Below are positions 1-64,000 of a stretch of DNA of 64,000 nt, in pieces. The stretch is from contig NZ_LR027848.1 in assembly GCF_900607235.1 (NCBI RefSeq), positions 1,358,297-1,422,296 of the forward strand. Reading direction: 5' to 3'. Position 1 is the first letter of the stretch. Every line of letters starts with the position of its first letter. Source of the stretch: Olivibacter jilunii. Lineage in GTDB: Bacteria; Bacteroidota; Bacteroidia; Sphingobacteriales; Sphingobacteriaceae. The notes under the pieces were generated by a model. It was not told the DNA's origin. It saw only the letters and a program-made list of their open reading frames with translations, and searched no databases. A program made the position numbers and the translations under genes.

Positions 1-1077
1 GTACCAATTTCCGTCTTTGAAACGATATAGATCGGCCTTGCCGTCTAAGTCAAAGTCATAGATCCTGCTGGCCGAAGCTTCGCGGAAAAGCGGTAAGGTA
101 AAGAAACTGTCTTCGTCTTTTTCTTCTAGCTGATGATAGGGGGATAGCGTACGGACTCGTAATTGATCTTTTTCAAGATCAAAGGTCAATAAACGCATGA
201 GTCCATTGCCGCCCATGGGTCGACTTTGATAGTCGGATAACATGGTTTTGATGGTATGGCCGGCAAAAGTATCTTGGCGATAGCCCTCGCCATTGTCGCC
301 TACGTGACCGCAAAGCATCAGGAATACATTGGACTGGGTTTTTACGCGATCGTACAGACGTTGCCCTTGCTTGCCAAAGGACGCCTGCCCCGCCACATTG
401 CTACCCGCTACGGGATTATAGCCAAGAATGTAGTGGCTGACGATAATGGCTTTTCGGTCTTTATACTGCTTCAATAAATTTACCGCCCAATCGTTCATGG
501 CCTCTTGCTGCTCGTCGAAAGCATCAAATTCGAGGTAAATAATGATGAGATCTATCCCACCTGCTGAAATAAGGTCGTAATGACTATCGTTGTCTTTGCC
601 AAAATAACCGCCATAATAGTTGCGACCTTTAAAGTGGTCAATACCAAAATATTGGTTATAATATTTCGTGGTACCGCTTACAGCAAATTGACTGGGGTAT
701 TGATCGTGATTCCCTACAGCTAACCCATAGGGTAACCCATTCGGAAGTCCCGGTAGGGGTTTTTCCAATGGGTACATCGCCTTTGCAGCATTAGCCCATT
801 GCTCAGGCTTACTGTCGCCCTTGTCGGTAATATCGCCTAAATGCGCTACGTAAACGATATTTTCTGCTTCCCGATTGGCCAGTATCCATTCGATCTGTGT
901 CTCGAAGAGCTTGTTGGTGCCACCTTGGCTCTCCTCGGTGTTATACTGCGTATCCGGTATCACGGCAATAGAGAACGTATTTTTGGCTTTCGGCGGGGTA
1001 TTGCCTTTTTGTGCCTGTGTACTGAAAGGCAGTAACAGGGCGATCAAGAAGCTGAGTCTTAAAAATTTACTATACAT
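1..1077 (-). CDS. Exported calcineurin-like metallophosphoesterase, 3' end cut by window edge
   Basis: The first 359 codons read through to base 1 without a stop, so the C-terminus lies outside the window. An N-terminal signal peptide (MYSKFLRLSF, then a Leu/Ala-rich core ending in TQAQ) predicts export. The metallophosphoesterase signature is complete: AVIPDTQ, then AHLGDITDKGD, GNHDQ, IVSHYILG and LCGHVGD, giving the usual Asp, His and Asn ligands for two metals. The last visible residues (DFDLDGKADLYRF) look like the start of an FG-GAP/VCBS repeat. The start ATG is 10 bp after the end of the susD-like gene, so it is probably the last gene of that operon, and may remove phosphate from an imported or surface-bound substrate. 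The substrate cannot be read from sequence. Confidence 0.85.
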   Translation of the reverse strand, partial: MYSKFLRLSFLIALLLPFSTQAQKGNTPPKAKNTFSIAVIPDTQYNTEESQGGTNKLFETQIEWILANREAENIVYVAHLGDITDKGDSKPEQWANAAKAMYPLEKPLPGLPNGLPYGLAVGNHDQYPSQFAVSGTTKYYNQYFGIDHFKGRNYYGGYFGKDNDSHYDLISAGGIDLIIIYLEFDAFDEQQEAMNDWAVNLLKQYKDRKAIIVSHYILGYNPVAGSNVAGQASFGKQGQRLYDRVKTQSNVFLMLCGHVGDNGEGYRQDTFAGHTIKTMLSDYQSRPMGGNGLMRLLTFDLEKDQLRVRTLSPYHQLEEKDEDSFFTLPLFREASASRIYDFDLDGKADLYRFKDGNWY

Positions 1078-1086
1078 ACTTTTTCG

Positions 1087-2637
1087 TTAATAGCCGGGGT
1101 TCTGGATTAATTCGGGATTGACACCTACTTCTGCAAAGGGAAGCGGATACAAAAGCTTGTTCTCATCTACCTGATAGGAGGATGGTACTAAATAGCTATG
1201 TGTTTTCTTAAGTTCGGCCCCATAGGCATTCATGGTTTCGATCGCCTTGCCTGAACGGAGTAGATCAAACCAACGATGGTTTTCAAAGGCGAGTTCCACG
1301 CGTCGCTCATGTAGAATGAGCTTACGGGCATCTTCCTGCGAAGTGGCTGTTAAAGGTGCTGCTTGCGGGATTGCCCGGCTCCGTACACGATTGACATGTA
1401 CCATGGCTTCTTGGATTTTGCCTTGCTCGTTCTGTACTTCTGCTAATAGCAATAAAGCATCGGCAAAACGATATACCGGCCAGTTATCATTGGTATTGTT
1501 CTTATCGGTATGTGGATTGAGGTACTTTTTGATGAAAGGAACCCCTACCTTTCCTGCTGGAGCCTGATAGTTTACAATACTTTTTTGAGCGGTTAGGGTA
1601 AAGTAATAACTGCCATCGTACGTACCTTCAGCAACGCCAATGGAAGCTTCTAAGCGTGTGTCACCCGTTTCATACGCCCGAATGATATCTTGGGTCGGGG
1701 TGTTCCAACCGCCGCCGCCATCTGTGGCGGTATTTTGGGTGGCTACGCCGTAGGTAATAATAGCGGTATTATAACATTTAGGTAAGAAGATATAAATGAA
1801 GTTGCTTTGCATGCCGGTTTCCAGCCCTTGCATGAACTGTACTTCGAAGATGGATTCGCGACTGTTTTTATTGGCTGTGGAGAAGACATCCGCGTAGTTT
1901 GGCAGTAGACTATACCCCATCGCTTCTAGGCTCAAGAGCAAGTTTTCTGCTTGTGCGTATTCTTTTCGGGTGGCATAAATATCCGCCAGTAGCATCGTAG
2001 CCGAGCCTTTGCTAGCATATCCCGATTGTGGAAACTTACTTGGCACCGGTAACAGTGCAATAGCCTCCGAGGCATCATTGATAATCTGGGTATACACTTC
2101 TTCTATCGATGCACGGGGAAGGAAGGCGTCCGCTTCATTATTTACTTCTTTTAAGTACAGTGGGACACCTCCGAAATAGCGGACAAGCTTGAAATAATAG
2201 AAGGCACGAAGAAATAGGGCTTGCCCTTTAAAGTTATTTTTTGCTTCGTCGTTGAAACTGGCCTGATCAATTCTCGCTAACACGACGTTGGCGCGAGAGA
2301 TGCCTTTGTAACTGTCGTAATAGATCTGATTGGAATAGTTATTACTGGCATCGTTGGTGAAATCGGCAATATCGGCTTTCATTTCAACAGCGGTACCTTG
2401 GATAGCAGGGTTATGTTCGTAATGGGTGTTATCAGAACGCATCTCGGCCGTATAATAATCCGGGCCTACCGTACGTAAGGGATTGTAGGCAGCATTGATA
2501 GCCTGTGTAAAGTCGGCCTCGGTTTTAAAGAAATTGGTTTCGGAAACCTGATCTTCGGGCGACAGCTCCAAGACATTTTTGCATCCCTGTACGAGGAAAA
2601 CAAGCAGAACCGATAAGATGGAAATATATTTTTTCAT
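1087..2637 (-). CDS. SusD/RagB-family outer-membrane nutrient-binding lipoprotein
   Basis: A surface lipoprotein that caps a SusC channel and binds its ligand. The start at 2637 is chosen because it gives MKKYISILSVLLVFLVQGC, a clean lipoprotein signal with lipobox LVQGC; the frame is open upstream to 2679, but that would bury the signal. SusD-type helical (TPR-like) segments are visible, such as GQALFLRAFYYFKLVRYFGG and the C-terminal RVELAFENHRWFDLLRSG. The protein ends in the family's typical QNPGY. It directly follows the susC-like gene (24 bp between susC stop and this start). Family membership is clear; the ligand is unknown. Confidence 0.95.
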   Translation of the reverse strand: MKKYISILSVLLVFLVQGCKNVLELSPEDQVSETNFFKTEADFTQAINAAYNPLRTVGPDYYTAEMRSDNTHYEHNPAIQGTAVEMKADIADFTNDASNNYSNQIYYDSYKGISRANVVLARIDQASFNDEAKNNFKGQALFLRAFYYFKLVRYFGGVPLYLKEVNNEADAFLPRASIEEVYTQIINDASEAIALLPVPSKFPQSGYASKGSATMLLADIYATRKEYAQAENLLLSLEAMGYSLLPNYADVFSTANKNSRESIFEVQFMQGLETGMQSNFIYIFLPKCYNTAIITYGVATQNTATDGGGGWNTPTQDIIRAYETGDTRLEASIGVAEGTYDGSYYFTLTAQKSIVNYQAPAGKVGVPFIKKYLNPHTDKNNTNDNWPVYRFADALLLLAEVQNEQGKIQEAMVHVNRVRSRAIPQAAPLTATSQEDARKLILHERRVELAFENHRWFDLLRSGKAIETMNAYGAELKKTHSYLVPSSYQVDENKLLYPLPFAEVGVNPELIQNPGY

Positions 2638-2662
2638 GTTTTGTCTATTTTTTATATGCACG

Positions 2663-5600
2663 TTATTGGAAAAGGACATTTAAACCAAATGAGATGGTGC
2701 GTGGTACCGGATAGGCATTTTCGTCGATCCCGATGCTGGCGCCGTCTAGCCCGTCTAAGCTGATTTCGGGATTCATGCCGGAATAACTCGTCAGTATAAA
2801 GACATTTTGGATAGAGGTGTAGAAACGGATTTGCTTAATGGGGCCGAGACGTTTAACGGGATGTCGGTAGCCCAGTGTGATGTTCTTCATTGCCAGATAG
2901 GAGCCATCTTCTACCCATTGCGAATTGACTTGCCGTCCGATACCGGTTGAACCGGTTTTAGTACGCGGAAATTGGCCGGAGCCGGTCTCCTCAGGTGAAC
3001 GCCAGCGGTCGGCCGCCTCGGCTAAGAGGTTACGCGCGCCGTCCATATTGGTTAAATAGGCCCATTTGGCCGGTAGAATAATGTCACCGCCAATAGCTCC
3101 CGCCATGGAAATACCTAAATCGAATCGTCTGTAGGTGAAGTTGTTGGTAAACCCGAAGAGGAAGTCAGGGTTCGGGTCACCAATAAAAGTACGGTCGTTC
3201 TCGTTGATAATACCATCGCCGTTCATATCGCGCATTTTAATGGTACCGACGTCCGAATTCGTTTCTTTGGCTGAGTTGGCTAAATCTTCTGCATCTTTAT
3301 AAAGGCCTTCGAAGATGTATCCGAAGAACATGCCCAGTGGATACCCTTCCTGATTGCGGTAGTAATCAGCACTGGTGGTGTTGTTCCTGCGGAAATAGCC
3401 AGGGCTCACCAGTGATTCAATGCGGTTTCTGTTTAAGGATAGATTGAACGCCGTATTCCAGCTGAGTTCGCCAAAGTCGAACTGACCTCCCAAGCTGAAT
3501 TCGTGTCCCCAGAATTTGATTTCGCCTACATTGGAAGTGATGCTGCTAAAACCGGATGCTTGTGGAATAGGGCGCGCTTGTATCAAGCCGTCCGACAGCT
3601 TGTGGTAGTAATCATAGGTAAAGAAAAGTTTATCGCCAAAAAAGGAGGCATCTAAACCGATATCGAATTGCTTACTGCGTTCCCATGCCAAGTTGGTATT
3701 GCCTAAGGTGGTAATAGTAGTGCCGGGCGCTAAACTTCCGTTAGCTACATAGTTGGCAGTGCCTAACTGCGCAATATGGGTATAGTTACCTATATTGTTA
3801 TTTCCGGTGATACCGTAGCTGCTGCGGATTTTGAGCAGGCTTAATGTTTGACTCCAGCGCTGCATAAAGGATTCATCGCTCAAGATCCAACCCAACGAAA
3901 AGGAAGGAAAGGAACCGTATTTTTGATCACGGCCGAAGCGACTGGAACCATCACGGCGCATGGAGGCGCTGATGAGATAACGATTTTTGAAGCTATAATT
4001 GATTCGACCCAGATAGGAAATCAAACCATAAGCCGTGGCATTACTGGAGCCGCCGGTGATGTTGGCAGCTACGTTAAGATAAGGGACTTCATCGCTGGCG
4101 TAGTTGCGTCCGGTAACGGTATTGCTTTCCTGATCGAAAGATTGATAGGAATAACCTGCCAAGACGTCGATGGAATGTGCCTTCCAATGTTTAGTATAAT
4201 TTAGATTGGCTTCTGCCGTATAGCTATAGTTTGTTACGGAACTACTGGTGCCTGTAGAGATGTCATCACCGTTAATAAGGGCAGGCGAAAAGAATTGCCG
4301 TGATTCATCACCTTTATCGATACCGAACAAACCTTTCAGGCTGAGGCCGTCCCATATTTGATAGTTAAGATGAGCATTACCTAAAATACGGGTGGTTTTA
4401 TAGTCGTCTTTCACCATTAGATAGCGAGCCAGTGGATTGATGTAGTTAACCATACCGGGAGAGCTGGCGTATTTAACGAGGTTACCGTTTTCATCATAGG
4501 GATTGATTAAGGGGCTCGCCTCGGAAGTTTTTTGGACAATGCCTTGAATACCGTCGTCTAAGCGGTTGTTGTGATCTAAACGATAGCTCGGAGCGAGGTT
4601 AAAACCAACCTTTAGCTTGTCGTCAAAGAGATTATAATCTTGATTGATACGAAGGGAGTAAAGTTGGGTACCGCTATTGATAACAACTCCTTGTTGATTC
4701 TGGTAGCCTGCCACAACCGACGATGCGGAGTGTTTACCTGCGCTGGTGAAACTTATATCGTATTGCTGAATGGGGGAGGTACGGGTTAACAAATCAAACC
4801 AATCGGTACCTTCACCATATTGCTCGGGATTTTGATAAACCTCCGGGATGGTGCCTTTATAGCCTTCATAGCGAATCATGTCCTGATAGCGTTCGTTCAT
4901 GAACGTCGCATACTGGCGGGCATTCATCATGACGGGTACACCGCGACTTGGAATGGTTTGGATACCATAGTTACTGTTTAGTTCCACTTTGGTTTGATCG
5001 CCGGGTTTCGCATGTTTGGTGGTGATAAGGATCACACCGTTTGAGGCCCTTGACCCATACAAAGCGGTAGCTGATGCGTCTTTCAATACGGTGAAAGATT
5101 CGATTTCTGCGGGATTGATGTTATTGATGCTGCCAGTGATTGGCATACCGTCGATAACAAAAAGGGGGGAATTGCCGGAGGAGAGGGACGCTGCGTTACG
5201 AATACGCCAGGACATCCCCCTGCCAGGTTGTCCTGATGTTTGATAAATTTGGACACCGGCCAGTTTACCCTGTAGTTGTTGTGCAAATTGGTTGACAGGC
5301 ATATCCTGTAAATTTTCGGCACTGATTTCTTCCAGTGCACCCGTGATTTCGCGTCTACGTTGGGTACCGTAGCTCACAACCACTTCTTGCAGTTGCCCCG
5401 TTCCGCGTAAGCTCACCTGTAGCGATGTTTCTTTATTCTCCAGAACGTTGACACCTTTTTGCTCGTATGTTTCATAACCAATATAGCTCACACGGAGTGT
5501 ATAGGTACCGGGGTAGGCCTGAAGGGCAAAGCTGCCATCTTCTTTGGTCATAGTGCCGTTATTGGTTCCTAATAAACTGACGCTCGCACCGATAAGTGGA

Positions 5601-6007
5601 TTGCCTTCCGTGTCTTTGATAAAGCCGGCGAGCCTTCCGGGTTGTTGTTTGCGGTTGATGTAAATATTTCCTTTGTTTACTTCGGGAACTAAGGCGGCAG
5701 TTTCGGCCAAATACTGCAGAAGCACGTCTAATGTAGTACGCTTTTGAGGTAGTTCTACTACGATCTGCCCATTAATCTGGCTTGGGCTATAGATCAGGTT
5801 GAAGTCTGATTGCGCCTGAATGGTTTGCAGCACCTCTTCTAAGGCGATGTTCTTCGACTTAAATTGAATGACTGTGCTGCTGGTTTGCTGTGCCTCGCTT
5901 TTATGTGCTAACAGGGTGCCGGCCATGGATAGCAAGGTGAGGAGGGTGATGCATGATAACTTCATAAATGCAATGAAATAAGTGACCAGTATTCGTTTTT
6001 TTGGCAT
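2663..6007 (-). CDS. SusC/RagA-family TonB-dependent transporter with STN signalling domain
   Basis: An outer-membrane TonB-dependent porin for oligosaccharide or peptide uptake. The start at 6007 (MPKKRILVTYF) precedes a long signal peptide ending near HKSEAQQ; the frame is open to 6076. After the signal comes an STN domain (starting STVIQFKSKNIALEEVL), then a carboxypeptidase-like regulatory domain (GRLAGFIKDTEGNPLIGASV), then a plug with the TonB-box-like EVVVSYGTQ and SNGVILITTK, and a long beta-barrel ending in Phe-Gln. An STN domain marks transducers that signal to a FecR anti-sigma factor, and a FecR gene lies 96 bp upstream on the same strand. It forms a complex with the SusD-like lipoprotein that follows. 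Confidence 0.96.
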   Translation of the reverse strand: MPKKRILVTYFIAFMKLSCITLLTLLSMAGTLLAHKSEAQQTSSTVIQFKSKNIALEEVLQTIQAQSDFNLIYSPSQINGQIVVELPQKRTTLDVLLQYLAETAALVPEVNKGNIYINRKQQPGRLAGFIKDTEGNPLIGASVSLLGTNNGTMTKEDGSFALQAYPGTYTLRVSYIGYETYEQKGVNVLENKETSLQVSLRGTGQLQEVVVSYGTQRRREITGALEEISAENLQDMPVNQFAQQLQGKLAGVQIYQTSGQPGRGMSWRIRNAASLSSGNSPLFVIDGMPITGSINNINPAEIESFTVLKDASATALYGSRASNGVILITTKHAKPGDQTKVELNSNYGIQTIPSRGVPVMMNARQYATFMNERYQDMIRYEGYKGTIPEVYQNPEQYGEGTDWFDLLTRTSPIQQYDISFTSAGKHSASSVVAGYQNQQGVVINSGTQLYSLRINQDYNLFDDKLKVGFNLAPSYRLDHNNRLDDGIQGIVQKTSEASPLINPYDENGNLVKYASSPGMVNYINPLARYLMVKDDYKTTRILGNAHLNYQIWDGLSLKGLFGIDKGDESRQFFSPALINGDDISTGTSSSVTNYSYTAEANLNYTKHWKAHSIDVLAGYSYQSFDQESNTVTGRNYASDEVPYLNVAANITGGSSNATAYGLISYLGRINYSFKNRYLISASMRRDGSSRFGRDQKYGSFPSFSLGWILSDESFMQRWSQTLSLLKIRSSYGITGNNNIGNYTHIAQLGTANYVANGSLAPGTTITTLGNTNLAWERSKQFDIGLDASFFGDKLFFTYDYYHKLSDGLIQARPIPQASGFSSITSNVGEIKFWGHEFSLGGQFDFGELSWNTAFNLSLNRNRIESLVSPGYFRRNNTTSADYYRNQEGYPLGMFFGYIFEGLYKDAEDLANSAKETNSDVGTIKMRDMNGDGIINENDRTFIGDPNPDFLFGFTNNFTYRRFDLGISMAGAIGGDIILPAKWAYLTNMDGARNLLAEAADRWRSPEETGSGQFPRTKTGSTGIGRQVNSQWVEDGSYLAMKNITLGYRHPVKRLGPIKQIRFYTSIQNVFILTSYSGMNPEISLDGLDGASIGIDENAYPVPRTISFGLNVLFQ

Positions 6008-6103
6008 ATCTTTATTTGTTTTTGATTTGTTTGTGGAAGAACGATTGAAAACAGATGGAACCGGAACTGCTGTCAACAGTTTCGGTTTATTGTTTAACGG
6101 GTT

Positions 6104-7075
6104 TTAGTTGTGTATATGAACCTCCTTTTTCTTGATGGTATATTGAAATGGATTGATTTTTTGTAAGGCTTTTAGCACGGCCTCCAGCGTTGGATCTTCA
6201 AATCGGGCAGTGAAGGTTTCATGTTGCCCCCTGCGTAGGTTTAAATGAATGCTTACGCCATACCATGTTTGTAGCTGAGCAACAACTTCTTTCCAAGAGG
6301 CGCTTTGAAATACCAGCTCATTATAAATCCAAGCGTGCTCGCTTCCGGGTTGGATGGCCTTGATTTGGTGCCTGCCATTGATATAATCGTAGGTGAACTG
6401 CTGCCCGGCGGTAAGCACAGTATGCTGTATTTTACCTTGGTTATGGCTAACGCTCACCTTGCCGGTATTGATACTTAAGCTGTATTGATTGCGATGATTC
6501 TGTACTTGTAAATTAAAGGAAGTACCAAGTACGCGCGTTTGCAGCTTAGTTGTGTATACGATAAAGGGTTTATGCTGATTGGGATATACTTCAAAAAAAG
6601 CTTCTCCCTGGTCAAGATAAATAGCGCGATTGGGACCGGCAAAGTGTTGATCATACCGTATCGCGGTATTGCCGTTTAACCAGATTGTGCTACTGTCCGG
6701 TAGTCGCAATTTAGCCCGCTGCCCTGGTTCAGTGTGAAAGGTAAAAAGTTTAGGTACAGGCTGTTTACCTTCGCTGCCGCTTTGGCTCCTTTTACTAAAA
6801 AGAATAAATACACCGATCAGCAATGCGATAGAAGCTGCGATACTACTTGTGAACCATAGCCTGTGAGTATCATTCCGGTTTCGATGCTTTAGGGGTAAAT
6901 GTTCTTGAATACGTGATAGTATCGCTTCTTCTAATTCCTGAACCTTTCCGGTAGCTAAGGGCTGTTCGAATCGCTGATCAGCTTCGAACCAGCGATCGAT
7001 CAGTTCTCTTTCTTCTTGGCTACAAGTGCCCCTGAGATACTTCTCTAATAAATTACGTATCTTATCTTGATCCAT
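6104..7075 (-). CDS. FecR-family anti-sigma factor with DUF4974 C-terminus
   Basis: An inner-membrane anti-sigma factor. The N-terminal about 70 residues (MDQDKIRNLLEKYLRGTCSQ) would bind the sigma factor in the cytoplasm. A single membrane helix follows at about residues 72-94 (SIAASIALLIGVFILF). The periplasmic part holds the FecR domain (EPGQRAKLRLPDSSTIWLNG and DQGEAFFEV), and the C-terminus matches the DUF4974 region that contacts the transporter's STN domain (GVSIHLN, FTARFEDPTLEAVLKALQK). It lies between an ECF sigma gene and an STN-containing susC, the classic order for trans-envelope signalling. Confidence 0.95.
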   Translation of the reverse strand: MDQDKIRNLLEKYLRGTCSQEERELIDRWFEADQRFEQPLATGKVQELEEAILSRIQEHLPLKHRNRNDTHRLWFTSSIAASIALLIGVFILFSKRSQSGSEGKQPVPKLFTFHTEPGQRAKLRLPDSSTIWLNGNTAIRYDQHFAGPNRAIYLDQGEAFFEVYPNQHKPFIVYTTKLQTRVLGTSFNLQVQNHRNQYSLSINTGKVSVSHNQGKIQHTVLTAGQQFTYDYINGRHQIKAIQPGSEHAWIYNELVFQSASWKEVVAQLQTWYGVSIHLNLRRGQHETFTARFEDPTLEAVLKALQKINPFQYTIKKKEVHIHN

Positions 7076-7173
7076 GTTGGTGCGTTTATTCTATAGGAGT
7101 AAAAATGCCGACATGGGTACCAATGGGATTAGGTTATCAAATTGTTAATAAATTATGTGTTTTATGTTGTGGG

Positions 7174-7740
7174 CTAAAAAAAGAATATAACGGAGAGCAT
7201 GTGATCTTTAATAGCCAGTCGTATTTTACGCTTCGCGTGTCCTAATTGATTTTTGACAGTTTGCTCGGCCAATCCGAGTTCTTGTGCAATCTCTTCAGTG
7301 CTCAGATTGTCTTCTTGATGTAAGCGGTAGATATGCTGTTGCTTGGTAGGGAGTGCATCCACTTCTTTTTTCAGTTGTGCCTCCAATTCTTCTGCAAATA
7401 ATTGCTGGTCATCGGCATGGGTTAAGGTATCGATAAGTTGACGGTAATCGAATCGATGCGCTTCGTCCTTTAGCGAGCGCTGCATACGTCTGACCAACTC
7501 ATATTTGGTCATGCTATATAGATAAGCTTCTACCGAACCTTGAATATGAATGTTTTCCTTCTTTTGCCATAATTGGATGTAAATATCTTGTACAATGTCC
7601 TTTGCTTCTTCCTCATCTTGCGTTTTACGGAATGCCAATTGATAAAGCTTTTGCCAAGTATCCCTATACAATGATGTGAAAGCGACAGAATCACCGGCTT
7701 TGCTGTGTTCGAAGAGTTCGTCTAAGATAGAACCAGACAT
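7174..7740 (-). CDS. ECF RNA polymerase sigma factor, Bacteroidetes SusCD/FecR type
   Basis: A sigma-70 family ECF factor with region 2 (LAFRKTQDEEEAKDIVQDIY followed by LWQKK) and region 4 (LPTKQQHIYRLHQEDNLSTEEIAQELG and TVKNQLGHAKRKIR). The ATG at 7740 (MSGSILDELFEHS) is chosen over an upstream TTG at 7764. The hydrophobic tail SVIFFF is common in this Bacteroidetes subgroup. It sits 98 bp upstream of the FecR gene on the same strand, so it is probably held by that FecR and drives the downstream susCD operon. A second ECF gene lies 181 bp upstream, so pairing by position is likely but not proven. Confidence 0.94.
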   Translation of the reverse strand: MSGSILDELFEHSKAGDSVAFTSLYRDTWQKLYQLAFRKTQDEEEAKDIVQDIYIQLWQKKENIHIQGSVEAYLYSMTKYELVRRMQRSLKDEAHRFDYRQLIDTLTHADDQQLFAEELEAQLKKEVDALPTKQQHIYRLHQEDNLSTEEIAQELGLAEQTVKNQLGHAKRKIRLAIKDHMLSVIFFF

Positions 7741-7921
7741 AAGGTTAGACACGTTCGGCCTCAAAGCTAGTTTGCTAAATTTAACTTCTTGTTAAGCAGT
7801 TGTTATTTTGGTGTTATGCTTTACTGTTTGTGCCTCGATATCCGCGAAGGATTTATTTTATATATCCTATCCCGTTTGTAAAGCTGATTTGAAGGGTATC
7901 CATAATACGTGGGATATAAAC

Positions 7922-8518
7922 TTATCGGTTAGATAAAAAAGAATAAAGGATGAGAAGTAAGGTTTGTTCCACGATAGATTTGCGTAATATAGCGTAAGAT
8001 TTTTTCAATTGATTTTTAACCGTATGAATGGAAAGATTATAACGATCTGCAATTTCTTCATTACTCAGACCCTCATCGCGTTTTAAGATAAAAATCTGTT
8101 GACATTTTTCGGGCATTTGTGCTACGGCTTCATCTACCAAGCTAAAAATATCCCCCTTTTCTTCTGATTCAATTTCTCCACCAATCGACCAATCACGATC
8201 CTTTGCATAATATTCTTCACGGGCAGCTCTGGCCGTTAATTCTTTTAATAAATTGATCGCTTTATTTTTTCCCAAGGTGTACATCCAGGCCCCTATCGAG
8301 TCAATTTTGCCTAAATGCTCTCGACCTTCCCAGATCTTCACAAACACGTCTTGCGTAATTTCTTCTGCAAGTTCCCTGGAATTTACCAAACGAAGAATAA
8401 ATTGGAACACCCGTTCTTCGTAACGCATCATCAAGCTTTCCAATGCATAGGCATTACCTTGCTTGATCTCCAACAGCAATGCTTTTTCTTGCTGTCGAGA
8501 CATGACCGGTTGATTCAT
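7922..8518 (-). CDS. ECF RNA polymerase sigma factor (second copy)
   Basis: A second ECF sigma factor: region 2 (LVNSRELAEEITQDVFVKIWE, about residues 42-62) and region 4 (MPEKCQQIFILKRDEGLSNE and TVKNQLKKSYAILRKSI). The C-terminus is hydrophobic (LLLILYSFLSNR). It differs clearly from its neighbour at 7174-7740, so it is not a recent duplicate. It is transcribed away from the FecR gene at 9314, with about 800 bp of repeat-like DNA between them. By elimination it is the likely partner of that FecR and of the plus-strand SusCD pair. Confidence 0.94.
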   Translation of the reverse strand: MNQPVMSRQQEKALLLEIKQGNAYALESLMMRYEERVFQFILRLVNSRELAEEITQDVFVKIWEGREHLGKIDSIGAWMYTLGKNKAINLLKELTARAAREEYYAKDRDWSIGGEIESEEKGDIFSLVDEAVAQMPEKCQQIFILKRDEGLSNEEIADRYNLSIHTVKNQLKKSYAILRKSIVEQTLLLILYSFLSNR

Positions 8519-8906
8519 AAGATACCTCTTTCAGATTACAGCGGCAAAAGTAATAATGCTATATTATCTTAATGTTACGTTCAGTGATTGTATAAAAGGA
8601 ACCTTTTTTTAAATCAATTTGTTGTCACTCTGGCTTAATCCAAATTTTTTCGTTCTTTATGTTTCATTAATTTTTTCTCACTTTACCTTTGATGCAAAGT
8701 GAGGCAAACATCAAGGCTGCACATCCTTTCGCTAAAGATTTAGGCCACAAGCGCAATCCTGTGGAGCCGCTCCGCCACGCTTGTCAACCCTTCGCTTCTT
8801 CACATGATTTTTTCCCAGGGTTATCCTAAATCTTCTTAACGCTCATGCTGTGAGGCCGTTTTCCCTTCACACAGGGCTATAGTACCAGGCTAAAGAATAA
8901 TACGTT

Positions 8907-8926
8907 CGGTTAAAAGTAAAAGCCCT
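8907..8926. repeat. 20-bp repeat, copy 1
   Basis: CGGTTAAAAGTAAAAGCCCT, found again without change at 35816-35835. The bases before it (GCTAAAG then TACG) are also partly shared, so the match is the core of a longer diverged repeat. Confidence 0.7.
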
Positions 8927-8940
8927 CCGTTCCGCTAAAT

Positions 8941-9023
8941 GTCGCCTCCAAAATTTACATTTCGTATTGGGAGGCACTACCGTTCCTGTAAATTTTGCCT
9001 GCCTGCGGTAGGCAGGAAGCGAC
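8941..9023. repeat. Nested inverted-repeat structure
   Basis: An outer GTCGC (8941-8945) pairs with GCGAC (9019-9023). Inside it, AAAATTTACA (8950-8959) pairs with TGTAAATTTT (8987-8996), next to a separate hairpin CCTGCCT/AGGCAGG with loop GCGGT (8998-9016). All arms are perfect. The result could fold into a branched stem structure as DNA or RNA. Confidence 0.5.
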
Positions 9024-9313
9024 GAGTTTATTCACATATTGTTTATTTCATTAGGCGTTCATGAGCTCGCCTTGCTCGGTTTTGCGTCACTTTTTGCGGA
9101 AACCACGAAGTAGCATGAGTGCCTTTTAAAACAAACAATAACGAATAAAAGTGACTAAAGAAAAGGTTCCTTTAATATAAACACCCAGACTGTTATATCA
9201 AAAGTGAAGCTGAGTTTACAGATACTTAGTTTACTTTTTCTTAACAAATCTTTAAACGAAGCTTAATCTCTGAGCGTAGCTCTTTTCAATAGGTCGTTCT
9301 GTCATCTTATTAG

Positions 9314-10300
9314 ATGAATGAGACGTTATTACAAACCCTATTTAAAAAGTATAGAAGTCAAACCCTAAGTGAAGAGGAAAGGGAACTTTTTTTCAGCTTG
9401 CTGGGGAATCCCGAATATAAAGAACGAGTAGAGGAATTAATACGCGAACTATGGAAGGACACGGAGCACTTTGAAAATGCCCCGCTAACATCGGCGGGGA
9501 AGAAGCGGATAGCCTCGGTAATGGCACGCATCGAAAGCCCTGAAAGAAGAGTAAAGAGGAGATTCCCAGCCTTCTGGGCAGCGGCAGCCAGTATTGCCTT
9601 GGGGTTTGGGTTGGCAATACTTTATTACGCCCAACAGGTAAAAACACCAGGTCCGGAAGCACCTCATGTGACGGAAATAAAAACCAACTATGGCGAGAAA
9701 AAGAAAATCACCTTACCAGACGGAAGCTTAATTTACCTGAATGCAGGAAGTGTATTGCGCTATGCCAATACTTATAATAAACAGAATCGGGAAATTGAAT
9801 TAATCGGCGAAGCCTTTTTTGAGGTAGCGCCGGATAAAGCACGGCCATTTGTTGTACGTAGTCAAGAGCTGCGGACTCACGTTTTAGGAACGTCGTTCAA
9901 CGTGCGGGCTTTTGGTGACGACGATCATCTTTTTGTGGCGCTGATAACGGGATCGGTACGTGTTGACCATGACTCATCGTCCTCTGTATTAAAACCAGGC
10001 GAAAAAATCAACTATAATAAATTAACCAAGGAAAGTAGCGTGTTGCCCATCAATGATAAGGATTATTGGGGGCTTTGGCGTAAGGAGGTCTTGGCTTTTA
10101 ACGGGCAACGTTTTGCCGAAGTAGCGTCCTTAATGGAAAAATGGTATGGTGTAAAAATCCATGTTAATAACCGGTCTTTGTTAAATCGGCGTTTCACCGG
10201 TGAATTTAAAGATTTACCCATTAACAAAGTGCTGGATATGCTAAGTAAGAGCAGCTCTTTCTCTTATCGAATTGAAAAGAATCAGGTCTATATTAAATAA
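9314..10300 (+). CDS. FecR-family anti-sigma factor with DUF4974 C-terminus (second module)
   Basis: The same architecture as the minus-strand FecR: a cytoplasmic N-terminus (MNETLLQTLFKKYRSQTLSE), one membrane helix at about residues 86-106 (FWAAAASIALGFGLAILYYA), a periplasmic FecR domain (TNYGEKKKITLPDGSLIYLN and GEAFFEVAPDKARPFVV), and a DUF4974 tail (GVKIHVNNRSLLNRRFTGEF). It lies 28 bp upstream of an STN-containing susC and is probably cotranscribed with it. No sigma gene precedes it on the same strand; the nearest candidate is the divergent ECF gene at 7922-8518. Confidence 0.95.
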   Translation: MNETLLQTLFKKYRSQTLSEEERELFFSLLGNPEYKERVEELIRELWKDTEHFENAPLTSAGKKRIASVMARIESPERRVKRRFPAFWAAAASIALGFGLAILYYAQQVKTPGPEAPHVTEIKTNYGEKKKITLPDGSLIYLNAGSVLRYANTYNKQNREIELIGEAFFEVAPDKARPFVVRSQELRTHVLGTSFNVRAFGDDDHLFVALITGSVRVDHDSSSSVLKPGEKINYNKLTKESSVLPINDKDYWGLWRKEVLAFNGQRFAEVASLMEKWYGVKIHVNNRSLLNRRFTGEFKDLPINKVLDMLSKSSSFSYRIEKNQVYIK

Positions 10301-10328
10301 GTTAAAATTTGCAAAATCAAAATCAGGG

Positions 10329-13300
10329 ATGAACAATCGAATACCTAACTATCTAAACTTTATGCTGAAAGCGTTCAGCACTGGTTGCTTTGCTTTGTCG
10401 GTGGTGCTGTGGAGTTATAGCCTTGTTTGCGCCAACACGGTGAAGGCTCAAGAGCTATCGAAGACACTGGTGAAGCTCCATTTACGTAACAAGTCGCTCA
10501 AAGAAGTCTTGCAACAGTTGGAACGGGAAAGTGATTTCCGATTTGTGTACAGCGATGGGGCGATTCCGAAAAACAAGTCGCTTTCGCTCGAAATGGAAGG
10601 CACAATGGCCGAAGCACTAAATAAGATTTCGGCGCAAACGCATACGCGTTATGAGCAACAGGGAAACAACCTGGTAGTAACCTATAATCCTCCTAGGCAG
10701 ATGATGCCACTTTCCGGAAAGATTGTGGACGACCAAGGAATGGCCTTGCCCGGTGCAAGTTTACGTATCCGTGAACTGAACAGGAGCACGGCGGCTAACG
10801 AAGAAGGGAACTACCTGATTTCTGTTCCGGCAGGCACTTATACCTTGGAGGTATCCTATGTGTCTTTTGAAACACAGGTGCGAAATGGGGTAGTGGTGGA
10901 GGAAGGTAAACCTACGACGGCCGACTTTCAGTTGAAAGCGAAAGGCGGCGAGTTAAATGAGGTAGTGGTTGTAGGATATGGCACGCAAAAGAAAGTAAAC
11001 TTGACCGGTGCGGTAGATCAGGTGGGCAGTGAAGTATTTGAAGGGCGCGTGGCCGCTAATGCAACGCAAATGTTGGCAGGTGCCGTACCGAACTTAAACA
11101 TCAATTTACAGGACGGGAAACCGACTCGTTCGCCGAGCTATAATGTGCGAGGTACCACCTCTATTGGTCAGGGTGGAAGCGCCTTGATATTGATTGATGG
11201 TGTTGAAGGTGATCCTTCGACCTTGAACCCAAACGATATTGAGTCGGTATCGGTCCTGAAAGACGCTTCCTCAGCAGCGGTATACGGTTCGCGCGGTACC
11301 TTCGGTGTCGTGTTGATTACAACCAAAAAAGCAGCTTTAGGAAAGACCTCTTTTACTTACAGCGGGAACACGTCCATGCAACAACTAGCGACGCAACCGG
11401 ATTTTGTGACCGATGGCTACACCTACGCTTCGCACTTTTTTGAAGCTTATAATGCATGGAACAACTACTCGTCGGTGCCGAGTAAGTTAAATAAGACACA
11501 AATCTTTACGCTCGATTGGCTGGAAGAGTTTAAAAGGAGGAAAGAGCAGGGCATTACCGAAGAGGTAACCGTAAATGATAATGGTGAATATGTATATTAT
11601 GGTAATGCGGATTACTTTGGCACCTTGTTGAAAGATAGAACGTGGGCGCAGGACCATAATCTATCTGTATCGGGTACAACGGAAAAATCAGATTTTTATT
11701 TATCGGGGCGTCTGTATGACTATAACGGTATTTATCGCTATAATACAGATGATTACAATAGCTATAACCTACGCGCAAAGGGCGGCTTACAGGTAACTGA
11801 TTGGCTACGGATCAGCAATAATATGGATTTTAATTTATCTAAATATCATGATCCGCAAACGGCCGGTGAAGGAGGGAATATATGGCGCAATATTGACGAT
11901 GAAGGGCACCCCACGTCGCCCATCTTCAATCCTGACGGTACTTTATCCTATTCTGCGGCTTACACGGTGGGCGACTTTATCTATGGCAAGAACGGTGTGG
12001 ATAGCAAAAACGATAATTTACGGAATACGACTTCTTTTGAAACGAAGTTCTTTAATAACAGTTTCCATATCCGTGGGGATCTTACTTTCCGTAATCGCGA
12101 TTTTACGTCTACGCGGATTAGGGTGCCCGTACCTTATAGCGTGAAGGAGGGAGAAACTCTGCTGTTACGTACTTCTTTCAACGATAACATTTATCAGCTT
12201 ACCGAGAAGTGGCGCTACTTGTTTACGAATCTATACGCGGATTATGAAAAAACTTGGGGCGATCATTATTTTAAAGGTTTGGTAGGTTATAACTATGAGC
12301 AGCGGGTCTACGATGCCAATTATATTACCAAGAATGGTTTGTTAACAGAAAATACCGAAAATATTAACTTGGCTTTAGGCGAATCCGTAACAGCTACAGC
12401 GGGGTATAATAAGTATCGGATTGCGGGTGTCTTTTTCCGTGCGAATTATATTTTTAAGGATAAATACCTCTTTGAAGTGAACGGTCGTTACGATGGGTCT
12501 TCGAAGTTTCCGACCGATGAGCAATGGGCCTTCTTCCCTTCGGCTTCGGTTGGCTGGCGCCTTTCGCAGGAGTCTTTCTGGAATGTTAATCCGAAGGCCA
12601 TTTCGGATGTGAAGTTACGGGCATCCTACGGTTCTCTTGGAAATGGAAACATCGATCCTTATACCTTCTTAAATACGTATAACATTACAACACAGGGTAT
12701 TATTTTGAATGGGGCTAAAAATCCCGTAACCTCAAGGCCAACCATACGGCCTGATAACTTGACCTGGGAGACGGCTCGTACAGCTAACTTTGGTTTGGAT
12801 TTGGTAGCACTAAATAGCAAGCTGACTTTTACCGGTGATATTTATACGCGCAAAACCTTGAATATGTATACGGTTGGTCCTACTTTACCGGATATTTTCG
12901 GAGCAGAATCACCAAAGGGTAACTACGCCGACTTAACCACGAATGGATATGAGATATCGATCGGTTATAATGACCAATTTAATATAGCCAACAAACCGTT
13001 CCGCTTCAGTGTAAAAGCCGGTTTGGCGGATTACCGTTCGACGATCGACAGGTATAATAATACCACGGGAGCTATTACCGACTATTATGCCGGGCAACGT
13101 GTAGGGGATGTTTGGGGCTATGTAACCCAAGGTCTCTTCCAATCGCAGGAAGAAATTGACGCAGCACCTAAACAAACTTTGATTAAATCTTCAAACTCGG
13201 GTGTGGTATATCCGGGAGATGTACGCTTTGCGGATTTAGATGGTAATGGCGTTATTGATTATGGTTCGAATACACTGAGCGATCATGGCGACAAGACTAT

Positions 13301-13844
13301 TATTGGTAATACTGAACCGCGTTATATCTATAACTTCAACCTGAATTTAAATTATAGTAACTTTTATGTATCGGCGTTCTTTCAGGGTGTAGGTAAACAG
13401 GATTGGTATCCAAGTAACGAGTCGATTTTCTGGGGGCAGTTCAACCGGCCTTATAATAACTTGCCAACGTGGCACCTGAACAATTACTGGACGGAGGATA
13501 ATCGGGACGCTTACTTACCCCGTTACGCCGGTTATAATACTTCCATACAAAATACGGCGCAAACTCGTTACCTGCAAAGCGTTGCTTATCTACGCTTGCG
13601 TAACCTGCAGGTAGGATACAATTTGCCTAAAGCCTTTGTACAAAAAGCCGGTCTGCAAGCGGTACGGGTAGGTTTATCCGGTGAGAATCTTTTTACTTGG
13701 TCGCCTTTATACAAGCACACCAAGGATATCGATGTAGCGAATATTGGTAAGTCTGATGAAGATGTCAGCAACTCCAATTCCGGAGATGGCTTTAATTATC
13801 CAACGATGCGCAGTGTAAGTTTTAATCTGTTAATCAACTTTTAA
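10329..13844 (+). CDS. SusC/RagA-family TonB-dependent transporter with STN domain (second module)
   Basis: Start chosen at 10329 (MNNRIPNYLNFMLKAF), which places a signal-like hydrophobic stretch (GCFALSVVLWSYSLVCA) correctly; the longer frame begins only with a TTG inside the fecR end. Domains in order: STN (LVKLHLRNKSLKEVLQQLER), carboxypeptidase-like regulatory domain (LSGKIVDDQGMALPGASL), plug with TonB-box-like NEVVVVGYGTQKKVNLTGAV and the family motif VLKDASSAAVYGSRG, then a barrel ending in INF. It forms an outer-membrane uptake complex with the SusD-like lipoprotein 83 bp downstream. Its plug and barrel differ greatly from the first SusC, so the two probably take different substrates. 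Confidence 0.96.
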   Translation: MNNRIPNYLNFMLKAFSTGCFALSVVLWSYSLVCANTVKAQELSKTLVKLHLRNKSLKEVLQQLERESDFRFVYSDGAIPKNKSLSLEMEGTMAEALNKISAQTHTRYEQQGNNLVVTYNPPRQMMPLSGKIVDDQGMALPGASLRIRELNRSTAANEEGNYLISVPAGTYTLEVSYVSFETQVRNGVVVEEGKPTTADFQLKAKGGELNEVVVVGYGTQKKVNLTGAVDQVGSEVFEGRVAANATQMLAGAVPNLNINLQDGKPTRSPSYNVRGTTSIGQGGSALILIDGVEGDPSTLNPNDIESVSVLKDASSAAVYGSRGTFGVVLITTKKAALGKTSFTYSGNTSMQQLATQPDFVTDGYTYASHFFEAYNAWNNYSSVPSKLNKTQIFTLDWLEEFKRRKEQGITEEVTVNDNGEYVYYGNADYFGTLLKDRTWAQDHNLSVSGTTEKSDFYLSGRLYDYNGIYRYNTDDYNSYNLRAKGGLQVTDWLRISNNMDFNLSKYHDPQTAGEGGNIWRNIDDEGHPTSPIFNPDGTLSYSAAYTVGDFIYGKNGVDSKNDNLRNTTSFETKFFNNSFHIRGDLTFRNRDFTSTRIRVPVPYSVKEGETLLLRTSFNDNIYQLTEKWRYLFTNLYADYEKTWGDHYFKGLVGYNYEQRVYDANYITKNGLLTENTENINLALGESVTATAGYNKYRIAGVFFRANYIFKDKYLFEVNGRYDGSSKFPTDEQWAFFPSASVGWRLSQESFWNVNPKAISDVKLRASYGSLGNGNIDPYTFLNTYNITTQGIILNGAKNPVTSRPTIRPDNLTWETARTANFGLDLVALNSKLTFTGDIYTRKTLNMYTVGPTLPDIFGAESPKGNYADLTTNGYEISIGYNDQFNIANKPFRFSVKAGLADYRSTIDRYNNTTGAITDYYAGQRVGDVWGYVTQGLFQSQEEIDAAPKQTLIKSSNSGVVYPGDVRFADLDGNGVIDYGSNTLSDHGDKTIIGNTEPRYIYNFNLNLNYSNFYVSAFFQGVGKQDWYPSNESIFWGQFNRPYNNLPTWHLNNYWTEDNRDAYLPRYAGYNTSIQNTAQTRYLQSVAYLRLRNLQVGYNLPKAFVQKAGLQAVRVGLSGENLFTWSPLYKHTKDIDVANIGKSDEDVSNSNSGDGFNYPTMRSVSFNLLINF

Positions 13845-13927
13845 GATAAACAATCATGTTGAAAGAAATATATAGCGATAGCGGGTCGCAAAACAAGAAA
13901 TCGAAACGCAATTGTACATTTAAAGTG

Positions 13928-15694
13928 ATGAAAAGAAAGTGGATTCTATTGGCCATGGCAGCATTGGCGTTTTCATCTTGCGAATTGAATGAAACGCCTA
14001 AGGCTACCGCAACGGAAGAAGATGTTTTTGGGAGCGAAAATGGCTTAGCGGCTTATAGCCGCTCTTTCTATGGCATGCTGCCTGATGCAAGCAATGCTTA
14101 TAATAGGGATGCAATGGCGGATTATGGCGCAGTAAATAACCTCAACAGCTTTATCCGCGAAGGCGGTTACTCTCCGGAGACAAGTGATGGTTGGAGCTGG
14201 GGTGATCTTAGGAATATCAATTATTTCATCGAACATTGCACTGATCCCAATGTGAGTGAAGCTGTACGCAATAATTACATAGGAATTGCCCGTTTCTTCC
14301 GTGCCTATTTTTATCTTGATAAGGTTATGCGATTTGGAGATGTGCCTTGGGTAGATCATGCTTTGGGTATTGACGAAACGGACATTTTATATGGGACAAG
14401 GGATTCGCGCGCCGTGGTAATGGAGCATGTGATGGAAGATTTGGATTTTGCTTCGCAAAATATTTCATCTACCAGCTCGGACGGATCACTGATAACGAAA
14501 TGGACCGCTTTAGGCCTGAAAACAAGGGCAGCGCTATTTGAAGCTTCCTATCGGAAATATCACCCGGAGTTGAATTTCCAGGAAAGTGCCAATACTTTTT
14601 ATCAATATGTAGTAGATGCCGCTACGGAATTAATGGAGAATGGCCCTTATTCTTTGTACACAGGTGCCGGTGTGGAAGGTTCGCAGCGGGCATTATTTAT
14701 CAGTGACGCACCGCTTACGCAGGAAGTAATGTGGGCGGTAACAATGAGCGAGGATCTGGCGGTAATGAGCAGCGCCAACTGGTGGTGGACATCAGCAACC
14801 TACGGTCCGCGTTATAGCTTAGTACGTCCTTTTATTAATACCATTTTGAATCTTGATGGAACGCCTTATACCAGCCGGACAGATTTTCAAACGGAGGAAT
14901 TTTATGACGAGTGCCAGAATCGTGACTACCGTTTAGCGCAGCTGATCCGCACCCCTGGATATTCTCGTAAGGGAGTGGCAGCACCGCCTAATTTTAGCAG
15001 CCATACCTATACAGGTTATCAGCCCATCAAATATATCTTGGACGACCCTCACTATGATAATGGAGCGTACAATACGAACGCGATCCCTTTAATGCGCTAT
15101 GCGGAAATACTGCTGAATTTTGCGGAGGCGAAGGCTGAGCTAGGTACGTTAACGGATGCAGACTGGGCAAAATCGATCGGAGCATTGCGCGCACGCGCGG
15201 GTATTACCGGTGGTTTGACCACCTTGCCAACAACGGTGGACACTTATTTACAGCAAACCTTTTTTCCGGACATAAGTAACCCGATTATCTTGGAAGTTCG
15301 TCGCGAGCGACAAGTGGAATTGGCGCTGGAAGGTTTTCGTTTTAACGATTTGAAACGTTGGAAGCATGGCGAGCTCATGGCTAATTTGCAATGGTCGGGA
15401 ATTTATGTGCCGGCACTGAATGTACTGATGGATCTTGACCATAATGGTAGCTATGATGTGGTATTCTATGATGGCAATACCGAAGGCCCAACAATCGCGG
15501 TACCGAGTGGTTGTGCGAAGGTAGCAATTGGCGGGAAAAGTACAAATTACCAGACATTAACGGCAAATAGGCATTTGGAATGGTTTAAAGCACAGCCTAG
15601 AAAATGGTATGAGGATGGCCGGCAGTACCTGTATCCTATTCCATCGACGGCCATTGTTAAAAATAACAACTTAAGCCAAAACCCGGGATGGTAA
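13928..15694 (+). CDS. SusD/RagB-family outer-membrane lipoprotein (second module)
   Basis: Start chosen at 13928 because it yields MKRKWILLAMAALAFSSC with lipobox AFSSC; an ATG at 13856 in the same frame would hide the signal. SusD hallmarks are the helical segment NNYIGIARFFRAYFYLDKVM, the NAIPLMRYAEILLNFAEAKA block, the ERQVELALEGFRFNDLKRWK block and the C-terminal LSQNPGW. At about 588 residues it is somewhat longer than the first SusD. It is the ligand-binding partner of the SusC encoded just upstream. Confidence 0.95.
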   Translation: MKRKWILLAMAALAFSSCELNETPKATATEEDVFGSENGLAAYSRSFYGMLPDASNAYNRDAMADYGAVNNLNSFIREGGYSPETSDGWSWGDLRNINYFIEHCTDPNVSEAVRNNYIGIARFFRAYFYLDKVMRFGDVPWVDHALGIDETDILYGTRDSRAVVMEHVMEDLDFASQNISSTSSDGSLITKWTALGLKTRAALFEASYRKYHPELNFQESANTFYQYVVDAATELMENGPYSLYTGAGVEGSQRALFISDAPLTQEVMWAVTMSEDLAVMSSANWWWTSATYGPRYSLVRPFINTILNLDGTPYTSRTDFQTEEFYDECQNRDYRLAQLIRTPGYSRKGVAAPPNFSSHTYTGYQPIKYILDDPHYDNGAYNTNAIPLMRYAEILLNFAEAKAELGTLTDADWAKSIGALRARAGITGGLTTLPTTVDTYLQQTFFPDISNPIILEVRRERQVELALEGFRFNDLKRWKHGELMANLQWSGIYVPALNVLMDLDHNGSYDVVFYDGNTEGPTIAVPSGCAKVAIGGKSTNYQTLTANRHLEWFKAQPRKWYEDGRQYLYPIPSTAIVKNNNLSQNPGW

Positions 15695-15741
15695 AGTTTT
15701 TTTAATTTTAAATAAATAAAATGATCCTTAAAAGAGTTAAG

Positions 15742-16590
15742 ATGAAAAGAAAGATAATAGGCGTATTGTGTCTCCTTATTATAGGTATATCAACATTACA
15801 GGCGCAACAATTAAGAGTGGCTACCTTTAATGTACGCTACGCTAATCCGGGTGATACCGGTAACTTATGGGAGGACAGAGCGCCTGTAGTGGCTGCTTTG
15901 ATCGACTTTCATGATTTTGACATCTTTGGTACCCAAGAAGCACTGAAGAGGCAATTGGACGATATCAGTGCCGCTTTGCCTGAATACCAACGGTATGGTC
16001 TAGGCAGAGATGACGGACAGGAAGGGGGCGAGCATTCGGCTATCTATTTTAAAAAAGATCGATTCTTTTTATTAAAGAAAGGCGATTTCTGGTTGTCAGA
16101 AACACCGGATAAGCCGAGCTTTGGTTGGGATGCAAAATCGCATAAGCGCATATGCTCGTGGGTGCAGCTGCGCGATAAGAAAAGCAAGCGGGAGTTTTTT
16201 GTGTTTAATGCGCATTACGATCATCAAGGTGTACAGGCCCGTAAGGAAAGCAGTAAGTTGATCTTAAATAAGATCAAGGAAATTGCCCAAGGCGCTCCGA
16301 CAATCTTTACGGGAGATATGAACGGCTCTGAAGAAACGGAATGGTATCAAGCTTTAGCACAGTCGGCTTTGCTGAAGGATACGCAAAAGCTGGTAGCGAA
16401 ACCGTATAAGCCCAATGCTTCGTTCAATGGTTTTGGCAACGAAAAGTCTCTACAGGCAACGGCAATCATTGATCATATTTTTGTTACCAAAGATTTTAAG
16501 GCCCTTAAATGGGGTGTGCTGACGGATACTTACCACGGTAAGTTTCCGTCAGACCACTTTCCGGTGATGGTGGATCTGGAAATCAAATAA
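15742..16590 (+). CDS. Exported endonuclease/exonuclease/phosphatase-fold hydrolase
   Basis: MKRKIIGVLCLLIIGISTLQAQQ is a signal peptide, favouring 15742 over an ATG at 15721. The fold is recognisable from RVATFNVRYANPGD (N-terminal Asn), FGTQEALKRQLDD (metal-binding Glu), FNAHYDHQG, IFTGDMNG and the terminal KFPSDHFPVMVDLEI (catalytic Asp-His). In Bacteroidetes such exported enzymes often act as phosphodiesterases near SusCD pairs. It follows susD closely and is closed by a terminator, so it is the last gene of this operon. It parallels the metallophosphoesterase at the end of the opposite operon: both Sus modules finish with a phosphoester hydrolase. Substrate unknown. Confidence 0.9.
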   Translation: MKRKIIGVLCLLIIGISTLQAQQLRVATFNVRYANPGDTGNLWEDRAPVVAALIDFHDFDIFGTQEALKRQLDDISAALPEYQRYGLGRDDGQEGGEHSAIYFKKDRFFLLKKGDFWLSETPDKPSFGWDAKSHKRICSWVQLRDKKSKREFFVFNAHYDHQGVQARKESSKLILNKIKEIAQGAPTIFTGDMNGSEETEWYQALAQSALLKDTQKLVAKPYKPNASFNGFGNEKSLQATAIIDHIFVTKDFKALKWGVLTDTYHGKFPSDHFPVMVDLEIK

Positions 16591-16604
16591 TGTTTGTAAT
16601 ATTC

Positions 16605-16637
16605 CGAAAAAACCCTCCGCAATGGAGGGTTTTTTTT
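16605..16637 (+). terminator. Intrinsic terminator of the second Sus operon
   Basis: CCCTCC and GGAGGG pair around the loop GCAAT and are followed by eight T; A residues before the stem let it work on both strands. Confidence 0.85.
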
Positions 16638-16761
16638 CAAATTGAATCTCCTGTTATATGCGTTCCTTACCACGGCTATATTCGTGGTTATCAGTAAAAA
16701 GCAATTTCGCTGAATGATATGCCAAAATATCTGAATAGCTTTTCCTTGAAATAGCTTACCT

Positions 16762-17895
16762 ATGCATCTTAACCAAGATGAAGCCACTATGCCTCAGGAG
16801 CCTAAAATTAGGTATTTGCAAAGCAAGCCTCATTATGATCTACTGGATGGTTTACGGGGAACGGCGGCTATTACAATTGTCGTTTTTCATTTTCTGGAAT
16901 TTGTATACCCTGACTATAGTCAAAATTTTTTAGGACACGGCTTTTTAGCAGTTGATTTTTTCTTCTGCTTATCGGGTTTTGTCATTGGTTATGCTTATGA
17001 TGAACGAATAACTAAAATTGGTCCCTGGCAATTTTTTAAGGCAAGGCTTATTCGTTTGCATCCGCTCGTTTTATTGGGGTCTGTATTGGGATTACTTGGC
17101 GTTTGGATTGACCCTTTTTCCGACATAGGTTATGATGCAGGGCAGCTCTCGCTCATTTTTATTTTTTCGGTGTTGTTGGTTCCTTATCCCGTTATGCCCG
17201 ATCGCGGTTATGGTCTGTTTGGACTGAATACACCTTCGTGGTCGTTATTTTTTGAGTATGTAGCGAATATTGTTTACGCTCTTTGGCTCTATAAAATAAG
17301 TCGCCAAACCTTATTCCTGCTCTGGTTAGCGGCAATGATTTGGCTTGGTTGGGTGAGTTATGAAGCAGGTACTTTGATCGGTGGTTGGGATGGAAAAAGC
17401 GCTTGGGATGGTGCTGCGCGTATTGCCTATTCTTTTTTAGCTGGTCTGCTTGTATATCGTTCGAACTGGTTGGTTAAAAATAAAATGGGCTTTGTTGGGC
17501 TTTCCATTTTGCTATTGCTTGCTTTTATAGTTCCATATTTTAAATGGAACTGGTTGGTAGAAGTCGGTATTGTTGTGTTTTATTTCCCTTTGCTACTAAC
17601 CTTGGGCGTGGGAACAAAGCTTTCGGAAGGCATGAGGTCACTTTGTGTATTTTTCGGCAAAATATCTTATCCTTTATATATGACTCATATTCCCATGATA
17701 TGGATATTCGGCAATTATTACAATAGTCATCAGGTAGACACGCTTCGGCTGACTTTCATTATAATTCTTGGAACTGCCTTTTCTTTAGGTTTAGCCTATG
17801 TTATTATGAGATTGTTTGATACACCCGTTAGGAAATGGTTGCAGTTGAAACAACGACGTGCAGTAATGAGCTCCTCGAACATAGATAAGAAGTAG
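16762..17895 (+). CDS. Membrane acyltransferase, OafA/YrhL (acyltransferase 3) family
   Basis: An integral membrane O-acyltransferase that would acetylate or acylate a surface sugar. The family signature is at residues 26-50 (YDLLDGLRGTAAITIVVFHF, with the conserved His), followed by RLIRLHPLVLLGSVLG. About ten hydrophobic segments follow, ending at LGLAYVIMRLFDTPVRKWL, where the FDTPVRKWL end is typical. Its 377 residues fit the family without an SGNH domain. ATGs at 16762 and 16789 are both possible starts. It stands alone between a terminator and the WG-repeat pair, so its acceptor cannot be told from context. Confidence 0.9.
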   Translation: MHLNQDEATMPQEPKIRYLQSKPHYDLLDGLRGTAAITIVVFHFLEFVYPDYSQNFLGHGFLAVDFFFCLSGFVIGYAYDERITKIGPWQFFKARLIRLHPLVLLGSVLGLLGVWIDPFSDIGYDAGQLSLIFIFSVLLVPYPVMPDRGYGLFGLNTPSWSLFFEYVANIVYALWLYKISRQTLFLLWLAAMIWLGWVSYEAGTLIGGWDGKSAWDGAARIAYSFLAGLLVYRSNWLVKNKMGFVGLSILLLLAFIVPYFKWNWLVEVGIVVFYFPLLLTLGVGTKLSEGMRSLCVFFGKISYPLYMTHIPMIWIFGNYYNSHQVDTLRLTFIIILGTAFSLGLAYVIMRLFDTPVRKWLQLKQRRAVMSSSNIDKK

Positions 17896-18044
17896 ACCGG
17901 CGAATATGCTGTAAGGCGGTTAATCATCTCATTAATATTAAGCGTATGTCTTCGTTTTTAAGATTGCATTTGCGGCATTAAACATGACGGTTACTATTCC
18001 GGAATTCCCCGAAATCAGGGATTTACGCAATAGTTTATGCTGCT

Positions 18045-18052
18045 TACTTTTG
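18045..18052 (+). promoter_or_regulatory. Bacteroidetes -7 element upstream of the WG-repeat pair
   Basis: TACTTTTG fits TAnnTTTG and ends only 4 bp before the ATG at 18057. If used, the transcript would be leaderless or nearly so. The -33 region (ATTT at 18021) is weak. Confidence 0.45.
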
Positions 18053-18056
18053 ATTC

Positions 18057-20336
18057 ATGAATAAACGCTATTTGTTGCTTCTATATTTCATGGTTCATCT
18101 GTCAGTTTTTGGGCAGACACCTGCAGTAGTGGATGCTATTGATTTTTCGTCGTATGAAACCTTTCCGGAAGTACAGTTGGATGGCAAGAGATATCTGTAT
18201 TTACCGGAGGCGAACTTGCTAATTGATAAAGTAGAAAACAGCACCGGAAATATGTTAAGTGTGATAAAGGATGGCATGTACGGCGCTGTGGATAAAAATG
18301 GGAAAATCCTTGCGGCTATCGAATACGACGGTATTGAGTTGAAAGACGAGTATAAAGGACAATGGTATGAAGGAATAAGTTACGATTATGAGTTTATTAT
18401 AACCGAAAAAGAGGGCAAATATGGCGTTATAAATGTCAAGGGTCGTGAGATTAGCCCACCTCAATATGACGGGATAGAGATTATTAATAAGGATTTAATA
18501 GGAGTTAAACAACACGGCAAATGGGGGTGGACTGCTGCAGAGGATGGTCATGTCATCCAACAGCCTATTTATGACGAAGTGCGTAAATGCTACTTGAATG
18601 ATAAGTGTGTGGCGATTTATCTAGGAGATAAGCAAGGAATGGCAAAGGCGGATGGAACCGTTATTATTCCACCTAAATACGTTTTTCTTTCGAATCTTTA
18701 TACACATTCGGCATCCTACATTGCTTGTTCTGAAAACGGATTATATGGTGTTTTGGATCAAGGGGGAAAGGCGCTTACGTCTACTCAATTTGAGGCGGTA
18801 TCCTCTTTAGGTGACATTGATTTAATAAAGGTGAAACAAGGAGGTAAATTTGGGGCTATTAACACGCAAGGCAATTGGATTATTCCTGCTGAATACGACC
18901 AAATCGACGACTTTGTTAAGCGTTTGGCGATTGTTGCAAAGGATGGGAAACAAGCGGTTGTGGATAGCAGCGGAAAATTGCTCGTCCCTTTTGGCTATGA
19001 TGAGATTGAATTTCAGGATGCGGAAGGACAACCCGTATTTCCTGCTGCAGCGGCGGTAATGGCGCCCATATCTTATGGGGCTGAGTTGTCGGAGGTAGCT
19101 TTAAAGGAGCAAGCAAAAAGGAAAGCAATAGCTGCATTACCCTATACCATTTATGTACAACGGGGCGATCAAAGTAATCGGCTCGACTGGTCCGGTAAAC
19201 CTATATTTCCGCCCAATCAATTGTTGACGACTGATCCCTTTATCCAAGGAGGAAAATCTTACTATCGCGTTTTCACAAAAGATTTATATGGTGTATATGA
19301 TGCAGAGGGGGAAGAGATTTTACCGACGAAGTATCACTTACCGCAGGATCAATATGCAATGACGACGGACTATAACCTAGGCGGAATCGATTTGTCCGAT
19401 TCATCGTTCGTCCCTATATATGATGGTGAAAAGCTGGGCCTATTTAATTTAGTGCAAAAGTCCTTTATAGTTCCTGTGGCTGATCAAAAAATCAGCTGGA
19501 TTAGCCGACATTATTTGGTTGTGACCCGTAAACTACAGGATAGGGACTACGCCTATGAGGCAGCGCTTTACAACAGCGAGGGGCAATGTGTCAGGGGTTT
19601 TGATGCCAATGTTTACGATTATCATCCTGTTAGTGAAAATTTCTTCCTGCTGGAGCGGGAAGACCAAAGTTTACAACTGATAAATGGCGATGGAAAGGTC
19701 GTCTATGAAAATCCAAGTTGGAAGGGCAGTTTGCGAAAGCAGGGCTTCGGCTTACCTATTAATGAAAATCAGGATGCAGTTCCGTTTGAAAGCGGCCTGC
19801 TAAAAATAAGCGGTGATCAGCACAACCTTTTCATCGATTTGCAGGCTAGAGAAAGGCGCTTTGCAGGATACACGGCGGTGGGAAATTTTTATAAGGGGCT
19901 AGCCTTCGTCGTGAAAAAAGCGGAGGATGGAAAGGATCGCTACGGGGTAATCAATAAAGATGGGAAAGAGCTAATTCCGGCAAAACTGGAACAAATCAAT
20001 ACCGTATACGACCACCCCAATTTATTGCTGGTACGCCAAGATAATCAATACGGGCTGTGGAGTCGAGAAGGGAAATTCTTATTAAACCTAGAATACGATG
20101 ATATAGAAATCAATAGTTCGCAACGCTATGTGCGAATTGTGAAAAACGGTAAAATTGGTTTGGCAACTAAAGACGGGGAAATAGTGCTTGCCCCAAAATA
20201 TGATGAGTTATTTGTTAACTATGAGGGTGATGAGCACACTTGGCCCGTCTTGGTAAAAGAGAGGGAGTGGTATCACATCGTAGCCAAGGACGGAACGATT
20301 TATCCAATAAAGACGCAGAAAAAAGGAGCTTATTAA
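18057..20336 (+). CDS. Large exported WG-repeat protein, first of two
   Basis: MNKRYLLLLYFMVHLSVFGQ is a signal peptide, so the protein is exported. The rest is built from WG beta-repeats of about 30-40 residues with the pattern K(D/Q)G(K)(Y/W/F)G-(V)-x-x-x-G-(K)-x-(I/L)-x-P-x-x-Y-D. Clear units include KDGMYGAVDKNGKILAAIEY, KEGKYGVINVKGREISPPQY, KQHGKWGW, GGKFGAINTQGNWIIPAEYD and KNGKIGLATKDGEIVLAPKY; I count roughly seven at the N-terminus, two in the middle and three to four at the C-terminus. No catalytic domain is visible. WG repeats form beta structures often linked to binding, but the function is unknown. The second gene starts 1 bp after this stop, so the two are surely cotranscribed. 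Confidence 0.85.
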   Translation: MNKRYLLLLYFMVHLSVFGQTPAVVDAIDFSSYETFPEVQLDGKRYLYLPEANLLIDKVENSTGNMLSVIKDGMYGAVDKNGKILAAIEYDGIELKDEYKGQWYEGISYDYEFIITEKEGKYGVINVKGREISPPQYDGIEIINKDLIGVKQHGKWGWTAAEDGHVIQQPIYDEVRKCYLNDKCVAIYLGDKQGMAKADGTVIIPPKYVFLSNLYTHSASYIACSENGLYGVLDQGGKALTSTQFEAVSSLGDIDLIKVKQGGKFGAINTQGNWIIPAEYDQIDDFVKRLAIVAKDGKQAVVDSSGKLLVPFGYDEIEFQDAEGQPVFPAAAAVMAPISYGAELSEVALKEQAKRKAIAALPYTIYVQRGDQSNRLDWSGKPIFPPNQLLTTDPFIQGGKSYYRVFTKDLYGVYDAEGEEILPTKYHLPQDQYAMTTDYNLGGIDLSDSSFVPIYDGEKLGLFNLVQKSFIVPVADQKISWISRHYLVVTRKLQDRDYAYEAALYNSEGQCVRGFDANVYDYHPVSENFFLLEREDQSLQLINGDGKVVYENPSWKGSLRKQGFGLPINENQDAVPFESGLLKISGDQHNLFIDLQARERRFAGYTAVGNFYKGLAFVVKKAEDGKDRYGVINKDGKELIPAKLEQINTVYDHPNLLLVRQDNQYGLWSREGKFLLNLEYDDIEINSSQRYVRIVKNGKIGLATKDGEIVLAPKYDELFVNYEGDEHTWPVLVKEREWYHIVAKDGTIYPIKTQKKGAY

Positions 20337-20337
20337 T

Positions 20338-22926
20338 ATGGGAAGATACTTTTATATCGTTGTTTGGCTTTTGCTTCCCATACTTGGCGCAGGGCAAGGG
20401 AAGGAAAATGACAGTCAAGGATCGATAGCTGGCCAAGTTGAACAGCTGACCAGTTTGGCTTCTTTTTATCATGGTTATGCACGCGTTAAGAAAGGAGAAA
20501 AAGAATACTATATAAACAAACAGGGCGGGAAGGCTTTTGATACAGTAGTTCCGAACGCAAATGTCATGTTAGGGAATAAAGACGATATCGCCGCCTATGA
20601 TGAGTCTGTTAAAAGTGAACTACTACCAACTAAGGTAATCCCCTTTATAAAGGACGGGAAATGGGGAGTGATGAACCCACGGGGTGAAGTTTTATTGAAG
20701 GCAGCGTATGACAGTGTGGGAGTTGATAATCCCTATTACTGGAAATTGAAGAAGGCTAACGAAATTTCCTTCTACCTTAAAGGGGGAAAGATGTTGCCGT
20801 TTTTTGAGGATGCCGGCTATTTAGATGGTAATTACTTTGATGTAAAACAACAAGGAAAGTGGGGTATTTACAGCTTCAAAGAGCAAAAGTTGGTAATACC
20901 GGCCATCTTTGATGCCTTTGATTACTGCGGTGGTTGTGGAAGAAAACCTTCTTATGTATATGCAAGTCATAATGGTAAGTGGGGTATTCTGGATTGGAAC
21001 GGAAAAGAACTACTTCCCTTTGTTTATGAACATGGTCACTATGGCATGCGGAGCGATAATTGGGTAGAATCTTTTACGAAGAATGGGAAGCGCTTAATTG
21101 TACATATTCCCACTAGAAAAGAATTCCTGGCAGATGAACAGGACGATTATCCTAAAATCGTTGCAGGTCTTTTGCTGGTTAAAGAAATTATAAACGTAGC
21201 GCATCGGCAAACTGTTAAAACAGGAAATAATGGTTCTATGGCGCGATATGGTATTGGTATCTACGGGCAGGATGGAGAAATGGTTTCACCGCCACAGTAT
21301 GAATGGATCGACGAACCGAATGCTAATTCTTACCTAGGGTATTATGGACCTTATCTTCTCGCAAAAGCCGATGGTAAGATGGGTGTTGTTAACCACTCGG
21401 GGAAATGGGTACTGCCGGCTCAATATGATGATGTAAAGGTTTATGATGATTATTTTGTAGCTAGAAAGGATAACCTGGCCATCTTATTTGACAAGAATCA
21501 AAAAGAACTATTGCAGGTCAATAATGCAGAAATTACGCATGCCAACGAGTATTTCTACTCCAATGGTAGTGATGGTTTAGCCGTTTTTAAAGTTAAGCAG
21601 CGTGCTTACTACGGTCTTTATTTCGTGGACAACGTAAGGTATTACCCGCCGGAGTTTTATGACGTGGATATCAAAGCTAAATTTGATGGTGAAAATCGAA
21701 ACTTGATTGTGGGGGAAAAGCAAGGGCTTTTTACGGTATTCGATGCTCATGGAAATTTGTTGATACCGGGACAGTATAATGGCTTCTCTTTTTTGGAAAG
21801 CTTACCGGATTCGTTAGCGGAAATTGTGCGGGGTAAGAAAGTGGGCCTATATAACGTGAAATCACAAAAGGAAGTTATACCGCCTGTTTACGACCATTTT
21901 GAGCTGATGGGACCGCAGCACGAATTGATAATGACAACGAAAGGGGACTATGATAAACCTGCCTATGAATTTTGGAACCTACAGGGACAAAAAATTATTG
22001 GTAAAACCTTCACCGACAAGGACACCATAAACACCCAATATTGTCTGTTAAAAAACGACCAAAACGGTTATTCACTGTTTAATGTAGAAACGAAGCAAGT
22101 TCGATTTTTAGATTACGCTTATGTTTGGAAGGTGGGCTCGTCGCGTCTGCTCTTTGTATCAGATGATGGGAGAAAGGGGAAGCTTTTTGATATTTTGGAG
22201 GATAGAGAGCTTGGGACCGTTTATGATGCCAGTCAGTTTAACTTTGAATTGAATGGCGAACGGAATACCACCTATGTTACGCTGTTTCCTTTCAAAAATG
22301 GTTTTGCAAAGATCGTAAAACATGGAGAATATGGTTTTATAGATGAAAAAGGAAAGGAGCTTCTACCTCCAAAATATGCCAAGGTATCGGATTTCAACGG
22401 AGCAGGGCTTGCCGTTGTAGTTGATGCCCGGAAGCTCCAAGAAATGGGTTATAACAACCGGCTGTGGCCCGTAAATATCATCGATAAGAGCGGGCGAACT
22501 TTACTTTCTGAAGGTTATGTAGCGCCTGATCTACAATTTTCGGATTTTTCTGAACTGTTTCTGAACGATAAAATATTGCTTTTTAAAATGCTTTCACATA
22601 CGAGCGAATTGCGCGTTGGCCTAGCCGATAGTAAGGGGCAAGTGCTATTGGAGCCGATTTACAATGACATCATTCCGACGAAGAATAATCGCCTACTTTT
22701 ACTAAAGAAAGGAGCTAAATTCGGATTGGCCACCTTTGAAGGAAAGATTATAGTTCCGGTGCAGTATGCAAACATGGGCTTGGGAAATGGTGCTTTTTAT
22801 ACGAGTTCGGACAGCGTCGATATGTTTCCGGTACCGGTCTTCAACGACGATAAATGGTTCTATATTGATGAGACAGGCAAAAAACTACCCCTTGAAGCAG
22901 CTAATTTAGATGATTTACTGTATTAA
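20338..22926 (+). CDS. Large exported WG-repeat protein, second of two
   Basis: MGRYFYIVVWLLLPILGAGQ is a signal peptide. Of 862 residues, most are WG repeats: KDGKWGVMNPRGEVLLKAAY, QQGKWGIYSFKEQKLVIPAI, HNGKWGILDWNGKELLPFVY, ADGKMGVVNHSGKWVLPAQY, GKKVGLYNVKSQKEVIPPVY, KHGEYGFIDEKGKELLPPKY and KKGAKFGLATFEGKIIVPVQ are the clearest. Some units have lost the Trp or Tyr before Gly. It shares architecture, not close sequence, with the preceding gene and must be translated from the same transcript (1-bp gap). There is no recognisable enzyme, anchor or type IX secretion tail. Function not known. Confidence 0.85.
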   Translation: MGRYFYIVVWLLLPILGAGQGKENDSQGSIAGQVEQLTSLASFYHGYARVKKGEKEYYINKQGGKAFDTVVPNANVMLGNKDDIAAYDESVKSELLPTKVIPFIKDGKWGVMNPRGEVLLKAAYDSVGVDNPYYWKLKKANEISFYLKGGKMLPFFEDAGYLDGNYFDVKQQGKWGIYSFKEQKLVIPAIFDAFDYCGGCGRKPSYVYASHNGKWGILDWNGKELLPFVYEHGHYGMRSDNWVESFTKNGKRLIVHIPTRKEFLADEQDDYPKIVAGLLLVKEIINVAHRQTVKTGNNGSMARYGIGIYGQDGEMVSPPQYEWIDEPNANSYLGYYGPYLLAKADGKMGVVNHSGKWVLPAQYDDVKVYDDYFVARKDNLAILFDKNQKELLQVNNAEITHANEYFYSNGSDGLAVFKVKQRAYYGLYFVDNVRYYPPEFYDVDIKAKFDGENRNLIVGEKQGLFTVFDAHGNLLIPGQYNGFSFLESLPDSLAEIVRGKKVGLYNVKSQKEVIPPVYDHFELMGPQHELIMTTKGDYDKPAYEFWNLQGQKIIGKTFTDKDTINTQYCLLKNDQNGYSLFNVETKQVRFLDYAYVWKVGSSRLLFVSDDGRKGKLFDILEDRELGTVYDASQFNFELNGERNTTYVTLFPFKNGFAKIVKHGEYGFIDEKGKELLPPKYAKVSDFNGAGLAVVVDARKLQEMGYNNRLWPVNIIDKSGRTLLSEGYVAPDLQFSDFSELFLNDKILLFKMLSHTSELRVGLADSKGQVLLEPIYNDIIPTKNNRLLLLKKGAKFGLATFEGKIIVPVQYANMGLGNGAFYTSSDSVDMFPVPVFNDDKWFYIDETGKKLPLEAANLDDLLY

Positions 22927-23099
22927 ACTATATTGTACACTTATATAAATATTCCGACGGCAAACTGATCATCGTTATGGTTTCTGTTAACGGATTTGCC
23001 CCCTGAATTGTATGAGTATACCCCCCTTGTTTGCAGAGTGCACTCCGTAGGTTTGTGTGATAAAACCAATTTTTAGTATAAACACAAATATGAACCAAA

Positions 23100-23978
23100 A
23101 TGAATGTACCTATTTTATTTAAAAAGCTAGGATGGATGATTCCAGTGGGATCGCTGTTCTTTGCCTGTTCAAAGCAGGAGCTGGGTGAAGTAAAAACAAG
23201 TTCAGGTGTTGATGGCAAATTAAGCAACACGGAGAATGTAGTGTTACAGCAAAGTCCCGTGGTCTTGGTTGACGCTTCTTCATTTAACAATTACACAACC
23301 TTTGAGCAAAAATGGAATTATCTTTATCCCTGGGGCAGTGATCATAATGGGACGGCACGCATGTACGGAAGTTCTACCGATCATAATCACATTTATTTAA
23401 CAGGAACGGACTTAAATATTTTGGCTACCCGAATAAACTGGAATGAAGGAAATAGTCCGCATGATCCGTATCTACCCATTCGCTACCATTCGGGTGCTAT
23501 TCATTTAAAGGAGAAGATAACTTTTACCGACGCGCTTCCCTATTGGGAAATCCGAGGTGATTTTCAAGTGCCAACGGTTCGTGGTTCTTGGCCGGCCTTC
23601 TGGTTAACAGGTGCCGATAGCTGGCCTCCGGAAAGCGATATAATGGAGTTTAAGGGCGATAGCCGAAATTGGCAGAATACCGCTACGGGGCCTAGTTGGC
23701 AAAATGTTACTTGGCAAAATAAGATTACCCCGGTAACCAACGCCGGTAATTGGCATAATTATATGCTACGCGTACGTCGCGTGTCGGCGACACATGTCGA
23801 TTTAGATTACTATATAGACAATCAACTCATGGCCACACACCGCGCCGATTTTATGAATAAGCCTTTTTGGTTGATTATTAATATGCAAATGGAAGGATCA
23901 AGCGGAGAACCCGGGCCGCAAGAAGCTTTAATGAAAGCAAGAAATATTTATGTAGCAGGGTCCACTACGGCTTTTTAA
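23100..23978 (+). CDS. GH16-like glycosidase lipoprotein
   Basis: The N-terminus MNVPILFKKLGWMIPVGSLF followed by FAC is a lipoprotein signal (lipobox FFAC, Cys23). The body resembles the GH16 jelly-roll: SWPAFWL just before the catalytic strand ESDIMEF, in which E178, D180 and E183 match the E-x-D-x-x-E nucleophile/acid-base motif, and a later LDYYIDNQLM strand and IINMQM strand. GH16 enzymes cleave beta-1,3/1,4-glucans or galactans. The strand has Ser rather than the common Ile/Val between E and D. It stands alone on the plus strand upstream of the GH105/GH43 cluster, so it may provide the surface endo-cut, but this is inference. Confidence 0.82.
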   Translation: MNVPILFKKLGWMIPVGSLFFACSKQELGEVKTSSGVDGKLSNTENVVLQQSPVVLVDASSFNNYTTFEQKWNYLYPWGSDHNGTARMYGSSTDHNHIYLTGTDLNILATRINWNEGNSPHDPYLPIRYHSGAIHLKEKITFTDALPYWEIRGDFQVPTVRGSWPAFWLTGADSWPPESDIMEFKGDSRNWQNTATGPSWQNVTWQNKITPVTNAGNWHNYMLRVRRVSATHVDLDYYIDNQLMATHRADFMNKPFWLIINMQMEGSSGEPGPQEALMKARNIYVAGSTTAF

Positions 23979-24344
23979 TTTAATTAATAACATAGAAATC
24001 CATGCATAAATAAAGTCACCTATTTTATATTGTACTAAGTATTGAGACACTTAATATGCCGACAGGCTGTAATAAGAAGCGTAAATTGGATTCGCTGGAT
24101 ATAGGAACTTCGGGTGTATCAATCTTTATAAATGTATGTTGTGTTTGGTTATAATGATCGAATGTGTAACCGAATTGGTTGCACATTTCAGTTTGATCCT
24201 AATGACACCTTTGGCTGAGAGAGATACAATTAAATAGAGACGCTGTTTTACAGCAGAACCCAGGTTATAATTAATGTTAAGAGAGGTCTGCTTCATAGAG
24301 AGTCTCTATAGTTAATAAAGATCGGGTTGTTTGTTGTTCACATC

Positions 24345-24372
24345 GAGGAGCTCCTTAGGGAGCTTCTTTTTC
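24345..24372 (+). terminator. Terminator-like hairpin with no gene directly upstream
   Basis: A ten-pair stem with two G-T pairs around loop TTAG (core AGCTCC/GGAGCT, 24349-24364) followed by a T-rich run. The nearest upstream stop is 370 bp away, so it may end the GH16 transcript or a small untranslated RNA. Confidence 0.5.
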
Positions 24373-24382
24373 CTGAATAAGG

Positions 24383-24414
24383 TTTGCTAACCATCGAGTG
24401 GATTACTATCTTAA
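24383..24414 (+). promoter_or_regulatory. Likely promoter of the GH105 gene
   Basis: TTTG at 24383-24386, a 20-bp spacer, then TATCTTAA at 24407-24414; the -7 box departs from TAnnTTTG in its last bases. The ATG follows 17 bp later. Confidence 0.45.
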
Positions 24415-24431
24415 CGCAAATAAAATATTAA

Positions 24432-25565
24432 ATGAAAAAGCATTTTATTCTTTTAGGAGTCATACTTTCATCGTTACTATATACTGTGTTAAATGCGCAG
24501 GAGCTGCCAGATAAAGTGGAAGTAATTAATATCATTCGCCAGGTAAATGATTATTGGCAAAGTAAACACCCCGCCAATGTACGGGCTTTTTGGGATAATG
24601 CCGCTTATCATACGGGTAATATGGAAGCCTATCAGGTTACACAGGAGGAACGCTATCGTAAATACTCGGAAGATTGGGCCATACACAACGAGTGGCAAGG
24701 CGCAAAATCCACCGATAAAGCGACTTGGAAGTATTCCTATGGAGAAACGGACGAATATGTGTTGTTTGGTGATTGGCAGATCTGTTTCCAAACGTATATT
24801 GATTTGTATAAATTGAATCCGGACGAAAGGAAAATCGCTCGTGCAAAAGAGGTTATGCAATATCAAATGAGCACCGGTAAAAACGATTATTGGTGGTGGG
24901 TTGATGGTCTTTATATGGTAATGCCTGTAATGACAAAGCTATATACCGTCACAAAAGATCAGCAATACTTGAACAAGTTGTATGCGTATTTCAGTTTTGC
25001 AAAAAACCTAATGTATGATGAAGACGCCAAGCTGTTTTATCGCGATGCTAAATACATTTATCCAAAGCATAAGACCAGCAATGGGAAAAAGGATTTTTGG
25101 GCACGGGGAGATGGTTGGCTTTTTGCAGGTTTAGCAAAGGTACTAACCGATCTACCGAAGGATGATGCCCATCGAAAGGAATATGAACAACTTTTTAAGG
25201 AGATGGCGAAGGCTGTTCGGAAGGCCCGGCAACCCGAAGGATACTGGACGCGAAGTTTGCTGGATTCACAACATGCTCCTGGTTATGAAACAAGTGGCAC
25301 GGCCTTTTTTACTTATGGATACTTATGGGGGATTAATAATGGTTTGTTGAGTGAAAAGCAATATCTGCCCACCGTTAAAAAAGCATGGACTTATCTGAGC
25401 GAGGTAGCACTACAGCCTGATGGTAAAGTAGGTTATGTTCAGCCCATTGGCGAAAAAGCAATCCCTGGTCAGGTTGTCGATATCAAATCGGAAGCAAATT
25501 TCGGTGTTGGAGCGTTTCTGTTGGCTTCGGCCGAGCTTTTCCGCTATTTGGAGCGAACTAAGTGA
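24432..25565 (+). CDS. GH105-like (YteR/YesR) unsaturated uronyl hydrolase
   Basis: MKKHFILLGVILSSLLYTVL ending in NAQ is a signal peptide, placing the enzyme in the periplasm. The remaining 355 residues form the (alpha/alpha)6 barrel of GH88/GH105: WDNAAYHTGNMEAYQVT with the conserved Asp, WWWVDGLYMVMPVM with the second Asp, ARGDGWLFAGLAKVL, and SGTAFFTYGYLWGINNGLL. The family hydrolyses the 4,5-unsaturated uronic acid left by a polysaccharide lyase from rhamnogalacturonan or from glucuronate-bearing arabinogalactan. The following genes (oxidoreductase, GH43s, BNR_4) suit such a pathway, but no classical lyase gene is visible in the window. Confidence 0.9.
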   Translation: MKKHFILLGVILSSLLYTVLNAQELPDKVEVINIIRQVNDYWQSKHPANVRAFWDNAAYHTGNMEAYQVTQEERYRKYSEDWAIHNEWQGAKSTDKATWKYSYGETDEYVLFGDWQICFQTYIDLYKLNPDERKIARAKEVMQYQMSTGKNDYWWWVDGLYMVMPVMTKLYTVTKDQQYLNKLYAYFSFAKNLMYDEDAKLFYRDAKYIYPKHKTSNGKKDFWARGDGWLFAGLAKVLTDLPKDDAHRKEYEQLFKEMAKAVRKARQPEGYWTRSLLDSQHAPGYETSGTAFFTYGYLWGINNGLLSEKQYLPTVKKAWTYLSEVALQPDGKVGYVQPIGEKAIPGQVVDIKSEANFGVGAFLLASAELFRYLERTK

Positions 25566-25621
25566 TAGCTTGTGAAGATATAAAGGTTGTAATAAATGTC
25601 TTATTTACATTTTTTGAAAAC

Positions 25622-25653
25622 GTTGGCATTGTTGAAAAAAAGATATATTTTTG
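25622..25653 (+). promoter_or_regulatory. Likely promoter of the oxidoreductase/GH43 operon
   Basis: GTTG at 25622-25625, a 20-bp spacer, then TATTTTTG at 25646-25653, which matches TAnnTTTG. The chosen ATG lies 25 bp downstream. Confidence 0.55.
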
Positions 25654-25678
25654 AATGGTAACCATAACGCAACCATTT

Positions 25679-26986
25679 ATGAACAACGCAAGAAGAAACT
25701 TTATTAAAAAATCAACGGCGCTTGCCGCAGCAACAGGCTTATCAGCTGCTTTCCCTAATCTCTACAGCATTGCTGCAGGACATGCTCAGCAAAAAATCAG
25801 AATAGGGGCTATTGGGATTAACGGAATGGGCTGGGCGGATTTGAATGCGATTTTAAAACATCCGGATGTAGTATGTACGGCACTCTGTGATGTTGACAAA
25901 AATGTATTGGATAAACGAACGAAGGAACTTGCCGATCGTGGTATAAAAACGAAAGGATATAATAATTATCGAGACCTACTGGCCAGCAAGGATGTGGATG
26001 CGGTCGTAATCGGCACACCGGATCATTGGCATTGCTTGCAGATGATTGAAGCTTGTCAAGCTGGGAAGGATGTTTATGTAGAAAAACCCTTAGGCAACTC
26101 GATTACGGAATGTAAAGCCATGGTGGCTGCTGCAAAGAAATACGACCGAGTGGTGCAGGTAGGACAGTGGCAACGTAGCCAGCAGCACTTTAAAGATGCA
26201 ATGGCCTTTGTTCATTCGGGAAAACTGGGTAAGATACGTTTGGTAAAAGCCTGGGCTTACCAAGGATGGATGAAAAGTATTCCGATTAAACCGGACGCCC
26301 CTGTACCGGCCGGTGTGGATTATGACCTCTGGCTGGGTCCGGCAAAAAAACGTCCTTTCAATCCTAATCGCTTCCATTTTGAGTTTAGGTGGTTCTGGGA
26401 TTATGCAGGGGGATTGATGACTGATTGGGGTGTTCATATGCTTGATTATGCACTCATCGGTATGAAGGCAACTACGCCAAAATCCATTATGGCTGCAGGT
26501 GGAAAGTTCGCCTATCCGGAGGATGCCGCCGAAACACCGGATACACTGACAACGGTCTTTGAATTTGATGACTTTAACATCCAATGGGAGCATGCCAATG
26601 GCATCGATGGAGGTCCTTATGGTCGAAACCACGGGGTTGCCTTTATCGGAAATAAAGGAACATTGGTGGTGAATCGTGACGGTTGGGAGGTAATACCCGA
26701 AGGTGATCGGATGGAAGCGGTGCCATTGCAGAAGAAAGTGGATAATGGGTTGGATCTGCACGCCGTTAATTTTATCGAAGCGGTGAAAAGCCGTGATAAG
26801 GCTTCACTCAATACGCCGATTGAAGCGGGAGCTCACATTGCGATATTTTCCCAAATGGGTAATATTGCCTACCGTACAGGGAAAAAGATTTATTGGGACG
26901 AAGAAAAAGGTTCTTTTAATGATACAGATGCCGATAAGCTAATCACAGCGTCTTATAATAACGGTTATACAATACCTCAAGTCTAA
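25679..26986 (+). CDS. Tat-exported Gfo/Idh/MocA-family oxidoreductase
   Basis: The start at 25679 (MNNARRNFIKKSTALAAATG) gives a twin-arginine signal, so the protein is exported folded, with its cofactor; an ATG at 25655 would place eight residues before it. The Rossmann region reads IRIGAIGINGMGWADLNAIL. Family hallmarks follow: DVDAVVIGTPDHWHCLQMIE, VYVEKPLGNSITECKAMV and WDYAGGLMTDWGVHMLDYAL. These proteins use bound NAD(P) on sugars; some exported relatives (GH109) cleave glycosides with NAD. Which reaction applies here is not visible. It begins a compact operon with the GH43 double protein. Confidence 0.92.
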   Translation: MNNARRNFIKKSTALAAATGLSAAFPNLYSIAAGHAQQKIRIGAIGINGMGWADLNAILKHPDVVCTALCDVDKNVLDKRTKELADRGIKTKGYNNYRDLLASKDVDAVVIGTPDHWHCLQMIEACQAGKDVYVEKPLGNSITECKAMVAAAKKYDRVVQVGQWQRSQQHFKDAMAFVHSGKLGKIRLVKAWAYQGWMKSIPIKPDAPVPAGVDYDLWLGPAKKRPFNPNRFHFEFRWFWDYAGGLMTDWGVHMLDYALIGMKATTPKSIMAAGGKFAYPEDAAETPDTLTTVFEFDDFNIQWEHANGIDGGPYGRNHGVAFIGNKGTLVVNRDGWEVIPEGDRMEAVPLQKKVDNGLDLHAVNFIEAVKSRDKASLNTPIEAGAHIAIFSQMGNIAYRTGKKIYWDEEKGSFNDTDADKLITASYNNGYTIPQV

Positions 26987-27000
26987 CAATTTAGTTGTTC

Positions 27001-28950
27001 ATGTTATCAACCAACTCATTCCGTACACTGATTATTATTTCACTAATCCTTTTAGCACCTGCTGGCAGGCAGCTGCTTTTTGCTCAACAGGGGCCAAAGG
27101 CGATAGCTGAAAAAGATTATGTCGCCTATCTTTTCACTTACTTTACCGGAAACCGTATGGAGGAAGAGGCTGTGCGATTTGCTGTTAGCTTGGACGGCTA
27201 CCATTATAAGGCGCTTAATAATGACTTACCAATACTGGATTCCAAAAAGATCAGCTCAACCGGTGGAGTGCGCGATCCTCACATCCTTCGTGGAGAGGAT
27301 GGGAAAACCTTTTATATGGTACTGACAGATATGGTCTCAGCAAAAGGATGGGACTCCAATCGGGCGATGGTGTTGCTGAAGTCTACTGACTTGATCAATT
27401 GGACTTCGCACGTTGTCAATATACAGCAAAGATATGCTAATCAGGATAAGTTGTTGCGCGTATGGGCTCCGCAAACAATTTACGACCCACAGGCCGCGAA
27501 GTATATGGTATATTGGTCAATGAAATATGGTGATGAACCGGACAAGATTTATTATGCCTACGCCAATCCGGATTTCTCGGATCTGGAAGGCGAGCCGAAA
27601 CAATTGTTTTTTCCTTCGAATGGGAAATCGTGTATAGATGGAGATATTGTACGGAAGGATAATACCTATTACTTATTTTATAAGACGGAAGGACATGGTA
27701 ATGGCATCAAAGTAGCGAAAGCTGCTTCGCTTACGGATGGTAACTGGGAAGAATCGGTAGATTATAAACAACAAACTACAGATGCGGTGGAAGGCTCCTG
27801 CGTATTTAAGTTAATCGGAACGGATACTTATGTATTGATGTATGACGTATATGGAAAGGGCAGGTATCAATTTACAAAGAGCACCGATCTGGAACATTTC
27901 TCAGTTATTGATAATGAAGTGTCAATGAATTTCCACCCGCGGCATGGAACGGTGATGCCAATAACGAGAACAGAGTTGAAACGTCTCACAAATAAATGGG
28001 GAAATCCTGGTATCGACCTTGAATCGCTTCGTCAAAACCCGGTGTTGGAGGGTTATTATGCCGATCCGGAAATACTATACGCTCAGAAAACGAAAAAGTA
28101 TTATTTGTACCCTACTAGTGACGGATTTGATCATTGGGGCGGTTATTCCTTTAAAACATTCTCGTCCGACAACTTGGTCGATTGGAAGGACGAAGGGGTT
28201 ATCCTCGACTTAAAAAAGAACGTGCCTTGGGCCGGCCGCAACGCTTGGGCCCCGGCTATTGAAGAAAAGAAGATAGATGGTAAATACAAGTATTTTTATT
28301 ATTACTCCGGCGCACAAAAAATCGGTGTCGCGGTAGCTAATGAACCGACAGGTCCCTTTAGGGACATTGGAAAACCTTTAATTGCTTCTAAACCAAAGGG
28401 AATAAACCGTGGACAAGAGATTGATCCCGATGTGTTTACAGATCCAAAATCGGGTAAGAGCTATTTATATTGGGGCAATGGATATATGGCTGTAGCAGAG
28501 TTGAATAAAGATATGGTTTCGATTAAGGAAAGTACGGTAAAGGTCATAACACCCGACAAAACTTTCCGTGAAGGAACGTATGTCTTTTATAGGAAGGGAC
28601 TTTATTATTTTCTTTGGTCGGAAGATGATACGAGAAGCGAAAATTATCGCGTACGATACGGTACCGCAAAATCACCACTCGGACCCATAGAAATTCCGGA
28701 AAACAATTTAGTACTGGCAAAGGATCCATCGCAGGGCATCTATGGCACTGGACACAATTCCGTATTGCAGATTCCGGGTAAAGATGAGTGGTATATGGTT
28801 TATCATCGCTTTAGCAGGCCCGATGGGATCAAAATGGGAGAAGCAGCCGGTTACCATCGAGAAGTATGTATTGATAAAATGTCTTTTGACAGTGAGGGGC
28901 GGATTTTACCGGTTAAGCCAAGTCTTCATGGGATAGAAGGGGTGAAATGA
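27001..28950 (+). CDS. Exported protein with two GH43-type five-bladed propeller domains
   Basis: The ATG at 27001 is preferred over a TTG at 26995. After a signal (ending LLFAQQ) come two GH43-like units. The first, residues about 30-330, has base VRDPHIL, modulator IDGDIVR and acid VEGSCVF. The second, about 345-648, has YADPEI, QEIDPDVF and FREGTYVFY. All three carboxylates of the GH43 active site thus seem kept in both halves. GH43 enzymes are mostly alpha-L-arabinofuranosidases, beta-xylosidases or galactosidases. The halves resemble different GH43 subgroups, so this looks like a fusion of two activities and not a simple internal duplication. It starts 14 bp after the oxidoreductase. Confidence 0.88.
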   Translation: MLSTNSFRTLIIISLILLAPAGRQLLFAQQGPKAIAEKDYVAYLFTYFTGNRMEEEAVRFAVSLDGYHYKALNNDLPILDSKKISSTGGVRDPHILRGEDGKTFYMVLTDMVSAKGWDSNRAMVLLKSTDLINWTSHVVNIQQRYANQDKLLRVWAPQTIYDPQAAKYMVYWSMKYGDEPDKIYYAYANPDFSDLEGEPKQLFFPSNGKSCIDGDIVRKDNTYYLFYKTEGHGNGIKVAKAASLTDGNWEESVDYKQQTTDAVEGSCVFKLIGTDTYVLMYDVYGKGRYQFTKSTDLEHFSVIDNEVSMNFHPRHGTVMPITRTELKRLTNKWGNPGIDLESLRQNPVLEGYYADPEILYAQKTKKYYLYPTSDGFDHWGGYSFKTFSSDNLVDWKDEGVILDLKKNVPWAGRNAWAPAIEEKKIDGKYKYFYYYSGAQKIGVAVANEPTGPFRDIGKPLIASKPKGINRGQEIDPDVFTDPKSGKSYLYWGNGYMAVAELNKDMVSIKESTVKVITPDKTFREGTYVFYRKGLYYFLWSEDDTRSENYRVRYGTAKSPLGPIEIPENNLVLAKDPSQGIYGTGHNSVLQIPGKDEWYMVYHRFSRPDGIKMGEAAGYHREVCIDKMSFDSEGRILPVKPSLHGIEGVK

Positions 28951-29083
28951 ATCAACTAGTTAATGTGAAATAATGGTAATGATACCTTTTCGTCCTGTTT
29001 GCCTATCGATTTGGCATGCGTGCTTACTGCTTTCGGTCCGACAAGTTAAACAGCGATCCTTTCCATCCTTGATATTATTGAGC

Positions 29084-30418
29084 ATGCGTTTCTTATGGAT
29101 ACATGCTTTTCAACTTATACTACTAAGTATACTAGGCAGTGTCTTTACAAATACTAATGTGCAGGCACAAGTAAAGCCATTTACTACAATCTATCCCGTG
29201 GCAAAGGCGTGGTCAAAAAACTCAATTAATGCGATTATTTTTAGGAAGAATTCATTGGTGACCTATAAAAAGCATCAATATATCGCCTTCTATGATGAAG
29301 AAGGACAAGTGGTGTTGGGCAAAAGGAGGCTTGGTTCTGAAAATTGGTCACTAATAACCACTAGCTATTCCGGGAATGTAAAGGATGCTCACAACGTGAT
29401 CAGTATAATGGTAGATGGTACGGGTTATTTGCATGTTTCTTGGGATCATCATAATAATCCGTTAAACTATTGTCGCAGCACAAAGCCGGAGTCGTTAAAA
29501 TTAGGACCAAAAATGGAGATGACAGGCAGTCAGGAAAGTCGCGTTGCCTATCCTGAATTTTACAAACTGGCCAATGGCAATTTGCTTTTTACTTATAGAA
29601 ACGGGGAATCCGGCAAAGGAAATCTGATTGTGAACCTTTACGATTGTAAACAACAGAAATGGACAACGCTACATGATAATTTGATTAATGGTGAAGGACA
29701 ACGAAACGCTTATATCCAGACTACAGTGGATAAGGAAGGCGTCATTCATTTATCCTGGGTTTGGAGGAGTAGTGCGGACGTGTCAACCAATCACAATATG
29801 TGTTATGCACGTTCGAGAGATGGTGGACACACCTGGGAAAAAAGCAATGGTGAGCGTTACACACTCCCAATAACAGCGGGTAATGCAGAAGTGGCGGCGC
29901 GTATTCCACCTAATAGCGAGTTGATTAATCAGACATCCATGACCACGGACGATATAGGAAATCCGGTAATTGCCACCTACTGGAAAGAGTCGGCTCAAGA
30001 TGTGCCGCAATATCACCTGATTTATTTGCAAAACGATTCATGGAACGTGAAGATATTGCCCTTTAGGAAGACGAATTTTACTTTGAGTGGTGTTGGAACT
30101 AAACGTATCCCTGTTTCGCGACCGCAAATTTTGGCGAGCCGATATGGTGGTAGATCGGTATTTTATATGATTTTTAGGGATGAAGAACGGAAAGGAAAAG
30201 TGTCACTTCTCAAAGTAACGAACGATCAGAATAACCACTGGGAGATTATCGATCTATTTAACGAGGATATGGGGGCGTGGGAACCAACACTTGATACAGA
30301 ACTTTGGAAAAAGAAGAAAATCGTCAATCTCTATTTGCAAAAAGTTGAACAAGCAGATCTGGAGGGCCAGACGGATTTTCCTCCACAGATGGTTAACGTA
30401 CTGGAATGGAAACCTTAA
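29084..30418 (+). CDS. BNR_4-type beta-propeller, probable polysaccharide-active enzyme
   Basis: Start chosen at 29084 (MRFLWIHAFQLILLSILGSV) because it gives a signal peptide ending in NVQAQ; an in-frame ATG at 28973 would add 37 unusual residues. The body carries BNR_4 features: KDAHNVISIMVDGTGYLHVS followed by WDHHNNPLNY, then ESRVAYPEFYKLANGNLLFT, QRNAYIQTTVDKEGVIHLSW and SRDGGHTWE. BNR_4 proteins include ulvan lyases (PL24/PL25) and the GH145 rhamnosidases that act on Rha-GlcA caps of arabinogalactan. The His residues of the AHN and WDHHN stretches are conserved candidates for the active site. Exact family not assignable by eye. Confidence 0.75.
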   Translation: MRFLWIHAFQLILLSILGSVFTNTNVQAQVKPFTTIYPVAKAWSKNSINAIIFRKNSLVTYKKHQYIAFYDEEGQVVLGKRRLGSENWSLITTSYSGNVKDAHNVISIMVDGTGYLHVSWDHHNNPLNYCRSTKPESLKLGPKMEMTGSQESRVAYPEFYKLANGNLLFTYRNGESGKGNLIVNLYDCKQQKWTTLHDNLINGEGQRNAYIQTTVDKEGVIHLSWVWRSSADVSTNHNMCYARSRDGGHTWEKSNGERYTLPITAGNAEVAARIPPNSELINQTSMTTDDIGNPVIATYWKESAQDVPQYHLIYLQNDSWNVKILPFRKTNFTLSGVGTKRIPVSRPQILASRYGGRSVFYMIFRDEERKGKVSLLKVTNDQNNHWEIIDLFNEDMGAWEPTLDTELWKKKKIVNLYLQKVEQADLEGQTDFPPQMVNVLEWKP

Positions 30419-30427
30419 ATTTTGTCT

Positions 30428-31384
30428 ATGTTACTTTATAATAATTTGTTCAGGATTATAACTTTATCACTGATTCTGTTCAATGGCTTGCATGTGCTTG
30501 CAGGGAATAGAGAAGAAGAGATTTATATATTTGCCTATTTCAAGGGCAATGGAGAAGATGGACTTCATTTAGCTTATAGCAAGGATGGCTATAACTGGGA
30601 TGCTTTAAAGAATGATGAGTCTTTTTTACAACCAAAATTAAGCAAGGACAAGCTGATGCGTGATCCTTGTATTATTCGAGGTGGTGATGGACTGTTTCAT
30701 ATGGTTTGGACAGTCAGTTGGACAGACAAAGGAATCGGCTATGCTTCTTCGAAAGATCTGATCAATTGGTCAGAGCAGCAATATATACCGGTTATGCGGA
30801 GGGAAGAAGGGGCGAGGAATTGTTGGGCGCCAGAAATAACTTACGATCCCAACTCGAAAAACTACATGATCTATTGGGCAACAACTATTCCGGGAAAATT
30901 TCCCGAAACGCAAATCGAGGCAGAAAATGCCTATAATCATAGAATGTATTGTATATACACGAAAGACTTTAAAACATACAGTGATACACGCTTACTATAT
31001 GATCCCGGTTTTAATGTGATCGATGCAACGATCGCTAAAATAAACGATAAATGGATCATGTTCTTGAAAGATGAGACGAAAGAACCTGTCGAAAAGAATA
31101 TAAAGATAGCCTATGCTGATCAGCTGCAAGGCCCCTATTCAAAAGCAAGTAAGCCCATCACAGGGAATTATTGGGCGGAAGGCCCGACACTTACAAAAGT
31201 AGGCGCTACTTGGCTGTTGTATTTCGATAAGTATACCGAACATCGCTATGGAGCCATCGCATCTACCGATCTGGAAAATTGGAAAGACGTGTCTGACAGG
31301 ATTAATATGCCAAATGGAATCCGGCATGGTACAATTTTTAAAATCACACAAAAAGAACTACAGAAATTATTGATTGCTAAATAA
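30428..31384 (+). CDS. Exported GH43-family glycosidase
   Basis: Start at 30428 (MLLYNNLFRIITLSLILFNG), with a signal peptide; a TTG at 30422 is the only upstream option. It is a single five-bladed propeller of about 300 residues with GH43 carboxylates at MRDPCIIRG (base), VIDATIAKIND (modulator) and WAEGPTLTKVG (acid), and the usual RNCWAPEITYDP strand. It resembles the first half of the double GH43 protein more than the second. An alpha-L-arabinofuranosidase or galactosidase role is plausible. It is the last gene of the cluster, 9 bp after the BNR_4 stop. Confidence 0.88.
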   Translation: MLLYNNLFRIITLSLILFNGLHVLAGNREEEIYIFAYFKGNGEDGLHLAYSKDGYNWDALKNDESFLQPKLSKDKLMRDPCIIRGGDGLFHMVWTVSWTDKGIGYASSKDLINWSEQQYIPVMRREEGARNCWAPEITYDPNSKNYMIYWATTIPGKFPETQIEAENAYNHRMYCIYTKDFKTYSDTRLLYDPGFNVIDATIAKINDKWIMFLKDETKEPVEKNIKIAYADQLQGPYSKASKPITGNYWAEGPTLTKVGATWLLYFDKYTEHRYGAIASTDLENWKDVSDRINMPNGIRHGTIFKITQKELQKLLIAK

Positions 31385-31440
31385 AAACGCTTAATTAACA
31401 GCTATCTGCAGACAGCCATATTAAGTTTGCTTTTTTCTTA

Positions 31441-31562
31441 CTCCCAACTCCCCATTAACTACTCCCTGCTCCCTATTAACTACTCCCTGCTCCCTATTAA
31501 CTATTCCCAACTCCCCATTAACTACTCCCTGCTCCCTATTCCCTGCTCCCTATTCCCTGCTC
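31441..31562. repeat. Tandem repeat switching from 21-bp to 14-bp units
   Basis: Four 21-bp units (31441-31524) of the type CTCCCTGCTCCCTATTAACT plus one base, two of them identical, run into 14-bp units CCCTGCTCCCTATT (31527-31540 and 31541-31554) and a partial copy. The 14-mer is the 21-mer without its TAACTAC part. It lies between the GH43 gene and the next promoter. Confidence 0.9.
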
Positions 31563-31583
31563 TAAAAACCTCTTCGCTTTTCA

Positions 31584-31615
31584 TTTGTTATTCTTATAAA
31601 AAAAACGTAACTTTA
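31584..31615 (+). promoter_or_regulatory. Likely promoter of the small membrane protein gene
   Basis: TTTG (31584-31587), 20-bp spacer, TAACTTTA (31608-31615). A palindrome CTTTAAT/ATTAAAG with 5-bp centre (31611-31629) covers the -7 box and expected start of transcription and may be an operator. Confidence 0.5.
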
Positions 31616-31662
31616 ATATTACATTAAAGCTAACTTAATATAAACACTTAAAACTGAATGCT

Positions 31663-32097
31663 ATGCTTACCCATCACGTCTCCCACAAGGGTGAAAGGCA
31701 TCACCCACTTTGGTTGGAAATAACCAGAATTGTACTTTCATTGGTTATTCTTTGGAAGGGAATTGAATTCATTGCTAATATACATGTGTTTACGGATATC
31801 ATGATGAATAGTTCGGTACCTGTTGCTATTCTGATGAGTGTGCTCGTACATACAATCATCGTAGCCCATATTTTTGGTGCGATAGCATTGTTTACAGGGA
31901 GTTATGTTCGTATTGCTTGTATTCTTCAGATGCCCGTTATTCTGATGGCCTTACTGTTCAGAGATCTGGCGAAGGATGTGCTTAATCCCTATGCTGCCGT
32001 TTGGGTAAGTATTGCTATCCTGTGCGCGCTTGTATTAGTGTTATGGAGAGATAAGCATGATTTTATAGATAGAGATCGTTTGCGAAATAAAGTTTAG
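31663..32097 (+). CDS. Small four-helix membrane protein, DoxX-like
   Basis: A 144-residue protein with four hydrophobic helices: about residues 18-40 (TRIVLSLVILWKGIEFI), 50-75, 80-100 and 110-128, ending in a charged tail (RDKHDFIDRDRLRNKV). The His-rich start (MLTHHVSHKGERHHP) is unusual and could bind metal. The length and the RIVLSLVILWKGIEFI first helix suggest the DoxX/DUF-type integral membrane group, but no diagnostic motif is present. It is a single gene with its own promoter, next to the GH3 genes. Confidence 0.65.
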   Translation: MLTHHVSHKGERHHPLWLEITRIVLSLVILWKGIEFIANIHVFTDIMMNSSVPVAILMSVLVHTIIVAHIFGAIALFTGSYVRIACILQMPVILMALLFRDLAKDVLNPYAAVWVSIAILCALVLVLWRDKHDFIDRDRLRNKV

Positions 32098-32121
32098 CCA
32101 AAATATTTTCGAGAAAGTTAA

Positions 32122-32160
32122 ACCATGGGTATTATCTTTGAGGTAGATAATACTCATGGT
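32122..32160. promoter_or_regulatory. Inverted repeat spanning -7 box and start codon of the first GH3 gene
   Basis: The arms 32122-32137 (ACCATGGGTATTATCT) and 32145-32160 (AGATAATACTCATGGT) match at 15 of 16 positions around a 7-bp centre. The promoter -7 box TATCTTTG is 32133-32140 and the GH3 ATG is 32156-32158, so both sit inside it. It is probably an operator. Confidence 0.6.
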
Positions 32161-33862
32161 TAAAAAGTATTTATTCACATATCTGTTTCTTATATCTGTT
32201 TGGCAATCTTTTGCTCAGCAGCCTGCAGATTTTACCACCTTTATCAATTCCCCTCATCGATGGGTGGATTCTACTTTTAATAGTTTAAACCAGAACGAAA
32301 AGATTGCACAGCTCTTTATGGTAAGAGCGCATACTAACTTAGGACAAAGGTATATAGATTCTGTAGCGAAAATAATTGCTAGTGAGAAATTAGGCGGTGT
32401 AGTGTTCTTTCAAGGTGGCCCCCTTGGACATGCAAAGGCTATTAATACGTATCAATCCATCTCAAAAGTTCCACTGCTGATAGCCCTCGATGGTGAGTGG
32501 GGGTTGGGAATGCGTCTGGCAGATTCCACCATTTCTTATCCTTATCAAATGACCTTAGGAGCTATTAGAAATGAGAAGCTTCTCTATAATATGGGACGTG
32601 AAATTGCAAAAGACTTCAGACGACTTGGCTTGAATGTAAACTTTGCACCGGTAGTTGATATAAACAATAACCCGAGAAATCCTGTCATTAATTTCCGCTC
32701 TTTTGGAGAAAATAAAGGTAATGTAACGCGGAAAGCAAGCGCATACATGCGGGGAATGATGGATGAACATATATTGACTACCTTAAAGCATTTTCCCGGG
32801 CATGGGGATACCGATGTCGACTCACACAAAGATCTTCCTCAATTGGCATTCAGTAGAGGTCGGCTGGATTCGCTGGAGTTGTTTCCATTTAAGCAATTGA
32901 TACGTGAAGGAGCCTCGGGTGTGATGGTTGCCCATATGAATATCCCCGCCCTAGATAAAACGCCTAATTTGCCGTCATCACTGTCGCCTGCTGTAATTGA
33001 CGGATTACTCAAGAAGGAACTTGGCTTTAAGGGTTTGGTATTTACGGATGCCATGGATATGAATGGCGTGGTTAAATATTTTAAAAATGGAGAAGCAGAT
33101 GTACGTGCCGTTATTGCCGGGAATGATATATTGGAATTATCTCAAAATAGCAAAAGAGCCATTGCTATGATCGCTAAAGCCATTAAAGATAAACGGATTA
33201 GCCAAGCAAGCTTAGATGCAAAAGTAAAAAGAATTTTGGCGGCTAAACTCTGGCTCGGACTGGATAAAAGGGAACCGGTAATGCTGGATGGCTTGTATCG
33301 CGAACTAAACCGGTCAGCGTCAAAAAAGCTGAATCAGGAACTGGCTGACGCAGCCGTCACATTACTGAAAGGCGATAGCCTTATACGGAACATTGATTAT
33401 GGCAAACGTACCGCTATCATTAGCATAGGAGCTCGAGAATTGACTACTTTTCAAAAAGAATTGGAAGGTAAATTTGATAATGCGCTGAAATTTGTCATCT
33501 CACCCGACGCGAAACCTAATGATATCGCAAAAGTGTCTGTCGAACTGTTGCGATATAATCAGGTGATCGTCGCCTTGCATGATACGCGCCGATCGCCGCA
33601 AAGTAAAATTAACTTCAGTGGCACAGTCCGTTTGTTTATTAATGAATTAGCTAACATGAATAGCATCTTTTGTGTCTTCACCAATCCCTATGCATTAGCG
33701 GGCATGCCGGGTATTGAGGCTTGTAAAAGTTTGGTTCTAGGTTACCAAAATAGTGATGAACTGCAACGGGCAGGAGCAAAAGTCATATTGAAAAGCTTAA
33801 GGCCGACTGGTAGATTGCCCGTAACTGTCAGTACTTTTTTCAAATACGGAGATGGATTGTAA
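32156..33862 (+). CDS. Exported GH3 beta-N-acetylhexosaminidase, NagZ-like (copy 1)
   Basis: MVKKYLFTYLFLISVWQSFA then QQP is a signal peptide, unlike cytoplasmic NagZ. The GH3 N-terminal domain (about residues 45-370) carries the NagZ signature KHFPGHGDTDVDSH at 211-224, which provides the catalytic His, and the nucleophile Asp298 in FTDAMDMNGV. Residues about 390-568 resemble a GH3 C-terminal alpha/beta domain (VIVALHDTRRSPQSK). It has no beta-lactamase-like fusion partner. Expected role: remove GlcNAc from muropeptides or chitooligosaccharides in the periplasm. A close paralogue follows 138 bp downstream under its own promoter. Confidence 0.93.
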   Translation: MVKKYLFTYLFLISVWQSFAQQPADFTTFINSPHRWVDSTFNSLNQNEKIAQLFMVRAHTNLGQRYIDSVAKIIASEKLGGVVFFQGGPLGHAKAINTYQSISKVPLLIALDGEWGLGMRLADSTISYPYQMTLGAIRNEKLLYNMGREIAKDFRRLGLNVNFAPVVDINNNPRNPVINFRSFGENKGNVTRKASAYMRGMMDEHILTTLKHFPGHGDTDVDSHKDLPQLAFSRGRLDSLELFPFKQLIREGASGVMVAHMNIPALDKTPNLPSSLSPAVIDGLLKKELGFKGLVFTDAMDMNGVVKYFKNGEADVRAVIAGNDILELSQNSKRAIAMIAKAIKDKRISQASLDAKVKRILAAKLWLGLDKREPVMLDGLYRELNRSASKKLNQELADAAVTLLKGDSLIRNIDYGKRTAIISIGARELTTFQKELEGKFDNALKFVISPDAKPNDIAKVSVELLRYNQVIVALHDTRRSPQSKINFSGTVRLFINELANMNSIFCVFTNPYALAGMPGIEACKSLVLGYQNSDELQRAGAKVILKSLRPTGRLPVTVSTFFKYGDGL

Positions 33863-33952
33863 TTTTTAAAATGCGTTTTTTTGCGGTTTTCATTTTGCTT
33901 AAAAGCATTATAGGGCGATATTCTGCTTTTATTATCTTTTTTTATTGAAATT

Positions 33953-33984
33953 TTTGCATAAAACGGCAATTATAACTAAGTTTG
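33953..33984 (+). promoter_or_regulatory. Promoter of the second GH3 gene
   Basis: TTTG (33953-33956), 20-bp spacer, TAAGTTTG (33977-33984), a full match to the Bacteroidetes consensus. The ATG follows 16 bp after the -7 box. Confidence 0.65.
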
Positions 33985-34000
33985 ATTTCATTGTTTCATT

Positions 34001-35710
34001 ATGTTAAGAAAAGCCAGCCTAATACTCCTCATCGTTTTGACCGCATCGCAGATAGTTTCTGCTCAATCGTCTTCAAACTTTATAGATTTCATTAATCAAG
34101 AACATACATGGGTGGACTCAGTTTTTAACAGGTTGAGCAAAAAAGATCGTATTGCGCAAATGTTCATGGTGCGTGCGCATACAAATTTAGGTAATGCGTA
34201 TAGCGATTCAGTAGCCAAAGTGATAAAAAAGCAAAAGTTAGGAGGAGTGGTGCTTTTTCAGGGCGGCCCTGTTAGGCATGCTAACCTTATAAATAGGTAT
34301 CAAAAACTTGCAAAAGTTCCGTTGTTAATGGCGCTGGATGGAGAATGGGGATTGGGCATGCGCTTGATGGATTCGACCATCTCCTTTCCTTATCAGATGG
34401 CTTTGGGAGCCGTACAGGACGAACGATTAATCTATCAGATGGGGCAGGAGATTGCCAAAAATTTTAAACGAATTGGCTTAAATGTAAATTTCGCTCCCGA
34501 TGTGGATGTAAACAATAATCCGAATAATCCGGTAATCAACTACCGGTCTTTCGGCGAGAATAAAATGAATGTGGTGCGAAAAGGGGGTGCCTATATGAAG
34601 GGGATGATGGATGGCGGTTTAATGACTACTTTAAAGCATTTTCCAGGCCATGGTGATACTGATGTGGATTCTCATTATGACTTGCCTAGTTTGAATTTTA
34701 CGATAACTCGCCTGGATTCACTGGAAATGTACCCTTTTAAAGAATTGATCAAACAGGGGGCCCCTGGGGTAATGGTGGCCCATATGAATATCCCCGCCTT
34801 GGATACAACCGCGCATCTGCCTTCGTCACTTTCAAAAAATGTAATTACCGGTATGCTGAAAGAGCGTATGGGCTTCAAAGGACTCACTTTTACCGATGCG
34901 ATGGATATGAAAGGCGTTGTAAAGTACTTCCCGGATGGTGAGGCTGATGTAAGGGCGATTATTGCCGGAAATGACGTGCTTGAATTGTCAGAAAACAGTA
35001 AACGAGCAATCAAAAAAGTAAGAAAAGCGATCCGTAAAAAGAGATTATCTTGGGATGATATCAACGCGCGTGTAAAAAAAATACTAGCAGCTAAATACTG
35101 GATGGGTCTGAATCAACGGCAAGCGGTCATCACAGAACATTTATACCAGGATCTTAATAATGATTCTGCCAAGCAGTTAAATCAACAATTAGCGGATGCT
35201 GCTATTACACTGTTGAAAGGGGATACACTCATTAAGCAGTTAGATCTTGCAGAAAAGACGGCGCTGGTTAGTATTGGCGTCGATAGTTTAACTACATTTC
35301 AGCAAATACTTGGTGGACATTTTGATAATAGCTTAAATTTCATCTTATCTGCTAAGGCTACTGGCGCAGAAGTGTCAAAGGTAGCTAATGAGCTGAAGAA
35401 CTATAAACAGGTGATTGTAGCACTTCATGACACACGTTTGCGTCCGCAAAGTAAATTAAACTATAGCCAAGAGCTTAACATGTTAATTAGCGAACTTGCT
35501 AGTCATAATGTGCTATTTAACGTCTTTGCAAACCCCTATACTATTGCTTCCTTCCCCGGCTTGGAGCACGCCGGTGGTTTGGTGGTAGCCTATCAAAATG
35601 ACGGAACCTTTCAAAAAGCAGCGGCAAAGTTATTAAGCGGGCAATTAAAAGCCACCGGTAAATTACCGATAACCATTAACAGCTTTTTCAAATATGGAGA
35701 TGGCTTATAG
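34001..35710 (+). CDS. Exported GH3 beta-N-acetylhexosaminidase, NagZ-like (copy 2)
   Basis: A paralogue of the preceding gene, of nearly equal length (569 residues) and alike throughout: MVRAHTNLG, LLMALDGEWGLGMRLMDSTI, KHFPGHGDTDVDSHYDLP and FTDAMDMKGVVKYF are all shared, so the catalytic His and nucleophile Asp are present. The signal peptide (MLRKASLILLIVLTASQIVS then AQ) predicts export. Divergence is spread over the whole length, so the duplication is old and both copies are probably used, perhaps on different amino-sugar substrates. Separate promoters suggest separate control. Confidence 0.93.
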   Translation: MLRKASLILLIVLTASQIVSAQSSSNFIDFINQEHTWVDSVFNRLSKKDRIAQMFMVRAHTNLGNAYSDSVAKVIKKQKLGGVVLFQGGPVRHANLINRYQKLAKVPLLMALDGEWGLGMRLMDSTISFPYQMALGAVQDERLIYQMGQEIAKNFKRIGLNVNFAPDVDVNNNPNNPVINYRSFGENKMNVVRKGGAYMKGMMDGGLMTTLKHFPGHGDTDVDSHYDLPSLNFTITRLDSLEMYPFKELIKQGAPGVMVAHMNIPALDTTAHLPSSLSKNVITGMLKERMGFKGLTFTDAMDMKGVVKYFPDGEADVRAIIAGNDVLELSENSKRAIKKVRKAIRKKRLSWDDINARVKKILAAKYWMGLNQRQAVITEHLYQDLNNDSAKQLNQQLADAAITLLKGDTLIKQLDLAEKTALVSIGVDSLTTFQQILGGHFDNSLNFILSAKATGAEVSKVANELKNYKQVIVALHDTRLRPQSKLNYSQELNMLISELASHNVLFNVFANPYTIASFPGLEHAGGLVVAYQNDGTFQKAAAKLLSGQLKATGKLPITINSFFKYGDGL

Positions 35711-35931
35711 CTTTATGCTAGGGAAACCATTTGCTTTGCTGCTCGTTCCATCGGTTTCCTCCGAAGCCGTTTTTCCCAATACACTGGCTATATACAAAGC
35801 TAAAGCTAGTACGCACGGTTAAAAGTAAAAGCCCTTCATTTTTAATAGCAGTTGCTCCGCGTCTTATTTTCAAAGTTCACAAAATATAAAGAATTTCTTA
35901 TCTTGCTTTACATTAATCAAGAAAGATAAGA
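35711..35931. other. Intergenic region with second copy of the 20-bp repeat
   Basis: Contains GGAAACC/GGTTTCC arms (35722-35760 region) and, at 35816-35835, the 20-bp CGGTTAAAAGTAAAAGCCCT also found at 8907-8926. No gene seen. Confidence 0.7.
35816..35835. repeat. 20-bp repeat, copy 2
   Basis: Identical to 8907-8926; flanking GCTAAAG and TACG are also partly shared on the left side, while the right side diverges at once. Confidence 0.7.
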
Positions 35932-36708
35932 ATGAACCAAGATGAACCTATCATACGCATTGAAAATCTTCATAAAAGTTATGATGATAAACAGGTTTTG
36001 AAAGGGATTGATCTTGAAATATATCCCGGTGAAGTGATTGGCTATATCGGCCCAAATGGTGCCGGTAAATCAACAACCGTTAAGATCCTTACCGGATTAA
36101 TAAGTGATTTCGAGGGTCATATCACTGTTGATGGCATCAACTTAAAAGAGAATGCACTTCCAATTAAATCCATTATAGGATATGTTCCGGAGAATGCTGA
36201 GCTATACGATGTGTTAACCCCTTTGGAATATCTGGATTTCGTGGGTAAGCTATATGACATGGAAACTTCGCTCATTGCAGCCAGAGCAACTAAGTTGCTT
36301 ACTGCTTTTGGCCTGAGTGAATCACTTAATAAGCGAATGGATACCTTTTCGAAAGGTATGAGGCAAAAAGTGTTATTGACTTCCGGAATTATTCATAATC
36401 CAAAAATTCTCATTTTAGATGAGCCTTTGTCTGGCTTAGATGCAAATGCAGTAATTGTTGTTAAAGAGCTGATCTCTCTATTGGCAAAGGAAGGCAAAAC
36501 GATATTTTATTGTTCGCATATGATGGACATTGTTGAAAAGGTTTCAGACCGTATTCTATTGATTAATCAAGGCAGTATTGTGGCAAATGGTACTTTCGAG
36601 CAATTGAAAGCTGAGCATGGCGATTCCCTCGAACATATTTTTGCTAAGCTCACCGGCCATGCGGAAACTTCAGGAAGTGCTTCTAGTATCATGTCTGCCT
36701 TCGAATAG
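35932..36708 (+). CDS. ABC transporter ATP-binding protein (ABC-2 exporter type)
   Basis: A 258-residue ATPase with Walker A GPNGAGKST (about residues 38-46), Q-loop region IIGYVPENAELYDVLTP, signature FSKGMRQKV, Walker B ILILDEPLSGLD and switch His in YCSHMMD. The SKGM-type signature and the ENAELYD stretch are usual for ABC-2 exporters. The permease gene begins 27 bp downstream, so the two form a transporter. The substrate is unknown; with neighbours for envelope sugars, export of a lipid, drug or peptide is open. Confidence 0.93.
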   Translation: MNQDEPIIRIENLHKSYDDKQVLKGIDLEIYPGEVIGYIGPNGAGKSTTVKILTGLISDFEGHITVDGINLKENALPIKSIIGYVPENAELYDVLTPLEYLDFVGKLYDMETSLIAARATKLLTAFGLSESLNKRMDTFSKGMRQKVLLTSGIIHNPKILILDEPLSGLDANAVIVVKELISLLAKEGKTIFYCSHMMDIVEKVSDRILLINQGSIVANGTFEQLKAEHGDSLEHIFAKLTGHAETSGSASSIMSAFE

Positions 36709-36735
36709 CGAGAATGATCGCAAAATATTATATCC

Positions 36736-38412
36736 ATGAATAATTTCATTGTCCAACTGGCTTTACTTTTTAGTCCTCTATATCGTAAAATCGGGGTAAA
36801 TACCGCTCAGATGGAGGTTATATTACGTGTCAAATTACTGATGGATGACCGAAGACCGCTAACGGCATTTGGAAACAGATCGAAAAAGGAAAACAACTAC
36901 AGCTCCTGGCTTAATTTTTTACTGCTAGCAGTGATGGGTTGCGTATTGCTGCTTTTCCTTTTTTCCGTCAACCAACCTTATCTGTCTTTTACGATCTACT
37001 TCGGTGTGTTTATGGCAATGTTATGCCTCAGCTTGATCGCTGACTTTTCCGTCATCCTGTTAGACAGTAGAGATAATTTTATCATATTGCCACGTCCCGT
37101 TGATGATCGAACGTTTGCCTTAACACGCATCCTGCACATCGGAATCAGTATAGCTAAACAAGCGGTTGGTTTAGCGCTCCCGGGACTTATTTTTACAATA
37201 ATTAGTCGAGGAGGATTTGCCGGTGTTATTTTTATTTTTCAAGCGGCAATAGCAACCGTACTTTGTGTATTACTGGTAAACTTGTTTTACCTGATTGCCA
37301 TGAAATTCGTCTCGGTGCAGCGCTTTAAAGACATTGTAGCGTATTTACAAATTGTATTTTCGGTGCTGATCTTTATGTTGTACTACACGATGCCAAATGT
37401 GCTGGAAAGTGCCATGGTTCAGCAGCTTGACTTTGCAGCGGTGCCCTGGTTATGGCTTACACCAAGTGCTTGGATCAGCGGACTACAAGAACTCGGAAGG
37501 GGAGATACGTCATTACTTACCATTGCACTGTCCCTAGCGGCTTTCTTATCGCCGTTGGTGGCTTTGTGGATAATGAGCAAAAACTTCTCTACCGGATTGA
37601 ACGCTACGTTGAGCGCTTTGCAGACAAGCGACGACTCGGTTAAGGTCGAAACAGCTGCCACCCGTAGGCAAACGCTTAGCGATAAATTAGCGAATATATT
37701 AACCGGTAGCCCATTGGAAAATGCCGGTTTTAGATTAGTTTGGAATGTAACGGGACGCACACGTGAATTTAAAACTAAAGTGTACCCTTCGTTGGCTTAT
37801 GTCCCGGTGTATTTTTTTTTCATGTTTTTTGTACGTAACCGAGGAAACGCAGAAGGAACGTGGACAGAAAAATGGAAGAATATCCTCGCGCAACATACTT
37901 ATCTCTTCATTTTTTACTTTTCTTTATTTACTTTATTAACCGTATTCCAATTTATCACACAAAGCGAAAAATATAAAGCTGCCTGGATTTATTTTGTGGC
38001 TCCTATTCAACAACCGGGCCTTTTGATGTCCGGTGTATTGAAAGCTGCGTTTGTTAAATTTTATATGCCTTTTATGATTGTTTTTTCCGTGCTGGGACTA
38101 GCCTTTATTGGTCTGCCGGTAATAAATGACCTCCTTTTATCTACGGCTGTAGGCGGAGTAGCGGCCATTTTAATTTGTCTGTTTACCGTAACAGGCTATC
38201 CTTTTAGTCAACCGATAAAAAAGACAGAAGGGCGCTTTATTGCCAATCTGCTTTTGATAGGATTAATCAGCGCGATCGGCTTTGGGCATTATTTAGCTGT
38301 TAATTATGAGTGGTTGGTGTGGGCACTTGCTAGCCTTGCCGTCGGTACATTCTTTCTGCTATTACATTTTTTTAAAAAAGAGTCTTGGGAAAAAGCGGAA
38401 TTTCGGGAATAA
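36736..38412 (+). CDS. ABC transporter permease-like membrane protein
   Basis: A 558-residue integral membrane protein with about 10-12 hydrophobic segments, for example FLLLAVMGCVLLLFLFSV, FGVFMAMLCLSLIADFSVIL, IVFSVLIFMLYY and ALASLAVGTFFLLLHFF. It has a long soluble N-terminal part (to about residue 60) and a central loop (about residues 290-340). No catalytic motif is seen. Gene order right after the ATPase makes it the membrane partner. Its 3' end overlaps the convergent metallo-hydrolase gene by 41 bp. Confidence 0.8.
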   Translation: MNNFIVQLALLFSPLYRKIGVNTAQMEVILRVKLLMDDRRPLTAFGNRSKKENNYSSWLNFLLLAVMGCVLLLFLFSVNQPYLSFTIYFGVFMAMLCLSLIADFSVILLDSRDNFIILPRPVDDRTFALTRILHIGISIAKQAVGLALPGLIFTIISRGGFAGVIFIFQAAIATVLCVLLVNLFYLIAMKFVSVQRFKDIVAYLQIVFSVLIFMLYYTMPNVLESAMVQQLDFAAVPWLWLTPSAWISGLQELGRGDTSLLTIALSLAAFLSPLVALWIMSKNFSTGLNATLSALQTSDDSVKVETAATRRQTLSDKLANILTGSPLENAGFRLVWNVTGRTREFKTKVYPSLAYVPVYFFFMFFVRNRGNAEGTWTEKWKNILAQHTYLFIFYFSLFTLLTVFQFITQSEKYKAAWIYFVAPIQQPGLLMSGVLKAAFVKFYMPFMIVFSVLGLAFIGLPVINDLLLSTAVGGVAAILICLFTVTGYPFSQPIKKTEGRFIANLLLIGLISAIGFGHYLAVNYEWLVWALASLAVGTFFLLLHFFKKESWEKAEFRE

Positions 38413-39196
38413 GATCTGCCGGCTGTGACCATCTTTTTACTTCAAAAATAGGACTTTCTTCGTATCGCGAAGCAACCACAATTTTTACGCCATTGGCATG
38501 GGTTGAGAAAAGCTCGGTAACTAAATTCGGACAATTATTATCTTTGGATAAATGAGATAAAAAAAGATGACTCAAATTGTCCGTTCTGTGGTTTAGAAAG
38601 AGCTCTAAAGCTTGCTTATTGGACAAATGACCATACCCCCCGCGAATTCTGTTTTTCAAAAAATACGGATAACGCCCGCGATCTAATAGATCGTCGTCGT
38701 AATTGGCTTCTAAAAAAACCGCATGACACTGGCTGAAATGATGCTGTACACGTTCGCACACCCTTCCTATATCCGTAAAAACGCCGATCCGAATGCTTCC
38801 TCCTTCTACCACAAAGCTATAAGGGTCAGCCGCATCATGATACTTGGCAAAGGGAGTGATTTGAAAATCGCCAATTTGAATAGGATCGGATGCATGAAAT
38901 AGGTGGAGCAGCTCGGGAGCAATAAAAAAGCCGGTTGCTGTTAATGTCCGCTGATTGATATAGACTGGTATGCGGTATTTTAAACTTAACCTGCACAAGC
39001 CCTTTATATGATCACTATGTTCATGGGATATAAAAATCGCTTTGATAGATGGAATGGATAAACCTAAACGGGTCATTCGTCGCTCAATCTCGCGGCATGA
39101 AATGCCGGCGTCTATTAGAACAGCTTCTCTTCCATTGCCAACATAGTAACAATTGCCATTACTTCCGGAATTGATCGAGGTAACATAAAGCGACAT
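38372..39196 (-). CDS. WalJ/YycJ-like metallo-beta-lactamase-fold hydrolase
   Basis: An MBL-fold enzyme of 274 residues. It opens MSLYVTSINSGSNGNCYYVG, the standard start of the YycJ/WalJ group, and carries the metal motif SHEHSDHIKG (residues about 56-65), VFTDIGRV, EANYDDDLL and LFLSHLSKDNNC. Relatives are thought to act as exonucleases or in cell-wall signalling links; the group is widespread and conserved in Bacteroidetes. It is cytoplasmic (no signal). The 3' end overlaps the ABC permease gene on the other strand. Confidence 0.92.
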   Translation of the reverse strand: MSLYVTSINSGSNGNCYYVGNGREAVLIDAGISCREIERRMTRLGLSIPSIKAIFISHEHSDHIKGLCRLSLKYRIPVYINQRTLTATGFFIAPELLHLFHASDPIQIGDFQITPFAKYHDAADPYSFVVEGGSIRIGVFTDIGRVCERVQHHFSQCHAVFLEANYDDDLLDRGRYPYFLKNRIRGGYGHLSNKQALELFLNHRTDNLSHLFLSHLSKDNNCPNLVTELFSTHANGVKIVVASRYEESPIFEVKRWSQPADLIPEIPLFPKTLF

Positions 39197-39571
39197 GTGT
39201 GCAAACTTAATAATTTTCGTTGGGATTACTGCCCGTGCTTTGCGTTATGGAATTTCTTTTTAAGCGATATTACGATGTTAGTATTAAAGAAAGGTTTCCT
39301 TGAGTTACTCTTTTTAATATATGTTCTTTTTCTTGGCAAAAAGAACGAAACCGAGAAGTTTGCCTTCGAGCTCCTATGAACGCTTTTGAAAATAAATGCA
39401 AGTGAATAAAGTCAAGGTTATCCACCTTGCTAATGGGCGCAGTAAGTGGGATGTATAAAATAAACTTTCTTTTAAAACCACGATTCATTTCAATTTAAAA
39501 GGAAAATAGGAATATATGAAAGTCCCAAACAAAAAGGGACACACAGCTGTATCTAGGTTGAAGGTTTAATT
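39197..39571. other. 375-bp intergenic region with repeat remnants
   Basis: No gene supported. AAAGAAAGGTTTCCTT at 39286-39301 resembles the edge of the 8595-9173 repeat, and TTCTTTTT/AAAAAGAA (39324-39345 region) forms a hairpin. The promoter of the chaperone genes should lie at its right end but I could not identify it. Confidence 0.55.
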
Positions 39572-40498
39572 ATGGAATATATTGATTACTATAAAATATT
39601 GGGCGTTGATAAGAATGCATCTCAAGATGATATTAAAAAAGCATACCGTAAACTTGCCAGAAAGTTGCACCCCGACTTAAATCCGGATGATAAAGAAGCG
39701 CATAAACGATTTCAGGAATTAAATGAGGCCAATGAGGTACTAAGTGATCCTGACAAGCGGAAGAAGTACGATCAATATGGGAAAGATTGGAAGCAAGCGG
39801 AAGCTTATGAGCAGGCGAGACAGTCACAACCTGGAGGCGATTACTATGCACGTGGAAATCCTTTTGGCAATCAAAATCCATTCGAAAGCGGTTTTGACGG
39901 ATCGGAAGGCGATTTTTCTTCAGGCGGTTTTTCAGATTTTTTCGCCTCCATGTTCGGTGGAGGAAGAAGGAGCCGAAGCCAATTTAAAGGGCAGGATTAC
40001 CGCGCGGAATTACATCTCAGCTTGAGGGATGCTGCAGAAACGCATAAACGAACCTTAACAATAAATGGGAAGAAGCTGCGCATCACCATCCCTGCGGGTG
40101 TGGAAAATGGACAGGAAATTCGTTTGAAGGGTCAGGGTGGACCCGGTGTAAACAACGGGCCGGCGGGCGATCTCTACATCACTTTCGTTATTGGAAATGA
40201 CCCAGTGTTTAAGCGATTAAAGGACGATCTGTATTTGACGCAGGAAATTGATTTATACACAGCCGTTTTGGGAGGAGAGGTTATGGTCGATACACTGGGA
40301 TCAAAAGTTAAATTAAAAGTTAAACCGGAAACCCAGAATGGTACCAAAGTGCGTCTAAAGGGGAAGGGCTTTCCCGTATATAAAAAAGAAGGTCAATTTG
40401 GCGATCTAATTATAACCTATCAAGTCAACATACCAACCGGATTGAGTGAAGAACAAAAAACGCTATTTCAGCAGCTAGCCAATTTAACGACTAAATAA
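39572..40498 (+). CDS. cbpA: CbpA-like DnaJ-family co-chaperone
   Basis: A J-domain protein of 308 residues: J domain at about 1-70 with the HPD motif ([15 protein letters not shown]), a Gly/Phe-rich linker at about 85-135 ([18 protein letters not shown]), and two C-terminal substrate-binding domains ([20 protein letters not shown] and [20 protein letters not shown]). The zinc-finger of DnaJ is missing, which defines the CbpA group. It stimulates Hsp70 (DnaK) ATPase. The next gene is the small CbpM modulator, the known partner, 8 bp downstream. Confidence 0.93.
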
Positions 40499-40506
40499 TT
40501 AGACAA

Positions 40507-40803
40507 ATGGGAACCACATTCATTTTGGTCAAGGAATATTGTGCACAGAGCACGGTGGACGAAGGTTTTATTCGTTCGCTTTATGAAGAAGGGTTAATAA
40601 AGCTCACTTTGCAAGCAGATGAATGGTATATTCATGAAGAAGACCTTGAGGCGTTGGAACGATTTAGGCAATGGCATTACGATTTACACATTAATGTCGA
40701 AGGTATTGACGCCATGCGCCATTTAATTGGAAAGATTAGAAGTATGCAAACAGAAATTAAGCTGTTAAAAAGCAGGTTACGCTTACACGAAGAGGGATGG
40801 TAA
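40507..40803 (+). CDS. cbpM: CbpM-like chaperone modulator
   Basis: A 98-residue protein with a MerR-like helix-turn-helix start (VDEGFIRSLYEEGLIKL) and a helical tail (GKIRSMQTEIKLLKSRLRLH) as in CbpM. In E. coli CbpM binds the J domain of CbpA and inhibits it. Its position right behind cbpA, and the size, make the call strong; sequence similarity in this family is otherwise low. Confidence 0.82.
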   Translation: MGTTFILVKEYCAQSTVDEGFIRSLYEEGLIKLTLQADEWYIHEEDLEALERFRQWHYDLHINVEGIDAMRHLIGKIRSMQTEIKLLKSRLRLHEEGW

Positions 40804-40805
40804 GT

Positions 40806-40841
40806 TGGGCGGAGGCTTATAACGCCCCGCCCCATTTTTTT
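40806..40841 (+). terminator. Terminator after the cbpA-cbpM operon
   Basis: GGGCGG pairs with CCGCCC, extended by GGC/GCC around TTATAAC, and ends in a T run. It lies between two convergent genes and may serve dps as well. Confidence 0.75.
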
Positions 40842-40842
40842 A

Positions 40843-41334
40843 TTATTGAACCATAGAACGCAGCATCCAAGCCATTGATTCGTGCTGCTCCATCAAGCCT
40901 GTCAGGAAATCTGCCGTTCCGGCATCTTTATGCTTATCTTGAATAGGATCAATCGATGTGCGAATCTCTCGTATGATGGTTTCATGGTCTTCTAAAAGCG
41001 CTTCAATCATTACTTCAGCAGATGATCCATCATCTGTATGCTCCAAAAGATTGGTTTCATTAAGGAATTGTTGTAAGGTTCCCAATGAATAATGACCCAA
41101 TTTACGGATACGCTCTGCCACTTCATCCATCATTTCCGCAAGTTCTTTATATTGCGATTCAAAGAATAAGTGGAGGTCGTGGAAGTGGATGCCCTTTACA
41201 TTCCAGTGGAATTTTCGAGTCTTGGTATACAATACAAATTCATCAGCTAATAAATGATTCAATTTGTTTGCTACCGCTTGGCGATTATCTTCAGAGATGC
41301 CAATGTCAATTTTAGCAGTTTTTACGAGTGCCAT
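40843..41334 (-). CDS. dps: Dps-family iron-storage/DNA-protection protein
   Basis: A 163-residue ferritin-like protein with the Dps ferroxidase motif FHWNVKGIHFHDLHLFFESQ followed by a stretch containing DEVAERIRKLG (ligands His, Asp and Glu shared across subunits). Dps forms a 12-mer shell that oxidises iron with hydrogen peroxide and shields DNA in stationary phase or stress. It sits next to the chaperones and the HdeD-like gene, a small stress-linked neighbourhood, transcribed toward the cbpM terminator. Confidence 0.95.
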   Translation of the reverse strand: MALVKTAKIDIGISEDNRQAVANKLNHLLADEFVLYTKTRKFHWNVKGIHFHDLHLFFESQYKELAEMMDEVAERIRKLGHYSLGTLQQFLNETNLLEHTDDGSSAEVMIEALLEDHETIIREIRTSIDPIQDKHKDAGTADFLTGLMEQHESMAWMLRSMVQ

Positions 41335-41380
41335 GATAAAAGTTTATTAGAGTTCATTAAGATATTTATAGTTCATTTTG

Positions 41381-41950
41381 TTAGGGATTCATATGATCCC
41401 TGATTTTCTTGAGCTGCATAGAAAAAATGATATTTACCACGCCGGCAACGATAAAAGCAAAGGCCGTCCACCCAACAATAGTCGCAATACCGATCACTGG
41501 ATTGAAAATCATACTTAGGCCGAATAATACCGTTAAGATACCTCCGGCCAAGATCCATCCCCAGCCCTTTACGTCTAAGTTCTTCAGTTGAAAGGCGTAG
41601 CTGCAAAGTGAAGCTCCTAATAAGAGTATATAAAAACCCACTATGAAAGGTAGAACGCTCATCGATAAACTCGGATATAATAATAAAACGAAGCCCAGTA
41701 CAACGTCCAGAATGCCTGCAGACAGTGTCCAACCCCAATGATGCAAACGGTGTCGATTCCCGAATGTAAAGGAAAGCTCCATAATACCATTAACAAAAAT
41801 AAGACCACCAAAGAAAACCGATAAGCCTAAATAGCTCGCCAGCGGATTCGATATTGTATAAAAACCGGCAATCAATAACAAGATGCCAATAACAGTGAAA
41901 AGCCACCAATTTTTGACCTCACGTTTAATCTCCTGTATAAATGCTGTCAT
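41381..41950 (-). CDS. HdeD-like membrane protein
   Basis: Start at 41950 (MTAFIQEIKREVKNWWLFTV) is preferred, since the upstream extension to 41986 adds 12 residues without sense. Six hydrophobic helices in three pairs, with internal repeats of the type GILLLIAGFYTISNPLAS, GILDVVLGFVLLLYPSLS and GILTVLFGLSMIFNPVIG, which is the HdeD/DUF308 pattern. HdeD is linked to acid resistance in E. coli; its biochemical role is not established. It shares strand with dps (46 bp gap), so may be cotranscribed. Confidence 0.88.
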   Translation of the reverse strand: MTAFIQEIKREVKNWWLFTVIGILLLIAGFYTISNPLASYLGLSVFFGGLIFVNGIMELSFTFGNRHRLHHWGWTLSAGILDVVLGFVLLLYPSLSMSVLPFIVGFYILLLGASLCSYAFQLKNLDVKGWGWILAGGILTVLFGLSMIFNPVIGIATIVGWTAFAFIVAGVVNIIFSMQLKKIRDHMNP

Positions 41951-42077
41951 ATGAATAAAATTAATCAAGAACCCGAGCTTTATCAAAGCTACTTCGTTTA
42001 GATAAGATATGAGTTGATAACAATCATACTAAATTAGGTGTTTGATCATCTTTTACTTTATTTCAATGGAATGACAA

Positions 42078-42479
42078 TTAATGGTCAATTTCGTAGAACT
42101 CCAAAGGCAAGTCGTCGGGATCCGCAAAAAAAGTAAAGCGTTTTCCGGTTAGTTCATCTACCCGAATCGGTTCGGTTTGTACCTGATGCATCGTTAGATG
42201 ATCGATTGCCTTCTCTAGATTGTCAACAGCAAAGGCTAAATGTCTTAAACCGCAAGCTTCAGGCTTGCTCACCCGTCTCGGAGGCTCAGGAAAGGAAAAT
42301 AATTCAATGACGTATTGACCATTTAAGGCCAAGTCTAGTTTGTAAGATTCCCGTTCATCTCGATAAGTTTCGTTAAGGACCTCAAACCCAAGTACGGTAG
42401 TATAAAATTGCTTGGATCGTTGATAATCGGAACAGATAATAGCCACATGATGAAGCGCTTGTATTATTGGATTTCCCAT
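42078..42479 (-). CDS. VOC-fold (glyoxalase/bleomycin resistance) protein, GloA2/YaeR-like
   Basis: A 133-residue single VOC domain protein. Conserved residues at the metal site: ALHHVAIICSDYQRSKQFYT (His), GQYVIELFSFPEPPRRVSKP (Glu), GLRHLAFAVDN (His) and FADPDDLPLEFYE (Glu), so a full metal-binding 2His-2Glu set is present. The FSFPEPPRRVSKPEA segment is typical of the GloA2/YaeR group, a lactoylglutathione-lyase-like set with no firm substrate. Single gene. Confidence 0.88.
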   Translation of the reverse strand: MGNPIIQALHHVAIICSDYQRSKQFYTTVLGFEVLNETYRDERESYKLDLALNGQYVIELFSFPEPPRRVSKPEACGLRHLAFAVDNLEKAIDHLTMHQVQTEPIRVDELTGKRFTFFADPDDLPLEFYEIDH

Positions 42480-42692
42480 GCCAATGTTTTTGAACGAAGG
42501 TATAACTTATAATGTAAAAAAGGTAACATTCTTATGAGAGAAGGCCAAAACAAATTTTTTTTAATTAAAAAGGGTATTTTAGTGAAAAACTTGGCGAACG
42601 CTTGGTTTTTATCGTCAACAACAAAAAAATCCGCAAAATGGATTCTCTTTTTTGACAACTTGAACTTTTTATTCTTTAATTAGATGTGCATT

Positions 42693-45600
42693 ATGCGAAA
42701 AATCTTACCCTTTTGCCTCTTTTTATTTAGCTTTTACTTCCTGAAAAGCCAGGAAACTTTTCCTGTTAACGGCTCGCACGATAAGCGACCGAAAAAGTAC
42801 GCGTTTATAAATGCTCATATTATCACAAAAGCTGGGCAGAGTCTGAAAAATGCGACGCTACTGGTGAACGATCGACTGATCGAATCCGTAGGAGCGGGAC
42901 AGGAAGTGCCCGCAGGTTACATAACGATTGATTTGCAAGGCAAGTTTATCTATCCATCTCTGATTGATCCTTTTACTACCTACGGCGTACCTGAAAACAA
43001 GGAATCACGCGCTTTTGGGAGGGCTGCCCAGGTACTCACTTCTACAAAGAACGGCCCATACGCCTGGAACGAGGCAATACGGCCGGAGACTCGGGCGATC
43101 GATGTTTTTGCACAGGATGAAAAGAAAGCAGAACAACTTAAGAAAATTGGCTTCGGAGCGGTACACACGATAGTAAAAGACGGAATTGCGCGGGGAAGTA
43201 GTGCATTGATTGCACTGAACACCAATAAAGATAATGAGCTTGTCATCATTCCCGACGCCGCTGCTCAGTATTCTTTCGATAAAGGCTCTGCAAAAACGTC
43301 TTACCCTTCTTCTTTAATGGGAAGCATTGCCCTTTTGCGTCAAACATATTACGATGCGAAATGGTATCAGCAACAGAAGAAAGAATACAACATTTCCTTA
43401 GAAGCGTTTAATAAGTGGCAGTCGCTACCACAATTTTTTGAAGTGAACGATGTATTGGATGTTTTAAGGGCTGATAAAATAGCCAAAGAATTTGGGAAAT
43501 CCTATATTATCAAAACGGGAGGAAATGACTATCAACGTATTCAAGAAGTGAAGGCTACAGGGGCAAGTCTTATCGTTCCGCTTAACTTTCCGAAAACATA
43601 TGATGTAGCAGACCCCTACGAGGCTAATAAATTGTCGCTTGCGCAGTTGAAGCACTGGGAGCTTGCTCCAGGCAATCCCGCCGCTTTGGAAAAGGCATCC
43701 ATTCCTTTTGCCTTAACAGCTAGCGATTTAGATAACGTCCGGGACTTTTGGCCCAATTTACGCAAAGCCATTAAATATGGATTAAGTGAAGATGCCGCTC
43801 TACGTGCATTGACGGAGACTCCTGCTAGATTGTTGGGAGCGGGTGATCGCTTAGGAACCTTGGAGAAAGGAAAACTGGCTAGTTTTATTATTACTTCGGA
43901 TAGTTTGTTCAAAGAAGGGAATATCATCTATGAAAATTGGATTGAAGGAGAAAAATTTATCGCTAACCATAGCAGTAATAAAGATCTGAGAGGAGAGTAC
44001 GCAAGCAATGTGGATGATTTCGGTGCAATAAAACTGCTGATAGGCGGGAAGCAGGGAAAGTATGAAGCTTACATTAGCAAGCCGAACGATACGACAAAAA
44101 TCAAAGCGAATTTGGTAGTAGATGGTGATTTGTTAAGTCTGAGCTTTAATCCGAAAGGGGTAAAGAAAAGCTACCGGATTAGCGCCTATATTGCAACAGT
44201 AAAACCACTTCAATTAAAAGGTGAAATTAATCGTGAGGATGGTGGTACTATTCCTTGGTCAGCTTCTTATACGGGGGCCTACACGGAAAAGACCGAAACG
44301 AAGCGAGCGGACAAGCCCCTTGAATTAGGCAAGGTAATTTATCCTTTTGCAGCCTATGGTCATGAGCAACCTCTTGCTGCTGCCGATGTATTGTTAAAAA
44401 ATGCGACCGTATGGACTAATGAAAAAGAAGGCATATTGGAAGGAGCAGATGTATTAATTGCCGGTGGAAAAATCAAAGCGGTCGGTAAAAATCTCAATGC
44501 CTCCGGCGCAACGCTCATTGATGCTACCGGCAAGCACATTACGGCAGGTATCATAGACGAGCATTCACATATCGCTATTTCTAGAGGCATAAACGAGGGA
44601 ACGCAATCAGTTACTGCTGAAGTGCGTATTGGTGATATTATAAATTCGGAAGATGTTAATATCTATCGACAATTGGCAGGCGGGGTAACGTCCTCGCATA
44701 TATTGCACGGCTCAGCTAACGCAATTGGCGGGCAATCTCAATTAATTAAGTTGCGTTGGGGTAAATCACCTGAGGAGCTTAAATTCGAAGGGAGCGATGG
44801 CTTCATAAAATTTGCCCTTGGCGAAAACGTAAAACAAAGCAATTGGGGAGATATTGCACGGGTGCGTTTCCCGCAAACACGAATGGGTGTGGAGCAGGTG
44901 TATGTAGATGCTTTTACAAGAGCGAAGGAATATAAGGCAAAAATAGCGATGAAAGGCAGCAATGCGCGTCGTGATCTCGAATTGGATGCTTTGGTGGAGA
45001 TATTAGACAATAAGCGTTTTATCACCTGCCATTCCTATGTGCAGTCTGAAATCAATATGCTCATGCATTTGGCTGATAGCCTTGGTTTCAAGGTAAATAC
45101 CTTTACGCATATCTTAGAAGGCTATAAGTTAGCGGATCGTATGGCCGCAAGAAGTATTGCAGGAGCTACTTTTGCAGACTGGTGGGCCTATAAAATGGAG
45201 GTACAGGAGGCAATACCCTATAATGCTTATTTAATGGAAAAGCAGGGTGTGGTAACGGCCATTAATTCGGATGACGCTGAGATGGCTCGTCGCTTAAATC
45301 AGGAAGCTGCAAAAGTAATCAAGTATGGTGGCTTGACAGAAGAAGAGGCATGGAAATTAGTAACCCTCAATCCAGCAAAAATGCTGCACATTGATAATAA
45401 GGTGGGTAGTTTGAAAGCCGGCAAAGATGCAGATGTGGTGATATGGAGTGGTAATCCTTTAAGTATTTATGCCCGTGCCGAGAAGACCTTTGTAGATGGT
45501 GTAAAATATTGGGATGTAGAGGAAGATGAGAAGATTCGAGATTTTCAACAAAAAGAGAAAGCTAGATTGATTGCTAAATCGTTGGAAGAAAAGGATAAAG

Positions 45601-45695
45601 GGAATGCAACACAAAAAGCAGTCGAAAAGCCAACCATTATTTATCATTGCGAAACGCTTTCAGGAGATATTAACGAGGATGTCAACCATAACTAA
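42693..45695 (+). CDS. Exported double amidohydrolase-domain protein
   Basis: Start at 42693 (MRKILPFCLFLFSFYFLKSQ) gives a signal peptide; an ATG at 42684 adds three residues. It has two amidohydrolase units. The N-terminal half (to about residue 430) has lost the metal HxH: the place reads LIDPFTTYGVP. The C-terminal half (about 560-960) keeps it (GIIDEHSHIAIS), plus ITCHSYVQSE, FTHILEGYK and AINSDDAEM, so it probably has a working metal centre of the imidazolonepropionase/prolidase-like type. The next gene is a second relative, overlapping or abutting. The substrate is unknown. Confidence 0.88.
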   Translation: MRKILPFCLFLFSFYFLKSQETFPVNGSHDKRPKKYAFINAHIITKAGQSLKNATLLVNDRLIESVGAGQEVPAGYITIDLQGKFIYPSLIDPFTTYGVPENKESRAFGRAAQVLTSTKNGPYAWNEAIRPETRAIDVFAQDEKKAEQLKKIGFGAVHTIVKDGIARGSSALIALNTNKDNELVIIPDAAAQYSFDKGSAKTSYPSSLMGSIALLRQTYYDAKWYQQQKKEYNISLEAFNKWQSLPQFFEVNDVLDVLRADKIAKEFGKSYIIKTGGNDYQRIQEVKATGASLIVPLNFPKTYDVADPYEANKLSLAQLKHWELAPGNPAALEKASIPFALTASDLDNVRDFWPNLRKAIKYGLSEDAALRALTETPARLLGAGDRLGTLEKGKLASFIITSDSLFKEGNIIYENWIEGEKFIANHSSNKDLRGEYASNVDDFGAIKLLIGGKQGKYEAYISKPNDTTKIKANLVVDGDLLSLSFNPKGVKKSYRISAYIATVKPLQLKGEINREDGGTIPWSASYTGAYTEKTETKRADKPLELGKVIYPFAAYGHEQPLAAADVLLKNATVWTNEKEGILEGADVLIAGGKIKAVGKNLNASGATLIDATGKHITAGIIDEHSHIAISRGINEGTQSVTAEVRIGDIINSEDVNIYRQLAGGVTSSHILHGSANAIGGQSQLIKLRWGKSPEELKFEGSDGFIKFALGENVKQSNWGDIARVRFPQTRMGVEQVYVDAFTRAKEYKAKIAMKGSNARRDLELDALVEILDNKRFITCHSYVQSEINMLMHLADSLGFKVNTFTHILEGYKLADRMAARSIAGATFADWWAYKMEVQEAIPYNAYLMEKQGVVTAINSDDAEMARRLNQEAAKVIKYGGLTEEEAWKLVTLNPAKMLHIDNKVGSLKAGKDADVVIWSGNPLSIYARAEKTFVDGVKYWDVEEDEKIRDFQQKEKARLIAKSLEEKDKGNATQKAVEKPTIIYHCETLSGDINEDVNHN

Positions 45696-45699
45696 TACA

Positions 45700-46998
45700 A
45701 TGACGATGCAGTTCACTTTTAAATACATATACAGCCTAAGTTTATTCCTGCTGGCCGGAGTTTGGGCTCAGGCGCAGCCAACCGTTTATCCGGCAAAGGC
45801 GCAAACTTCAGCCATTAGCATAAAAGGAGCCACTATTCACATAGGCAATGGACAGGTAATAACAAACGGTACCTTAGTCTTTGATAAGGGAAAAATCACT
45901 TATGTGGGCGATGGGTCCGGAGCACCTAATGCCACGGAGACCATTGATGCCCATGGAAAACATCTTTATCCTGGATTTATTGCGCCTGTTACCAATTTGG
46001 GCTTAGTGGAAATCGAAGCGGTGAGAGCGACAGTTGATAATACAGAAGTAGGGGGAAATAACGCGCACGTGCGTGCGCTGATTGCCTATAACACCGATTC
46101 TAAGGTGATTAATACCTTGCGCACTAACGGTATATTATTGGCGCAAGTGACGCCCGAAGGAGGATTGGTTACTGGTCAGTCGTCCATAGTGCAACTCGAT
46201 GCATGGAATTGGGAAGACGCTGCTTATAAAAAGGACGATGCGATCCATATTAATTGGCCCAGTATTCGCTATGCACGTTTTGGTGCAACCAATGAAGAGG
46301 AGCAAAAGGAACGGATCCGAAAGGAACGCACTACCTTGGCGGATTTATTAACCGATGCAAGCGCTTATTGCGCCGTAGATAAACCAGACGTGTTCAATGG
46401 GCGGTTAGAAGCTTTTCGAAAGGTCTTTGACGGTTCAAGAAAGCTCATGGTTCATGTTGATAAAAAGAACGATATCATTGCAGCGGTACAATTTTTCAAA
46501 GATTATGGATTGAAGCCGGTATTAGTAGGAGGAGCGGAAGCTCATCTTGTCAGTGCTTTTTTGAAAGAAAATGATATTGCGATCATCATACATCAGGCGC
46601 ATTCGCTTCCTGCGAATGAAGATGATGATGTTAATTTACCCTATAAGCAAGCGAAACTCTTATCAGATGCAGGACTTCTGGTCGCTTACGGGATGGATGG
46701 TTTTTGGCAACAACGTAACTTGCCTTTTATGGCCGGTACCGCGGCTGCATTTGGTTTGGATAAAGAAAAAGCACTGGCTACTATTACCTTAAACACCGCG
46801 AAAATTTTGGGAATTGATCAAACAACGGGTAGTTTAGAACTTGGGAAGGATGCGAATCTATTTCTCTCCGTAGGAGACGCTCTTGATATGAAAGGAAATC
46901 AGTTGGAAAAGGCGTTCATTGGGGGAAGAGATATTAATTTAGATAATTTGCATAAACAATTGTTTGAGCGATTTGAGTATAAATACGGACAAAAGTAA
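45700..46998 (+). CDS. Exported amidohydrolase-fold protein, metal motif lost
   Basis: Start set at 45700 (MTMQFTFKYIYSLSLFLLAG, signal ending in VWAQAQ), 4 bp after the previous stop; ATGs at 45679 and 45706 are also possible. The fold is clear from the N-terminal strand (KGATIHIGNGQVITNGTLVF) and the C-terminal LGIDQTTGSLELGKDANLFL. The HxH that binds metal is replaced (PGFIAPVTNLGLVEIE), while some other positions remain (AIIIHQAHS, GMDG). It is therefore either a degenerate partner of the 1001-residue protein or one with changed chemistry. Confidence 0.85.
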   Translation: MTMQFTFKYIYSLSLFLLAGVWAQAQPTVYPAKAQTSAISIKGATIHIGNGQVITNGTLVFDKGKITYVGDGSGAPNATETIDAHGKHLYPGFIAPVTNLGLVEIEAVRATVDNTEVGGNNAHVRALIAYNTDSKVINTLRTNGILLAQVTPEGGLVTGQSSIVQLDAWNWEDAAYKKDDAIHINWPSIRYARFGATNEEEQKERIRKERTTLADLLTDASAYCAVDKPDVFNGRLEAFRKVFDGSRKLMVHVDKKNDIIAAVQFFKDYGLKPVLVGGAEAHLVSAFLKENDIAIIIHQAHSLPANEDDDVNLPYKQAKLLSDAGLLVAYGMDGFWQQRNLPFMAGTAAAFGLDKEKALATITLNTAKILGIDQTTGSLELGKDANLFLSVGDALDMKGNQLEKAFIGGRDINLDNLHKQLFERFEYKYGQK

Positions 46999-47037
46999 AA
47001 CGAAAAGAGGGAGTTTCAAGCTCCCTCTTTTCGTTTT
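46997..47037. terminator. Bidirectional terminator shared by two convergent genes
   Basis: A perfect 17-bp stem (AAAACGAAAAGAGGGAG and its complement) around TTTCAAG. A-runs and T-runs at both ends allow termination in both directions. The stop codons of the amidohydrolase gene (46996-46998) and of the M48 gene (47036-47038) overlap its two ends. Confidence 0.9.
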
Positions 47038-47824
47038 ACTTAACCGGTTTTTCAAAGCCTTCTTTAGTCGCTTTTTCAGACATTACTTTAATGCGTTTTT
47101 CTGTATCTGGATGGGAAGACATCAAGCGCTGCATGGTGGACGCTTTTTCAGTGCCTTCACTTTGTTTAGCCAGACTCTCAAAAGCGGTGGCCATATACCA
47201 CGGGTTGACCTTTTGCGCTTTTAGTAGTTCATAACCGTAGATATCCGCGGCACTTTCTTGCGAACGGGAGAAAGACGAATTAGCAACAGCAGTACCCAAT
47301 TCTCCTAACTTAGAGTCACTAAGTGCTCCGGCTGTGCCTCCCTGTGATCCCACACCGTCTTTTAAGGCAGAGCTTAATAGAGCAGTACGGAAAGCATCTT
47401 TCGAGTCTTTGTTTTTTACGTGACCAATTTCATGGCCGATAACGCCTAATACTTCGTTATCATCCATCACTTCCATTAGACCTGCACATACGCGTACACT
47501 GCCATCGGCACAGGCAAATGCGTTGATGTCACGAACTAAATATACTTTGAAGTTCAGGCTTAAATCATCGTGGTTAGTTAAATCTTTCGTTAGTTTGGCT
47601 AGGCGTTGGGCTAATTCATGATCCTCCGGTGCAACGGGGTTATTTTCGTCCATCCAAACCATGTACTCCTTTGCATAACCTATTACCTCATCGTCTGATA
47701 AGGTAATTGCCTTTGCTGCTGTAGTCGCTGCCTTGATACTTTTTGTATTTAATTTAAATTGTGCCTGAGCATGAATGCACATGATTGTTAGTGCAGAAAG
47801 AATAGCAAGTTTAATTGTTTTCAT
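47036..47824 (-). CDS. Exported M48-family metallopeptidase
   Basis: A 262-residue zinc peptidase with signal peptide (MKTIKLAILSALTIMCIHAQ then AQ). The active site is GVIGHEIGHVKNKDSKDAFR (HEIGH zinc motif), and the third ligand is the Glu of SFSRSQESAADIYGYELL. It ends after SSHPDTEKRIKVMSEKA, typical for the soluble M48 group related to BepA/LoiP, which cleave misfolded outer-membrane proteins in the periplasm. It has its own consensus promoter and a terminator shared with the amidohydrolase. Confidence 0.93.
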   Translation of the reverse strand: MKTIKLAILSALTIMCIHAQAQFKLNTKSIKAATTAAKAITLSDDEVIGYAKEYMVWMDENNPVAPEDHELAQRLAKLTKDLTNHDDLSLNFKVYLVRDINAFACADGSVRVCAGLMEVMDDNEVLGVIGHEIGHVKNKDSKDAFRTALLSSALKDGVGSQGGTAGALSDSKLGELGTAVANSSFSRSQESAADIYGYELLKAQKVNPWYMATAFESLAKQSEGTEKASTMQRLMSSHPDTEKRIKVMSEKATKEGFEKPVK

Positions 47825-47857
47825 ATGGGTGTTTTATAGTAATTACCGATGTCGAGA

Positions 47858-47890
47858 CAAACATACCATAAAACCTTTCATAGCTCCAAA
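47858..47890 (-). promoter_or_regulatory. Promoter of the M48 peptidase gene
   Basis: On the minus strand TTTG (47890-47887), 21-bp spacer, TATGTTTG (47865-47858), a full consensus match. The start codon is 33 bp downstream of the -7 box. Confidence 0.65.
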
Positions 47891-47954
47891 ATAAGGTGAG
47901 AAGATCCCTGAAATCAGCTATATAAATACGGTCATAAAGCAACTATCTGTTTTC

Positions 47955-47988
47955 ATTGAAGCTTTATGGAAGTTAAATCGTATCTTTG
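47955..47988 (+). promoter_or_regulatory. Promoter of the DEAD-box helicase gene
   Basis: ATTG (47955-47958) and TATCTTTG (47981-47988) separated by 22 bp. The expected leader is about 50 nt, long for this window and suited to a cold-regulated helicase. Confidence 0.55.
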
Positions 47989-48046
47989 CAACAATGCATA
48001 TCCTAGAACGGATAATGGTTTTTATTACAACTAATACACTGATATA

Positions 48047-49306
48047 TTGTCATTTAAAGAACTGAAGCTTATTGATCCTTTATTGAAGGCAATACATAAG
48101 GAGGGGTACGAAACCCCCACACCCATACAGTCCCAAGCGATTCCCGTTGTACTTTCAGGAAGAGATTTACTCGGTTGCGCCCAAACAGGTACGGGCAAAT
48201 CTGCGGCTTTTATTCTGCCTATTTTGCAGCAACTGAACAGCCTGCCTAATAAAGAGAAAGCAGTGAAAGCTTTGGTGTTGGCCCCCACGCGGGAATTGGC
48301 TATCCAAATTAACGAGAGTATCGCTACGTATGGCCAACTGCTACCCTTAAAACATCAAGTCGTTTATGGAGGGGTTAATATTAATACGCAGATTTCAGGA
48401 TTAAAAAAAGGAATCGATATATTGGTAGCGACTCCCGGACGTCTTTTGGATTTGGTTGGACAGCGGGTGCTTACCCTTCGGGCTGTTTCTCACTTCGTGC
48501 TAGACGAGGCGGATCGAATGTTGGATATGGGATTCATTCATGATATTAAAAAAGTTGTTGCTCTTTTGCCAATAAAGCGACAGACGCTTTTCTTTTCAGC
48601 AACCATGCCGCCCGAAATTACGAAACTCGCGAATACGCTTTTAAAGAACCCGGTACGTGTAGAGGTAACACCGGTTTCTTCAACAGCCGAAAAAGTGACT
48701 CAAGTAGTATACGCTGTTGATAAGGCAAATAAGCCGAAGTTGCTTTTACACCTTTTAAAGAGTGAAGTGCGTGATCATGTGCTGGTGTTTACGCGGACGA
48801 AGCATGGTGCAGACCGTTTGGTAAAGTTCTTGGCGAAACAAGGTGTTCAAGCAGCAGCTATTCATGGAAATAAATCGCAGAATGCCCGACAAAATGCACT
48901 TCAAGCTTTTAAGAGCGGCCAGCTAAAAGTACTTATTGCGACGGATATCGCAGCTCGTGGAATCGATGTTGAAGAACTTAAATTTGTGATCAACTTTGAT
49001 CTCCCAAACGAGCCTGAAACTTACGTGCATCGTATTGGCCGTACCGGTAGGGCGGGTGCGAGCGGTAAAGCTCTTTCATTTTGCGATCTGGAGGAACGGC
49101 CCTATTTGCAAAGTATAAACAATTTAACAAATCAGGCCATTCCCGTGATCAATGAGCATCCTTTTCCTGCGACTGATAAGTTTGTGGCTGTACCTCTCCC
49201 GAAACGACCGTTACAGAACAAATCAGAAAAAGCGTCAACAAATAAAAATCGGAAAAAACGCCGATTCAGACCTGCCAGCGCACAAAAAGGGAATAGAATA
49301 GGCTAA
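48047..49306 (+). CDS. RhlE-like DEAD-box RNA helicase, TTG start
   Basis: An ATP-dependent RNA helicase with all core motifs: Q motif ([14 protein letters not shown]), Walker [52 protein letters not shown] and [10 protein letters not shown]. The C-terminal tail (about residues 375-419) is basic ([17 protein letters not shown]), as in RhlE-type proteins. The N-terminus [20 protein letters not shown] is the family start, yet the codon is TTG and the frame has a stop 15 bp upstream, so TTG must be used. The cold-shock gene follows 98 bp later, fitting a shared role in unfolding RNA. Confidence 0.94.
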
Positions 49307-49365
49307 TTTTTTGTTAAGATTTTATAAATAAATATTTTATTAAGAAAATCTTAGATTAATATCCT

Positions 49366-49373
49366 TACCTTTG
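49366..49373 (+). promoter_or_regulatory. -7 element of the cold-shock gene
   Basis: TACCTTTG matches TAnnTTTG, 31 bp before the ATG. A matching -33 box is not obvious. Confidence 0.45.
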
Positions 49374-49404
49374 CTCTAATTATTAATAAATTCAATACAA
49401 TACA

Positions 49405-49596
49405 ATGCAAGAAGGAGTAGTAAAATTCTTTAATGAAACGAAAGGTTTCGGTTTCATCGTTCCAAATGCTGGTGGAGGCGATATCTTCGTTCATTCATCT
49501 GGCCTTATCGATTCTATCCGTGAAAACGACCACGTATCTTACGAGGTTGAACAGGGAAAGAAAGGCTTAAATGCGGTAAATGTTAAAGTTATCTAG
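49405..49596 (+). CDS. Cold-shock protein, CspA family
   Basis: A 63-residue single cold-shock domain with RNP1 (KGFGFI) and RNP2 (DIFVHSS): MQEGVVKFFNETKGFGFIVP, then GGGDIFVHSSGLID. It binds single-stranded nucleic acid and melts RNA structure. It lies downstream of the RhlE-like helicase with its own promoter-like sequence and is followed by a terminator. Confidence 0.96.
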   Translation: MQEGVVKFFNETKGFGFIVPNAGGGDIFVHSSGLIDSIRENDHVSYEVEQGKKGLNAVNVKVI

Positions 49597-49621
49597 GATA
49601 GTAATAATATAAATCGTATGA

Positions 49622-49650
49622 AGGCTGTCCGAAGAGGACGGCCTTTCTTG
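49622..49650 (+). terminator. Terminator of the cold-shock gene
   Basis: AGGCTGTCC pairs with GGACGGCCT (one G-T) around GAAGA and is followed by a T-rich run. Confidence 0.8.
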
Positions 49651-49716
49651 TTTTTAATGTAGAGAATAGAAAGCATTAAATTTTTTCAGCATACTTTTTC
49701 ATCAGAGAATTTTAGC

Positions 49717-49724
49717 TAAGTTTG
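49717..49724 (+). promoter_or_regulatory. -7 element directly before glnS
   Basis: TAAGTTTG is a consensus -7 box and ends 6 bp before the ATG at 49731, which implies a leaderless or nearly leaderless transcript. Confidence 0.5.
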
Positions 49725-49730
49725 TGCCTT

Positions 49731-51404
49731 ATGAACGAAGAGAAATCATTGAATTTCCTGGAGGAAATTATTGAGGAAGATATAAAAAATGGGAAAAATG
49801 ACGGTAGGGTGCTGACGCGATTCCCGCCGGAACCAAACGGTTATTTACATATCGGTCACGCGAAGTCGATTTGTTTAAATTTTGGTTTGGCACAAAAATA
49901 TAATGGTAAAACTAATCTGCGTTTTGATGATACCAATCCGGTTACGGAAGACATTGAATACGTGGAAAGTATTAAAAATGATATCAAATGGCTTGGTTTC
50001 CAATGGGCCGAGGAGCTGTATACATCGGACTATTTCGATACGCTATACGGATATGCCGTGAGCTTGATAGAAAAGGGTTTAGCCTATGTCGACGATAGTA
50101 CACCGGAAGAGATCGCTGCAAGTAAAGGGACACCTACCGAACCAGGTAAGCCGACTCCCTATAGAGACCGGACGGTGGAGGAAAACCTTCGTTTATTCGC
50201 AGAAATGAAGGATGGAAAATATCCCGATGGAAGTAAAGTGTTGAGGGCGAAAATCGACCTGGCCAATCCAAACATGCATATGCGCGATCCTTTACTCTAT
50301 CGTATAAAACACGCGCATCACCACCGTACGGGGGATGCTTGGTGTATTTACCCGATGTATGATTTCGCGCATGGACAAAGTGATTCGATTGAGCGGATCA
50401 CACATTCTGTTTGTACGCTGGAATTTATACCACATCGGGCTTTATATGATTGGTTAATCGAGCATATTGGTATCTTCCCATCTAAACAATATGAGTTTGC
50501 ACGATTGAATATGACTTATACCGTCATGAGCAAACGCCGATTACTGCAACTGGTAAACGAAAAGCATGTGGAAGGATGGGATGATCCTCGAATGCCTACC
50601 ATCAGCGGATTAAGAAGACGAGGATATACGCCTGCAAGTATCCGTAATTTTTGCGAGCGAATTGGGGTGGCAAAGCGGGAAAACGTAATTGACGTAAGCC
50701 TGTTGGAATTTTGCATCCGCGAAGATTTAAACAAAACGGCTTGGCGTAGAATGGCGGTGCTGGATCCGGTAAAACTGATTATAACAAACTATCCGGAGGA
50801 AAAAGAAGAACTGTTACATGGAGAAAACAATCCGGAGGTGGAAGGTGGTGAGGGGGAAAGAGTGATTCCTTTTAGTCGTGAACTATGGATTGAACGCGAG
50901 GATTTTATGGAAAATGCACCTAAGAAATTCTTCCGTTTAGGCCCTGGATTAAGTGTTCGTTTAAAGCATGCTTATATCGTTACATGTGATAGTTTCGTAA
51001 AAGATGGAGACGGTAATGTCACAGAAATCCATTGTAGCTATATTCCAAACTCAAAAAGTGGAGAGGACACAAGTGGCCTAAAAGTGAAAGGAACAATTCA
51101 CTGGGTAAGTGTACCACATGCGAAAACAGCGGAGGTAAGACTTTACGATCGTTTATTTAAGGCTGAAAACCCCTTAGCCACAACCGGTGATTTTAAAGAA
51201 TCTATTAATCCGGATAGTCTTGAGATTTTAGAAAAGGTCTATATTGAACCTGATTTATTAAATGCCGTACCGGGGAAAGGGTATCAATTTATTCGTAAGG
51301 GTTATTTTACGCTCGATACACGGTCGACACCTGATCGATTGGTGTTTAATCGCACTGTTGGCTTACGCGACACATGGGCGAAAGAATCACAGAAAGAAGC
51401 TTAA
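49731..51404 (+). CDS. glnS: Glutaminyl-tRNA synthetase
   Basis: Charges tRNA-Gln with glutamine. ATG at 49731 ([17 protein letters not shown]) is preferred over a TTG at 49722. Class I motifs: [20 protein letters not shown] (HIGH) and [10 protein letters not shown] (KMSKS variant). The fold continues with the family's [20 protein letters not shown] and the beta-barrel anticodon-binding half, ending [14 protein letters not shown]. Length (about 557 residues) is as in E. coli. It shows that this organism can charge glutamine directly, and it is followed by a strong terminator. Confidence 0.97.
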
Positions 51405-51418
51405 GTAATTAATTGGAT

Positions 51419-51468
51419 CCTTATAAAAAAGGAGCCATCTGGTAAGAGATGACTCCTTTTTTATAAGG
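51419..51468. terminator. Bidirectional terminator between glnS and the amidase gene
   Basis: CCTTATAAAAAAGGAG pairs with CTCCTTTTTTATAAGG, and CATCT with AGATG, leaving one mismatched pair, around a short loop GGTAAG. The minus-strand gene's stop (51461-51463) lies inside the right arm. Confidence 0.88.
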
Positions 51469-52327
51469 TTGTTTTCTTGATATAAAGATTGTAAAGCACG
51501 CTAAGTGCAAAAGGAGTCCACTCTTCAGTGGTTTCCTCAGGTATAAAATGTCTCTTAAAAGCTAAGATTGCGGCTGAAGCATTTCGGGTATCATAGCCTA
51601 GAATACGCAAACCATCTAGCGGGTTGAAAGTGGTGGGGGGTGCTTGCAGTACGTCGTCATACCACAAACCAAACCCTTTTTCTGCTAAGCGTTTCCATGG
51701 AAAATTGATGCCGGGATCTACTTTGCGTCCCGGAGCGATATCACCATGGCCAATGAAGTTTTCTGAAGGAATCTTATAATTAGCTTTGAGGGTATCCAGT
51801 AATACGAGCAAATTGTTTATCTGTGGCTCAGTGTAAGGTTCAACACCGTTGTTGTCCATTTCGACACCTATAGATGCGGAATTCATATCCGTAACGGATC
51901 CCCACCTTCCATTACCCGCATGCCAAGCTCGTAAGTAATCGTTGAGCAATTGATAAACTTTACCTTCTTTATCAATGATATAATGAGCACTTACTTGTGT
52001 ACGTTCTAGCGTAAACGTCCGTAAGGTTTGCTGAATACTGTCTTGAGCTGTATGATGTAAAATAACAAAATTGGGTTTGCGCATATTGAAATTAACGGTG
52101 CCTACCCACTCAAAATCTTTTCGCTGGCCTTCTACTCCCGGAGACGGCAATCCGGCAGAAGCCATGTGCTGCGGAGTCGGCAAAGGTTGCTTAATTACTT
52201 CAGCCAATTGTTCTACCTGCTTTTCATATATTTTATTAGTCTCTGCAAATTTCTTTTTTGAAGCGCAGGCGCTTAGAAAAAATAGCATTAAGACCATGTA
52301 TCCGTATGAGCAAATATGTTTCAGCAT
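51461..52327 (-). CDS. N-acetylmuramoyl-L-alanine amidase lipoprotein, AmiD-like
   Basis: A peptidoglycan amidase of the amidase_2 family. The start gives MLKHICSYGYMVLMLFFLSA followed by Cys, with lipobox LSAC, so it is a lipoprotein. Zinc ligands and catalytic residues show in FVILHHTAQDS (first His), AHYIIDKEGKVYQLL, RAWHAGNGRWG and IGHGDIAPGRKVDPGINFPW (second His, Lys/Asp). It cleaves the bond between MurNAc and the stem peptide in sacculus turnover or recycling. The gene ends in the terminator shared with glnS and starts 3 bp after the stop of the DUF3078 gene, forming an operon. Confidence 0.93.
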   Translation of the reverse strand: MLKHICSYGYMVLMLFFLSACASKKKFAETNKIYEKQVEQLAEVIKQPLPTPQHMASAGLPSPGVEGQRKDFEWVGTVNFNMRKPNFVILHHTAQDSIQQTLRTFTLERTQVSAHYIIDKEGKVYQLLNDYLRAWHAGNGRWGSVTDMNSASIGVEMDNNGVEPYTEPQINNLLVLLDTLKANYKIPSENFIGHGDIAPGRKVDPGINFPWKRLAEKGFGLWYDDVLQAPPTTFNPLDGLRILGYDTRNASAAILAFKRHFIPEETTEEWTPFALSVLYNLYIKKTTL

Positions 52328-52330
52328 AGG

Positions 52331-53317
52331 TTATCTCGGAAATTTATAATTCAAACCAATACCTATACTTTGAGAGCGTTGCAGTTCCTCTATTTGATTA
52401 GGATCATACAATAAGGTCGCATTGAACAACAGGCTTATTACCCTCGAGACGCGTACCCCTAAGATGGCGTCTAGGCGATGCCTTGAAGTGCTAAGCTCTT
52501 CAAAATTAGCTAAAAATTCGTAGGTGGTTTTTAAATGCAACCATTTTGTTAAATCTCGATCAGTACCAGCTAATAGTTGAAAGCTCACATCATTCTTGAA
52601 TTTTCCAGGGATTTCTACACCGAAACGAGTAGTATCTTCTTCCCTTACCGATTGAACTCGGTCATCTAAAATAAAGGTCATACGGGTCGCTGGACCAAAA
52701 CGGATAGAACTAAACTGATCCGGTTTATATTCAAGACCGACTGCGGGTGTAAGATAACCTGGAGCCATGAAATTGGATATCTTTCTGGATTTGGTGTCTA
52801 CACCATCAATGTTCGTATACTGCCAACCTGCATCAAATTGTGTTTCAAAGGTCAAGGCTGCAAATAATGCCCATTTCTGAGAAAATTTAATGGAGTACTT
52901 GTTATCCCACCAGATGCGGTCTTGATTCTTACGCGCAAGTTGATTTTCATTCTTAATCTTTCCATACCTTAAGTCTAATTCAGATACAAAGTTTTTACCT
53001 TCTTTGGTGTAATCCCATTTCGTATTAAAAAGGGCACCTAAAGAGATAGAGTTTACACCACCACTGTTCCAGCTATCACTAAAGGAAGCTTGGTTCGCGT
53101 TTATGGCGAAATTTGTCCAATTCCGCCAATAGTTAACCTTTAAATCTAAACTAGGGTTCTGTACTTCTACATCATGAATGCCCATTTGGGGAGTTCTAAC
53201 GGGTAGGCTGTTTTTTGGCGGGGCCTGGCGAAGATCATTGAGATCATAATTTTGCGCGTTAGCGAAGAAAAATGCGCCCGTGAGAATAAATGCAACAAGT
53301 AAATGTCGTACGTTCAT
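52331..53317 (-). CDS. DUF3078-family exported protein, probable outer-membrane beta-barrel
   Basis: Start at 53317 (MNVRHLLVAFILTGAFFFAN then AQ) gives a signal peptide. The body alternates polar and hydrophobic residues as in beta-strands (WRNWTNFAINANQASFSDSW, SISLGALFNTKWDYTKEGKN, LFNATLLYD) and ends in FPR. DUF3078 proteins are common in Bacteroidetes and are of unknown function. It is the first gene of an operon with the amidase. Confidence 0.85.
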   Translation of the reverse strand: MNVRHLLVAFILTGAFFFANAQNYDLNDLRQAPPKNSLPVRTPQMGIHDVEVQNPSLDLKVNYWRNWTNFAINANQASFSDSWNSGGVNSISLGALFNTKWDYTKEGKNFVSELDLRYGKIKNENQLARKNQDRIWWDNKYSIKFSQKWALFAALTFETQFDAGWQYTNIDGVDTKSRKISNFMAPGYLTPAVGLEYKPDQFSSIRFGPATRMTFILDDRVQSVREEDTTRFGVEIPGKFKNDVSFQLLAGTDRDLTKWLHLKTTYEFLANFEELSTSRHRLDAILGVRVSRVISLLFNATLLYDPNQIEELQRSQSIGIGLNYKFPR

Positions 53318-53390
53318 CAGAATAGTTTTATTGTTAACGCTGGTTTGCCTTTGCCGAATACTTACGCTCAGCTGACTCCAATCCAAACCA

Positions 53391-53421
53391 CAAACTTAGA
53401 TAAAATGATCTTATATGCCAA
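53391..53421 (-). promoter_or_regulatory. Promoter of the DUF3078-amidase operon
   Basis: On the minus strand TTG (53421-53419), 20-bp spacer, TAAGTTTG (53398-53391). The leader to the ATG at 53317 is about 65 nt. Confidence 0.55.
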
Positions 53422-53540
53422 GCACATAATTACCGAAACTGTACGATGAGGCTCTCTTCGGTCGTATAATTTCCGACCCAAACTAATGCCCGTATCGTCG
53501 GAAGCATTTTATCTGCTTTTCTTAAGCAATAATAATGCCT

Positions 53541-54317
53541 CTAATTGGAATCCAATCGTTCGATCTTTACCTCTTCTTTGTTAGGCTGCACTCTGGGTAA
53601 TGGCTGTAGTCGATATGCACTGGGGTTTTTACGGTACATATTATAGGAGCTCTGTATATACTTGCCCAGCTCATAATCATTGGCTTGCATAATAAAGTGG
53701 TATGATGGCCGATATTGATGCATAAAGTCTTCTAAAGCTACGCCTGTTAGATTAGTCAAGCGCTTTACCATGGCTTGCGTAAATCGGGCGTCGATCATAT
53801 TGTTTTCGTATTCACGTTGGATAAGCTCCTGTAAAAAACGTGCATTTTTGCCCTGTCGACTCAATAAAGAGTACAGCGCATCAATACTTAAGCCTGCTCC
53901 GGTAGGTCCGGTCGATAATAAACTGCCCGGATTTCCCTTTCGATAAGCCGAACTGTATTCCCGTTTACGATCTTCAAGTATTTCCGCAGGTGAACGCTTC
54001 GCAATAATACTTACTTCATCTAGCCAGATAGTCGATCGTTGTAAGTTAAAAACAATGACGGGATCTTTCTTTACGATTAACGTATCGGCATGGTAGCCTT
54101 TAACAATGGCAATCAGGGTGTCGCCCGGACTCGCTTTAATTGCAAATTCTCCGCGCTTATCATTATACTTCATCTCGTCGTTCGCTGTATTGTAGATATA
54201 GACGCGTGCAATCCGTTGTTTGGTATAACTGTCAAATACAATACCTTCCCGCTCTTGTGCCGAAGCAAAGAAGATGGAAGCTAATAGTAAAACGATTATG
54301 GTTGCAAGAATTTTCAA
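53541..54317 (-). CDS. Exported carboxypeptidase-like regulatory-domain protein, TTG start
   Basis: MKILATIIVLLLASIFFASA then Q is a signal peptide, but the initiating codon is TTG and no ATG lies upstream before the stop. Residues about 22-100 form a carboxypeptidase-regulatory-like beta-domain (EGIVFDSYTKQRIARVYIYN). After the motif IWLDEVSIIAKRSPAEILED comes a helical region (about 120-258) found with this domain in Bacteroidetes proteins of unknown function. No catalytic residues seen. It may be an envelope adaptor. Confidence 0.8.
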   Translation of the reverse strand: MKILATIIVLLLASIFFASAQEREGIVFDSYTKQRIARVYIYNTANDEMKYNDKRGEFAIKASPGDTLIAIVKGYHADTLIVKKDPVIVFNLQRSTIWLDEVSIIAKRSPAEILEDRKREYSSAYRKGNPGSLLSTGPTGAGLSIDALYSLLSRQGKNARFLQELIQREYENNMIDARFTQAMVKRLTNLTGVALEDFMHQYRPSYHFIMQANDYELGKYIQSSYNMYRKNPSAYRLQPLPRVQPNKEEVKIERLDSN

Positions 54318-54397
54318 GTTAACAAAGATAGGGAATGGCCTATGTCATTGAAAAACATTTTGCACTTTTTAACACGACTAACAGGAATTTGTTGATT

Positions 54398-55291
54398 TTA
54401 TTTCGAAACGAGGAGCAATTGTCCAACAACGAGATCATCGCTATCCAAGCTGTTAAGATTTTTTAGTTCGTCGGTGGTAAGCCCGTAACGTTTACTGATA
54501 CTGTAAATTGTATCGCCTTGTCGCACCTCATGTATTTTCATTTCTACCGGTGGTTTGGCTTCGGCTTTTTCAGGTTCTTTCGGACTGTTATCAGCAATTT
54601 CAACTAATACCCGTTCTTCCCTGTTTATTTTCTCCGGTGCTTTTTCTCCACGATCGTATTCATATAATCCATAACGTTCAATCAAATCGATCAATAATTC
54701 TGCATAGCGAGGATTGGTGGCATAACCGGCCTTTTTCAGCCCTTTAGCCCACCCGGTATAGTCGTCTTTGTCAAGCTCAAATAAAGGAGCGTAGCGTTTT
54801 CGTAAGAGGAATTCAGAATGATCTCGAAAAGAGTCTTCCGGTGAACGATACACGCGGAAACAGTCATTGATAGCGTCATCATCCTTAAAAAACGATTCAC
54901 CTTTCCAATCGGGGGTACATTTGATACCAAAGTGATTGTTGGCTTCTCTAGCCAATGTACTATTTCCGTTAGCCGACTCTAAAAGGCCTTGTGCCAACGT
55001 GATGCTGGCGGGTATCCCGTAAGTGTTCATCTCTTGAATAGCAATCGTTTTATAACGACTGATATAATCTTGTGCAGAAGCGCTTATCGCGGCAGGCTTG
55101 TTACTCGGCCGATGCGGATGATTATGCCGCCGTCCCTCGTTGTTGCTTCCGTACGATCCCTGTTGTCGAGTTTTGGAACTCTGTAGCACTTTTTGCTTTG
55201 GTAGGCAAGATGTTAGGCTCAAGGAAATACAAAAAAAAAGAATGAGGTATACGAACGATGGTAAAGCGATATGCTGCAGCTGCTTGTTCAT
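54398..55291 (-). CDS. Glucosaminidase-LysM lipoprotein (first of two)
   Basis: MNKQLQHIALPSFVYLILFF is followed by CISLSLTSC, a lipoprotein signal with lipobox LTSC. The glucosaminidase domain spans about residues 70-205: YGIPASITLAQGLLESANGN (catalytic Glu), EANNHFGIKC and SFRDHSEFLLRKRYAPLFEL, AGYATNPRYAELLIDLIERY. One LysM domain at the end (EVRQGDTIYSISKRYGLTTD) binds peptidoglycan. It cleaves GlcNAc-MurNAc glycan strands. Its partner 55305-55988, with the same two domains, lies 13 bp upstream, so the genes are cotranscribed. Confidence 0.94.
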   Translation of the reverse strand: MNKQLQHIALPSFVYLILFFCISLSLTSCLPKQKVLQSSKTRQQGSYGSNNEGRRHNHPHRPSNKPAAISASAQDYISRYKTIAIQEMNTYGIPASITLAQGLLESANGNSTLAREANNHFGIKCTPDWKGESFFKDDDAINDCFRVYRSPEDSFRDHSEFLLRKRYAPLFELDKDDYTGWAKGLKKAGYATNPRYAELLIDLIERYGLYEYDRGEKAPEKINREERVLVEIADNSPKEPEKAEAKPPVEMKIHEVRQGDTIYSISKRYGLTTDELKNLNSLDSDDLVVGQLLLVSK

Positions 55292-55304
55292 TTTGCGATC
55301 TACG

Positions 55305-55988
55305 TTAAATTTTTAAATGTTGACCAATTCTTAGCCGGTCACTCCGAAGTTGATTTTTGGTTTTAATACGGCTAACGGAGGTTTTGTATCGTTTGGCAAT
55401 TGCTCCCAACGTATCGCCTTTTTTTACCGTATAGCGTAGATTGATTTCGGAAGCAGTGGATTTCTCTTCGAAAGGGGCATCCTGCGGTTCTATATAATCC
55501 GCTGGTCTATTGTCAAATAAAAAAAGTTGATGTTTCTTTATAATGGCAACAATGTGGGCTGCCCAGGCCTTGCTACCTGCGTAACCACCGCGCATGATGC
55601 CATAGGCCCAAGAATGATAATCATACGCACTGTATCGATCAAAAAGCGACCGAAATTGCTTACGGGTTTTGAGGTAATTAATGAAATCATCGTAAGAAGC
55701 CTTAACGCTATCATAGCCCTTGTAAGACGATCGGATTTTTTTGCTGTTATTGGCACCACGAATGCCGAAATGATTATTGAGATGGATTGCAACCTTACTA
55801 CTACCATTCGCGCTTTCATGCATAGCTACCGCTAGAATAATACTGGCCGGAACACCGAATTTCTCCATCGCGTCGATGGCCCACTCTTTGTGAGCCTCTA
55901 TATAGGCATGCGCGCCCCCTTGCGCATAGCTGGTTTGCGACAAGAAAAAAAGGAAAAACAAGAATATGGGAAACCGAAGGGTTTTCAT
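55305..55988 (-). CDS. Glucosaminidase-LysM exported protein (second of two)
   Basis: The signal peptide (MKTLRFPIFLFFLFFLSQTS then YAQ) predicts export without lipidation. The glucosaminidase domain is at about residues 30-165 with FGVPASIILAVAMHESANGS (catalytic Glu), LNNHFGIRGANN and MRGGYAGSKAWAAHIVAIIK; one LysM domain closes it (YTVKKGDTLGAIAKRYKTSV). Shorter than its neighbour, which has a Pro/Lys-rich linker. Together they give one lipid-anchored and one soluble enzyme of the same type. It starts 3 bp after the stop of the methyltransferase gene. Confidence 0.94.
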   Translation of the reverse strand: MKTLRFPIFLFFLFFLSQTSYAQGGAHAYIEAHKEWAIDAMEKFGVPASIILAVAMHESANGSSKVAIHLNNHFGIRGANNSKKIRSSYKGYDSVKASYDDFINYLKTRKQFRSLFDRYSAYDYHSWAYGIMRGGYAGSKAWAAHIVAIIKKHQLFLFDNRPADYIEPQDAPFEEKSTASEINLRYTVKKGDTLGAIAKRYKTSVSRIKTKNQLRSDRLRIGQHLKI

Positions 55989-55991
55989 TTA

Positions 55992-56627
55992 CTATAATTT
56001 TCTGATAAGGAATATACCATCACGGATTGGTAAAATCAATTTCTGTACCCGTTTGTCTTGTGCGATGGTTTTGTTGAGTTCAATGATTTGCTCGGTTTGT
56101 TTATCCGGTGATGCGTCTGTAATTTTTCCCTTCCAAAGTACATTGTCGATCATAATCAGCCCGCCTGTTCTCACTTTGTCAAGCACGAGTTCAAAATAAT
56201 TAAGGTTATTCTTTTTATCAGCATCGATGAAGACTAGGTCGAAGGTTTCCTCAAGTGTCGGTATAATCTGCAGGGCTTCGCCAATATGGTAACGTATTTT
56301 GGCACCGTAAGGTGAAGCATCGAAATACCCCTGAACTCGTTCAGCCAACTCTTCGTTGATATCAATGGTATGCAAGATCCCATCAGAAACAAGCCCCTCT
56401 GCTAAACAAAGACTCGCATAACCTGTGAAGGTGCCAATCTCTAAAATTCTTTTCGGAGCTAAGAGGTGACTTATTAAACTCAAAAAACGCCCCTGGAAAT
56501 GTCCGGAAAGCATATGAGGCTGAGTTTCCTTTAAATAGGTCTCCCGATTAATTGCTTTCAAAAGGGGAGGCTCATCATCACAGGTACTCGTTAAATAGGC
56601 ATTGAGCAAGTTATCCATTATCTCCAT
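55992..56627 (-). CDS. Class I SAM-dependent O-methyltransferase
   Basis: A 211-residue O-methyltransferase of the catechol/caffeoyl-CoA type. The SAM site reads RILEIGTFTGYASLCLAEGL, then LHTIDINEE, and metal-binding residues show in LVFIDADKKNNLNYFELVLD and IMIDNVLWKGKI. ATGs at 56627 and 56618 are both usable. Members act on catechols or other small hydroxylated molecules; the substrate here is unknown. It heads the operon with the two glucosaminidases. Confidence 0.93.
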   Translation of the reverse strand: MEIMDNLLNAYLTSTCDDEPPLLKAINRETYLKETQPHMLSGHFQGRFLSLISHLLAPKRILEIGTFTGYASLCLAEGLVSDGILHTIDINEELAERVQGYFDASPYGAKIRYHIGEALQIIPTLEETFDLVFIDADKKNNLNYFELVLDKVRTGGLIMIDNVLWKGKITDASPDKQTEQIIELNKTIAQDKRVQKLILPIRDGIFLIRKL

Positions 56628-56775
56628 GAAGCAAACTTATATAAAATGCTCGGTATTTTCGAATACCACAATATAAATTATAGCTATACAAAGATCCTTT
56701 CGAGAAGCGCTTTTAATCTGCTATTGTGCTAGTATTAAGAGAACGTTTTTTTGAAAACATAATAATGGTCTGTTA

Positions 56776-57189
56776 TTAAGACTGAATCGTCTTAAGATAA
56801 TCTTGCAAGATAATGACAGCAGAAACGGCATCCACTAAGCCTTTTTCTTGTCTTTTTGATCGTCTTAGTCCGCTTTGTGCAATACTGGCCGAGGCCATTT
56901 TTGAGGTGAATCGCTCGTCCATGGTAACGATTGGCATTTGAGGAAAGGACTTTTTCAGTAAATTAATAAAACCTTTTACATGTACGGCCGATTGAGAATC
57001 AGATCCATCCAGTTGCTTGGGCATACCTACGACAAAAGATTCCACCTGTTCCTGGGATACATATTTTTTCAGGTATTCAATAACATCTTTTGGATGAATG
57101 GTGGTTAAAGCGGTCGCGATAATTTGTAAAGGATCTGTCACTGCGACACCTATTCGCTTTGTGCCATAATCAAAAGCCATTATCCGCAT
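56776..57189 (-). CDS. ruvX: Putative Holliday junction resolvase RuvX/YqgF
   Basis: A 137-residue RNase H-fold nuclease with MAFDYGTKRIGVAVTDPLQI (catalytic Asp), VVGMPKQLDGSDSQSAVHV, VTMDERFTSKMA (Glu) and KGLVDAVSAVIILQDYL (Asp). Members process 16S rRNA ends and have been tested as junction resolvases. ATGs at 57189 and 57180 are both possible. It has a consensus -7 box TATCTTTG at 57224-57217. Confidence 0.94.
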   Translation of the reverse strand: MRIMAFDYGTKRIGVAVTDPLQIIATALTTIHPKDVIEYLKKYVSQEQVESFVVGMPKQLDGSDSQSAVHVKGFINLLKKSFPQMPIVTMDERFTSKMASASIAQSGLRRSKRQEKGLVDAVSAVIILQDYLKTIQS

Positions 57190-57216
57190 AAATTCTTATT
57201 TTTGAACATCTGTTCG

Positions 57217-57224
57217 CAAAGATA
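57217..57224 (-). promoter_or_regulatory. -7 element of ruvX
   Basis: TATCTTTG on the minus strand, 27 bp before the start at 57189. A -33 box is not obvious. Confidence 0.45.
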
Positions 57225-57291
57225 CGGAAAGCTAATCTATTTTAGGCTTAAGAAGGCCAAGAGCGAGTAGTACAAGCCCATAAAGGAAAAT

Positions 57292-58407
57292 ATGCAGTTT
57301 AAAGATATAATAGGACAGGAAAAAGTAAAAGCGCACTTGATCAATACGGTAAAGGAAAATAGAGTAAGCCACGCGCAACTTTTTCTTGGTCCCGAAGGAA
57401 GCGGAAGTTTACCACTTGCTGTCGCCTACGCGCAATACATTAATTGTGAAAACAAGCAAGAGAACGATAGCTGCGGTAGTTGCAGTTCGTGTAGAAAATA
57501 TGCGAAGATTATTCATCCCGATCTGCACTTTTCCTACCCCTTTTTTGCGTCGCATAAAGAGGACACGGCCAGTACTTTCATTGATCAATGGCGAAACAGT
57601 TTCCTGAGAAATCCCTACCTCAATCTGGAAACCTGGCGAAGTAGCCTGGATGCAGGAAATAAACAGGCGAATATCAACATTGCTGAATGCCATCACATTA
57701 TCCAAAAATTAAGTCTCAAAGCTTTTGAAGCTCCCTATAAGGTGCTTATTATGTGGTTGCCCGAATTTTTGGATAAAGAAGGGAATACCTTACTTAAGTT
57801 GATTGAGGAGCCGCCTGAAAAAACGCTATTCTTGCTGGTAACGCAAAATCAGGATCAATTACTGAACACCATTATATCCCGAACTCAATTAGTAAAAGTA
57901 AATGCACTTGATAAAGTTAGTCTGGCGGAGTTTTTGGTTCGTGAAAAGGGTGTGTCACATGAGAAGGCTTTGCAGCTGGCTTATATTAGCGAGGGTAATG
58001 TGCAGCAAGCGCTGTCCCTTTTGTCCGATGATCCGGGTGGGGGATATTTTCAGCTTTTTGTACAATGGTTGCGCTTCTGTTTTGGCGCACGTGTACTCGA
58101 TCTTTTGCAACTGGTTGAAGAAGATTTGTCCAAGCTTGGACGTGAAAATCAAAAAAGTTTCTTACTTTACGCTATTCAAATGATGCGTGATGTAGTGTTA
58201 TTTAAAGAGGGTGCAAAAACGCTCGTACACCTACCGGAGGCGGAAATGTCTTTTGTTGAAAAGTTTAGCCCGCTTTATGAAACGGCTAAATTGGAAGCTT
58301 GTGTCAGCATATTTGAAAAAACAAGTTATTACGTAGAACGCAATGCAAACCCTAAAATCTTATTTTTAGATGTATCTTTGCAATTAGTTTTATTATTTAA
58401 ACACTAA
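57292..58407 (+). CDS. holB: DNA polymerase III delta-prime subunit
   Basis: A clamp-loader subunit of 371 residues. It starts MQFKDIIGQEKVKAHLINTV and has RVSHAQLFLGPEGSGSLPLA (degenerate Walker A, as expected for delta-prime), zinc cysteines CENKQENDSCGSCSSCRKY, LIMWLPEFLDKEGNTLLKLI and NTIISRTQLVKVNAL. It binds gamma/tau and delta and opens the sliding clamp. Divergent from ruvX (102 bp). It heads the holB-ricT-gldH row, 37 bp before ricT. Confidence 0.95.
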   Translation: MQFKDIIGQEKVKAHLINTVKENRVSHAQLFLGPEGSGSLPLAVAYAQYINCENKQENDSCGSCSSCRKYAKIIHPDLHFSYPFFASHKEDTASTFIDQWRNSFLRNPYLNLETWRSSLDAGNKQANINIAECHHIIQKLSLKAFEAPYKVLIMWLPEFLDKEGNTLLKLIEEPPEKTLFLLVTQNQDQLLNTIISRTQLVKVNALDKVSLAEFLVREKGVSHEKALQLAYISEGNVQQALSLLSDDPGGGYFQLFVQWLRFCFGARVLDLLQLVEEDLSKLGRENQKSFLLYAIQMMRDVVLFKEGAKTLVHLPEAEMSFVEKFSPLYETAKLEACVSIFEKTSYYVERNANPKILFLDVSLQLVLLFKH

Positions 58408-58444
58408 ACGCTCCCGTGATAAACGGGACTCAATATATAGAAAT

Positions 58445-59824
58445 ATGGGATGTGATAATTGTTCATCCGGAGGAGGTTGTGCCCCTGCAGGTTGCCAGAG
58501 CAACGGTTCATGCATGACGAATGGATGCAATAAATTGGATGTGTACGATTGGCTAAGCCATATGGATATGCCAACAAATTATATACCGTTTAACATTGTA
58601 GAAGTAAGATTTAAAGGATCTCGAAAAGACTTTTATATCAATCAGGATAATCTTTATCTGGAAATGGGCGAACCTGTTGCAGTAGAAACGGCAACAGGCG
58701 GTTACGATATTGGCTTTGTCTCACTCACCGGTGAACTGGTTCGCTTGCAACTTAAAAAGAACAAGGTTGACCCTAATAGCGTTGAACGCAAGATATTTCG
58801 TAAGGCAACCAGTAATGATATGGATAAATATCAGGCGGCTAAAGACTTAGAATGGGAAACTATGCATCGTGCGCGAAAATTGGCTCTTGATTTAGGGTTG
58901 TCCATGAAGTTAAGTGATGTAGACTATCAAGGAGATAAGACAAAAGCTACTTTTTACTATACAGCTGAGGGCCGGGTCGACTTTAGAGAACTCATTAAAA
59001 AGATGGCGGAAGCTTTTCGTATTCGTATTGAGATGCGCCAAATTGGTATGCGGCAAGAAGCAAGTCGTTTGGGAGGCATCGGGTCTTGCGGAAGAGAACT
59101 TTGCTGTTCCACTTGGTTGACCGATTTTAAAACGGTCTCCACCGCTGCTGCACGATATCAGAATTTATCGCTGAATACGCTGAAATTAGCCGGCCAGTGC
59201 GGAAAGCTCAAATGTTGTCTCAACTATGAATTGGATACCTATATGGACGCCTTAAAAGATATTCCTAACGATATTGACCGCTTGGAAACAAAAAGAGGTA
59301 CCGCACGTTTGCAGAAAACGGATATCTTTAGGAGACTAATGTGGTTTTCCTTTCCGGAAGATGAAAACTGGATTCCCCTCGAAATAGACCAGGTGCGTAT
59401 CATAGCTGAAGGAAATAAAGAGGGCATCAAACCAGATGATCTGGTGGAGATTAAGGAAGAGGTAGCCATTGTTAAACCGGTAACTTACGACTATGAAAAT
59501 GTAGTAGGACAGGATAGCTTAACTCGTTTAGATGACAAAAGCAAAAAGAAGAAACGTCCGTCCAAGAAAAGAAATAAAAACAAACAACCAGCCTCCGATA
59601 GACAGACAGATGCCGGACAGACACTAAATTCCGGACAGAAACTGCAACAGAAAACAGCCACTTCTCCAAAAAAAGAAGGCAAGGTTTCAGCGGATCATGC
59701 GGGAGGGGATAAGGGAGCGGTTAAGGACGCGGCAAACGCGCAAAAAACAAAAAACAGTCGCAGACGATACAGAGGTAAACGAACAAATAAGGAGGGAGGG
59801 GCATCAAATGGTGAAAAACCCTAA
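58445..59824 (+). CDS. ricT: RicT/PSP1-family protein with Cys-rich N-terminus and basic tail
   Basis: A PSP1-domain protein of 459 residues. The core (about 45-270) has the RicT features GRELCCSTWL and CGKLKCCLNYE, whose cysteines bind an iron-sulfur cluster in the Bacillus protein (with RicA/RicF, affecting RNase Y). The N-terminus has six extra cysteines at residues 3, 6, 12, 17, 23 and 28 (MGCDNCSSGGGCAPAGC), typical of Bacteroidetes members. The last 100 residues are Lys/Arg/Gln-rich and look disordered. The 3' end overlaps the gldH start by 17 bp. Confidence 0.92.
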   Translation: MGCDNCSSGGGCAPAGCQSNGSCMTNGCNKLDVYDWLSHMDMPTNYIPFNIVEVRFKGSRKDFYINQDNLYLEMGEPVAVETATGGYDIGFVSLTGELVRLQLKKNKVDPNSVERKIFRKATSNDMDKYQAAKDLEWETMHRARKLALDLGLSMKLSDVDYQGDKTKATFYYTAEGRVDFRELIKKMAEAFRIRIEMRQIGMRQEASRLGGIGSCGRELCCSTWLTDFKTVSTAAARYQNLSLNTLKLAGQCGKLKCCLNYELDTYMDALKDIPNDIDRLETKRGTARLQKTDIFRRLMWFSFPEDENWIPLEIDQVRIIAEGNKEGIKPDDLVEIKEEVAIVKPVTYDYENVVGQDSLTRLDDKSKKKKRPSKKRNKNKQPASDRQTDAGQTLNSGQKLQQKTATSPKKEGKVSADHAGGDKGAVKDAANAQKTKNSRRRYRGKRTNKEGGASNGEKP

Positions 59825-60296
59825 AATTCGTAACCTTATTTGCTTGGTGGCTATGATGAGCTGTATGCTTTCGTGTAATCATGGCGCATTGGTCGACGAG
59901 TTTAGACCCGTACCCAACCAGGCATGGAATTATGCCTTTACACCAGAGTTTAAAGTTGAAGTAAAAAATAATACGATACCCTATCGATTGAAAGTGAATG
60001 TACGCTTGACGTCGGAGTACCGATACGCAAATCTATTTGTTTTGGTACATCAAAGAAGTGCAAAACATAAACCGAGCAGCAAACGGATCGAGCTGCAGGT
60101 GGCCGATAAAGACGGCCGTTGGCTGGGCAAAGGTATCGGAAGCTTGTATAGTTATCAGATTGCTTACAATACCAACTATCATTTTCCCGATACAGGGACT
60201 TACTATTTTAAAATTGAGCAAAACATGCGAGATAGTCCTTTAAAAGGAGTTAGCGACGTGGGAATTTGTGTGCTTCCCGAAAGTGTTGCAAAATAA
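59808..60296 (+). CDS. gldH: GldH-like gliding-motility lipoprotein
   Basis: Start at 59808 (MVKNPKIRNLICLVAMMSCM followed by LSC) gives a lipoprotein signal with lipobox MLSC, about residue 20. The frame is open upstream but only inside ricT. After it comes a GldH-type beta-domain: VDEFRPVPNQAWNYAFTPEF, TYYFKIEQNMRDSPLKGVSD and GICVLPE. GldH is required for gliding in Flavobacterium and is kept in many non-gliding Bacteroidetes. A purine-rich stretch GGAGGGAGGGG at 59791-59801 lies just upstream; such Shine-Dalgarno-like sites are rare in this window. Confidence 0.9.
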   Translation: MVKNPKIRNLICLVAMMSCMLSCNHGALVDEFRPVPNQAWNYAFTPEFKVEVKNNTIPYRLKVNVRLTSEYRYANLFVLVHQRSAKHKPSSKRIELQVADKDGRWLGKGIGSLYSYQIAYNTNYHFPDTGTYYFKIEQNMRDSPLKGVSDVGICVLPESVAK

Positions 60297-60343
60297 TCGG
60301 CATGATTTATGTCTTAATAAAGACAAAAAGCCAGAATTTGTCT

Positions 60344-61765
60344 ATGCACAAAACTTTACCTCAACAGCTTTTCTATATCTTATTTTTTGTATTACTGGCA
60401 GCTTGCAGACAATCGGGCTCGCCTATCGGAGATCTGTTATTTAAGCAAACCAAAAATAAAGTTTATAAAGAAGTAAACACCGATTCGTTACATACTTACT
60501 TTAAAAACTATTTGGAGACAAACACAAATCTATTTAAGAATCCAAAGTATTTAACCCGCTTTTATACAAACGCAAATTTTGAGCCGGTACTAATTACCAA
60601 GTTTTACGCGGATTCTTCACTTTTTCGTTTGATAGATTTTCTAAAGCGTGTCGAAGAACATGGCCTTTCAACCCGATCGTATAAAGCAGATACCCTATAC
60701 GATGCACTTGTTCAGCTGTCGGGTCGAAAGGATATGAAGGTCGATGAGGCCTATGCATGTATTGTTCGTGCGGAGCTGCTCGCGGCGGAGGCGCTTACTC
60801 GATATGCTTTTGCATTGGAATATGGGATGACGAATCCAAGGAAAGTATTACCTCGTTATTATATTCCTGTAAGCAGACCCGATAGCGTGTCCTTTGACCG
60901 GGTTCTGAGCGTTGAAAATTTAAAGCATTACCTAGATAGTATACAGCCTAAAAGTGGTGCTTACAGAGCGATGCAAAAAGCTTTGATTAATGAGAACCAT
61001 GGAGCAAAAAAGATAGCGTTGATCGCAAATATGGAACGTTTGCGATGGAAGTACAAAATGGACAGCACCCATTTGATATATGTGAATATTCCAGCTTATC
61101 AATTATATATTATCCGTGACCGAAGCACAAAGGGTCAAATGAAGGTGGTTGTAGGAAAGGCAGACGGGCACGAAACCCCGATGCTGGCAAGTAAAATTCA
61201 TAGTGTACAAGTGAATCCGATTTGGAATATACCAACAAGTATTGCAAAGAAGGAGATATTAGTACAGGCGAAGGCCGACAAATATTATCTGGCCAATCAT
61301 GGAATGGATGTGTATAGAAGGGGCGTAAAAATCGCAAATCCGGATACGATCGACTGGAGCGTATATAATGAAGAAAACCTGCCTTATAGCTTTAAGCAAC
61401 AACCTGGGAACACTAATTCACTCGGACTTATTAAGTTTCTGTTTAAAAATGGAAGCAGCGTCTATCTGCACGATACACCGGCAAAGGCAGTGTTCAGTAG
61501 ATCAATGCGTGCTGCCAGTCATGGATGCGTAAGGGTAGAAAAGCCGCTGGATCTGGCACGTGCTTTATTTGGCGAAGGCGAAAAATACGACCTCATCAAG
61601 GAAGAGATGTCTAGTGAGGAACCTGTAGCCAAAACAATTGGACTTAAGCCACAAGTTCCCGTGGTATTAGACTATGTTACTTGTAAAATGGATAGTTCTT
61701 CCACTTTAAAGTTTTATCCGGACGTATATAAACTAGACTCCCTATTGTACCGATCGCTAAAGTAG
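60344..61765 (+). CDS. YcbB-like L,D-transpeptidase lipoprotein
   Basis: Start at 60344 (MHKTLPQQLFYILFFVLLAA then Cys) gives a lipoprotein signal, lipobox LAAC; upstream ATGs would hide it. The L,D-transpeptidase catalytic motif reads YLHDTPAKAVF and SHGCVRVEKPLDLA with the nucleophile Cys. The N-terminal half resembles the scaffold domain of YcbB (RVEEHGLSTRSYKADTLYD). It makes 3-3 peptidoglycan crosslinks or attaches proteins to the wall. It follows gldH by 47 bp and is convergent with the second transpeptidase, overlapping it by 9 bp. Confidence 0.92.
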   Translation: MHKTLPQQLFYILFFVLLAACRQSGSPIGDLLFKQTKNKVYKEVNTDSLHTYFKNYLETNTNLFKNPKYLTRFYTNANFEPVLITKFYADSSLFRLIDFLKRVEEHGLSTRSYKADTLYDALVQLSGRKDMKVDEAYACIVRAELLAAEALTRYAFALEYGMTNPRKVLPRYYIPVSRPDSVSFDRVLSVENLKHYLDSIQPKSGAYRAMQKALINENHGAKKIALIANMERLRWKYKMDSTHLIYVNIPAYQLYIIRDRSTKGQMKVVVGKADGHETPMLASKIHSVQVNPIWNIPTSIAKKEILVQAKADKYYLANHGMDVYRRGVKIANPDTIDWSVYNEENLPYSFKQQPGNTNSLGLIKFLFKNGSSVYLHDTPAKAVFSRSMRAASHGCVRVEKPLDLARALFGEGEKYDLIKEEMSSEEPVAKTIGLKPQVPVVLDYVTCKMDSSSTLKFYPDVYKLDSLLYRSLK

Positions 61766-62596
61766 GTTGCCTGCTTCGGCTAACGACATTGAATCGGGTA
61801 TTTCTGATTTGGATTCATCCATGTTGGCCGCCATTAAGCTTTGTGTTGCCGTCTGCTCATTTAGATAGGCGGACTGGTATTTTGCTGATTTACCGTATAT
61901 ATAAAGAACCGATTTGTTTTTGATCAGATCAATGATTTTATCTTTTAAAGGTTCGGATACGGCTGGACAGCCTTGGCTTACTCCCATTCGGTCTTGGCCT
62001 TTCAATATATTGGCTCCTACATACCAAGCGCCATGGAGCACAATGCCCCGCGCTCGCGCGTTTGTATTAAATCCACGATCTAAGCCGTCCAATTTTAACG
62101 ACCGACCATGCTTTCCTTGATACGTTTCTCCCGTTAAATAAAATCCTAAACTACTCTGATTCGAATTTGGTCGATCGGAAAACAACCTAGCCTCTTGAAT
62201 ACCGCTCCCGCGGCCATGCGCGACAAAGGTATTTAACAATAGACTATCCCGCTCCAAGTCAATAATCCACAAACGAGGCTTACTACTGTGTATGCTGAGA
62301 TCTGCGATGGTCAAAATGGGTGAATCGGTCTTTCCTTGTTCTCTTAAATTCAAATAGCCAATATATGCTTGCCTGAATACGACGCTATCTAATGTAGGTG
62401 CAAGCTTTTGCACATGCTCGTAAACAGATTCAAACGTGTTAGATAAGAGCGAACCGCGATTGGTCTTCTTTTTTTTGTTAAAAACCTTATGGTTTATAGG
62501 TCTGGGTGAATGGATGGATCGCCAACTGGTATTAATAACGATTGCTAAAAATAAAAAAATAATACTGGGCACTAAAATGCTCTTTCTCAACTTCAT
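61757..62596 (-). CDS. YkuD-type murein L,D-transpeptidase catalytic-domain protein
   Basis: Start at 62596 (MKLRKSILVPSIIFLFLAIV) gives a membrane anchor or uncleaved signal. The transpeptidase motif differs from its neighbour: GIVLHGAWYVG (His) and MGVSQGCPAVSEPLKDKII (nucleophile Cys), which is the YkuD_2 type where Pro follows the Cys. The domain spans about residues 90-250. It shares its 3' end, 9 bp, with the YcbB-like gene on the other strand. A role in crosslinking or linking lipoproteins to peptidoglycan is likely. Confidence 0.9.
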   Translation of the reverse strand: MKLRKSILVPSIIFLFLAIVINTSWRSIHSPRPINHKVFNKKKKTNRGSLLSNTFESVYEHVQKLAPTLDSVVFRQAYIGYLNLREQGKTDSPILTIADLSIHSSKPRLWIIDLERDSLLLNTFVAHGRGSGIQEARLFSDRPNSNQSSLGFYLTGETYQGKHGRSLKLDGLDRGFNTNARARGIVLHGAWYVGANILKGQDRMGVSQGCPAVSEPLKDKIIDLIKNKSVLYIYGKSAKYQSAYLNEQTATQSLMAANMDESKSEIPDSMSLAEAGNLL

Positions 62597-62873
62597 ATAC
62601 TCTCCACTTTTCTCTTTTCCATTTAGAGTCAAAAGACGTTTTTTTGAAAACGACAATTGCCCCGAATTTATTGTGTGACAAAAATACAATAAATATCTTA
62701 AAACTCATTCATTGTAAGAAATATTTTAACTATTCTGACAATTTAATAACAGGATACTAAGAAAAATGTCAAAACAGAAGTTTTATATATAAAACGAAGC
62801 GAGAAGGCTTTATATTTATCAGAATTTAAAAACATTCGCTCGTTTGATTGTTAGGAACTAAACTGAAATTCAT

Positions 62874-63656
62874 ATGACATATCAATATTTGTTAACGACG
62901 ATTGAGGGAGAGATTTTGAAAATAACCATCAATCGTGAACAGAAGCTTAATGCATTGAATAGAGATACGCTGCGAGAATTAAACCAGGCAATTACAACAG
63001 GTTTGCAGGATAAAAACGTAACCGGTATAGTTATTACCGGGGCCGGAGAAAAAGCTTTTGTGGCAGGGGCCGATATCAGCGAATTTGCCGGCTTTGACGA
63101 ATCGCAGGGTCGAGATCTGGCAACTAAGGGGCAATTGGAGGTTTTTAACTTAATTCATCATGCAGAAAAGCCCATTGTAGCGGCTATCAATGGGTTCGCA
63201 TTGGGTGGTGGGCTTGAGATTGCAATGGCCTGCCATATACGCATTGCTAGTCATACCGCACGTTTGGGCTTGCCTGAGGTTTCTCTTGGGCTAATCCCGG
63301 GATATGGGGGAACGCAGCGTTTAACCCAGTTAGTAGGCAGGGGAAATGCGATGGAGCTGATACTAACCGGAAATATGATTAATGCTGAAAAGGCTTTGCA
63401 GATTGGTTTAGTTAACCATGTGGTACCGGCTGACGAAGTAATTAGCAAGTCGGAAGAGATCATTAATGACATAGCAAAGCGATCACCACGTGCCGTAGCC
63501 GCAGCCATTCGAGCAATTAATGCCTCCCTAGTAGCTGGCGAGCAAGGGTTTAATGTTGAAATTAATGAATTTGCTAAATGCTTCGCAACCGCTGACTTTC
63601 AGGAGGGCGTAGCTGCATTTCTTGAAAGACGACAACCCCAATTTCCTAAAGAATAA
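62874..63656 (+). CDS. Enoyl-CoA hydratase/isomerase-family protein
   Basis: A 260-residue crotonase. The oxyanion loop and CoA site read AFVAGADISEFAGF and FALGGGLEIAMACHIRIAS; the catalytic Glu is in LPEVSLGLIPGYGGTQRLTQ (the Glu of LPEVSLG, with the second Glu earlier in GGGLEIAMA). Both Glu positions present argue for a hydratase. It would act in fatty-acid or amino-acid breakdown. It has no acyl-CoA partner genes beside it; upstream is the divergent transpeptidase gene. Confidence 0.94.
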   Translation: MTYQYLLTTIEGEILKITINREQKLNALNRDTLRELNQAITTGLQDKNVTGIVITGAGEKAFVAGADISEFAGFDESQGRDLATKGQLEVFNLIHHAEKPIVAAINGFALGGGLEIAMACHIRIASHTARLGLPEVSLGLIPGYGGTQRLTQLVGRGNAMELILTGNMINAEKALQIGLVNHVVPADEVISKSEEIINDIAKRSPRAVAAAIRAINASLVAGEQGFNVEINEFAKCFATADFQEGVAAFLERRQPQFPKE

Positions 63657-63798
63657 TGAGATATCAAGTATTTGCATAACTGCTTTTACTTTTTATAACC
63701 ATAAATGAGCTCACCTGATTACCCAGGTCAGTTTTTACCATCCCTACGGGAGGCAAGTTTTTTAATTTTTAATTTTTAATTTTGAATTTAAAAAAAGC

Positions 63799-64000
63799 AT
63801 GTCTTTAGCTTTGTTCGATCAGAAACAGCGGAATAATATCACTTTAGTGATTATCGTTGTGCTAGGTGCATTTATTCTATATTCTTTACGAGGCATTTTC
63901 GGTGCCTTGCTGGCAACTATGATTATGTACACCATCTTCAGATCGCTAAATCTGTACTTAACAGAGCAACTGAAATGGCGGAAATCAATTTCAGCGGTAT
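63799..64000 (+). CDS. AI-2E-family (PerM-like) membrane protein, 5' part only
   Basis: An ATG at 63799 opens a frame of 67 codons to the window edge: MSLALFDQKQRNNITLVIIV, then helices VIIVVLGAFILYSLRGIFGA and LLATMIMYTIFRSLNLYL. This start, with YSLRGIFGALLATMIMYTIF, is typical of the AI-2E transporter family. These proteins have about eight helices and include sodium/proton antiporters and autoinducer exporters. The rest is outside the window, so the call rests on the N-terminus. Confidence 0.7.
   Translation, partial: MSLALFDQKQRNNITLVIIVVLGAFILYSLRGIFGALLATMIMYTIFRSLNLYLTEQLKWRKSISAV

Follow-up and report, generated by a model that had tools for sequence, protein, structure and literature searches.

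Conserved Pair of Genes for Putatively Exported WG-Repeat Proteins in Olivibacter jilunii and the Invariant Cys/His Patch of the Second Protein

Introduction

WG repeats occur widely among bacteria, and the literature searched gave no settled function for them. A 64,000-nucleotide stretch of the Olivibacter jilunii genome (NCBI RefSeq assembly GCF_900607235.1, contig NZ_LR027848.1, forward-strand positions 1,358,297 to 1,422,296; hereafter the window) carries two adjacent genes, A and B, for WG-repeat proteins that appear to be exported. They raise the question of whether two such proteins, encoded side by side, act together and what each of them contributes. The literature searched, which was mostly without subscription papers, showed no study of what such a pair does in Bacteroidota. 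PMC8855297 describes one Pseudomonas WG lipoprotein within a regulon, and PMC8767351 gives a WG Pfam family in 40% of commensal Acidovorax.

Results and Discussion

Gene Organization and Sequence Features of the Pair

Gene A (18057..20336, + strand) codes for a protein of 759 aa and gene B (20338..22926, + strand) for a protein of 862 aa, with 1 bp between the stop of A and the start of B. The ORF coordinates thus bear out an earlier sequence-only reading of the locus, although its term "giant" is generous for proteins of 759 and 862 aa. The WG_beta_rep family (PF14903) was recognized in A with an E value of 3.9e-45 (152 bits) and in B with an E value of 2.8e-31 (107.7 bits). Both scores are well above the curated cut-off of 25.6 bits, and in this respect the two proteins agree with the family. 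PF14903, however, describes a single 35-position repeat, whereas A and B represent two full-length families in a fixed gene order. No other family was found in A or B with Pfam and NCBIfam at E 0.001, and the same search showed no C-terminal sorting domain of type IX secretion in the window's proteins. Single repeats that pass Pfam by themselves number three in A and two in B. On the predicted structures, a script counted 24 hairpin starts in A and 20 in B, which partly overlap, and about 17-20 four-strand units were counted by eye in each protein. The description "almost nothing but WG repeats" therefore holds better for the predicted structure than for the strict motif, which so few single repeats satisfy.

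The N-termini of A and B resemble type I signal peptides and lack a lipobox, as judged by eye and with a regular expression, which agrees with the signal peptide originally assigned to each protein. No lipobox cysteine ends the signal peptide of the window's A or B. When the lipobox regular expression was applied to the A and B proteins from 31 loci, 61 in all, it matched four of them (L073 A, L083 B, L098 B, and L103 B), none with a convincing cleavage site by eye. From these N-terminal sequences, read by eye, we infer that A and B both act in the cell envelope, in the periplasm or at its outer face. The window's genome has three more WG genes, which are shorter (open frames of 470, 338, and 498 aa).

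Cotranscription of A and B is suggested by their spacing. The window contains 15 promoter-like sites against 13.0 expected and six terminator-like sites against 3.9 expected. The sequence TAnnTTTG, which we take to be the Bacteroidota promoter element, lies at 18045-18052, occurs 76 times in the whole window against 67 expected, and stands near the A start in 12 of 30 pairs, at distances that vary. As the element is near background and accompanies only these 12 pairs, the argument for cotranscription is the spacing.

Relationship of A and B

The identity of A and B is 21% by BLASTP. Their family profiles aligned across 717 columns with an E value of 4.5e-69 (hhalign), and this full-length homology indicates that A and B are ancient paralogues. 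Their origin would most simply be explained by an old tandem duplication. The low identity noted in the sequence-only reading was thus correct, but it is a weak argument for a complex, since A and B are ancient paralogues.

Predicted Structures and Comparison with Known Folds

Structure prediction of each protein alone was one of the checks proposed in the sequence-only reading, and it gave all-beta repeat models. With AlphaFold2 and the natural alignment, a mean pLDDT of 86.6 and a pTM of 0.68 were obtained for A, and 84.0 and 0.55 for B. Both models consist mainly of beta strand with little helix and are built of repeated four-strand units. Nearly all of the matches listed in the fold searches were beta-propeller proteins by title. 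The models of A and B share successive four-stranded antiparallel units with propellers such as BamB, eIF3b, PorZ, and the sensor domains of Bacteroides two-component systems, but they differ from them in the quality of the match: among the matches listed, TM-scores did not exceed 0.19 and the best Z values were 8.2 for A and 8.6 for B, about the level of models without a clear match. The propeller matches may reflect only a common strand arrangement. Sequence searches found no relative of A in the PDB. A PDB match of B alone (E 0.00073) was considered doubtful, and the B profile gave only another one at E 0.39, which is also doubtful; by sequence, no solved structure appears to be a convincing relative of A or B. 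In PMC8078820, PF14903 has a row among the modelled repeat families, where a value of 0.06 stands with the closest structure; we take this to mean that there is no good match.

Conservation of the Gene Pair

A scan of named genomes with the single B sequence gave no match, and a profile scan gave 26 B loci after filtering by the patterns YLDG..FD and FDYCG. Together with the window and the loci from further genomes, 44 B loci were collected. Thirteen of them were dropped, as their B protein duplicates that of another locus, which left 31 distinct loci. Six of these have a near-identical sister, so the 31 are not all independent cases. They come from Sphingobacteriaceae, Flavobacteriaceae, Weeksellaceae, and Chitinophagaceae. 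Gene A lies upstream of B on the same strand in 30 of the 31 loci, and the lack of conserved pairing in other genomes, named earlier as half of the grounds for refuting a joint role, was not what the search for conserved neighbours found. The gap between A and B is -50 to +65 bp in 28 of the 30 pairs, where the overlaps at some loci hinge on setting the start codon as early as possible. In the other two pairs, those of Parapedobacter luteus and P. composti, the gap is 1962 bp and contains one ORF. This ORF (L071:9069-10532 in P. luteus, L072:8644-10107 in P. composti) encodes 487 aa with membrane-like stretches, and no Pfam family was found in the L071 copy.

In a sample of 151 Sphingobacteriaceae genomes, long relatives of A are present in six, including the window's own and one in which A is in two pieces. 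The same six genomes carry B too, and A-only genomes number zero in this sample. Within the window's genus, the pair was found in two of five genomes of the sample, namely the window's own and that of Olivibacter sitiensis (G037; its locus L069 equals the named L095).

Distribution of A Without B

The order-wide search covered 400 genomes, of which 18 carry B and 29 a full-length A, and all 18 are among the 29. Another 39 genomes gave only partial, weaker A matches. The order and phylum scans scored at most two candidates per genome, and extra weak copies could escape them. The 11 genomes of the 29 that have A only belong to one genus, judged to be Sphingobacterium. In the stretches examined near their full-length A, no B-type ORF was found. 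A whole-genome search of these 11 with a broader B profile returned A itself as the top match in all 11, and the remaining matches, weak at E 2.5e-14 or worse, fell on A or on other WG frames no longer than 860 aa. The persistence of A alone in 11 genomes shows that A does not need B.

Across the phylum sample of 395 genomes, the pair is rare. The B profile found two genomes, the window's own and one with a B-like gene, and the A profile at E 1e-60 found only the window's own. B-like genes without a full-length A were observed in Chitinophaga niastensis (L107) and in G695 (L151). In the protein of the lone G695 gene (L151:8800-11310), the N-terminus is lipoprotein-like and CRTC replaces CGGC; H232 and M237 are kept.

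Phylogeny of A and B

The A-only sequences fall into two separate groups nested among the pair sequences of the A tree, and the well-supported branches of this tree do not allow fewer than two changes between the paired and A-only states. The distances in the A and B trees are correlated with r = 0.948 over 30 loci, while the maximum of 1000 label shuffles, a procedure that ignores relatedness, was 0.23. Two losses of B are the simplest reading of the two A-only groups and the agreement of the trees. In the B tree, the B-like genes of L107 and L151 stand apart as a separate outgroup lineage. Both trees place Chryseobacterium with Pedobacter, a Sinomicrobium MAG with Parapedobacter, and Gynurincola with Sphingobacterium, as expected if the pair moved between families as one unit. 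The A tree also groups the window's pair with those of Flavobacterium and Pedobacter (support 83) and the Olivibacter sitiensis pair (L069:7906-12763) with Sphingobacterium (support 100). These placements hint at separate acquisition of the two Olivibacter pairs.

Conserved Cys/His Patch of B

B contains a conserved patch at residues 154-246 (20797..21075, + strand), located by windowed majority fractions. For 27 sequences, the majority fraction per 20-residue window was 0.59-0.73 over residues 141-260 and 0.15-0.60 in the windows outside. The patch includes the motif C197-G-G-C200 (20926..20937, + strand) and the motif H232-x-H234-x-x-M237-R238-x-D240-x-W242 (21031..21063, + strand), both present in 30 of 30 B sequences. 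The residues invariant in all 30 are D195, Y196, C197, G198, G199, C200, Y206, K214, W215, H232, H234, M237, R238, D240, and W242; C197, C200, H232, H234, and M237 among them are of the type that serves as ligands for soft metals. Both cysteines are also kept in the outgroup proteins of L107 and L151. The latter, which is the most distant, keeps C197, C200, H232, and M237, and has changes at G198, G199, H234, R238, D240, and W242. The scan patterns YLDG..FD and FDYCG selected for part of the motif, so its count in the 26 loci of that scan is biased. CGGC is nevertheless present in 18 of 18 B genes from the order profile search, which made no motif selection. Across 155 loci, the pattern F-x-Y-C-x-x-C was found in all 32 distinct B-type proteins, in none of 41 A proteins, and in none of the 45 other WG proteins, from which the patch sets B apart. 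In A, the most conserved stretch covers residues 581-617 (GLLKI..NLFID..RF..DFY; 19797..19907, + strand; by majority fraction); two 20-residue windows from residue 581 gave 0.65 and 0.59, and K583 and N590 are present in 41 of 41 A sequences.

When the repeats are set in register by the prolines before the loops (P188 and P227), H232 aligns with A193 and H234 with D195, and M237 corresponds to G198, which lies between the two cysteines. On this reading, DYCGGC and HxHxxMRxDxW would occupy equivalent loops in neighbouring repeats. On a repeat scaffold, these loops should share one face and adjoin the preceding YLDG loop. The B model is less sure there, with a mean pLDDT of 71-76 at residues 191-210 and 231-240. 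The patch could be purely structural. A bolder reading, which we consider improbable, takes the C-x2-C, H-x-H, and M residues as a redox centre or as a metal centre with copper or zinc, on a WG scaffold that is not known for such centres, and would make A and B an undescribed envelope module of Bacteroidota for metal handling, redox, or sensing.

Proposed Function of the Pair

What has to be explained is the pairing of A and B, their order, their co-inheritance, the asymmetry of their distribution, and an invariant patch present in B only. The best reading of these, which in our judgement stands at an even chance, is that A and B form a two-gene envelope binding module, with A as the core and B as an added subunit that has a ligand or metal site. 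An old tandem duplication would have produced A and B, which would since have been inherited and transferred together. A would be the core of the module, and B would work with it, most likely bound to it. The loops of successive B repeats that carry YLDG, DYCGGC, and HxHxxMRxDxW would form one site, which may bind a ligand or a metal ion or be braced by a disulphide. The distinct roles earlier suggested for A and B gain support from the Cys/His patch of B and from the A-only genomes. Against a joint module stand A alone in 11 genomes and the B-like genes of L107 and L151 without a full-length A, and the agreement of the trees would also follow from simple linkage.

It is possible, though on balance doubtful, that A and B are paralogues that simply stayed adjacent and work in parallel on different ligands without contact, with shared transcription keeping them linked. 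Their full-length homology, the 11 of 29 genomes with A and no B, and the absence of any third gene beyond 9 of 31 loci are all in line with such parallel work. The order of the pair, however, has been kept through apparent transfers across families, and in the order scan B always occurs with A (18 of 18), which speaks against mere parallel work.

The conserved pair, the few invariant residues of B, and the natural A-only genomes make the function of WG repeats directly testable. The open question of what these repeats do is narrowed here to whether A binds B, whether the patch binds a metal or another ligand, and what the loss of B alone changes.

Genomic Neighbourhood

In the window, genes for SusC, SusD, an endonuclease/phosphatase-like protein, and an acyltransferase lie upstream of the pair, and genes for a GH16-like protein (below the Pfam cut-off) and a GH88 protein lie downstream. 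This fits the earlier placement of the pair beside, and not within, a glycan cluster. At 9314-15694, the genes for a FecR-type anti-sigma factor, SusC, and SusD follow one another and make up a sigma-regulated type of outer-membrane uptake locus. With these neighbours, and with periplasmic sensor domains from glycan regulators of Bacteroides among the many propellers listed as fold matches, the pair might be a glycan-binding accessory of the adjoining SusC/SusD locus. We regard this as unlikely, because the link is not conserved: the cluster of the window's SusC lies within 8 kb in 7 of 31 loci (a few loci end at a contig edge), and a SusD-like cluster, so labelled by reading and not including the window's own SusD, in 4 of 31. 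Conserved adjacency of the pair to SusC/SusD was therefore not found at this distance. Among the ORFs within 8 kb, compared by clusters that span four or more loci, no third gene family is common to all loci. The most frequent cluster, regulator-like by reading and at varying places, is present in 9 of 31. With no other family above that number, the pair has the look of a separate module that does not belong to the adjoining glycan locus.

A role in contact with other cells or phages, as envelope immunity or defence, would suit the patchy occurrence of the pair (in the order, 18 of 400 genomes carry B; in the phylum sample, two of 395 do, one of them with a B-like gene) and the apparent transfer between families, but it is very improbable, since no family exceeds 9 of 31 loci, which leaves no constant toxin or secretion partner, and no PADLOC family of known anti-phage defence matched the pair at E 0.01.

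Two further features were observed near the pair. Two Parapedobacter loci (L071:15670-18069 and L072:15245-17626) and one Sphingobacterium locus (L087:15191-17452) carry, on the opposite strand, a gene for a third large WG protein, whose N-terminus is lipoprotein-like. In 4 of 31 loci (L082:13107-15987, L087:12417-15194, L100:7089-9921, and L135:12524-15320), response-regulator-like and large kinase- or TPR-like genes, so named by reading, are convergent to the pair; they occur in Pedobacter, Sphingobacterium, Chryseobacterium, and one further genome.
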